This document shows, piece by piece, positions 1 to 45,960 of a stretch of 45,960 bases of DNA. Source of the DNA: Gemmatimonadota bacterium (lineage in GTDB: Bacteria; Gemmatimonadota; Gemmatimonadetes; Longimicrobiales; RSA9); NCBI GenBank assembly GCA_039715185.1, contig JBDLIA010000018.1, positions 1-45,960 on the forward strand, read 5' to 3'. Every line of letters starts with the position of its first letter. Position 1 is the stretch's first letter. A model generated the notes under the pieces. It saw only the letters and a list, made by a program, of their open reading frames with translations. It had not been told where the DNA came from and searched no databases. Made by a program: the position numbers and the translations under genes.

Positions 1-1
1 C

Positions 2-708
<707 letters not shown>

Positions 709-709
<1 letters not shown>

Positions 710-1704
710 TGCGACTTCTGGTCACGGGAGCCGACGGCTTCGTCGGCCAGCACGTCCTCACGGCGTTGCTCGCGCGCAGGCACGAGGTGGTCGGTTGCAT
801 AGGCGGGCACGTTCCCACGCTCACGACTCTCGCGAAGGAGGACGGCGATCGTGTGGACTGGCGGACCCTCGAGCTCACCGACCCCACCTCCACCCGCGAA
901 GCCATCCTCGGGGCCGGGGCGGAGGGCCGCCTCGATGGGCTCCTGCACCTGGCCGCCGCTTCCTCCGTGTCCCGCTCCTGGGGGGATCCCGGGACCATGT
1001 TCGCGGTCAACGTGACCGGCGCCCTACACCTCCTCGCTGCTCTGCGTGAGCTCCCGGACGGCGCGCGCCCGGAGGCAGTCGTGCTGGTGGGGTCCGGCGA
1101 GGCGTACGGCCGCTCGGGAACCGAGGAGAAGCCCCTGACAGAGGACACCCCGCTCCGCCCTATAAACCCCTACGGCGCCAGCAAGGCCGCCCAGGAGATG
1201 ATCGGCTGGGCCCCCGGCCGCCTGGAAGGCGTCCGCATCGCCATGACGCGCAGCTTCACTCAGACCGGACCGGGCCAGAGTGCCACCTTCGTCGCCGCCG
1301 ACTGGGCCTCCCAACTCCTGGCCATCCGCGCCGGCGCACGCCCGCCCGTTCTGGAGGTGGGCGACGTGGAAGTCGTGCGCGACTTCCTCGACGTTCGGGA
1401 CGCCGCGGACGCGTACGTCGCCCTCCTCGAAGCGCCGGAGGCGGCGGGAGCGTTCAACGTCTGCTCCGGCCGCGGCGTCACCCTCGAAGCCCTGCTGGAG
1501 GGACTCCGACGCGCCGTTGGAGTGGACGTGGAAGTTCGGGTCGATCCGGCCAGGCTCCGTCCCGCCGACATCCGCTCGCTGGTAGGCGACCCCGGCCGGA
1601 TTCGCGTCGCGACCGGCTGGCGCCCGCGGCGAGAGCTGCAGCAGACGCTGCGCGACCTGGTCGCGTTCCTGGAGCAGCGCGGCGCGGCTCGCGGCGCACC
1701 GTGA
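709..1704 (+). CDS. rmd: NAD(P)-dependent sugar epimerase/reductase, probable GDP-4-keto-6-deoxy-D-mannose reductase
   Basis: This 331-residue extended short-chain dehydrogenase has the nucleotide-binding TGADGFVGQ motif at residues 6-14, LHLAA near 79-83, and the catalytic Tyr155/Lys159 in PYGASK. It starts inside the stop codon of gmd. A reductase of this family next to Gmd most often reduces the Gmd product to GDP-D-rhamnose (Rmd). GDP-L-fucose synthase is a less likely alternative, and so are other 4-keto reductases. The family is certain, and the exact product sugar is inferred from the neighbour. Confidence 0.8.
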
Positions 1705-1804
1705 TCGCTCGGTCGGCCGACGTGTATCGCGGACGCGGTCGGCGCGCGCGAGCCGCGGGCCCCGAGGTCCGGGCCGACGCCTGCCAAGGCGAGAAGAAGA
1801 TTCG
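1705..1804. other. Intergenic gap between rmd-like gene and YfhO-family gene
   Basis: This 100-bp gap shows no ORF or RNA gene. An AAGGCGAGAAGAAG stretch just before the ATG at 1805 can serve as the ribosome binding site. I see no convincing promoter or terminator. Confidence 0.4.
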
Positions 1805-4321
1805 ATGACAAAGAAACGTTCCCGGACCGCGCCGCGCAGAACCACCCGATCGGAACGCCGCGCGGACGCGGCGCGCGGATCCGGTGCCGATGCGCGTGCG
1901 GGCGCGACCGCCGGCGAAGCGCCGGCGATCGGGGCGGGGCTCGCGGCCGCCATCTTCGGCGCGCTCTCGCTGGCGTACTTTCTGTCCGCGCTGCTGCCCG
2001 GGGGGCACCTCTTCGGCAGCGACTACTTCGCGGCGTCCTATCACTACATGGAGTGGCTGTCTGACGAGTTCGCGCGCGGCTCCATTCCCAAGTGGCTGCC
2101 CTACGTCTACGGGGGCATGCCGTGGTTCGCCAACGCGGGCGCGACGTGGTACCCGCCCCGGCTGCTGGGCGACCTCTTCTTGCCGGCGTACAAGCTGTTC
2201 GCGTTCATGTACTTCGTGCAGGTGGCCGCGGCCGGGACCGGCGCCTTCCTGCTCTTCCGCGAGCTGCGCTGCCGCCCCTGGGTCTCGCTGGTGTCCGCGC
2301 TGGGATTCCAGTTCACCGGCCTGATGCTGTCCTTCACCTACGCCGGCCACGACGGGCGCATGATCGTCGCCAGCTTCGCGCCGCTGTTCTTCTTCTTCCT
2401 GCACAGGGGGATCAGAACGGGGGGCCTCGGCGCTTTCGCGGGCGCCTCGGCCACCCTCGGCGCGGCGATGCTGTCCAACCAGATCCAGAGCGTCTACTAC
2501 CTGCTCATCGCGGGGGCGCTGTGGAGCGGCTTCGCGCTCTGGCACATGGGCCACCTGCGCGCGCCGCGGGCGCTCGCCCGGCGGGTCGCCCTGGGACTGG
2601 CAGCCGTGGCGCTCGCGTTCGCCCTGGCCGCGGTGAATTTCCTCCCATTCCTGGGCTACGTGGACGCCTCTCCGCGCGGCGGTGAGGGCCGCGGCCTCGA
2701 GTACGCCACGTCCTGGTCGATGGCGCCGGCCGAGGTGCTGTCCATGGCGGTACCGGAACAGGCCGGCATACTGGGCGACTACCGCGGCGACGCCCCCGGG
2801 GCCAACCCGTTCAAGCTGCACACCGAGTACGTGGGGGCTTTCGCGCTGCTGCTGCTGGCGCTGGGGATGTTCTACAGCCGCCGGGACAAGCGCTGGTGGT
2901 TCTTCCTGGCCCTGGCGCTGTTCGCGCTGAGCGTCGCGCTGGGACGACACACGCCCATCTACCGGCTCTACTACGAGTTCCTGCCTGGCACCAAGCGCTT
3001 CCGCGCGCCCTCCATTTCCTTCTTCCTGGTCGCGTTCTCCCTGGCCGCGATGGCCGCGCTGACGCTGGAGAGGTTGGCCGCGCTGCGGGGACCCGACGCG
3101 CGAGGTCGGTCGGCGCGAAGGGGGACCCGGGGCGAGGCGGGAGGGTCGGGGATGCGAGTGGAGCGAGCGCCCTGGGTCGCGTTGGGCGCCGTCGCTCTGG
3201 CGCTCGCGGGCGCCGCCATCGGACCCGGTTCGTCCTGGGCGGCCGCCAACGCCGGGGCGGGGTGGCTGCGCTTCACCGCCTTCGCCGCCGCGATCGCCGG
3301 GATCCTGTGGCTCTGGATCGGCGCGCGCGCGAGCACCACGCTGGTCACCGTCCTCCTGGGCGTGACGATCGTGGCCGACCTGTGGATCGTCGACCGCAAC
3401 TTCTACGAGATGGCGCAGCCCCCCGGCGTCCACTTCCGCGCCGACGGCGTCGCCGACTTCCTGGCGCAGGAGGCCGCCGGCACTGCGCGCGTGTGGACCC
3501 TGCCGAGCCTGGCGCAGCTGCCCGCCTACCGCGGCCAGACCAACTACCTGATGCGCTTCGGCGTGGAGCAGGTCACGGGCGAGCACGGCAACCAGCTCCA
3601 GCGCTGGAACGAGTACCTCGGCGCGAGCCCGGTGACCTACACGGACCAGCACAACGTCCTGGGCGAACTCCAGCGCTTCGCCACCTCCGGGGGAACCGCG
3701 GCCACGCCCCTGCTCAACGCCGCCAACGTGGGCTACGTCGTGGCCAGCGCGAACGTGGGCCTGCCCTGGCCCGTGGTGTTTCAGGACGGTTCCGGCGTGG
3801 TCTACCAGAACCCCGCCGCGCTGCCCCGCGCCTACCTCGTCCCGGGCGCGCGCGTGACCGGTCCCGACGGCAGCCTCGAGGCGATCAGCGCGCCGGACTG
3901 GGACCCGCGCGCCACGGCTATCCTCGAGATCGAGTCCGGCGTGTCGCTCGCCGACGGAGGCGGGAGCGCGGGCGTCGCGCAGATCCTCGAACATCAGAGC
4001 GACCGCTACCTCCTGCGCGTGGACGCGCGGGCACCGGCGATACTGGTGCTGGCCGAAACGCACTACCCGGACTGGAGGGTCCGCGTGGACGGCGACGACG
4101 CGGAGCTGCTGCGGGTCAACCACGCCCTGATGGGGGTCGCGGTCGAGCCCGGTGAGCATTCCGTGGAGCTCGCGTTCCGGCCCGACGCGTTGTACCGCGG
4201 CCTGTGGATTTCGTTGGCCGCGCTGCTCCTGCTCGTCGCGGTGGGCGCCTGGTCAGCCTGGGCTGCCCGCCGGCCTCGCTCGCCTCGACCCGAGGCGGGG
4301 CCAGACGCGGCCGCCGCGTGA
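1805..4321 (+). CDS. YfhO-family polytopic membrane protein
   Basis: This 838-residue integral membrane protein has a basic N-terminal tail (about residues 1-45), then many hydrophobic segments. A GSDYFAASYHYMEWLSDEF region follows the first segment, and then a PYVYGGMPWFANAGATWYPP loop. Proteins of this type (YfhO, GT-C-like fold) are linked to glycosylation of surface polymers such as teichoic acid in Firmicutes. Around residues 415-455 there is a very polar Arg/Gly-rich loop between membrane segments. The soluble part (about 545-800) is extracytoplasmic by analogy, and a final membrane segment lies near 805-825. The exact substrate is unknown. Context with gmd/rmd and a flippase-like protein suggests surface-glycan assembly. 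The stop overlaps the next gene's GTG start (GTGA). Confidence 0.75.
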   Translation: MTKKRSRTAPRRTTRSERRADAARGSGADARAGATAGEAPAIGAGLAAAIFGALSLAYFLSALLPGGHLFGSDYFAASYHYMEWLSDEFARGSIPKWLPYVYGGMPWFANAGATWYPPRLLGDLFLPAYKLFAFMYFVQVAAAGTGAFLLFRELRCRPWVSLVSALGFQFTGLMLSFTYAGHDGRMIVASFAPLFFFFLHRGIRTGGLGAFAGASATLGAAMLSNQIQSVYYLLIAGALWSGFALWHMGHLRAPRALARRVALGLAAVALAFALAAVNFLPFLGYVDASPRGGEGRGLEYATSWSMAPAEVLSMAVPEQAGILGDYRGDAPGANPFKLHTEYVGAFALLLLALGMFYSRRDKRWWFFLALALFALSVALGRHTPIYRLYYEFLPGTKRFRAPSISFFLVAFSLAAMAALTLERLAALRGPDARGRSARRGTRGEAGGSGMRVERAPWVALGAVALALAGAAIGPGSSWAAANAGAGWLRFTAFAAAIAGILWLWIGARASTTLVTVLLGVTIVADLWIVDRNFYEMAQPPGVHFRADGVADFLAQEAAGTARVWTLPSLAQLPAYRGQTNYLMRFGVEQVTGEHGNQLQRWNEYLGASPVTYTDQHNVLGELQRFATSGGTAATPLLNAANVGYVVASANVGLPWPVVFQDGSGVVYQNPAALPRAYLVPGARVTGPDGSLEAISAPDWDPRATAILEIESGVSLADGGGSAGVAQILEHQSDRYLLRVDARAPAILVLAETHYPDWRVRVDGDDAELLRVNHALMGVAVEPGEHSVELAFRPDALYRGLWISLAALLLLVAVGAWSAWAARRPRSPRPEAGPDAAAA

Positions 4322-5292
4322 CCCGGGAGAGGGCGCCCGGCATCGGGGTCCCCGGAGCGCCTTCGCTCACGCCCCCCAGGGGGCCCCTCGCGCGCGCCCT
4401 CTCCTGGCTGCTCGTGGCGGCCACGCTGGGGTTCGTCGGGTGGGCGTTCGTCCAGGGCTGGCCCCGCGTGGCGGAGCACGATTGGCGCCTGCGGCCGCTC
4501 CTGTTGCTCGCGTCGACGCTGCTCGTGACCGCCGTCATCGTGTCGGCCGCGCTCGTCTGGGGCCGCGTCCTGCGCGGCTTCGGCGCCGACCCGGTTCCCT
4601 CCCCCGCGCTGGTGCGGATCTGGTTTCACAGCAACCTGGCGCGCTACGTCCCGGGCAAGATCTGGCAGTTCGTCGCCGCCGCCGACCTGGCGCGAGCGCG
4701 CGGCCTGTCCCCGGCGCTCATGCTGATTTCGCTCATCGCCTTTATGGGATTCGTCCTCCTGGGCGCGGCGGTCGTGGCCGCCGCCGCCCTCCCGCTACCC
4801 GGCGTGCCCGCCGCCCTGACGGGCGCGCTGGCTGCGGCGCTCGCCGTGGCGCTCAGCCACCCGGCGGTGGTTTCGACGGGGGTCCGGCTGATCCCCAGGC
4901 GACCCGCCGACCTGCGCTGGCGAGCGAGCTGGTCCACGGGCGTCGCCATCCTCGCCCTGTGCGTGATCTACTGGATCGTCTTCGGCGCGGCCTTCGTGCT
5001 CTTCCTGGAGGGAGTCGTGGGGGCGCCCGAAAGCGCATGGGTGGCGCTCGTGGGCGCCAACGCGGCGGCCTACCTGGTGGGCTACGTGGTCATCGTGGCG
5101 CCCGCGGGCCTGGGCTTCCGCGAAGCCACCCTCACGGCGCTGCTGGGGGGCATCCTGGGTTCCGGCCTGGGCGACGAGCGCGCGCTCGCGCTGGGGGCCG
5201 TGGTGGCGCTGGCCAGTCGCCTGTGGATCGTGGTCGCGGAGCTGCTCGGGGCCACCGGGTCCCTGGCGATCGACAGGCCACGGTCCTCCTAG
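4318..5292 (+). CDS. YbhN/AglD-type membrane protein (lysylphosphatidylglycerol synthase TM-region family, UPF0104)
   Basis: The GTG at 4318 overlaps the upstream stop as GTGA and gives 324 residues. The open frame continues upstream to 4204, but that start would lie deep inside the YfhO-family gene. The protein has about eight hydrophobic segments. It carries the family hallmarks in the NLARYVPGKIWQF region and a C-terminal APAGLGFREATLTALL stretch. Relatives are flippase-like or lipid-modifying membrane proteins often found beside glycosyltransferases and polysaccharide genes. The substrate is unknown. Its TAG stop coincides with the left end of a palindromic element (5289-5312). Confidence 0.75.
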   Translation: MTRERAPGIGVPGAPSLTPPRGPLARALSWLLVAATLGFVGWAFVQGWPRVAEHDWRLRPLLLLASTLLVTAVIVSAALVWGRVLRGFGADPVPSPALVRIWFHSNLARYVPGKIWQFVAAADLARARGLSPALMLISLIAFMGFVLLGAAVVAAAALPLPGVPAALTGALAAALAVALSHPAVVSTGVRLIPRRPADLRWRASWSTGVAILALCVIYWIVFGAAFVLFLEGVVGAPESAWVALVGANAAAYLVGYVVIVAPAGLGFREATLTALLGGILGSGLGDERALALGAVVALASRLWIVVAELLGATGSLAIDRPRSS

Positions 5293-5312
5293 TGGACCGT
5301 TACAGTCCACTA
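5289..5312. repeat. Palindromic element, copy D (shortest), between convergent genes
   Basis: An 8-bp perfect inverted repeat, TAGTGGAC (5290-5297) and GTCCACTA (5305-5312), encloses a 7-nt loop. The left half, CTAGTGGACCGTTACAG, matches the left end of the three other copies in the window (CTAGTGTACCGTTGCAG) at all but two positions. The element supplies the TAG stop of the + gene at 5290-5292 and the TAG stop of the - gene at 5310-5312. It could act as a bidirectional hairpin between convergent genes, but no T-tract follows on either strand, so it is not a textbook terminator. Confidence 0.75.
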
Positions 5313-6296
5313 ATCGCGCCGGGGCCTGCGCCGGTCGATCTCGGCGTTCTGCTCGGCGATCAGTTCGGCGAGGATGCCGAAGCCGAACATGAGGAAGCCC
5401 ACCGTCTCTAGCAGGACGACGAGGTAGAGGAAGGGTCGGTAGCCGAACGGCGTCGCTATCTCCAGTAGCCGCAGCGCGATGGTCACCAGGCCCACCGCCA
5501 CGCCCAGGCTCGCCAGCGCGAGGCCGCCGAGCCCGAAGAAGATCATGGGTTTGCGCGCGAAGAACAGGAACACGGACACCGACGCCAGGTCCAGCAACCC
5601 GACCAGGATCCTACCCTTGCCCCCGTACTTGGACTCCCCGTGTCGGCGCGGCAGCAGCTCGATGTCGATTTCGGTCGCGCTGAAGCCGCGGGCGTGGGCG
5701 AGGACGACGAAGAACCGGTGCCAGTCGCGGCGCAGCGCGATCTCGTCCAGGATATCGCGCCGAAAGGCCTTCATTGAGTTCATGTCCGACACCGGCACGT
5801 CGAACAGGGCCCGACTCAGCCGGTTGTAGATCCGCGACACGAAGCCTTTCTCGTAGTGCCCGACTTTGCGGCCCGTCACGATGTCCCAACCCTCGTCGAG
5901 CTTGGCCAGGAAGCGCGGGATCTCCTCCGTGCTGTGCTGGAGGTCGGCGTCGAAGAGCACGAGCCAACGCGCGTCGGTCGCTTCGGCGGCGCTCAGAAGC
6001 GCTTCCGTCTTGCCGAAATTCCGGCGGTGCCGCACCAGACGGAGCGCGGGCCACTCCGCCGCGTGCTCCTCGACCAGCTCCGCGGTGGCGTCGCTCGAGC
6101 CGTCGTCCACCACCACGACCTCTCCGCGCAGTCCGTGTCGGCGGAAGGTCTCCCGCAACTCGCGGATCAGGTCCGGGACGTTGGCCGCCTCATCCAGGGC
6201 CGGCACGACGACGCAGAAGTCGTCCTGGGGCCGCGCTCGTTCCACGGCGCCGTCGGAGCTCACGTCGCCCAGTATGTCTAGGGTGCTATCGTCCAT
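5310..6296 (-). CDS. Family 2 glycosyltransferase, dolichyl/undecaprenyl-phosphate sugar transferase type
   Basis: This 328-residue GT2 enzyme has VVVPALDEAANV near residues 29-40, the DDGSSDAT nucleotide-sugar motif at 64-71 and the metal-binding DADLQ at 116-120. Two hydrophobic segments follow (about 252-278 and 288-312). This layout matches the DPM1/GtrB/ArnC group, which moves a sugar from an NDP donor to a polyprenyl phosphate on the cytoplasmic membrane face. The sugar cannot be read from sequence. It is the last gene of the long - strand run, lies 2 bp after the rpoN stop codon, and converges on the + strand glycan genes. Its TAG stop is formed by the palindromic element. Confidence 0.85.
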   Translation of the reverse strand: MDDSTLDILGDVSSDGAVERARPQDDFCVVVPALDEAANVPDLIRELRETFRRHGLRGEVVVVDDGSSDATAELVEEHAAEWPALRLVRHRRNFGKTEALLSAAEATDARWLVLFDADLQHSTEEIPRFLAKLDEGWDIVTGRKVGHYEKGFVSRIYNRLSRALFDVPVSDMNSMKAFRRDILDEIALRRDWHRFFVVLAHARGFSATEIDIELLPRRHGESKYGGKGRILVGLLDLASVSVFLFFARKPMIFFGLGGLALASLGVAVGLVTIALRLLEIATPFGYRPFLYLVVLLETVGFLMFGFGILAELIAEQNAEIDRRRPRRD

Positions 6297-6298
6297 TG

Positions 6299-7762
6299 TC
6301 AGACGCGCTTACGCATCCTGGCGGAGAGTATTCCCAGTTGGTCTCTGTACTTCGCGACGGTGCGCCGCGCGATCTGAACGCCCTCCTCCTTGAGGATGTT
6401 CACGATGGCCTGGTCGGTGAGGGGCTTCTTGGTATCCTCATCGTCGACCAGCGAGCGGATCTTGGCCTTGATCCCGCGGGCGCTGACGTCGTCACCGGAA
6501 TCGGTGGAAAGACCACTGGAGAAGAAGAACTTCAGCGGCAGCACCCCGCGCGGTGTCTGCACGAACTTCTCGTTGGTCACGCGCGAGACGGTCGATTCGT
6601 GCATGCTGATGACTTCGGCTACCTCGCGCAGCGTGAGCGGCTTCAGGTACTGCACGCCCTTCTCGAAGAACTCGTGCTGCCTGTCCACTATGAAGTTCAT
6701 CACCTTCAGCATCGTCTGGCGCCGCTGCTCGATCGCCTGGATCATCCAGTTGGCGCTGTTGAGCTTGTTGGAGATGAACTCCTTGTTCTCGCCCTGGAAC
6801 TGCTTCTTGTCGCGGGCGATGTCGCGGTAGGCTCTGGACAGGCGCAGGCGCGGCAGCCCGGTGTCGTTCAGGAACACGTGGTAGCGTCCCTCGATCTTCT
6901 CCACCACCAGATCGGGCGTGATGTAGTTGTCGCCGGGTGCCGCGTACCGGAGGCCGGGCTTGGGGTCCAGCTTCGCCACGGCGTCGGAGGCGTCCTGCAC
7001 CTCCTTGGCCGTGATGGACAACTCCTTGGAGATCTCCGACCAGCGGTGGTTGATGAGTTGGTCGTAGTGCTCGCGCACGATGTTGTATGCGAGGGTGTCT
7101 TCCCTGCCCTCGTCTCGGAGCTGTAGCAGGATGCACTCGCGCAGATCGCGCGCGCCGATCCCGGGAGGATCGAACGCCTGAATGGTGGCGAGCATCGTCT
7201 CCGCTTCCTCGAGCGTGAAGGGCGGGATTTCCTCGCCCAGGTCCTCCGCCAGGCCCTCCCCGCTCTCCTCGATCCAGCGGTTCAGCGGCTCCACCACCTC
7301 CTCGAGCGAACAGCTCAGGTAGCCCGATTCATCGATGTTGCCGATGATCTCCTCGCCCAGGAGCTGCTCCCGACCGTCGAGCGGCAGCAGCATGAGTTGA
7401 TCGCGCAGGTGATCGGCTAGGTCGCGGGTATCGACGCGCACGGGCTCGTAGTACTCCTTGGCCTCGTACTCGGCCTTGCGGCCGCCGGCGTCGAATCCGT
7501 CCAGGAGGATCTCCTCCCAGTCGATCTCGTCCTCGCTCTTCTCTTCCTTGTCCTTCTCCTTCTCGTTCTGCTCCTCGATGAGCTCGTCGTCGGACGTGAG
7601 CGGCTCCTCCAGCTCCAGGAAGGGGTTGTTCAGCATCTCCTGCTTGATGTGCTGCTGCAGGTCCAGGAGCGGCATGTACAGAAGATCCATCGCCTGGTAG
7701 AGGCGAGGGTTGATCTTCATCTCCTGCCGAAGAGTGGCGCTCTGGTAGAGTCCCGTCTTCAT
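6299..7762 (-). CDS. rpoN: RNA polymerase sigma-54 factor
   Basis: This 487-residue sigma-54 shows the three expected regions. The first is a Gln/Leu-rich activator-interacting N-terminus (about 1-50, [17 protein letters not shown]). A very acidic region II follows at about 55-90. Then come core-binding and DNA-binding domains ending in the RpoN box [10 protein letters not shown] at 465-474, one residue from the classical form. It directs transcription from -24/-12 promoters and needs AAA+ enhancer-binding proteins. The start overlaps the lptB stop by ATGA. Its place after lptC-lptA-lptB matches the order known from Proteobacteria. Confidence 0.97.
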
Positions 7763-9096
7763 GCCCGTCCCGTTTCAGGAGCCCCTGCTCCGTAGCTCGG
7801 ACCGACGCCGGCGTCGTGCGCATCGCCCACCGGCACGGAGGCGCGTCTGCGCGGCTCCCGGTAGCGCTCCCGCATGCGCGCGGTCAGCGTCGGACCGAAA
7901 TAGATTTCGGCGACTTCGTCGTTCCACACGAGTTCGGCCACCGTGCCGCTCTCGCGTACCCGTCCATCGTACATGATGTAGGCGCGGTCCACGATGTCGA
8001 GCGTCTGCTCCACGTTGTGATCGGTAATGACCACGCCGATGTTGCGGTGGCGCAGATCGGCGACGATCTGCTGGATGTCGTGCACGGCTATGGGATCCAC
8101 GCCGGCGAAGGGCTCATCCAGGAGCATGAACTTCGGCCGGCTCACGAGCGCCCGCGTGATCTCGAGCCTGCGTCGCTCTCCGCCGGACAGCGAATAGGCC
8201 TTTGCCTTGCGGAGGTGTTTCAGGGCCAGCTCATCCAGCAGCGACTCCAGCCGCGCCGAGCGCTGTCGATCGCCTCGGCGGGTGCGACGCCAACGGCCCT
8301 CGCCGTCCATGCGCTGGGTCTCCAGGATCGCGAGGATGTTCTCCTCCACGGTGAGGCGCCGGAAGACGGAGGGCTCCTGCGCCAGGTAGCCGATGCCCAG
8401 CCTGGCGCGCCGATACATGGCCATCCGGTTCAGCTTCGTGTCGTCCAGGAAGACCTTGCCGCGGTTGGGCCGAATGAGGCCGACCATCATGTAGAAAGTG
8501 GTCGTCTTCCCCGCCCCGTTGGGGCCCAGCAGGCCGACGATCTCGCCCTGCGAAACGTCCAGCGAGACGTCGTGGACGACCTTCCGTTTGCGGTAGATCT
8601 TGGTGAGCGACTCGGCCCGGAGTGTCGATTTCCCTTCCGCCTCGGGCCCCGCTGGCCCCGAGCGCGCGGTCGTCCGAGCCGCGTACGCCAGCCTGCGCGT
8701 GAACGCGTCGAACTCGGCCTGCACTGCCGCCCTGCGCGGTCTCAGCTCCTGCCACGCCGCGGGGGTGAAGCGCACGCCCTCCCACGCTTCGTCGTCGGGT
8801 TCGGGGCGCGCCAAGCTCCAGTCCGCCAACCGGCGCAGCACGTGCTCCCGCAGATACCTCGAGAATTCCCCCACTTCCTGGTCCGGTCCCGCGTGCCACA
8901 CAGCGCCCTCGGCACCGGCACCCGAGCGCGGCGTGGCGGCCCGCACCGAGGCCAGCCAGCGCCCCCTGTCGGCCAGGCCCTCGTCGTCGGCCACGCGCAG
9001 AAGCTCGGCGACCGCCACCGTCAGGGAGGAGTCGTCCTGGGCGCGCAGGCGTTCTCGCAGCGCGTCGAGCCGGACGGGTCGCGCGGGCCCGGTCAC
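7759..9096 (-). CDS. lptB: LPS export ABC transporter ATP-binding protein with extra N-terminal domain
   Basis: Residues about 157-405 form a canonical LptB ATPase: Walker [10 protein letters not shown] (191-199), Q-loop around 240, signature LSGGE (303-307), Walker B FMLLDEP (323-329) and switch His360 in ITDH. It powers extraction of LPS from the inner membrane together with LptFG, which are not in this window. Usual LptB is about 240 residues, while this one has 445. An N-terminal region of about 155 residues is rich in Arg, Ala and Glu, looks helical and matches nothing I recognise. A tail of about 40 residues follows the ATPase. The GTG start overlaps the lptA stop (GTGA), which supports the long form as the true start. 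An internal start would leave a gap of over 450 nt. Confidence 0.92.
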
Positions 9097-10829
9097 GGCG
9101 CCCGCCCTTCTCCGGAGCGCGCAGCGCCCGACGATCCCTGGGCCGGCCCTGTCGCCCCAGCGCCGGCGCCGTCCTCATCCGCCGGAGCCGGCGCGGGGCC
9201 AACCTCCGAGGTAAGGTATAGGCCCCTCAGCTTGCCCTCGGCCTGGACCTCGCGCGCCTCGCCGTCGCGCACCAGCATGACGATGCGCCTGGCGATCAGG
9301 TAGTTGATCGTGAGGTCGCCGGCGGCGGCTCCGGCCACGTGCGACAGCGCGCTCGCCGGTACCCCGTGGCCCACCGCCGTGAGGCGCTCCAGCACCTGCT
9401 CCACGGAGTCCGCGGGGGCGGTTGAATCCGGCGCGAACTCGGCCACCACCGTGTCGCCTCGCACCCACTCGTCGGCGTACTCAGCGGGCAGCGCCGAGGC
9501 GGCGAGCGAGTCCGCCAGCCGGACGCCGTGGGCCACGCCTACCGCGGTGAGCGTCTGGACGCGCTCGTCCGGGGTCAGCACGTGCAGCGAATCCGCCCGC
9601 ACCTCGAGCCCCTCCGCGCGCGCGAACACCTGCTCCACATCCTCCGCCCCCGCCTCCTCCCCGCCCGCTGCCTCCGCGGCCTGCCCGAGCAACGGCTGGC
9701 CCGCGACCGCGGCCGGCTCTCGGCGCGCGCGCGCCCCGTCTCCGGGTACGAGACCGGGCTCGGCGCCGCGTCGTACCGGCGCCGCGTCGTCGGCTCGGCC
9801 CGACGGCGGAGTCGGGCGCGCGGCCGCGCCATCGCGTCCGGGCGCGGGCCCCGGCGCCGCCTCCCCCGAGACCGAGTCGGCCGCCTGCTCCTGCGGGGGG
9901 GGAGCGGCGCTGACGCGCGGCACGCGACTGCGCGCCTCCAGGCTCTGCAGGAGATCGCCCTCGAAGAACAGCGTCACCTCGGGTGCTTCGAGGTACAACT
10001 CGTCGCCCTCGAGGACGGCGTGGCCGAAGGCCGAGACTTCGCGGATGGAGCCCTCGATGGTCAGCGCGTCGATGCGGTCGCCTGCCAGGTCGTAGCGGGC
10101 GCCGTCGATCCGGGCTTCGCCGTCGATGATCAGCTGCCCGGTGGCGTCGTCGAACTCCAGCGCCTGCCCGGAGCCGCTCAGGTCTTCGCCGCGGCTGAAC
10201 TCCGCGTTGCCGAGCGCGCGGAAGATGTTCGAGCCCACCAGGACTATCGAATCCGAGTCCACCTCGATCGGCTCGCCGCGCTGCGCCGGTGTGCCGAGCG
10301 CTCCATCGGGGCCGCCGTCGGACGTCTCGCCGTACAGGGTCGCGTGCGGACGGCCCAGGATGTGGGTCTCGATCGGCGTCCCCACCACGTCTCGCCGCCG
10401 CATCTGCGTGCCGCGGATCTCCGACCCCGAGGCCAGGTCCGTGAGCACCACCGATCCGCGCGCGAGCATGAAGCCGTCCGCCGTACGCCGCTGGAGCCAG
10501 TCGGTGCGCAACTCCTGAACGGAGTCGCGGTACAGCACGTTGCCCTCCAGCCGGACCTCCCGGCGGGTTTCCAGGACCGTGGCCCGCCGGGACCGGATGA
10601 GCACGCCGCCCCCGCAGCGGAACACCACCGGCCCCCCGAACTGCTGGATGACGCCCAGCCCCGCGCTGGTGAACTGGTTCAGCGTGCCGCCGCGCACCAG
10701 CGTACAGCGTCGCGTACGGCCCTGCGCGGCGGCGTCGGAGGGCCCGCCCGTGGCCAGGCCGGCGATGGCGATCGCGGCGATCAAGCGACGAAGGGTCGTC
10801 GCGCCGAAGGCGGGGGCGCGCGTACGCAT
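9093..10829 (-). CDS. lptA: OstA/LptA-family periplasmic LPS transport protein, unusually long
   Basis: The ATG at 10829 gives 578 residues with a signal peptide (about 1-36, ending DAAAQ). An OstA-type repetitive beta region (about 45-300) contains strands such as [10 protein letters not shown] and [11 protein letters not shown] Pro/Ala/Gly/Glu-rich linker (about 301-395) follows, then a second OstA-like stretch (about 400-545) and a polar tail. LptA usually has about 185 residues and forms the periplasmic bridge for LPS. The gene fills the lptA slot between lptC and lptB, but no LptD-type C-terminal barrel is visible. The open frame continues upstream to 11390, overlapping lptC, and that part is rejected. 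The start sits in the lptC stop (TGATG). Confidence 0.8.
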
Positions 10830-11365
10830 CAGAAGTCGATCTGGATTCCCTCCGCGGAGGAGTCGTTGACGCGCACGTTCTGGAACTCCGCGTCCGCGCT
10901 GAAGCCGCTGCCCCGAGTGGTCCGGCCGGGCTCCACCATCACGAAGTCGACGTCCGACCAGACCCTGTCCGCGCCCGGGTCGTAGTGCAACTCCTCGGTG
11001 CGAATCGTGCGCGATCCCCCCTGCGTGACGACCAAGGCTCCACCGCGCGCGATCATGGCCTGCGTACGCGTGTCCAGGGTCCCCGTCTGGGACGTCACGT
11101 GCGCGCGCTCCCGACCGTCGGGCGAGTACACCTTCAGGTCCACTCCGAACAGGTGCACCGCCGTGGAATCGTCGAAGAAATGTGCGCTGTCGGAGTCGAT
11201 GACCGCTTCGCGCACGCCGTCGACGGTGACCTCGTGGTGGAGGGCGTACATGACCTGACTCGCCACCATGCCCGGGATGTCCCCGCCGGTGGGCTCCGGG
11301 CCCAAGCCGTCGCACGCCGCGCACGCGGCCAACAGCACCACCGCGGCGCGCACCGCCCCGGTCAC
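10829..11365 (-). CDS. lptC: LPS export ABC transporter periplasmic protein LptC (lipoprotein-like)
   Basis: This 178-residue protein has a hydrophobic N-terminus ending in a lipobox-like LLAAC (Cys15), with a second Cys at 18. It may therefore be lipid-anchored, whereas E. coli LptC has a membrane helix. The body is a single beta-jellyroll-like domain with the LptC pattern, including DSAHFFDDSTAVHLFGVDLK and VYSPDGRERAHVTSQTGTL. It would receive LPS from LptB2FG and pass it to LptA. The GTG start overlaps the kdsD stop (GTGA). Its position between kdsD and lptA supports the call strongly. Confidence 0.88.
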   Translation of the reverse strand: MTGAVRAAVVLLAACAACDGLGPEPTGGDIPGMVASQVMYALHHEVTVDGVREAVIDSDSAHFFDDSTAVHLFGVDLKVYSPDGRERAHVTSQTGTLDTRTQAMIARGGALVVTQGGSRTIRTEELHYDPGADRVWSDVDFVMVEPGRTTRGSGFSADAEFQNVRVNDSSAEGIQIDF

Positions 11366-12402
11366 GCGGCCCCGGCGCGTAGGAGGTCATGCAGGTGGAC
11401 CAGGCCGACGAGCCTCCTGGCGTCGTCGACGACCGGCATCGCCATGATCCCGCGGGTCTCCATCTCGTGCACCGCGGCCGCGCCCAGGTCGTCGGCCCGG
11501 CACACCCTTGGGGTGCGCGTCATGACCTCCGCCACGGGCGTGGCCAGGGGGTCCGCGGACCGATCCATGAGCCGCGTCAGGTCGCCCGCGGTGACGACCC
11601 CCGCCAGCAGGCCATCGGCGTCCAGCACCGCCACGGTGCCGCGCCGCCTCGCGAGGAGCACCACGCAGTCGGCCATGCTGCCGCCCGCCGGCATCGTGGG
11701 CAGCTCCTCCGTCTCCATCACGTCGCGCACGCGCGTGCGCAGCTTGCGCCCCAGCGCGCCGCCGGGGTGGATGCGGGCGAAGTCGTCGCGGCCGAAGCCC
11801 TTTTCGCTCAGCAGCGCGACGGCGAGCGCGTCGCCCAGCGCCAGCGTGACCGTGGTGGAGGTGGTCGGCGCGAGGTCCATCGGGCACGCCTCCTCCTCCA
11901 CCGCGCAGTCGAGAACGATCGCCGACGCGCGCGCCAGCGAGGAACGCGCCCCCCCGGTCAGCGCCACCACCGGCACGCCGAAGCGGACCAGGTGCGCGAT
12001 GAACTCCATGAGCTCGACGGATTCGCCGCTCTTGGACAGGATCAACGCCACGTCGTCGGGGCCCACGATGCCGAGGTCGCCGTGCAGGCTCTCCACCGGG
12101 TGGAGGAAGAACGCGGGCGTGCCGGTGGAGGTGAGCGTCGAGGCGATCTTGCGGCCGATCGCGCCGCTCTTGCCGATGCCGGAGACGATGACGCGGCCGC
12201 GCGCAGCGGCGATGCGCCGCACCGCGTCCTCGAAGGAGGCGCCGATCCGGCCACCCAGCGCCTCCAGCGCCCGCGCTTCCGCCTCGATCACCGCGCGACC
12301 CGAGTCCACCGCGGCCGAGCCCCGCACCCCCTCCGCGATGCGCGCCTTGCCCGTGGCCGCTACGGTCGCGTCACCCGGCACGGGACATCTCCCCGGCGTC
12401 AC
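11362..12402 (-). CDS. kdsD: D-arabinose 5-phosphate isomerase (KpsF/GutQ family)
   Basis: The enzyme interconverts ribulose 5-phosphate and arabinose 5-phosphate, the first committed step to Kdo. The 346-residue protein has an N-terminal SIS sugar-phosphate domain with VSGIGKSG (73-80, Lys78), HPVESLHGDLG near 101-111 and SKSGES near 123-128. IHPGG follows at 211-215, then two CBS domains to the C-terminus. The GTG at 12402 overlaps kdsC by 32 nt. An in-frame GTG at 12381 would cut the overlap to 11 nt and is equally possible. It is followed by lptC with a GTGA overlap. Confidence 0.93.
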   Translation of the reverse strand: MTPGRCPVPGDATVAATGKARIAEGVRGSAAVDSGRAVIEAEARALEALGGRIGASFEDAVRRIAAARGRVIVSGIGKSGAIGRKIASTLTSTGTPAFFLHPVESLHGDLGIVGPDDVALILSKSGESVELMEFIAHLVRFGVPVVALTGGARSSLARASAIVLDCAVEEEACPMDLAPTTSTTVTLALGDALAVALLSEKGFGRDDFARIHPGGALGRKLRTRVRDVMETEELPTMPAGGSMADCVVLLARRRGTVAVLDADGLLAGVVTAGDLTRLMDRSADPLATPVAEVMTRTPRVCRADDLGAAAVHEMETRGIMAMPVVDDARRLVGLVHLHDLLRAGAA

Positions 12403-13013
12403 CGGGAGTCCGCGAGCGCTCGTAGGCTTCGATCACCCGCTCGCGCTGGCCGCGCGCGTCCAGCAGCGCCTCGGCAAACTCCCTGACCGCGCCGCGCCCG
12501 CCGCCCAGGCGGGTGGTCCAGTGCGCTACGTCGCGCACTTCGGCAACGGCGTTGGCGACTGCCACCGCCAGGCCGGCGCGGCGCAATAGAGGCAGATCGG
12601 CGAGGTCGTCGCCCACCACCGCTGCGTCCTCCCAGTCGACGCCGTGCTCGGCCAGGATCCGCTCGGCGACCTCCAGCTTGAATCCCCCCGAGACCTGGTT
12701 GGCGCGTACGCCGAGTTCGCGCGCGCGCATGTCCGTCGCGGGCGACTCGCGCCCACTCAGCAGCTCCACGCCCAGCCCCGCGGCCACCAGCAACTTCACG
12801 CCCAGGCCGTCCTGGATGTCGAAGCGCTTGAGCTCCAGGGGCTTCGAGGCGGCGCCGTCCGGCCGCTCCGCCGCCCCGCCCCACGTATCACCCAGGTAGA
12901 TGCCGTTGTCGGTGAGCACGCCGTCCACGTCCAGGAGCACCAGGCGCACCCGCGCCGCGCGCTCGGCCGGAACGCCGTCCGACGGCGGGGAGACGTCGGG
13001 TGCGGCGGTCCGC

Positions 13014-13021
<8 letters not shown>
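12371..13021 (-). CDS. kdsC: 3-deoxy-D-manno-octulosonate 8-phosphate phosphatase (HAD family)
   Basis: KdsC removes the phosphate from Kdo-8-P to give free Kdo. The HAD nucleophile motif LLDVDGVLTD contains Asp31 and Asp33, and a GDDLADLPLL motif near residue 150 supplies the later metal-binding acids. The 216 residues exceed the usual 170-190 through a polar, poorly conserved N-terminal tail of about 24 residues. It starts with GTG and overlaps the end of kdsA by 8 nt. The next gene, kdsD, overlaps its end. Position in a complete Kdo gene set makes the call secure. Confidence 0.93.
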
Positions 13022-15601
<2,580 letters not shown>

Positions 15602-15659
15602 CTACGCCTCCGCGTCTGAGTCTCCCGTTCGGCGCCGCGCCCCGGCGCCTCCTCCGTCA

Positions 15660-16430
15660 TTATCCCGCGACCCGCTCTCCACCGCGCAATCTCCCGCGCG
15701 CCCAACGCACGTCTGCTTCGGTGTCTATGCCGCGCGCCGCATCAACGACCAGACCGACCCCGATGGCCATGCCCGCCGCCAGCGGCCGCAACTGCTCCAG
15801 CCGCTCGATCGCCTCCAGGGGCGCGGGTGGAAGCTCCACCCAGCGCTGCAGCGCCTCCGGTTGATAGGCGTACACCCCGACGTGGCGGAGGTACCCCTCG
15901 CCGCTCAGTTCGTCGGGCGTTGGAGCCCTGTCTCTGGGATGGGGAATCGGGGCGCGCGAGAAGTACAGCGCGCGGCCGTTGTCGTCCCGGACGACCTTCA
16001 CGACCGCTGGATCGCGCCAAGCGTCCACGGTCCGGACCGGCGTCCCGACCGTCCCCACATCCCAACCCGATCGCACGGCGCGGACCGCCTCCGAGACGGC
16101 ATCCTCACCCACGAACGGTTCATCCCCCTGGACGTTGACGACGCACTCGACCGACGCTGCTCGTTGTCGGACGGCCGCCGCGACTCGGTGGGTGCCGGAA
16201 GTTAGCGCGGGGTCGGTCAACTCCACGTCCGCGCCCACTCGCCGGCACTCCGCCGCAACTTCCTCGCTGTCCGCCGCTATCAGGACCCGGTCGACACCGG
16301 CGAGGGCGGAGACACGTTCCCAAACCCGGACGATCAACGAACGACCACCCAGGTCGATCAGCGGCTTGCGCGGCAAGCGCTCAGAGTCCAGCCGCGCCGG
16401 AATCACGACGAGCACCTTCAAGCAGGCCAT
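15660..16430 (-). CDS. kdsB: 3-deoxy-manno-octulosonate cytidylyltransferase
   Basis: KdsB activates Kdo to CMP-Kdo, the donor for lipid A glycosylation. Family motifs include VVIPARLDSERLPRKPL at the N-terminus, NVQGDEPFV in the middle, and YFSRAPIPH and RHVGVYAY further on. The ATG at 16430 gives 256 residues. A TTG at 16421 would give the canonical KdsB N-terminus (Leu/Met-Lys-Val-Leu-Val-Val-Ile-Pro). It stands 9 nt after a GGGGG ribosome-binding-like run, while the ATG has no spacing to it, so the TTG may be the true start. An open frame to 16556 is less likely. It is the first gene of the Kdo/Lpt group. Confidence 0.94.
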   Translation of the reverse strand: MACLKVLVVIPARLDSERLPRKPLIDLGGRSLIVRVWERVSALAGVDRVLIAADSEEVAAECRRVGADVELTDPALTSGTHRVAAAVRQRAASVECVVNVQGDEPFVGEDAVSEAVRAVRSGWDVGTVGTPVRTVDAWRDPAVVKVVRDDNGRALYFSRAPIPHPRDRAPTPDELSGEGYLRHVGVYAYQPEALQRWVELPPAPLEAIERLEQLRPLAAGMAIGVGLVVDAARGIDTEADVRWARGRLRGGERVAG

Positions 16431-16507
16431 CCCCCAACAGAATCCACGCTTCCGGGCGGGTACGGGGGGCCGGCGAGGGCGCGCCGCCATGCAAAATTCA
16501 CGCCTGA

Positions 16508-16536
16508 AAGGTATGGGTGGGCGCACGGCGTGACAA
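16508..16536 (-). promoter_or_regulatory. Possible promoter for the kdsB-pyrG-kds-lpt group
   Basis: Reading on the - strand, TTGTCA (16531-16536, 5 of 6 to the sigma-70 -35 consensus) is followed after 17 bp by TACCTT (16508-16513, only 3 of 6 to the -10 consensus). It lies about 80 bp upstream of the kdsB start in one of the larger gaps of the - strand run. A perfect 7-bp inverted repeat, TCACGCC (16498-16504) and GGCGTGA (16527-16533), spans the same place. The evidence is weak. Confidence 0.25.
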
Positions 16537-16575
16537 GAAAACCTCCGCGCGCGCAACGGGCCGCGCCGCGCGCCC

Positions 16576-18129
16576 TCAGAACGAGGCCCGCACCCCCACG
16601 TCGACCACGACGTCCTCCCCGAAGTCGTCGGGGTCGGTCACCACGCGAACCCAGCCCAGCGCGAAGTGCAGGCGGACGCCGACGTTCTGATCCAGGCGGT
16701 CGTCGCCCGCCGCGCTCCAGGCGCCGCCGAACATGTGGACCAGCTCGAGCTCGAGGGCCCCGAGCGGGGGCACGGCGAACGGCAGCGGGATGCCGTAACC
16801 GCTACGCACGAACACCACGCGATCCCCCTGCCGCTGGGCGTCGCCCAGGGTCGGGAGCGTGCCCGGCCCCCCCACGTGGCTCCAACGCCGGAAGGGCAGC
16901 CCGTCGGAACCGATCGGGCCCTGTAGGTGCCAGCCAAGCCGGAGTCGGTGGTCGTCCAGCGCGGGCGATTCCCACGCGCCGTCGACGGTGATGCGGGCGA
17001 AGGTATTCTCCCCTGCGAACAGCGCCAGCGCTTCGGGCAGGTCGCCGGGCGCCAGCGGGCAATCCCCGACCGGGCAGGCGAACGTACCCTGCTCGCCCGG
17101 GGAGCCCAACTCCACCTGGACGTCCACATCGAGGGCGCTGCTCCCATCCCGCCAGTCGGCGACCGCGCCCAGCGTAACGCTGTTGACCACCGCCTCGACG
17201 ATGGGCCTGTTGGGGCGCACGGAGTCGAGGTCGAACAGCGTCCACGGGTCGTCCGCCCGCAGCGCGCCCGCGTCCTCGCGCCGGGCCTCCACGAACGGGC
17301 GCAGCGTCCAGGGCCCCGGGGAACGCCGCAGCTCCAGCCGCGCGTAGAAGCGGTCGGCCTGATAGTAGTCCCGCATGTCGCGGCCGGCGATCAGGTAGCT
17401 CGCCGAGTTGAACAGGTCGGCCCTTACCCACGCGTCGCTCGTGTGGGTCGCCCGTTCCCCGCCCAGCCGGAGCGAAGTCCGGCCGCGCGTCAGCTCCAGG
17501 AAGCCGCCGCCGTCCCACGCGCCGCGCTCGGACCGGTACACGACTCGTCCGCGCAGCGTCGGCCGCACGCGGCCCAGCGGGGGCAGCAGCCAGCGCGCGC
17601 CGAGCGGCACGCTGAGCCCGTCCACGCGATCGTACGTGGGCCCGCCCAGCCCGTACAGGCCGTCCGGAACGAACTCCGCCTCGTGCGCGAGGCCCACGAT
17701 GACGAACAGCGACCCTTGCCGGTCCACCCGGTAGGGCGCGAGTGGGTGGTCCTCGATGTCGCCCTCGAACCGGGCCAGCTCGGACGGATAGAACCCGCCG
17801 CCGAGGTTCCAGACCTCGCCGCTCACCAGGCCGGTCGGACGCACGAAGACGTTGGCGTCCACCGCCATGATGTCGCCGGCGACCGTCCCCGCGATGGAGA
17901 GCCGGGCCCGCAGGACGAGCACCGGGCCCGGCAGCGTATCGCCCAGCGCCACCGTCGTGTCGGCCGTGATCAGCGTGTAGCCGCCCTCGGCCACGAAGCG
18001 GAGCACGCGCGCGTCCAGGTCCGGGTCACCCACGCCCCGAAAGCGCACCTGCTGCGCGTGGCCCGCCGAGGCGAACGCGAGCCCCACGAGCGCCAGCGCG
18101 ACAGCGCGTCCCGCCGGCGCCCGCCTCAC
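16576..18129 (-). CDS. Putative outer-membrane beta-barrel protein with polymer-like N-terminal repeats
   Basis: I do not recognise a named family. The GTG at 18129 overlaps the trpG/pabA stop (GTGA) and gives 517 residues with a clear signal peptide (about 1-25, ending AGHA before QQ). Residues about 65-120 hold short beta repeats of the kind [18 protein letters not shown], resembling polymer-forming bactofilin-like strands. The rest alternates polar and hydrophobic residues as in a transmembrane beta-barrel and ends in VRASF with a terminal Phe, the usual C-terminal signal for outer-membrane insertion. The loop holding CPVGDC may form a disulfide. It is probably a surface protein, and a role in envelope assembly is only suggested by the nearby LPS genes. 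Confidence 0.6.
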
Positions 18130-18710
18130 GTCGCCCCCAGGCGAAGGAAGTTGCCCAGCAGCGCCTTGCCGTGGGTGCTCGCGATGGACTCGGGGTGGAA
18201 CTGGACGCCCCACACCGGGTGGGCGGAGTGGCGCACGCCCTGGATCTCGTGCTCCCAGTCGTCCTCTCCGGTCCACGCGATCACCTCGAGCGCCTCGGGC
18301 AGCGTGTCACGCTCGACGATGAGCGAGTGGTAGCGGGTGGCCTCCATGGGCGACGGCAGGCCCTCGAACACGTCCACGCCGGTGTGGGCCACCGGCGACA
18401 CCTTGCCGTGCATCGGCCGATCGGCTCGCACCACGCGGCCCCCGTAAGCCTGCGCGATCGCCTGGTGTCCCAGGCACACGCCCAGCAGAGGGATGCTCGA
18501 CCCGAAGCGTTCCACGCAGGCCACGCTGACTCCCGCCTGCGCGGGTGTGCACGGCCCCGGCGATATCACTATGCGCTCCGGCGCCAGGGCCTCGATGTCG
18601 TCGACCGACACCTCGTCGTTGCGGCGCACCAGGGCCTCGGCGCCGAGTTCTCCCAGATACTGATACAGGTTCCAGGTGAAGGAATCGTAGTTGTCTATCA
18701 GCAGAAGCAC
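18126..18710 (-). CDS. trpG/pabA: Anthranilate/aminodeoxychorismate synthase glutaminase subunit
   Basis: This 194-residue class I glutamine amidotransferase has the catalytic Cys79 in LLGVCLGHQ and His172/Glu174 in QFHPES, plus the family hallmarks [10 protein letters not shown] (6-15) and ISPGPCTP (49-56). It releases ammonia from glutamine for the chorismate-using partner subunit in tryptophan or folate synthesis. No trpE or pabB partner lies in this window, so the pathway cannot be decided. A dual-use subunit is possible. It precedes the outer-membrane protein gene with a GTGA overlap, a partnership with no obvious functional logic. Confidence 0.93.
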
Positions 18711-18839
18711 GCCGGTCTCCGCGGTTCGGCGGCCTCCCGGGCGCGCGCGGTCGGAATGTCGGGTCGCCGTGCCCCCGGGGCATCGACCGGCGCAAGCTAA
18801 AGCCCACGCCAGTCGGCTACAACCGGGCGCGATGCGGCG
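18711..18839. other. Intergenic gap upstream of trpG/pabA
   Basis: This 129-bp gap between xerD and trpG/pabA on the - strand holds no ORF, RNA gene or repeat I can recognise. A promoter for trpG/pabA is plausible here, but no hexamer pair is convincing. Confidence 0.3.
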
Positions 18840-19742
18840 CTAAGCCCGGGGGTGGTAGCGCCGGTGCACGTCGCGCAGCTGCTCGCGATCCACATGGGTG
18901 TAGATCTGGGTCGTCGCGATGTCGGCGTGGCCGAGCAGCTCCTGGACCGACGCGAGATCGGCCCCACCCTCCAGCAGATGCGTCGCGAAGGAGTGCCGAA
19001 GCGTGTGCGGGCTGACGCGCTTCCGTATGCCCGCGCGCTCGGTTCGCCGGCGCAGGATCTTCCAAACGCCCATGCGGCTGAGCGGCTTGCCGCGCGCGTT
19101 CAGGAACAGCACCCCTCGCCCCACCCCGCTCTCGAGCACGGGCCTCCCCTCGCGCAGGTACACGCGCACCGCACGCGCCGCCGACCGCCCCACGGGCACG
19201 AGTCGTTCCTTGGCGCCCTTGCCGAAGACCCGCGCGAAACCCGCCTCCAGATCCAGGTCGCGCACGCGTAGCGCGACGATCTCGCTCACCCGAGCTCCGG
19301 AAGCATAGGCGAATTCGAGCAGCGCGGTGTCGCGCCAGTACAGCCGCTCGGCGATGTCGCCCGCCTCCAGCAGAGTGGCGACCTCCTGGCGGGACAGCAC
19401 CTCGGGCAGCCGCCGGCCGAGTCGGGGCGACTCCAGCACCTCGGTCGGGTCGGTCGCTACCAGGTCTTCGGCGGCCAGGAAGGCGTAGTACGTGCGCACG
19501 CTGGAAAGGGCGCGGCGAATGGTGCTGGCGGCCAGCCCACGGTCCTTGAGGTGATAGGCGAACTCTCGCAGATCCTGAGGCTGCGCTGCTCCGGGGCCGG
19601 AGACGCCCCGGGTCAGGAGAAAGTCCGCCACTCGCCGGATCTCCCGCCGGTAGGCCAGCACGGTCTGCTCCGAGAGTCCGCGCTCGAGGCGCAGAAAGTC
19701 GACGAAGTCGATAATCTTGAACGCCTCCCTGTCGCCCGTCAC
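18840..19742 (-). CDS. xerD: Tyrosine recombinase XerD/XerC
   Basis: This site-specific recombinase resolves chromosome dimers at dif. The GTG at 19742 overlaps the dedA stop (GTGA) and gives 300 residues, the normal length. An N-terminal SAM-like core-binding domain (about 8-95) precedes the catalytic domain with Arg151, Lys175, His246, Arg249, His272 and nucleophile Tyr281. The segment PHTLRHSFATHLLEGGADL is typical of the Xer group, and ELLGHADIATTQIYTHV favours XerD. No phage or integron genes are nearby, so it looks like the housekeeping enzyme. Confidence 0.92.
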   Translation of the reverse strand: MTGDREAFKIIDFVDFLRLERGLSEQTVLAYRREIRRVADFLLTRGVSGPGAAQPQDLREFAYHLKDRGLAASTIRRALSSVRTYYAFLAAEDLVATDPTEVLESPRLGRRLPEVLSRQEVATLLEAGDIAERLYWRDTALLEFAYASGARVSEIVALRVRDLDLEAGFARVFGKGAKERLVPVGRSAARAVRVYLREGRPVLESGVGRGVLFLNARGKPLSRMGVWKILRRRTERAGIRKRVSPHTLRHSFATHLLEGGADLASVQELLGHADIATTQIYTHVDREQLRDVHRRYHPRA

Positions 19743-20350
19743 CGCGCCCGCCGAGTCCGCACCCACCAGACCACCAGCAGCACAAGGATGACGGCCCCGG
19801 CCCATCCCAACGGGCCCCCGGCGCGCTCCATGAAGGCCTTCAGCTCCTCCCAGTTGCGGCCCGACACCGCGCCCACCCAGACCAGCGCTCCGTACCAGAT
19901 GAAAGACGCCGTCGCCAGCGGCACGGCCACGGCCACCGGCCGCATGCGACTCACCCCCGCGAACACCGGCACCAGCGCCCGCACGCCGGGGAAGAAACGA
20001 CTGAGAAACAGCGCGGACGCGCCCCAGCGGGCGTAGAAACGGGCGATGCGTTCGAGCTGGCCCGGGTGGAGGAGCCAGCGCCCGGGGCCGGAAGCGAACG
20101 CCGCTTCGCCGTATCGGCGCGCAACGAAATACACAGCCACCGCGCCTATCACGTTGGCCGCCCAGGTCGACGCCAGCACCAGCCACGGATCCGCCTGACC
20201 CAATCCTGCCAGGAAGGCGCCGAACAGTACCACGGTGTCCGCCGGAATGGGCGGAAAGACGTTCTCGACGGCGGCCCCAACGCCGAGTACGACGTAGGTG
20301 AGCCAGGGTGGGAGCTCGGTTAGCCGCGGGAGCAGGGCGTCCAGGTTCAT
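19739..20350 (-). CDS. DedA-family membrane protein (VTT domain)
   Basis: This 203-residue polytopic protein has the DedA signature FLSRFFPGVRALVPVFAGVSRM near residues 110-131 and several hydrophobic segments. It includes the conserved N-terminal PPIPADTVVLFGAFLA helix pair. DedA/VTT proteins are membrane-potential-dependent lipid transporters. Members have been shown to recycle undecaprenyl phosphate or phosphatidylethanolamine across the inner membrane. The exact lipid is not predictable from sequence. It lies downstream of fabF, separated by a palindromic element, and overlaps xerD. Confidence 0.88.
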   Translation of the reverse strand: MNLDALLPRLTELPPWLTYVVLGVGAAVENVFPPIPADTVVLFGAFLAGLGQADPWLVLASTWAANVIGAVAVYFVARRYGEAAFASGPGRWLLHPGQLERIARFYARWGASALFLSRFFPGVRALVPVFAGVSRMRPVAVAVPLATASFIWYGALVWVGAVSGRNWEELKAFMERAGGPLGWAGAVILVLLVVWWVRTRRAR

Positions 20351-20393
20351 CGTACCTCGCCCAGGGGTGTGCGCCGGCTAGGCGGCGCAGAGT

Positions 20394-20458
20394 CTAGTGT
20401 ACCGTTGCAGAAGTCCCGTAGGCATTCGGCACACGGAACTTCCGCGCCGGCACACTAG
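20394..20458. repeat. Palindromic element, copy A (65 bp)
   Basis: The element runs from CTAG to CTAG. The outer arms CTAGTGTACCG and CGGCACACTAG pair over 11 bp with one mismatch. Inner arms GCAGAAGTCCC and GGAACTTCCGC pair imperfectly around a loop of about 17 nt. It is nearly identical to copy C, with two substitutions and one indel. It lies between fabF (16 bp before its stop codon on the + coordinate) and dedA, in a gap of 123 bp that is otherwise empty. Confidence 0.9.
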
Positions 20459-20473
20459 CGCGGGCCGCCGCGC

Positions 20474-21739
20474 CTACTCCTCGTTCCAGCCCTTGACCAC
20501 CACGCACGCGTTGTGGCCCCCGAACCCGAAGGAGTTGGTGACCGCCACGTGTACGCCGCGCTCACGCACGCCGTCGTGGGCGTAGTCCAGGTCGCAGTCC
20601 GGGTCCGCCTCGACGAAGTTGATCGTGGAGGGAATCTTTCCGGTGTCGCAAACCAGCGCGCAGATGATGGCCTCCATCGCGCCGGCGGCGCCCAGCGTGT
20701 GTCCGGTCATGGACTTGGTGGAGCCGACGACGATGGAGTCGGCGTGGTCCCCGAACACGGCCTTGATGGCCAACGTCTCGTTCATGTCGTTGGCCGGGGT
20801 GGACGTGCCATGTGCGTTGATGTAGCCCACGTCGGCCGGCCCCACCCCCGCGTCGCTCAGCGCCGCGGTCATGGCGAGTTGCGCGCCCGCCCCACCGGGC
20901 GCCGGCGCCGTGATGTGGTGCGCGTCCGCGGTCTGCCCGAAACCGCCGATCTCGCCGAGGATGGTCGCGCCACGCGCACGCGCGTGCTCCAGCGTCTCCA
21001 GGATGAGCGCTCCGGCTCCCTCTCCCAGGACGAAGCCGTCGCGTGTGGCGTCAAAGGGGCGGCTGGCCGTCTCGGGCGAGTCGTTGCGCGTGGACAGCGC
21101 GTGCATCGAGGCGAAGCCCGCCATGGTCATGGGCGTGACCGTCGCCTCGGCACCCCCGGCGATCATCGCGTCCGTCTCTCCGCGCTGCAAGGAGCGATAC
21201 GCGTCGCCGATGGCGTGCGCGCTGGACGCGCAGGCGGAAACCGTGGCGTAGTTGGGGCCGCGCAGCCCGTGCCGCATGGACACCAGGCCGGAGGCGATGT
21301 CCAGGATGAACATCGGGATGAAGAACGGGCTGATCCGCTTCGGCCCGCGGTCGTACATCGTGCGCGCCTGGCTCTCGAAGGTGCCGATGCCGCCGATGCC
21401 GCTGCCGATGATCACCCCTACCCGGTCCCTGTTCAGCGACTCGAACGAGGCCAGGCCCGACTGCTCCAGGGCCTGATCGGACGCCGCGATCGCGAACTGG
21501 GCGAAGCGGTCCGTTCGGCGCGCCGCCTTGCGATCCAGATATGATTCCGGATCGAATCCCTTCACCTCGCACGCGAAGCGCACCGCGAACTCATCGTGCG
21601 CGTCGAACTGGGTGATCGGCGCCCCGCCGCTGCGCCCCTCCAGCAACGCCGTCCACGTGTCGTCCACGGTATTGCCGATCGGCGTCACCAGACCCATGCC
21701 GGTGATCACCACGCGATGCTTGTCGCCCACCATCGCCAT
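20474..21739 (-). CDS. fabF: 3-oxoacyl-ACP synthase II (KAS II)
   Basis: FabF elongates acyl-ACP with malonyl-ACP in type II fatty acid synthesis. The 421-residue thiolase-fold enzyme carries the KAS II Cys-His-His triad: Cys170 in VSACASSAHA, His310 in NAHGTSTP and His347 in SMTGHTLGAAG. The first ATG at 21739 directly abuts an AAGG motif. The second ATG at 21733 has 6-nt spacing to it and may be the real start. It follows acpP across a 62-bp gap that contains a short palindromic element. Confidence 0.97.
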   Translation of the reverse strand: MAMVGDKHRVVITGMGLVTPIGNTVDDTWTALLEGRSGGAPITQFDAHDEFAVRFACEVKGFDPESYLDRKAARRTDRFAQFAIAASDQALEQSGLASFESLNRDRVGVIIGSGIGGIGTFESQARTMYDRGPKRISPFFIPMFILDIASGLVSMRHGLRGPNYATVSACASSAHAIGDAYRSLQRGETDAMIAGGAEATVTPMTMAGFASMHALSTRNDSPETASRPFDATRDGFVLGEGAGALILETLEHARARGATILGEIGGFGQTADAHHITAPAPGGAGAQLAMTAALSDAGVGPADVGYINAHGTSTPANDMNETLAIKAVFGDHADSIVVGSTKSMTGHTLGAAGAMEAIICALVCDTGKIPSTINFVEADPDCDLDYAHDGVRERGVHVAVTNSFGFGGHNACVVVKGWNEE

Positions 21740-21766
21740 CCTTGCTGAACGTTCTCGCGCCAGGAC

Positions 21767-21805
21767 CTAGTGTACCGTTGCGGAAGTCCCGCGCCGGCAC
21801 ACTAG
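21767..21805. repeat. Palindromic element, copy B (39 bp, lacks inner hairpin arm)
   Basis: The outer arms CTAGTGTACCG and CGGCACACTAG are identical to copies A and C. The middle, TTGCGGAAGTCCCGCGC, lacks the loop and right inner arm, a 27-nt difference from copy C. The right TAG (on the - strand) is the acpP stop codon at 21802-21804. The element is itself flanked by an inverted repeat CCAGGAC (21760-21766) and GTCCTGG (21808-21814). Confidence 0.9.
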
Positions 21806-22044
21806 GAGTCCTGGTGCTCGTTCAGATAGGCGATGGCGTCGCCCACCGTTTGGAGCTTTTCCGCCTCCTCATCGGGGATGTCCACCCCGAACTCTTCCTC
21901 GAACGCCATCACCAGCTCGACGATATCGAGCGAGTCCGCCCCCAGGTCCTCGACGAAGGAGGCTTCCTCGGTGACCTTCTCGGGCTCGATGCCCAACTCG
22001 TTGACGATGATTTCCTTGATCCGCGCGTCCGTGCCGTCCGCCAT
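21802..22044 (-). CDS. acpP: Acyl carrier protein
   Basis: This 80-residue acidic protein carries growing acyl chains. The phosphopantetheine attachment site is Ser38 in [13 protein letters not shown]. The ATG at 22044 is preceded by a good GGAGAG ribosome binding site 8 nt upstream. The frame stays open far upstream to 22635, but that part is a shadow of fabG. Gene order fabG-acpP-fabF is the conserved one. Its TAG stop codon is formed by the end of palindromic element copy B, which may act as a 3' hairpin that sets acpP and fabF levels apart. Confidence 0.97.
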
Positions 22045-22073
22045 GTGTTTCTCTCCGTGATCCGTGTTCCGTC

Positions 22074-22808
22074 CTACATCACCATGCCGCCGTCCACCAC
22101 GAGCACCTGCCCCGTGATGTAAGCGGCGCCGGGGCCCGCGAGAAAGCGGACGACCGGCGCCACATCCGCCGCCGTGCCGAGTCTGCCCAACGCGATCCGC
22201 GAGGCCAGCTCGGCGCGCACGTCCTCCCCCAACGCGGCCGTCATCTCCGTCTCTATGTATCCGGGAGCGACGGCGTTGCAGAGGATATTTCGGGAGGCCA
22301 ATTCCCTGGCGACCGACTTGGTCAGACCTATCAAACCGGCCTTCGAGGCGGCATAGTTGGCCTGCCCCTTGTTGCCAGTCAACCCCACCACGCTCGTGAT
22401 GTTCACGATGCGCCCTTCCCTCCTGCGCATCATCCCCTTGGCCGCGGCCCGAACCGTGTTGAACGCGCCACGCAGGTTCGTGTCCATGACCCGATCCCAG
22501 TCCGCGTCCTTGAGTCGCAGCAGGAGGTTGTCCGCGGTCACGCCGGCGTTGTTCACCAGCGTGTGCACGGGGCCTAGGTCTGCCTCGACCGCGCCCATCA
22601 GGGCGGCCACAGACTCGGCGCTGCTGACGTCGCACGCGAACGCGCCGTGCCCGCTGCCGGGCAGGGCGTCCGCCGCGTCCTGCGCGCGCGCGACGTCCCG
22701 GCCGACCACCGCGACCGCGGCGCCTGCGCGCGCCAACTCGGCGGCGATGCCCGCGCCGATGCCACGGCTGCCCCCCGTCACGATCGCGACCCGCCCGGCT
22801 AACTCCAT
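22074..22808 (-). CDS. fabG: 3-oxoacyl-ACP reductase
   Basis: FabG performs the NADPH-dependent first reduction of the elongation cycle. The 244-residue short-chain dehydrogenase shows TGGSRGIG (11-18), NNAG (86-89) and the Ser139-Tyr152-Lys156 triad with the NYAASKAG motif. Its length is normal for the family. It lies between fabD and acpP, 13 bp after the fabD stop and 29 bp before the acpP start, inside a complete plsX-to-fabF cluster. Confidence 0.97.
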
Positions 22809-22821
22809 CGCCCCCTCCGAA

Positions 22822-23757
22822 TCACGCCGACGCGGCGGCGGCCAGCGCCCGGCCGACGTCTTCCGCGGTGCCGATCGCGACGCCCTCGGCCGCCCTGTCT
22901 ATCCTGCGCAGGAGGCCCGTGAGCACGTTGCCCGGCCCGACCTCCACGAAGCGCCCCACGCCCAACCCGCGCAGCGTCCGCATGCCGTCGACCCAGCGCA
23001 CGGGGTTGGTAAGCTGGTCCACCAGCAGGGCCTTGGCGGCCCGCGCGTCCCTCACCGGCTCGGCGGTAACGTTGGAGACCACCGGGAACGCCGGCGTCCG
23101 GAACTCCACGTCGGCCAGCGCCCGCTCCAGGCTCTCGGCGGCGGGGGCCATGAGGGGGCTGTGGAACGCGCCCGACACGTTCAGCGGCAGCGCGCGACGC
23201 GCGCCCGCCTCCTGCGCGGCCGCCCGGGCTTGTTCCACCGCCCCGACCTCGCCGCTGATCACCACCTGCCCCGGGGCGTTGAAGTTCGCCGCCACCACGA
23301 CGCCGGCGCGCGCGCTTACTTCCGCGCAGACCGCCCGCACCGCGTCGTCCTCCAGCCCGATCACCGCGGCCATCGTCCCCGGGCGCTCCTGCCCCGCGGC
23401 GTGCATGGCCTCGCCCCGGCGGCGCACCAGTCGAACCGCGTCGGCGAAGGACACCGTGCCGGCGGCCACGTGCGCGCTGAACTCGCCCAGCGAATGGCCC
23501 GCGGCGAAGGCCGCCGACCCCGCCAGGTCACCGGCGATCCGCAGCACCGCGATGGAATGAACCAGTATGGCGGGCTGGGCGTTCAGGGTTGCCGTCAACT
23601 CGTCCTCGGGGCCCTGCCACATGATCCGCGACAATCCAGCCCCCAGCGCGTCGTCAGCCTCCTCGAAGACGGCGCGCGCCTCCGGAAAGGCGTCGGCCAG
23701 GTCGCGTCCCATGCCCACGGACTGCGAGCCCTGGCCGGGGAACAGCAACGCTACCAT
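22822..23757 (-). CDS. fabD: Malonyl-CoA:ACP transacylase
   Basis: FabD loads malonyl groups on the acyl carrier protein. The ATG at 23757 gives 311 residues starting with the typical VALLFPGQGSQSVGMGRDL. The catalytic Ser89 lies in GHSLGE and the partner His in SGAFHSPLM. The start overlaps the fabH end by 7 nt. A longer open frame upstream to 24873 is only a shadow of fabH and is rejected. Confidence 0.97.
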   Translation of the reverse strand: MVALLFPGQGSQSVGMGRDLADAFPEARAVFEEADDALGAGLSRIMWQGPEDELTATLNAQPAILVHSIAVLRIAGDLAGSAAFAAGHSLGEFSAHVAAGTVSFADAVRLVRRRGEAMHAAGQERPGTMAAVIGLEDDAVRAVCAEVSARAGVVVAANFNAPGQVVISGEVGAVEQARAAAQEAGARRALPLNVSGAFHSPLMAPAAESLERALADVEFRTPAFPVVSNVTAEPVRDARAAKALLVDQLTNPVRWVDGMRTLRGLGVGRFVEVGPGNVLTGLLRRIDRAAEGVAIGTAEDVGRALAAAASA

Positions 23758-24743
23758 CGAACGACCGTGGCTCCCCAAGTGAAGCCGGCGCCGAACGCGA
23801 CCAGGAGGACGTAGTCGCCCTCGGTGATCAGCCCCTGCTCCGCCGCTTCGTCGAGCGCCACGGGAACCGTAGCCGAGCTCATGTTCCCGTATCGGTCGAC
23901 GTTGACGTACACCTTCTCCATGGGGATGCCGGAGTAGCGCGCCGTAGCCTCGATAATGCGAATGTTGGCCTGGTGCGGGACCATCAGCTTGATGTCCTTG
24001 CCGGTCAGCCCCGCGCTCGTGAGCGCCTGATTGGCGGCCTGGGCCATGGACCGAACGGCGGCCTTGAAGACCTCGCGCCCCGCCATGCGCATGAGGTGGT
24101 CGCCGGACTGCAGGACGGCCGCGTCGAACGGCTTCACCGTGCCGCCCGCGGGCCGGTACAGGAGGTCGGCCAGTCTGCCGTCGGAGCGGTTGAAAGACGA
24201 CAGGATGCCGCGCCCGTTCTCCGACCTGCGCACCAGCGCCGCGCCGGCGCCGTCGCCGAAGAGGACGCACGTGGATCGATCCGTCCAGTCGACTATGGCC
24301 GACATCTTCTCCGTGGAGACCACGAGGGCCCAGTCCGCGCGCCCGGCGGCCACGTGTGTCTCGGCAACCGTGAGCCCGTACAGGAACCCCGTGCACGCGG
24401 CGGAGATGTCCATGGCCGCGGCGTTCTCGGCTCCCAGCAGCGCTTGCATGTCGCAGGCGGTCGACGGGAGCAGTCTGTCCGGGGTGGCCGTGGTGACCAG
24501 AATCAGGTCGACCTCGCCGGGCTCGATGCCCGCCTTGGCCATGACGTCGCGTGCCGCGCGGGCGCCCATCTCGGCGGCGCCCATGTCGTCGTCGGCGATG
24601 CGTCTTTCGCTGATGCCGGTCCGCTCGCGGATCCATTCGTCCGAGGTTTCGACGAGCCGCTCGAGGTCCTCGTTGGTCAGGATCCGTTCGGGCAGATAGC
24701 GACCGGTCGCCGCGATCTCCGCGGTAGGCTTCGGCTGCTTCAT
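23751..24743 (-). CDS. fabH: 3-oxoacyl-ACP synthase III (KAS III)
   Basis: FabH starts fatty acid synthesis by condensing an acyl-CoA with malonyl-ACP. The 330-residue protein has catalytic Cys117 in ISAACTGF, a later His in VPHQANIRI and the Asn in the GAGFTWG-preceding core. The N-terminal STACDMQALLG and the ERTGISERRIA loop are typical. Its ATG overlaps the plsX stop (ATGA), so PlsX and FabH are probably translationally coupled. Primer preference (acetyl or branched) cannot be read from sequence. Confidence 0.97.
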   Translation of the reverse strand: MKQPKPTAEIAATGRYLPERILTNEDLERLVETSDEWIRERTGISERRIADDDMGAAEMGARAARDVMAKAGIEPGEVDLILVTTATPDRLLPSTACDMQALLGAENAAAMDISAACTGFLYGLTVAETHVAAGRADWALVVSTEKMSAIVDWTDRSTCVLFGDGAGAALVRRSENGRGILSSFNRSDGRLADLLYRPAGGTVKPFDAAVLQSGDHLMRMAGREVFKAAVRSMAQAANQALTSAGLTGKDIKLMVPHQANIRIIEATARYSGIPMEKVYVNVDRYGNMSSATVPVALDEAAEQGLITEGDYVLLVAFGAGFTWGATVVRW

Positions 24744-25741
24744 GATACCTCCCTGACGGTGCTCTCCGCTCGCTCTGCGATCTCCCTCCGGATGTGACCC
24801 ACGACGTCCGATCGAACCGACTGGATCGCCATGCGTATCGCGTTCCGGATGGCGCGCGGAGGAGAGCCTCCATGACAGATGATGGACACGCCGTTTACGC
24901 CCAACAGCGGTGCCCCGCCCGACTCGGTGTAGTCCAGGATTCGGGTCACCTCGTGCACGACCCCGGGATCTGCGTCCGGGAAACGCTCACGAATCAGGTC
25001 ACTCATAAAAGTCGCGACCGCCTCGTAGAACTTGAGTAGAACGTTACCCGCGAACCCGTCGGTGACCAGCACGTCGCAGGAACCGGTAATGACGTCGCGG
25101 CCCTCGACGTTGCCCACGAAGTTCAGCTCACTGTCGCGCAGCAACGCGTGCGCGGCCACCGAACGCTCATCGCCCTTCTCCGGCTCCTCGCCGATGTTCA
25201 GCAACCCGACCTTGGGTCGCTGACGGCCCAGCACGTCCTCCGCGTACACCGCGCCCAGTCGTCCGAACTGGAGCAGTTGGCGCGGCTTGCAGTCCACGTT
25301 GGCCCCCGCATCCAGCATGACCAGCGGCAGCCCAGCTGTGGGAAGTACGGTCGCGACCGTGGGCCGATCCACGCCCTCCACGGCGCGCAGCACAAACAGC
25401 GAGTTGGCCATGACCGCGCCCGTCGGACCTGCGCTGATGAAGGCATCGACGTCCCCGTCCCGCTGCAGGCGAAGCCCTACCGCGATGGACGAATCCGGCT
25501 TGCGCCGGATGGCCGCCGCCGGCGAGTCGGAGGATTCCACGCGCGTGGGCGCGTGCACGAGGTCGATGCGTTCGCGCAGGCCGTCGGCGCCCTGCGAGGC
25601 GAGCTCTTGAGCGAGCTCGTCCCGATCACCGACGAGGGTTACGCGAAAATCCCCGGGAAGCTCGCGCAACGCCTCGAGCGCCCCGGCAATTTCGGTCCGT
25701 GGGTGGAGGTCCGATCCCTGCGCGTCTAGCGCGATGCGCAT
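24740..25741 (-). CDS. plsX: Phosphate acyltransferase PlsX
   Basis: PlsX makes acyl-phosphate from acyl-ACP for phospholipid synthesis by PlsY. The ATG at 25741 begins MRIALDAQGSDLHP (usual form: ALDAMGGD) and gives 333 residues. Other family features are SAGPTGAVMANSLF, LDAGANVDCKP, and the C-terminal GAPLLGVNGVSIICHG. The open frame extends upstream to 26296 but would overlap rpmF, so it is rejected. The start follows a 166-bp gap after rpmF that contains palindromic copy C. Confidence 0.96.
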   Translation of the reverse strand: MRIALDAQGSDLHPRTEIAGALEALRELPGDFRVTLVGDRDELAQELASQGADGLRERIDLVHAPTRVESSDSPAAAIRRKPDSSIAVGLRLQRDGDVDAFISAGPTGAVMANSLFVLRAVEGVDRPTVATVLPTAGLPLVMLDAGANVDCKPRQLLQFGRLGAVYAEDVLGRQRPKVGLLNIGEEPEKGDERSVAAHALLRDSELNFVGNVEGRDVITGSCDVLVTDGFAGNVLLKFYEAVATFMSDLIRERFPDADPGVVHEVTRILDYTESGGAPLLGVNGVSIICHGGSPPRAIRNAIRMAIQSVRSDVVGHIRREIAERAESTVREVS

Positions 25742-25907
25742 CGACTTACCCGGTGGACGCTTGGTGAAACCAGCCGCGCGACGGCCGATGGCGGCAGGAC
25801 GACATCCGCGCCACCGGTGGACCCGGCCGGCGTGAGGATCGTTTCCTAGTGTACCGTTGCAGAAGTCCCATAGGCATTCGGCCACACGGGACTTCCGCGC
25901 CGGCACA
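25742..25907. other. Largest non-coding gap, between rpmF and plsX
   Basis: This 166-bp gap contains most of palindromic copy C (from 25846). The remaining 100 bp or so hold no ORF or RNA gene. A short CCACCGGTGG palindrome lies near 25811-25820. A promoter for the fab genes could be here but is not clear. Confidence 0.4.
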
Positions 25908-25911
25908 CTAG
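25846..25911. repeat. Palindromic element, copy C (66 bp)
   Basis: The element runs from CTAG to CTAG. The outer 11-bp arms CTAGTGTACCG and CGGCACACTAG have one mismatch. Inner 11-bp arms GCAGAAGTCCC and GGGACTTCCGC have one mismatch and enclose an 18-nt loop. The right TAG on the - strand is the stop codon of rpmF at 25908-25910. It can fold into a long two-step hairpin at the 3' end of the rpmF transcript. Confidence 0.9.
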
Positions 25912-26090
25912 AACTCCTCGACTTCGAGCACCGCGCGACCCCGGTAGTGCCCGCAGTTGGGGCAAACCCGGTGCGGCAGCTTGGGGTCTCCGCAGTTGTC
26001 GCAAGCGACCGCGCCCGGCGCCTCGGCCTTGTGGTGGCCGCGCCGCTTACGCTTTCTCTGCTTCGATATCTTCTTCTTCGGAACGGCCAT
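25908..26090 (-). CDS. rpmF: 50S ribosomal protein L32
   Basis: This 60-residue basic ribosomal protein starts AVPKKKISKQRKRKRRG and has a four-Cys zinc-binding pattern, CDNCG (Cys35, Cys38) and CPNCG (Cys48, Cys51). Its first 44 nt overlap the end of the yceD gene in another frame. The TAG stop is made by palindromic element copy C. The yceD-rpmF-plsX order is conserved widely, and L32 is often expressed with fatty acid genes. Confidence 0.97.
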   Translation of the reverse strand: MAVPKKKISKQRKRKRRGHHKAEAPGAVACDNCGDPKLPHRVCPNCGHYRGRAVLEVEEF

Positions 26091-26613
26091 CGCCCACCTC
26101 GTCTTTGGCTTCGCCCCTGCCGGCCCGCGCCAGCGCCCGCAAGGGGCCCCAGCGCGCGTCCCGCTCGGACGTCACGCACCCACACTGTCGCTCGTTCAGG
26201 TCCACGCCGCAGAGGGGACACAGCCCCTTGCAGCCCGCCTCGCACTCCAGGAACGCCGGCACCGCCAGCAACCACTGCTCCCTCACCGCCGGCCACAGGT
26301 CCAGGGTCGCGCCCCGATCCGGGAGCGGATACGTGTCCGCGTCCCCGCCCTGCTGCCGAAACACCAACGTCACCGGCTCATCCACCAACTGCCGAACGGG
26401 CCGCAGGCACCTGCGACATTCCCCCGCTACCGTTCCCGCCAGGCGTCCGCGCGCGATCACGTCGCCGGCAGCGCTGCGCACCTCCAGGTGCACGGCGAGC
26501 GGCCCGGACAGCGTCGCGTCCGCGCCGCTCCACTCATCGCCCCCTGCCTCCAGCTCCTCGGCGATCTCCAGCCCCCCGGAGCGCGCCAGATATCCGAGAT
26601 CCACGGCGAGCAT
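26047..26613 (-). CDS. yceD: YceD/DUF177 family protein (23S rRNA accumulation)
   Basis: YceD is needed for normal 23S rRNA maturation in E. coli and plants and almost always precedes rpmF. The ATG at 26613 gives 188 residues starting MLAVDLGYLAR. A GTG at 26640 is an alternative. Cys motifs CRRCLRP and, further on, CKGLCPLCGVDL with a final CGC are typical. The acidic tail (EEEDIEAEKA) is encoded within the 44-nt overlap with rpmF, where the other frame encodes the basic L32 N-terminus. Confidence 0.9.
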   Translation of the reverse strand: MLAVDLGYLARSGGLEIAEELEAGGDEWSGADATLSGPLAVHLEVRSAAGDVIARGRLAGTVAGECRRCLRPVRQLVDEPVTLVFRQQGGDADTYPLPDRGATLDLWPAVREQWLLAVPAFLECEAGCKGLCPLCGVDLNERQCGCVTSERDARWGPLRALARAGRGEAKDEVGDGRSEEEDIEAEKA

Positions 26614-26694
26614 AGTCGGCAAAGCTCGCCCAAGCGCCACGGGGTGTCAACCACATCGGACGCCCCAGCCAGAGCCCCGGCGCGCCGCCCGGTC

Positions 26695-27120
26695 TCAGGG
26701 CAGATTGCCCAGCAACTCCGCCTCCGAAAAGAAGAACGCCACCTCGCGCGCGGCGTTGTCCACCGAGTCCGACGCGTGGATCGCGTTGCGTTCCTTCGAT
26801 TCCGCGAACTCGGCCCGGATGGTGCCCGGCGCCGCCTCGGCGGGGTCGGTCGCGCCGATCACCTCGCGCAACGTCGCGACGGCCTCCTCGCGCTCCAGCG
26901 CGAGCGGGACGACCGGGCCGGAGGTCATGAACGCGACCAGCGACTCGTAGAACGGCCGCTCGCGGTGGACCTCGTAGAACGCGCGCGCCTGGCCTTCGGT
27001 GAGACGCTGCATGCGCAGCGCGCGCACGGTGAAGCCTTCCCGCTGGAGGTGCGCCAGGATGGCGCCCGCCAGGTTCTTGCCGCAGGCGCCGGGCTTGATG
27101 ATCGCAAGGGTCGTCTGCAT
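26695..27120 (-). CDS. ndk: Nucleoside diphosphate kinase
   Basis: Ndk transfers phosphate from ATP to NDPs through a phospho-His. The active site His115 lies in ERNAIHASDS, where the common form is RNAVHGSDS. The 141 residues are standard. The N-terminal motif reads IIKPGACGKN where most members have KPDAV or KPDG, so the usual Asp is replaced by Gly11, and the Lys before it is kept. A C-terminal FFFSEAELL segment matches the family end. It lies in a group with arcC and sucCD, all of which make or move high-energy phosphates. Confidence 0.95.
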   Translation of the reverse strand: MQTTLAIIKPGACGKNLAGAILAHLQREGFTVRALRMQRLTEGQARAFYEVHRERPFYESLVAFMTSGPVVPLALEREEAVATLREVIGATDPAEAAPGTIRAEFAESKERNAIHASDSVDNAAREVAFFFSEAELLGNLP

Positions 27121-27124
27121 ATCC

Positions 27125-27532
27125 TCAGCGTGCGAATAGGTTTCGAATGATGTCGCTGCGGGTCAGCACGCCGGCCAGCCGGCCGTCGCGCACCACCGGG
27201 ACCTGCTCCACGTGCTTGTTGATCATCATGTTGGCGACGTCGGTCACCGCCAGGTCCTCCGGAACGCACAGGACCGTCCGGCTCATGATGTCGCGCACCA
27301 CCCCGGCCTCGCCCTCCTCATCCGGCTCGCGCCCCAGCTCCGGCAGCAGCGCCTCGAGGACGTCCCGGCTGCTCACCATGCCCAGGACCTCATCCTTCTC
27401 TCCCACGACGGGGATGGCCCTGACCTCGTGTTCCAGCATGCGCTCCACGGCCGCCGTGAGCGGCGCGTCGGCCGCGACGCTCGGGTAGCGGCGCGTCATG
27501 ACGTCGCCGGCGGTGAGGCTAGCGCGGTTCAC
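27125..27532 (-). CDS. Two-CBS-domain protein
   Basis: The GTG at 27532 overlaps the sucD stop (GTGA) and gives 135 residues. Two CBS repeats are clear: [22 protein letters not shown] to about residue 60, and [23 protein letters not shown] to the end ([12 protein letters not shown]). Such stand-alone pairs bind adenine nucleotides or SAM and often regulate partner enzymes. Placement directly after sucCD and before ndk makes an energy-sensing role attractive, but this is an inference. The frame extends upstream to 27874 as a shadow of sucD and is not used. Confidence 0.85.
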
Positions 27533-28407
27533 AGCGCACCCTGGATCAGGTCGGCGACCTCGGCCGGCCTGTGCGCCACGCCCACGCCGTGCTGCTCGAA
27601 GGCGGCGATCTTCTCGCCCGCCGTGCCCGATGATCCGCTGATGATCGCCCCCGCGTGTCCCATGCGGCGTCCCGGAGGCGCCGTCTGGCCGGCGATGAAT
27701 CCGACGACGGGCTTGCTCATCTCCCCCGCCACGAATTCCGCCGCGCGCTGCTCGTCCCTGCCGCCGATCTCGCCGATCATCGCGACCGCGCGGGTGTCCG
27801 GGTCGGCCTCGAAGGCCTCGAGGCAGTCGATGAAGGACGTGCCGATGATCGGATCGCCGCCGATGCCCACGCACGTGGTCTGCCCGATCCCGGCCTGGGT
27901 CAGGTGCCAGACGACCTCGTAGGTGAGCGTGCCCGACCGCGACACCACCCCCACGCCGCCGGCCGTGGCGATGTTCCCGGGCATGATCCCGACCTTGGAC
28001 TTGCCGGGTGACAGCAGGCCGGGGCAGTTGGGCCCGAGCAGCCTGGCGCCCTTGCCGCGCACGTACTCGTACACGCGCGTCATGTCCAGGACCGGGATCC
28101 CCTCGGTGATGGCGACGATGAAGCCGATGCCGGCGTCGGCGGCCTCCATGATGGCGTCCGCGGCGAACGCGGGCGGCACGTAGACCACCGACGTGTCGGC
28201 GCGCGTCTCGGCCACGGCGCGGTCCATGGTGTCGAAGATCGGCACCGAGGCCCCGGCCGCGTCGAACCTCTGGCCGCCCTTGCCCGGGGTGACGCCGGCC
28301 ACCACGCGCGTGCCGTACTCGATCATCTGCGCGGCGTGGAAGGACCCATCGCGCCCGGTGATCCCCTGGATCACCAGCTTGGTCTTCTCGTCGATGAAGA
28401 TCGCCAC
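27529..28407 (-). CDS. sucD: Succinyl-CoA synthetase alpha subunit
   Basis: The alpha subunit binds CoA and carries the phospho-His of the TCA-cycle enzyme that makes ATP or GTP from succinyl-CoA. The active His251 lies in [12 protein letters not shown]. The N-terminal [10 protein letters not shown] and the LLGPNCPG motif near 123-130 are typical. The length is 292 residues with a GTG start. It lies 2 bp downstream of the sucC stop. The following CBS protein overlaps it. Confidence 0.97.
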
Positions 28408-28409
28408 GT

Positions 28410-29549
28410 CTACTGCCCTTCCCGCGCGATGGCCACCGCGCGCTGCACGACCTCGTCCATCGACGTCGCTGCGCTGAACCCGGCGGCCTCCAGAATCGCC
28501 ACGCCCTCCTCCTCGTTGGTGCCCGTGAGGCGAATCACCAGCGGCACGCCGATGTCGATCTGGCCCGTCGCCTCCACGATACCGTTCGCCACGTCGTCGC
28601 AGCGCGTGATGCCGCCGAAGATGTTGAACAGGATCACCTGCACGTGGGGATCGCTGGCGATGATGCCCAGCGCGTCCACGACCTTCTGCGGGTTGGAGGA
28701 GCCGCCGATGTCCAGGAAGTTCGCCGGCTCGCCGCCGTAGTACTTGATCAGGTCCATGGTCGCCATGGCCAGCCCCGCGCCGTTCACCACCGCGCCGATG
28801 TCCCCGTCCAGCTTGATGTAGGTGAGGTTGGCTTCCCTGGCGCGGGTCTCCGCCGGAGGCTCGGAGGAGGCGTCGCGGAGCTCCTCGATGTCGGGCCTGC
28901 GGAAGAGCTCGTTGTCGTCAATGTTGAACTTCGCATCGATCGCCACCACGTCCCCCTCGGGGGTCGTGATCAGCGGGTTGATCTCGGCCAGCGACGCGCC
29001 CGCCGCGTTGAACGCCGTCCACAGCTGGCGCAGGATCCTGGCGCACGCGCGCTGCTGCTTGGGGTCGTCGTACAGCGACGCGGCGAGCCAGTACGCCTGG
29101 TGCGGGAGGAGTCCGTAGCGCGGGTCCACGGGTAGCTTGCGGATCGCGTCCGGGTTGGTCTCGGCTACCTCCTCGATGTCCACCCCGCCCTCGCGACTGA
29201 CCATGAACACCGGCCGCTTGCCGTCGCGGTCGACTATGACGCCCACGTACGCCTCGGTGGCGATGTCGGCCGCCTCGGCCACGAGGACCTTGTCCACCGT
29301 GAGGCCTTTGATGTCCATGCCGAGGATCGCGGCGGCATTGTCGGCGGCCTCGGCCGGATCGGCGGCCAGCTTGACGCCGCCCGCCTTGCCGCGGCCGCCC
29401 ACGTGCACCTGCGCCTTGACCACCACCATCCCGCCGATGGCGCGCGCGGCGGCCTCCGCCTCTGCCGGCGTTCGGGCGATCTGCCCCGGCGGCACCGGCA
29501 CGCCGTGGTCGCGCAGCAGGTCGCGCGCCTGGTACTCGTGTATGTTCAT
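28410..29549 (-). CDS. sucC: Succinyl-CoA synthetase beta subunit
   Basis: The beta subunit holds the ATP-grasp nucleotide site and the succinate site. It begins with the hallmark [12 protein letters not shown] and shows [18 protein letters not shown] near residue 45, INPLI and [11 protein letters not shown], and ends in [14 protein letters not shown] and a Gly-Thr-Asn motif. The 379 residues are normal. The ATG overlaps the arcC stop (ATGA), so carbamate kinase and sucCD are likely translated together. Confidence 0.97.
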
Positions 29550-30511
29550 TCGTTCTCCGCGATCGTCGTGCCAGCCGTCCCCTGCACGGCTTCGATTCCC
29601 TTGTCGAGCCGGGCGATCATCGCCCTCCTGCCCCCCTGCCTCACGAACTCGATCGCCGACTCGAGCTTGGGCCTCATCGAGCCCGCGCCCAACTCGCCGC
29701 TGGCGAGCATGTCGCGCGCCGCGTCCAGCCCCATGCGCCGAACGAGCCGGGCGCTCGGCGTGCCGAAGCCATCGTAGACGCCGTCCACGTTGGTCAGGAT
29801 GAGCAACTCGGACGCGTCGATGTCACACGCCAACACGGTGGCCGCCCGGTCCTTGTCCACGACCGCGTCCACGCCGTCCAGGCCCGCGTCGCCCCGAACG
29901 ACCGGAATGCCGCCGCCGCCGCACGCGATCACGATGGTGCCGGCCTGCACCAGGCGCCCGATCTGCTCGGACTCGATGATCTCCAGCGGCCGGGGCGAGG
30001 CCACCACCCGGCGCCAGCCGGCCGCGGTCTCGCGCACGCGCCACCCCAGCTCGGTCTCCAGCCGCTCGGCCTCGGCGCGCTCCAGCGCGCGCCCGATCGG
30101 CTTGACCGGCTCGAGAGACGCCGGGTCGTCCGGGTCCACCCGGACCTGGGTGATCACGGTCGACACGAGCCGGCGCACCCCGCGCCGCTTCAGCGCGTTC
30201 TGCAGAGACTGCTGGAGCATGTAGCCGATCCAGCCCGCGGTTCCCGCCACCAGCACCCCCAGCGGAAGCGGCGGGAGGCGATCGGCGGCGCACTCGTTGC
30301 GCAGCAGCGCGTCCCCGATCTGCGGGCCGTTGCCGTGCACGATCGCCACCTTCCAGCCCTCGCTCGCTAGCTCGACGACCGGCGCGAGGCTGTCGCGCGC
30401 GTGCGCGAACTGCTGGTGGATGTGCCCGCTCCCGCCGGCGGGCTGCAGCGCGTTCCCGCCCAGCGCGACGACGATCGTGCCTATGTCCTGACTTGGAGAA
30501 CGCGGCATCAT
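29546..30511 (-). CDS. arcC: Carbamate kinase
   Basis: Carbamate kinase makes ATP and carbamate from carbamoyl phosphate and ADP, usually in arginine or purine fermentation. The 321-residue amino-acid-kinase-fold protein shows VVALGGNAL near 14-22, VHGNGPQIGDAL, GTAGWIGYMLQQ, CGGGGIPVV and VVDKDRAA, and ends with a GSMRPKLES motif. Two adjacent ATG codons (30511, 30508) can serve as the start. No arcA or arcB (deiminase or transcarbamylase) is present, so its source of carbamoyl phosphate is unknown. It overlaps sucC by ATGA. Confidence 0.92.
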   Translation of the reverse strand: MMPRSPSQDIGTIVVALGGNALQPAGGSGHIHQQFAHARDSLAPVVELASEGWKVAIVHGNGPQIGDALLRNECAADRLPPLPLGVLVAGTAGWIGYMLQQSLQNALKRRGVRRLVSTVITQVRVDPDDPASLEPVKPIGRALERAEAERLETELGWRVRETAAGWRRVVASPRPLEIIESEQIGRLVQAGTIVIACGGGGIPVVRGDAGLDGVDAVVDKDRAATVLACDIDASELLILTNVDGVYDGFGTPSARLVRRMGLDAARDMLASGELGAGSMRPKLESAIEFVRQGGRRAMIARLDKGIEAVQGTAGTTIAENE

Positions 30512-30576
30512 AGGGCACGCCCCTGGGGCCAGCAACGCGCCGGGGGCGCGGCGCCCGGGACCCTCCTAGCGCGCAC

Positions 30577-33339
30577 CTACGGCTCCACCCCCGCTGACGC
30601 CGACCGCAGCAGCTCGCGCAGCTCCTCCCAGCGCGCTCCGAATCCCGCGAAGTCACCCGCTCGCAGCCGTTCGTCGGCCAGGTCGAGCAGCTCCAGCGCC
30701 TCCGCGGGCCAGGACCCCAGTTCGGTGGCGCCGGCGTCGGCGGTCAACGGCAGCGTCACTTCGCCCGAGCCGGATGTCACCGCGGCCAGCCCTTCCAGCG
30801 CGCGCCGCAGGTTGGTGTCCATGGACACGCTGCGGCCGTCGCTCACCACCACCTGCTCCAGGCGCGGAATGCGGCGCTCTTGGTCCTCGGAGGAGATGAA
30901 GAACGGCTGCACGTAGAGGAACGAGCTGCCCAGCGGGACGACCAGCATCTGCCCCAGGTCCACCTCGCTGCCGCGCTGGCGCCACAGCGACAGGCGCTCG
31001 GAGATGGCCGGGTCCTGCTCGGTCAGCGCGAGCACCTGGCCCGGTCCGGGGACGAGCTGGTCCCTGGGCAGCTCCAGCAGGACCAGCTCGGCGTACCTCG
31101 GCGGGTCGTTCCGCGCCACCAGCAGCGCGGTCATGTTCTCGCGGTCGCGCGCCACCAGCGGGACGCTGAGCAGGAACTCGGGCCGCTCGCCGGGCAGCGA
31201 CATCACGGCGAAATCGGGCCGGTAGGTCGAGCCACGGCCGTTGCCGCCCGCGACCGGGATCTGCCAGAAGTCGCGGCCCGCGTAGAAGGCCTCCGGGCTG
31301 TCCAGGTGGTAGGTGCCCAGGATCTCCGCCTGGGTCTTCAGATACAGCGGCGGGTAGCGCAGGTGCGGCCGCAGCGCGTCCGGCAGCTCTTCCTCGGGCC
31401 GGATCAGGCCCGGGAACACGCGCTGATAGGTCGCCACGAGCGGGTCCCCGGTACCCATGTCGTAGATCGCCACGTCCCCCGTCACGGCGTCGATAACGGC
31501 CTTGACGCTGTGGTTCAGGTAGCGGAAATCGCCCACGCCCTGGACGCGGTGGCGGCGCGCGATGGGATAGGAGCGCGTTGCGGAGTAGCCGTCGATGATC
31601 CAGTGGATGCGCCCCCCGCTGACGACCGCGTACGGGTCCGAATCCCATAGCATGAACGGCGCCAGCGTGCGTACGCGCTCGCCGATGGTGCGGCGGAACA
31701 GGATCCTGCTGTCGTCACTGACCTCGCCGGAGAAGAGCAGGTTCTTGTCGCCGAAGCGCCACGCGAACGCCGCCACGCGCAGGAACGACCCCAGCCGGAC
31801 GCCCTCCGGGTAGTCGACGCCCGCCTCCCCGGTGAACTCCTCTTCCCTGCCCGGCACCAGGATCACGTAGTCGCGCGTCGCTTCGCCGAAGAAGATGTCG
31901 GGGGTCTCCAGCCGCACTTCAGGCGGAGCGCCGGAAGCGCGCTGCACGGACGTCTCGGCGCCCTGCAGAGCGGCTCCCTGGGGCTGATTGCGCAACCACA
32001 GCACCGGCTCGCCTTCGGTGGTCTTCTGGGCGGCCGGGGTGACCACCGCACCGAGCCCCCGGATGTAGCGCGGATTCAGGCGCAGCGTCTGCCAGGTGCG
32101 CGCGTCCTCCGGCACCCCGGCCTGGTCCACCTCGCGCACCGCCACGGCCACCTGTCGCGGCGTCCCATCCGCGTCCACGTAACGCGCGAAATCGACGTCG
32201 AAGAAGCGGTCGTAGTCGTAGAAGGACTGGAGCTGATTGTACGCCGTGCGCAGCGGCTCGCGGTCCCACAGCGGCAGCGACGCCAGCTGTGGCGAGAGCT
32301 CGGCCAGCCGCGCCGGAGAGGTGGGCCGATAGGGCATCGTGCGCCGGTCCACTTCCGCGAGCCCGAACGCGCGCCGGGTGAACTCCAGGTTCCAGCGGAT
32401 GTAGGGCGTCTCGCGCGCCAGCTCGTTGGGCTCCACCGCGAACCTCTGAACCAGGGCGGGCGCCATGATCCCGCCCACCGCCATGCCGGCGACCAGCACG
32501 CCGCCGGCCACGAGCGGCGCCACCCAGCTGCGCCGTACCGCGCCCACCACGATCGCCACCGCGGTGACCAGGCTGAGCATGGCCAGCGCCTTGCGCGCCG
32601 GCAGGCGGACGCGCACGTCGGTGTAGCCGAGCGCGCCGCCGATCGCGTCCCCGTCCAGCAGGAGCTCGTACTGCCCGAGCCAGAAGCGCACGCCCATGAG
32701 GACGACCAGCGACGCGAGGATGCCCACGAGATGGAGCCGCGCCGGGTCGGACATGCGCACGCGGTTCTCCGCGAAGCTGACCGCACCCGCGAGCGCGTAC
32801 CCGGTGCCCGCCAGCATGCCGCTCCAGATGAGGATCAGCACCAGGTAGTCGATGACGCGAAGCTGCAGCGGCAGGGTGAACACGTAGTACGCCGCGTCGC
32901 GCGCGAAGAGCGGATCCTCCACGCCCCACGGCACGCGCCGGAACCACGCGAATACGTGCAGCGCGCTGCCGCCTCCGAACTGGAGCGCGGCCAGCCACCA
33001 GCCGGCCAGCACGGCAACGACCGAGATGCCCACGAGGACGACCCTGCGCGGGATCTGCTCGGAGATCTCGAGGTTGCCGAACCGGCGCCGGACGCGCACC
33101 GCACCGGCGTGCCGGCTCACCAGGAGCAGGTTGCCCAGGATGAGCGCCGCGCCGGCCGCGGCCGCCACGCCCTGGACCAGCACCGCGATGCGGATGCGGC
33201 TCCAGTACACCGACGCGTAGCCCAGCGAGGAGTGCCACAGCGCGTCCGTGTAGACGCTCGATACGGCGCTCAGGCTGGCGAGCCCGACGAGCAGGGCCAG
33301 CCCCACCAGCAGCGCTCCGCGCCCCGGCCTCCACTTCAT
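30577..33339 (-). CDS. UPF0182 (COG1615) membrane protein
   Basis: This 920-residue protein of uncharacterised family UPF0182 occurs in actinobacteria, cyanobacteria and some other phyla. Its N-terminal third has about seven membrane segments (roughly residues 1-310). The large soluble part contains the family segments NPRYIRGLGAVVTPA, WIIDGYSATRSYPIA, FRYLNHSVKAVIDAVTGDV and ILGTYHLDSPEAFYAGRDFWQIP. The function is unknown. It overlaps the phosphomutase gene upstream by ATGA and lies 65 bp before arcC, in a gap with no clear terminator. Confidence 0.9.
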   Translation of the reverse strand: MKWRPGRGALLVGLALLVGLASLSAVSSVYTDALWHSSLGYASVYWSRIRIAVLVQGVAAAAGAALILGNLLLVSRHAGAVRVRRRFGNLEISEQIPRRVVLVGISVVAVLAGWWLAALQFGGGSALHVFAWFRRVPWGVEDPLFARDAAYYVFTLPLQLRVIDYLVLILIWSGMLAGTGYALAGAVSFAENRVRMSDPARLHLVGILASLVVLMGVRFWLGQYELLLDGDAIGGALGYTDVRVRLPARKALAMLSLVTAVAIVVGAVRRSWVAPLVAGGVLVAGMAVGGIMAPALVQRFAVEPNELARETPYIRWNLEFTRRAFGLAEVDRRTMPYRPTSPARLAELSPQLASLPLWDREPLRTAYNQLQSFYDYDRFFDVDFARYVDADGTPRQVAVAVREVDQAGVPEDARTWQTLRLNPRYIRGLGAVVTPAAQKTTEGEPVLWLRNQPQGAALQGAETSVQRASGAPPEVRLETPDIFFGEATRDYVILVPGREEEFTGEAGVDYPEGVRLGSFLRVAAFAWRFGDKNLLFSGEVSDDSRILFRRTIGERVRTLAPFMLWDSDPYAVVSGGRIHWIIDGYSATRSYPIARRHRVQGVGDFRYLNHSVKAVIDAVTGDVAIYDMGTGDPLVATYQRVFPGLIRPEEELPDALRPHLRYPPLYLKTQAEILGTYHLDSPEAFYAGRDFWQIPVAGGNGRGSTYRPDFAVMSLPGERPEFLLSVPLVARDRENMTALLVARNDPPRYAELVLLELPRDQLVPGPGQVLALTEQDPAISERLSLWRQRGSEVDLGQMLVVPLGSSFLYVQPFFISSEDQERRIPRLEQVVVSDGRSVSMDTNLRRALEGLAAVTSGSGEVTLPLTADAGATELGSWPAEALELLDLADERLRAGDFAGFGARWEELRELLRSASAGVEP

Positions 33340-34709
33340 GGTAGCGTCACGCCCTGGTCGCGCAGCCAGCCCTCCATCTCGGACCTGATGCGCGCCAGCT
33401 CGTCCTCATCCTCGGCCTCGTAGCGCGCCACCAGGACCGGCTGCGTGTTCGACGCCCGCAGCAGCCCCCAGCCGTTGCCGAAGGTCACGCGCGCGCCGTC
33501 CACGTCCACCACCTCGTGGTCTCGCTTGAAGTGCGCGACCGCTCGCTCGACCAGCGCGAACTTCTCCTCCTCGGGGACGTCGATGCGGATCTCGGGGGTC
33601 GACGCGTAGGCCGGAAACGCGTCCAGCCGCGCCGACAGCGGCGCCTCCGAGCGGGACACGAGCTCGATCAGGCGGCACGCAGCGTAGGGCGCATCGTCGA
33701 AGCCGTAGTACCTGTCGGCGAAGCAGATGTGGCCGGACAACTCGCCGGCGAGGGGGGCCCCGGTCTCCTTCATCTTCTCCTTCATCAGCGAATGGCCGGT
33801 CTTCCACATGATCGGCCGCCCGCCCTTGGCCTCGAACACCTCGGCGAGCGCTTTCGAGCACTTCACGTCGAAGATCATCTGCGCGCCGGGGCCGTTCCGC
33901 TCCAGCACGTCCAGCCCGAACAGCAGGAGCAGGATGTCGCCGCGGATGATGCGCCCGCGTTCGTCGACGGCGCCCACGCGATCCGCGTCTCCGTCGAATG
34001 CTACCCCCAGGTCCGCGCCGCGTGCGCGCACCTCCGCGATGAGGTCGACCAGGTTCTCGTCGACCACCGGATCGGGGTGGTGATTGGGGAAGGTGCCGTC
34101 CGAGTCGCAGAACAGCGAGATCACCTCCGCGCCGATGCGCTCGAGCAGGGCCACCGCCACCAGGCTACCCGTGCCGTTGCCGCAGTCCACCACCACGCGC
34201 ACGGGGCGCTTCAGCGAGAAGCGACCCGCCACGTCGTCGATGTAGTCATCCAGGATCGACTCGCGCCGCTCGCTGCCCTCGCCCGCGCTGAAATCGGCCT
34301 CCACGATGCGGCGGCGCAGGTCCTGGATGGCGGGTCCGTACACCGACCGGCCGCCCAGCACCATCTTGAAGCCGTTGTACTCGGGCGGGTTGTGCGACCC
34401 GGTGATCTGCAGCCCGCCGTCGGCGCCGAAGCGCTGCACCGCCCAGTAAAGCGTGGGCGTGGGCACCGTGGACACGCCGACGACGTCCGCACCGGCGGCG
34501 AGCATGCCGCGCGCCGCGCCCGCGGCCAGGTCCGGAGAGCTGGGCCGGTTGTCGTGTCCGAGCGCGAGCAGCGGCGTGCGGCCCGGCGCGCGGCTCACGG
34601 CCTCCGACCCCAGCGCACGACCTATCGCTTCCGCCACCCCCGGATCCAGATCCTCGCCTACCACGCCGCGAATGTCGTACTCGCGAAAGATGTGCCGGTT
34701 GGGTCCCAT
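33336..34709 (-). CDS. Phosphomannomutase/phosphoglucomutase
   Basis: This alpha-D-phosphohexomutase interconverts 6-phospho and 1-phospho sugars, feeding GDP-mannose or glucose-1-P pathways. The ATG at 34709 gives 457 residues. The phosphoserine Ser105 lies in TGSHNPPEYNG, and the metal site is DGDADR (239-244). The sugar-binding GELSGH and the C-terminal phosphate-binding RASNTQP follow. It resembles AlgC/ManB. GDP-mannose is the substrate of Gmd encoded at the other end of the window, but no direct link is shown. The open frame continues upstream into nuoN as a shadow. Confidence 0.92.
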   Translation of the reverse strand: MGPNRHIFREYDIRGVVGEDLDPGVAEAIGRALGSEAVSRAPGRTPLLALGHDNRPSSPDLAAGAARGMLAAGADVVGVSTVPTPTLYWAVQRFGADGGLQITGSHNPPEYNGFKMVLGGRSVYGPAIQDLRRRIVEADFSAGEGSERRESILDDYIDDVAGRFSLKRPVRVVVDCGNGTGSLVAVALLERIGAEVISLFCDSDGTFPNHHPDPVVDENLVDLIAEVRARGADLGVAFDGDADRVGAVDERGRIIRGDILLLLFGLDVLERNGPGAQMIFDVKCSKALAEVFEAKGGRPIMWKTGHSLMKEKMKETGAPLAGELSGHICFADRYYGFDDAPYAACRLIELVSRSEAPLSARLDAFPAYASTPEIRIDVPEEEKFALVERAVAHFKRDHEVVDVDGARVTFGNGWGLLRASNTQPVLVARYEAEDEDELARIRSEMEGWLRDQGVTLP

Positions 34710-34744
34710 GATGCTCCGACTGTGGAAGGAGGCGGTCAACCGCG

Positions 34745-36250
34745 TCAGGGAGCGGCGGCGCCCGCGACCGCCGCGGACGGTCCGCCCAGCGCGGTCGCGC
34801 CGGCGCTGGCGAGGTCCAGGAGCGCGGCGGGGAACAGCCCCGCGGCGAGCACGCCGAGCGCGCATACGGCCAGCACCGCGACCACGCCCAAGGGGATCCG
34901 CAGCGGCGCCCGGGCGCCCCCCTCGGCCGGGTCGTGGAACCACATGTGCCAGGCCACGCGCAGGTAGTACCAGTAGGACACCAGCGACGTCAGCACGAGC
35001 ACTATGGCCAGCGCCAGCAGGCCACGCTCCACCGCCGCGCGCAGGATGTAGAGCTTGCCGATGAATCCGCCCGTCAAGGGAAAGCCCGCCAGCGAGAGCA
35101 GGAAGATGGTCATGGCGATGGCCAGCGCCGGCTTGCGCCACGCCAGCCCGCTGTACTCGCCTATGCCCATGCGCGCCTCGCCCAGGCCGGCGACCGTCAT
35201 CACCACCGCGAAAGCGCCCACGTTCATCAGCGTGTAGACCGACAGATAGAACAGGAACGCGGCGGCGCCCACGTCGGTGCCCGCGGCGACCGCCACGAGC
35301 AGGTAGCCGGCGTGCGCGATGCTCGAGTACGCGAGCAGGCGCTTCACGTTGTCCTGCGCCAGCGCGACCAGGTTGGCGCCGACCATCGTCAGCATCGCCA
35401 GCCAGAACGCCAGCTGTCCCCACGTGGCGTACATGCCCGGGAAAGCCGTGAGCAGCACCCGCACGAGCGCCGCAAAGGCGGCCGCCTTCACCGCCGCCGC
35501 CATGAACGCGGTGATGGGAGTAGGCGCCCCCTCGTAGGCGTCGGGCGTCCACATGTGGAACGGCACCGCGGCGATCTTGAAGCCGAAGCCCACCAGCAGC
35601 AGCGCCAGCCCAACGGTGACGAGCGGGCCCCCGCCGTCCGCCAGGATGTCCCCCAGCCGCACCAGGTTCACGGTGCCGGTGCCGCCGTAGATCATGGCGA
35701 CGCCGAACAGCAGGAACGCGCTCGAGAACGCGCCCAGCAGGAAGTACTTGAGCCCGGCCTCGGCCGAGCGCTGGTCGCGCCGGTTGGCCGCGGTGAGCAC
35801 GTACACCGCGATCGACAGCAGCTCCAGGCCCAGGAAGATGACTATCAGGTCGCGCGACCCGGCGAACACCATCATGCCCACCGTGGCGAAGAGCACCAGC
35901 GCGTACAGCTCGCCCAGGTGCATGCCGTTCTCTTCCAGGTAGCGCGGCGCCATGCCAAGGAACAGCGCCACCGCGAGCAGGAACAGCGCGTTGGAGAACA
36001 CCCGGAACGAATCCAGCGCGATCATCCCGGTGGCGTCCGCCTCCTGGAGCCCGAGCAGCCACAGGTTGGCCGCGAACGCCGCGGCCACGCCCAACCCGGC
36101 GAGCGCCGGGATCAGGCGAGACGAGGGCCGGCTCGCGTCGCCCTTCTGGAACACGTCCACCAGCAGCACGATCATCGCCGCCGCGCTCAGGACCAGCTCG
36201 GGTAGCAGCACCCACGCGTAGTCCACGGCCGACGCGTAGTCGATCATCAC
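34745..36250 (-). CDS. nuoN: NADH-quinone oxidoreductase subunit N
   Basis: NuoN is one of three antiporter-like proton-pumping subunits of complex I in the cytoplasmic membrane. The 501 residues carry about 13-14 hydrophobic segments, with family features such as the FKIAAVPFHMWTPDAYEGAPTPITAFMA stretch and KRLLAYSSIAHAGYLLV. It is the last nuo gene here. Its ATG overlaps the nuoM stop (ATGA), and 35 bp separate it from the phosphomutase gene that follows. Confidence 0.97.
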   Translation of the reverse strand: MMIDYASAVDYAWVLLPELVLSAAAMIVLLVDVFQKGDASRPSSRLIPALAGLGVAAAFAANLWLLGLQEADATGMIALDSFRVFSNALFLLAVALFLGMAPRYLEENGMHLGELYALVLFATVGMMVFAGSRDLIVIFLGLELLSIAVYVLTAANRRDQRSAEAGLKYFLLGAFSSAFLLFGVAMIYGGTGTVNLVRLGDILADGGGPLVTVGLALLLVGFGFKIAAVPFHMWTPDAYEGAPTPITAFMAAAVKAAAFAALVRVLLTAFPGMYATWGQLAFWLAMLTMVGANLVALAQDNVKRLLAYSSIAHAGYLLVAVAAGTDVGAAAFLFYLSVYTLMNVGAFAVVMTVAGLGEARMGIGEYSGLAWRKPALAIAMTIFLLSLAGFPLTGGFIGKLYILRAAVERGLLALAIVLVLTSLVSYWYYLRVAWHMWFHDPAEGGARAPLRIPLGVVAVLAVCALGVLAAGLFPAALLDLASAGATALGGPSAAVAGAAAP

Positions 36251-37832
36251 GGCGCGTCCTCCTCGTGCGCGCGGTCGACCGCGGCGGGCTCCACTTCGGC
36301 CAGCTCGATCACGACCACCTCACCCGGCGCAGCCGCGATGGGCGCCACCAGCCTTTGCGCCTGGACGCGCTCCACCACGGACTCGACGGAGGTCTCCATG
36401 CGGCGCAGGAACGGACCCGGCTGGACGCCCATCCAGATCATCAGCGCGAGCAGCGGCGCCAGCACGACCGCCTCACGCGGGCTCAGATCCAGCAGCCGCT
36501 CGTTGTCCGGGTCGTCCACCGCGTTGAAGAAGATCCGCTGGACCATCGGCAGCATGTAGTAGGCAGCGAAGATCACGCCGAGGCCCGCCACCACGGCCAC
36601 GAAGGGGTGCGTCTCGAAGGTCCCCAGCAGCGCCAGGAACTCACCCACGAAGCCGCTCGTCCCGGGCACGCCGATGCTCGCGAGCGCGGTGATCACGAAC
36701 GCCGTGGCGAGCATGGGCGTCACCGCGGCCAAGCCGCCGTAGGCCTCGATCAGGCGCGTGTGGCGGCGCTCGTAGAGCATCCCCAGCAGGAGGAACATCG
36801 CCCCCGTGGCCACGCCGTGGGAGAGCATCACGATCATCGCGCCCTGCAGCCCGTTCACGGTGAGCGCGAACACGCCGATCACCACGAAGCCCATGTGCGC
36901 CACGGAGGTGTAGGCGATCAGCTTCTTGGCGTCCGGCTGCACCGCGGCCACCCACGCCGCGTACAGGATGCCGATCACCCCGAGCACCATCACCACGCTC
37001 ACCACGTCGGGGTGCGTCGAGGCCAGCGGGAAGAACGGCAGCAGGAACCGCACGAAGCCGTACGTCCCCATCTTCAGCAGCACCGCGGCCAGGATGACCG
37101 AGCCGGGCGTGGGGGCCTCCACATGCGCGTCGGGCAGCCAGGTGTGGAAGGGGAACAGCGGCACCTTGATGGCGAACGCCAACGCGAACGCCGAGAACAG
37201 CCAGAGCTGCTCCTTCAGCGTGAGCGGCACCTGCAGCAGATCCACGTAAGCGAAGGACGGAGCACCGGTTAGAGCCTGGTACTTGAAGAACAAGTAGAGG
37301 ATGCCCACCAGCATCAGCAGCGAGCCCGCGGCCGTGAACAGGAAGAACTTGATGGCCGCGTAGACCCGCCGCTCGCCGCCCCAGACGCCGATGATCAGGT
37401 ACATCGGCACCAGCACCAGCTCCCAGAACACGAAGAAGAGGAACACGTCCAGCGCGACGAACACGCCCACGACCCCCGTCTCCAGCAGGAGCATCATCGC
37501 GTAGAAGGTCTTTTCCTTCTTCTGGATGTAGCGGAAAGAACCGAGCGTGGTGATGGGAAACAGCAGCGTCGTGAGCAGCACCAGCAGCACGCTGATCCCG
37601 TCCACGCCCACCGAGTAGGAGATGCCCCAGGCGGGGATCCACTCGGCCGCGCTCCGGAACTGGAATCCGTCGACGCCCGCGGCGAACGAGAACCACAGCG
37701 GCAGCGACACGACGAACTCCGCCGCGCCCGCCGCCAGCGCCACGTACTTGGCCCAGCGCGGCGGCGCCAGGACCACCGCGAGCATGCCCGCCACGGGAAT
37801 CACGAGCAGCGCGTTGAGCACCCAGCCTCCCG

Positions 37833-37836
<4 letters not shown>
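36247..37836 (-). CDS. nuoM: NADH-quinone oxidoreductase subunit M
   Basis: This antiporter-like subunit of complex I has 529 residues from the ATG at 37836, overlapping the nuoL stop (ATGA). The conserved Glu in the FFVFWELVLVPMYLIIG helix and the Lys in the KVPLFPFHTWLPDAHVEAPTPGS helix are present, as expected for proton transfer. The C-terminus (about 480-529) is longer and more acidic than usual. The frame extends upstream to 38073 over nuoL, which is not used. Confidence 0.97.
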
Positions 37837-39866
<2,030 letters not shown>

Positions 39867-39870
39867 CGGG

Positions 39871-40170
39871 TCACCAGCGCAGCACGTTGATGCGGTCCAG
39901 GTCCACGGTCTCCCGCAGCCGGAAGATGGAGATCACGATCGCCAGCCCCACCGCGGCCTCGGCGGCGGCCACCGAGATCACGAAGAACACGAACACCTGG
40001 CCGTCGATCCCCAGCGTCCGCGAGAACGCCACGAACGCCAGGTTGCCCGCGTTGAGCATGAGCTCGACGCACATGAAGACGATGATCGCGTTGCGGCGCA
40101 CGAGCACGCCCGCGACGCCTATCACGAACAGGAACGCGGCCAGGATCAGCGAGTGCTCGACGAGGGCCAC
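39871..40170 (-). CDS. nuoK: NADH-quinone oxidoreductase subunit K
   Basis: This small 99-residue membrane subunit has three helices and is homologous to MrpC. The conserved membrane Glu of the second helix sits in [20 protein letters not shown], and the third-helix region [17 protein letters not shown] has the second Glu. The start directly follows the nuoJ stop with no gap. Confidence 0.97.
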
Positions 40171-40667
<497 letters not shown>

Positions 40668-40671
<4 letters not shown>

Positions 40672-41165
40672 TCGGACGCCGGGTCGGCCGGATCCCACAG
40701 CGCCGTCACGTCGTGGTCCTGGGCCATCAGCCGGTCCAGGTCGTAGACGAAGCGCTCGCGCGTGTACTCGGCGTTCTCGTAGTCCTGCCCCACGTGGATC
40801 GCCTCCACCGGGCAGACCTCCTGGCACATGCCGCAGAAGATGCAGCGGAACTCGTCGATCTCGTAGACGATGGGATAGCGGTTGCCCTGGTCGTCCTCGC
40901 CGGGCACGAGCCGGATGCAGTTGGCCGGGCAAATCGTGGGGCACAGCCCGCACGCCACGCACTTGGGCCGGCCGTCGGCGTGCACCTCCATGCGGTGCGT
41001 GCCGCGCCAGCGCGGCGCCAGCTCCGGCTTCTCGTCCGGGTACTGGAGCGTGACGTGGTCGGTGTCGATCAGGTGCCGGAAGGTCAGCGCCATGCCCTTG
41101 AGCGCGGCGCGCATGTACGACGTGCCCCGCTCGGGGCGCTTCAGGACCTTGGTGCGAATCGCCAT
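40668..41165 (-). CDS. nuoI: NADH-quinone oxidoreductase subunit I (two 4Fe-4S clusters)
   Basis: NuoI carries electrons through clusters N6a and N6b toward quinone. The ATG at 41165 has a GGAGG ribosome binding site 9 nt upstream and gives 165 residues. Two ferredoxin motifs, CVACGLCPTICP and CIFCGMCQEVCP, are intact. The start sits in the nuoH stop (TGATG). A longer frame to 41546 is a shadow of nuoH. Confidence 0.97.
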
Positions 41166-42448
41166 CAGGAGCTTCCTCCGGCGGGCACCGGCTCGTCCAC
41201 CACCTCGGCCTCCGGCGCGTCCGCGTGCGGCGCGCGGCGCGGCGTGCCCGAGATCACCCGGTCGCGGTCCAGCCAGAAGAAGAAGGCCGCCATCGCCACC
41301 ACGTTCACCGCGGTCAGCACGAGTCCGTAGCGCAGGCCGTAATCCCAGCCCAGCGTGTCCAGCGCCAGGATGGAGGCGCCCATGAGCACGATGAACGCGA
41401 GCGACGTGGGCAGCATGACCTTCCAGCCCAGGTGCATGACCTGGTCGTAGCGGAAGCGCGGCACCGTCCAGCGCACCCACATGAACAGGAACACGAAGAA
41501 CAGCGTCTTGGCGAAGAACGAGCCCGCGGTGACGAGCGTCTTCCACACCTCAGGCCGGGCGCCCTCGACGACGCCGGGGGCGATCACGCGCATGTCGTCG
41601 AACGACGCGAAGGGCACGTCCCAGCCGCCCAGGAACAGCGTAGCCATGAGCGCCGACGCGGTGAACATGTGTGCGTACTCGGCGATGAAGAACATGCTGA
41701 ACTTCATCGACGAGTACTCGGTGTGATAGCCGGTCACGAGCTCGGCCTCGGCCTCGGGCACGTCGAACGGCAGCCGGTTGGTCTCGGCGAACGCGGACAC
41801 CACGAACAGGAAGAACGCCAGCCCCAGGGGCAGCGCCAGCCACAGCCCCAGCTCCTCCTGCTGCAGCCACACCACCTGCGTGAGGGTGACGTTGCCGGCG
41901 AGCATGAACACCGGGATCAGGCTCATCCCCAGCGCCACCTCGTAGCTCACCATCTGCGCGCCGCCGCGCAGCCCGCCCAGGAAGGAGTACTTGCTGTTGG
42001 AGGACCAGCCCGCCAAGACCAGCCCGTACACGCCCATGCTGGACAGCGCCAGGATGAACAGGATGCCGATGGGCAGGTCCGCCACGACCATGTCCACCAG
42101 CCCCCACGGCGTGGGCAGCGGCGACGCGAACGGGATCACCGCGAAGGTCACCAGCGCCGGCGTGATGGCGATCATGGGCGCCAGGAAGAAGTACGTGCGC
42201 GAGGCCTGCCCCGGCGCCGTCTCTTCCTTGATGAAGTTCTTGAGGCCGTCGGCGACCGGCTGGAGGATGCCGCCCGGCCCCACGCGGTTGGGCCCCAGGC
42301 GGTCCTGCATGAACGCGGACACGCGGCGCTCCATCAGCGTGAACAGCGCCACCAGCACCATGGTCGCGCCGAACACCGTGAGCACCTTGATGTTCACGAT
42401 GATCAGCTCGGCGGTGCCCGATAGCGCGCCCAGGTCGTGCTGGCTCAT
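41165..42448 (-). CDS. nuoH: NADH-quinone oxidoreductase subunit H
   Basis: NuoH forms the quinone-entry chamber at the junction of the two arms of complex I. The ATG at 42448 overlaps the nuoG stop (ATGA) and gives 427 residues with about eight or nine helices. The two signatures, ERRVSAFMQDRLGPNRVGPGG and AETNRLPFDVPEAEAELVTGYHTEY, are complete. A polar C-terminal tail of about 30 residues extends past the last helix. The frame stays open upstream to 43609 as a shadow of nuoG. Confidence 0.97.
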   Translation of the reverse strand: MSQHDLGALSGTAELIIVNIKVLTVFGATMVLVALFTLMERRVSAFMQDRLGPNRVGPGGILQPVADGLKNFIKEETAPGQASRTYFFLAPMIAITPALVTFAVIPFASPLPTPWGLVDMVVADLPIGILFILALSSMGVYGLVLAGWSSNSKYSFLGGLRGGAQMVSYEVALGMSLIPVFMLAGNVTLTQVVWLQQEELGLWLALPLGLAFFLFVVSAFAETNRLPFDVPEAEAELVTGYHTEYSSMKFSMFFIAEYAHMFTASALMATLFLGGWDVPFASFDDMRVIAPGVVEGARPEVWKTLVTAGSFFAKTLFFVFLFMWVRWTVPRFRYDQVMHLGWKVMLPTSLAFIVLMGASILALDTLGWDYGLRYGLVLTAVNVVAMAAFFFWLDRDRVISGTPRRAPHADAPEAEVVDEPVPAGGSS

Positions 42449-44127
42449 CCCACCTCCGCGCCGTCCGGGGTGACCCGCACCGAGGCGTTGGCGAGCGCGC
42501 CGAAGGCGCCCAGGACCTCGTAGCTGAGGCCCCGATAGGGCGCGTGCCACTCGCCCAGGCGCAGGAACGCGTCGGCCGCCGACGCGGGCGCCGAGCCGTC
42601 CTCGGCGCCCGCCAGCACCACCCCCAGCACCTGCCACGCGGGGCGCGCCTGCGCGGGCGCCTGCAGCGCCGCCCAGAAGCGCTGCACGCGACCCTCGTGG
42701 TTGGTGAAGGTGCCGTCCTGCTCGGCGAAGGTGGTCACGGGCAGCGCGAAGTGCGCGGCGCGCGCCGCGGGCGTGAGGGTGTGGCCCAGGTACACGAACA
42801 GGTCGGCGCCCGCGCCGAAGTCGGCGGGCAGGTCGGCCAGGTCGTCGCCCAGCACCACCAGCACGCCCCCGGCGCGGTCCAGCCCGCCCGCGCCGTCGTC
42901 GTCGCCGGCGCGTTCGAAGCCGAGCGCCTCCAGGCCGCGCACGTTGGGCGCGAGGTCGCGCCGCCGCGCGAGCCCGGGGACGCCGACGCACGGCACCTCG
43001 GCGTCGGCGCGCGCGGAGCGGTAGAGCTTGCGGGCGCCGCCCAGGACGTCGGCCAGGCGCCCGGCCAGGCCCGCGTCCTCGTTGGACTGGCGCGCGGACA
43101 CCAGCGCGGTAACGCCGCCCCGCCCGTCGTGTCGGGAGACGCGGTCCACCAGCGCCAGGATCGCCTCGCGCCAGTCGGTCTCGGCCTGCTCGCCGTCGGC
43201 GCCCCGCACCATGGGCGCGTCCAGCCGCCGGGCGGCGCCGTCGCCGGACGCCAGCGCGCTCTCCGCGGCGCCCCCGCCCACGGTGGACGGCGCGCGGTTC
43301 AGCCACTCGTAGTCGTAGCGCCCGTGGTCGCACATCCAGTACGCGTTGACCTCGGGGTTCTCGCGCGGGCGCAGCCGCTGCACCGCGTTGTCGCGCACGT
43401 CCACGTGGACGTTGCAGCCCTGCGAGCAGCCGGAGCAGATGGACGGCGCGCGGTCCAGGTCCCACACCCGGGCCTTGTGGTGGAAGTCCTTGGCGAGCAG
43501 CGCGCCGACGGGGCAGATGTCGATGATGTTGTGCGCCCAGCCGGACTCGTCCAGGCCCTGCTCGAAGAACGTGTCGATCACCGAGCGGTTGCCGCGCTGG
43601 ACCACGCACAGCAGGTCGTCCTGCGGGACTTCACGCATGAAGCGCACGCAGCGCGTGCACATGATGCAGCGGTCGCCGTCGTAGACGATGCCGCCCGACT
43701 CGCCGCCGAAGAAGTCCTGCCCCAGCACCCGCTTGGGCTCCGCCGAGCGGCCGTGCTTGCGGCCCTCCTGGTGGACGTAGTCCTGCAGGCTGCACTCGCC
43801 CGATTTGTCGCACACCGGGCAGTCCAGCGGGTGGTTGGCGAGGTAGAACTCCAGCACGCCCTCGCGCGCTTCCTGGGCCTCGCCGCCCTCGGTGCGGATG
43901 ACCTGCCCGTCGCCCACGTGGGTGATGCACGCCGGCTGCAGCTTGGGCGCGCCCTCCACCTCCACCAGGCACATGCGGCACATCGCCGGCGCCGACAGTC
44001 CGGGGTGGTAGCAGTAGTGCGCCACGCCCACGCCCGCGTGCTCGGCGGCCTCGAGGATGCGGGTCCCGGCGGGGACGGTGACCTCGATCCCGTCGATCGT
44101 GCAGGTGACGGTGCCCTCGGCGGCCAT
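42445..44127 (-). CDS. nuoG: NADH-quinone oxidoreductase subunit G, short form
   Basis: NuoG carries several Fe-S clusters of the peripheral arm. Ligand sets are visible for N1b (Cys39, 50, 53, 67), N5 (His99, Cys103, 106, 112) and N4 (Cys154, 157, 160, 205). A fourth CxxCxxxC...C set (Cys231, 234, 238, 266) matches the optional N7 cluster. At 560 residues it is shorter than the 700-900 usual for NuoG. The molybdopterin-oxidoreductase-like part after about residue 275 is reduced and Ala/Gly-rich, with no visible cofactor motif. It lies between nuoF (4 bp gap) and nuoH. Confidence 0.93.
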   Translation of the reverse strand: MAAEGTVTCTIDGIEVTVPAGTRILEAAEHAGVGVAHYCYHPGLSAPAMCRMCLVEVEGAPKLQPACITHVGDGQVIRTEGGEAQEAREGVLEFYLANHPLDCPVCDKSGECSLQDYVHQEGRKHGRSAEPKRVLGQDFFGGESGGIVYDGDRCIMCTRCVRFMREVPQDDLLCVVQRGNRSVIDTFFEQGLDESGWAHNIIDICPVGALLAKDFHHKARVWDLDRAPSICSGCSQGCNVHVDVRDNAVQRLRPRENPEVNAYWMCDHGRYDYEWLNRAPSTVGGGAAESALASGDGAARRLDAPMVRGADGEQAETDWREAILALVDRVSRHDGRGGVTALVSARQSNEDAGLAGRLADVLGGARKLYRSARADAEVPCVGVPGLARRRDLAPNVRGLEALGFERAGDDDGAGGLDRAGGVLVVLGDDLADLPADFGAGADLFVYLGHTLTPAARAAHFALPVTTFAEQDGTFTNHEGRVQRFWAALQAPAQARPAWQVLGVVLAGAEDGSAPASAADAFLRLGEWHAPYRGLSYEVLGAFGALANASVRVTPDGAEVG

Positions 44128-44131
44128 CGCG

Positions 44132-45450
<1,319 letters not shown>

Positions 45451-45451
<1 letters not shown>

Positions 45452-45960
45452 TACGCGTCGCCCCCATCGTCCGACGGCGTTTCCGCGGAAACGTGCCCCG
45501 ATCCGCCAGCGCCCGTCGGCCGCGCCCCGTTGCCCTGCGGCGTGCTCAGCCCCTCGGCCTCGAGCCGCTCCAGGATCGCCGGCACGTCTTCGTCCGCCAC
45601 GCCCTCGAAGTAGCGGTTGTTGACCTGGACGACGGTCGGAAAACCGCACGCGCCCAGGCACTCGGCCTCGATCACGGTGAACAGCCCGTCGTCGCTCACC
45701 TCGCCCGGCGCCGCCCCCGTCTCGGCCAGGAAGCGCGCCGCCACGTCGTCCGCGCCGCACAGGTTGCAGCTCACGTTGGTGCACACCTGGATCAGGTATT
45801 TCCCGACCGGGCGCCGGTTGTACATCGTGTAGAAGGTCGCCACCCCGCGCACCGTGGCGGGCGCCAGCTCCAGCAGCTCGCCCACGCGGTCCATGGTCCC
45901 GGGCGATACGTGCCCGCGCACCTCCTGCGCCAGACTCAGCACCGGCAGCAGCGCGCCGCG
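45451..45960 (-). CDS. nuoE: NADH-quinone oxidoreductase subunit E (5' end outside window)
   Basis: NuoE is the thioredoxin-fold subunit with the 2Fe-2S cluster N1a. The frame is open to the last base of the window, so the start lies beyond it. The visible part ends with an extended, polar Gly/Ser-rich tail. Cluster ligands are CTNVSC and the later CLGAC in ECLGACGFPT. It is the first nuo gene visible here. nuoA-D, if contiguous, would lie to the right. Confidence 0.96.

Follow-up and report, generated by a model that had tools for sequence, protein, structure and literature searches.

Two convergent genes in the window, which is the whole 45,960-nucleotide stretch analysed here (contig 18 of a Gemmatimonadota MAG of 3.66 Mb in 252 contigs), take their stop codons from one short palindrome, termed D. 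This palindrome is very probably the remnant of an IS630-type MITE that inserted at the CTAA of two overlapping stops, rebuilt both of them and lost its interior, as would have happened at many other sites of the genome. The features of the junction are the following.

4204..5292, + strand: gene for a YbhN/LPG-synthase-TM-like membrane protein, start codon uncertain, 43% identity to the homologues in two related genera (G010 and G006)
5290..5292, + strand: TAG stop of this gene, made of the target TA and the element's first G
5290..5312, no strand assigned: element D, TAGTGGACCGTTACAGTCCACTA, fused GTGGAC-family MITE ends between two copies of the target TA
5310..5312, - strand: TAG stop of the opposing gene, made of the target TA and the element's first G on that strand
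5310..6296, - strand: family 2 glycosyltransferase gene, PF00535 at 2.9e-26

D comprises 23 bases, with a C before it at 5289 and an A after it at 5313. As the preliminary description had stated, this single element gives TAG to both genes: the + strand reading frame (4204-5292) ends at 5290-5292 with the C-terminus ..IDRPRSS*, and the - strand frame (5310-6296) ends at 5312-5310 with ..IDRRRPRRD*. The accompanying prediction, that removal of D together with one TA would leave the + gene ending in TAA and the - gene in TAG, was reproduced in silico. The joined flanks, CCTCCTAATCG, carry overlapping stops (CTAA), with the + gene ending in ..DRPRSS*(TAA) and the - gene in ..IDRRRPRRD*(TAG), each at the same codon as at present. 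The reading of D as inserted mobile-element sequence on a TA common to two stop codons is thus supported, and the codon at which each gene stops was most likely the same before the insertion. That their stops overlapped at that time, as had been suggested, is also most likely given the CTAA in the joined flanks, although the exact empty site was not seen. With regard to the + strand product, PF03706 (LPG_synthase_TM, YbhN superfamily) matches the G010 homologue at 2e-14 and the window protein at just 0.0035, below the cut-off.

The glycosyltransferase gene is present throughout the family. Its pairing with the YbhN-like gene, adjacent and convergent, is found solely in G010 and G006 among all the family genomes, in which a precise CTAA empty site was sought and not found. 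These two junctions have diverged, with a 21-nt gap in one and a 24-nt overlap in the other, and the palindrome is absent from both. At 25 loci in the named genomes, these relatives being mostly Gemmatimonadota MAGs, a YbhN homologue converging on a glycosyltransferase was not found. The preliminary description had named two outcomes that would speak against an insertion, namely relatives that always carry the same palindrome and genes that are never adjacent elsewhere. Neither is the case, although the comparison did not yield the intact target site.

The genome contains two families of such elements. The GTGTAC family has a full length of 166 bp and ends in TA followed by GTGTACCGTTGCAGAAGTC and, at the other side, GCGCCGGCACAC followed by TA; its 166-bp copies are 96-99% identical to their own consensus. 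The GTGGAC family measures 165 bp and ends correspondingly in TA followed by GTGGACYGTAAC and in GTTACAGTCCAC followed by TA, its 165-bp copies being 93-95% identical to the one at G000:C68. Intermediates at 67-69% identity connect both families. Together they account for 95 distinct sites, among which elements cut at contig ends are possibly counted twice (35 elements with both flanks are unaffected by this), and 42 of them have both ends visible. Many contigs of the MAG (e.g. C12, C35, C42 and C55) break within the 166-bp MITE, which makes the copy number approximate. Lengths of the two-ended elements run from 20 to 167 bp, bar one mispaired case of 212, and include a graded deletion series of 36-96 bp. 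Of 137 ends, 130 have a C directly outside the TA, which indicates CTAG as the pre-insertion target, with its TA now duplicated. A preference of IS630 for the TA of CTAG is already stated in the title of a 1991 paper by Tenzen and Ohtsubo (cited in PMC2170065). A loose pattern of the ends has 92 matches in this genome and 0 to 5 in each of eleven family members, which suggests that the expansion of such ends is recent and local. Three further elements of the window belong here.

20395..20457, no strand assigned: copy A, 63-bp GTGTAC-family deletion derivative, off a stop (the neighbouring - strand gene ends 17 bases past its right end)
21768..21804, no strand assigned: copy B, 37-bp GTGTAC-family derivative, whose right end is the TAG (21802-21804, - strand) of an acyl carrier protein gene (PF00550, 2e-16)
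25847..25910, no strand assigned: copy C, 64-bp GTGTAC-family derivative, whose right end is the TAG (25908-25910, - strand) of the gene for ribosomal protein L32 (PF01783, 1.5e-26)

D had been listed as a copy alongside A to C, an assignment that is corrected here: A to C are members of the sister GTGTAC family, whereas D belongs to the GTGGAC family and has its own parents of about 165 bp. It joins 11 bases from the start of the G000:C68 parent to 14 from its end, with 2 bases shared, and as the fused ends of this family it is probably a deletion scar formed in place. The 23-bp form recurs on C1 and C10, and C3, C5 and C85 carry near variants of it. The exact intact form is uncommon, since a phylum-wide search of 395 genomes for a palindrome of CTAGTGNAC and GTNCACTAG around a middle of 4-10 bases returned a single site, in the genome studied here. 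That D is a chance palindrome at a gene junction, with no transposon link, might be argued from one site taken alone without empty-site proof, but is refuted by the near-identical copies elsewhere in the genome and the full-length parents, and TAGTGGACCGTTACAGTCCACTA occurred in 0 of 100 shuffles with up to 3 mismatches allowed, which makes it a negligible option.

The elements of both families are assigned to the IS630-type MITEs: they are dispersed, present in many copies and devoid of coding capacity, they duplicate TA with a preference for CTAG, and they have terminal inverted repeats in common (ends GTGTACTGTTACAAAAGTC) with an IS630-family element of G099, a member of another genus of the same order. 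This element, of about 1.15 kb, has the ends CTAGTGTACTGTTACAAAAGTC and GACTTTAGAGGCGGTACACTAG and encodes an IS630-family transposase with DDE_3 (3.9e-19) and HTH domains. A profile search for the PF13358 transposase found none in the MITE-bearing genome itself, and an IS630-family transposase may have mobilised the MITEs, to judge from the sequences. The G099 transposase gene (L229:1902-3050, C52) has CAC TAG as its final codons, its stop being completed by the duplicated target TA and a flanking G, so its normal gene end depends on a CTAG target. Other arrangements were also seen: at L005, L010, L011 and L002, elements stand head to tail with one common TA, the CTAG at an element end having been reused as target. 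Additionally, positions 26-139 of the GTGGAC-family MITE, its interior, are matched by dozens of differently ended repeats from other families of the order. The one-contig relative G012, which belongs to another family, has such repeats at C1:3738300-3739560 (L260), where they form head-to-tail arrays with 171-bp spacing (3738512-3739320), and at C1:207172-207734; one of them adjoins rpmF.

The coincidence with stop codons is a genome-wide rule of these elements and D is no one-off. Element loci were sampled as stretches of genome, and genes were called with a home-made codon-usage score that misses small genes such as those for L32 and the acyl carrier protein. Where a gene meets an element end, the end is exactly its TAG stop in 53 of 91 cases and is read into in one, the remaining genes stopping earlier. 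Under a null of random gene cutting, in which the three frames are equally frequent, 53 against 1 has a p of about 2e-24. Both flanks were callable for 35 elements; of these, 26 coincide with one stop or more, and five, D being one of them, with two. The acyl carrier protein and L32 have normal C-termini, their stops being supplied by copies B and C, respectively. Much of this bias is accounted for by the rarity of the target, as CTAG occurs seldom at the genome's 70% GC and often serves as a TAG stop: among the unoccupied CTAG sites of the sampled DNA, 22 lie at stops and 39 within genes, and 40 are intergenic. Elements nevertheless lie on stops more often (74%) than free CTAG outside genes does (22/62, 35%; p 3e-4), so target rarity alone may not suffice. 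The same pattern is displayed in G012 by a different element, which ends in TA followed by GCAGCCCGTGGA; of its 15 stop-side ends, 10 are exact stops and 0 are read into, and by eye it supplies the stops of rpmF and rpsI. The stop of rpmF is hence supplied by two different TA-inserting elements in two families of the order (L260; window 25908-25910).

The course of events proposed for D builds on its sequence, the element families, the target flanks, the stop coincidence and a relative's IS630 element whose ends match, all of them observed, from which we infer mobilisation by such a transposase, the order of the steps, the deletion by hairpin slippage and the purging. An IS630-family transposase would have placed a GTGGAC MITE of about 165 bp in the CTAA formed by the two overlapping convergent stops, at its TA. 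The TA would have been duplicated and, since G is the first base of the element from either side, TA plus G would have restored TAG to each gene at the same codon, leaving both proteins unchanged. Finally, the interior may have been deleted by slippage at the base of the single long hairpin into which the MITE folds, leaving the fused 23-bp ends. Full-length parents of both families are predicted to form one hairpin each, of about -98 kcal/mol. Many sites would have become alike because CTAG is rare and commonly a stop, and because insertions within genes or before promoters would have been purged.

An alternative that is judged improbable holds that the palindromes are kept for a function at gene ends, as hairpins at the mRNA 3' end that separate converging transcripts or protect mRNA 3' ends. 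It draws on the distribution of the elements, as convergent gaps make up 25 of 54 gaps with an element and 11 of 155 without (p 1e-9), an excess beyond that predicted from the two stops of each convergent gap (p 3e-8). It also draws on predicted RNA folding: D forms a stem of 8 bp with a 7-nt loop on the + strand and of 10 pairs, G-U allowed, on the - strand, with stable hairpins of -10.1 and -13.2 kcal/mol, respectively. However, the commonest scar, of 20 bp, folds weakly (-4.2, z -1.35), and both relatives with the same gene pair do without D. A search for intrinsic terminators (a G+C-rich stem followed by a T-run) found 0 sites in 5000-5600 on either strand, and Rfam gave 0 matches in the window. 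The earlier proposal that the stem of D separates the two transcripts is therefore unsupported, its hairpin having no T-run on either strand. Moreover, the element-less stops are mainly TGA (191/280), and a convergent bias would also result from the purging of polar insertions in operons; purging from operons and promoters would be the simplest reason for it.

The idea that the palindromes of 20-23 bp moved and inserted in their present short form appears similarly unlikely. Ten identical 20-bp copies of the GTGTAC family at distinct sites and several 23-bp copies, all between TA repeats, would fit it, as would a 25-bp version in another genus (L222). Against this, the sequences are the fused ends of 165-bp parents in the same genome, and deletions of graded size (36-96 bp) are present. 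A deletion from one GCA triplet to another, both close to the base of the hairpin, would yield the 20-bp scar, and this junction is one of just three that have at least 3 shared bases and leave a product of at most 26 bp. In a microhomology scan of all the short derivatives, most were found to carry point changes too. In addition, ISY100, which duplicates TA, was judged by its authors to need inverted repeats of 24 bp as the likely minimum (PMC2170065), which suggests that the 20-23-bp forms are deletion scars and not mobile as such. At the junction studied here, the sequences indicate that a MITE of about 165 bp probably inserted and then lost its interior, and that the 23-bp unit itself did not insert.

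Among known systems, the elements resemble IS630 / Tc1-mariner transposons and their MITEs (IS630, ISY100, Nezha, RUP) in the duplication of TA with preference for CTAG, in inverted repeats with internal deletions and in their ends, which a relative's element with a DDE_3 transposase has too. They differ in that the transposase was not found in the genome, in that many copies are cut to 20-23-bp scars, and in the tendency, documented here, to lie on stop codons and in convergent gaps. The very small mobile repeats of cyanobacteria, described by Elhai et al. in 2008, are reportedly also tiny and dispersed, of about 21-27 bp; in the present genome, however, longer parents have been identified, and deletion within these is taken to account for the tiny forms. 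GTAG REPs are small palindromes located mostly between convergent or co-directional genes, and their termini often lend a TAG stop to flanking genes (PMC3733652), as happens here. REPs nevertheless have a one-sided tag, GTAG or CGTC, and a RAYT link, whereas the elements here show no such tag, their ends being symmetrical and flanked by CTAG..CTAG with the TA duplicated. The CTAG target, the anatomy of MITEs and small palindromes that lend TAG (the GTAG REPs) are thus already published; for IS630-type MITEs concentrated on stop codons, no report was found in the open-access literature.

Since a G beside the duplicated TA rebuilds TAG on both strands, harmless landing may itself have been selected. 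It is tentatively suggested, as a speculation that may well prove wrong, that elements inserting at TA generally find a safe haven in the stop codons of GC-rich genomes, that selection for harmless landing there, and especially on overlapping convergent stops, would have shaped their ends and target preference, and that this governs the accumulation of MITEs and their scars phylum-wide. The finding provides a simple, quantified reason for the presence of small transposons at exact gene ends: CTAG targets are few and many of them are stop codons, and the stop is restored by the first base of the element. It also advises against taking 3'-end palindromes of this kind for terminators without a test, accounts for 'micro-repeats' of 20-23 bp as scars left by deletions in fold-back MITEs, and implies that many TAG stops in such genomes are partly transposon sequence.
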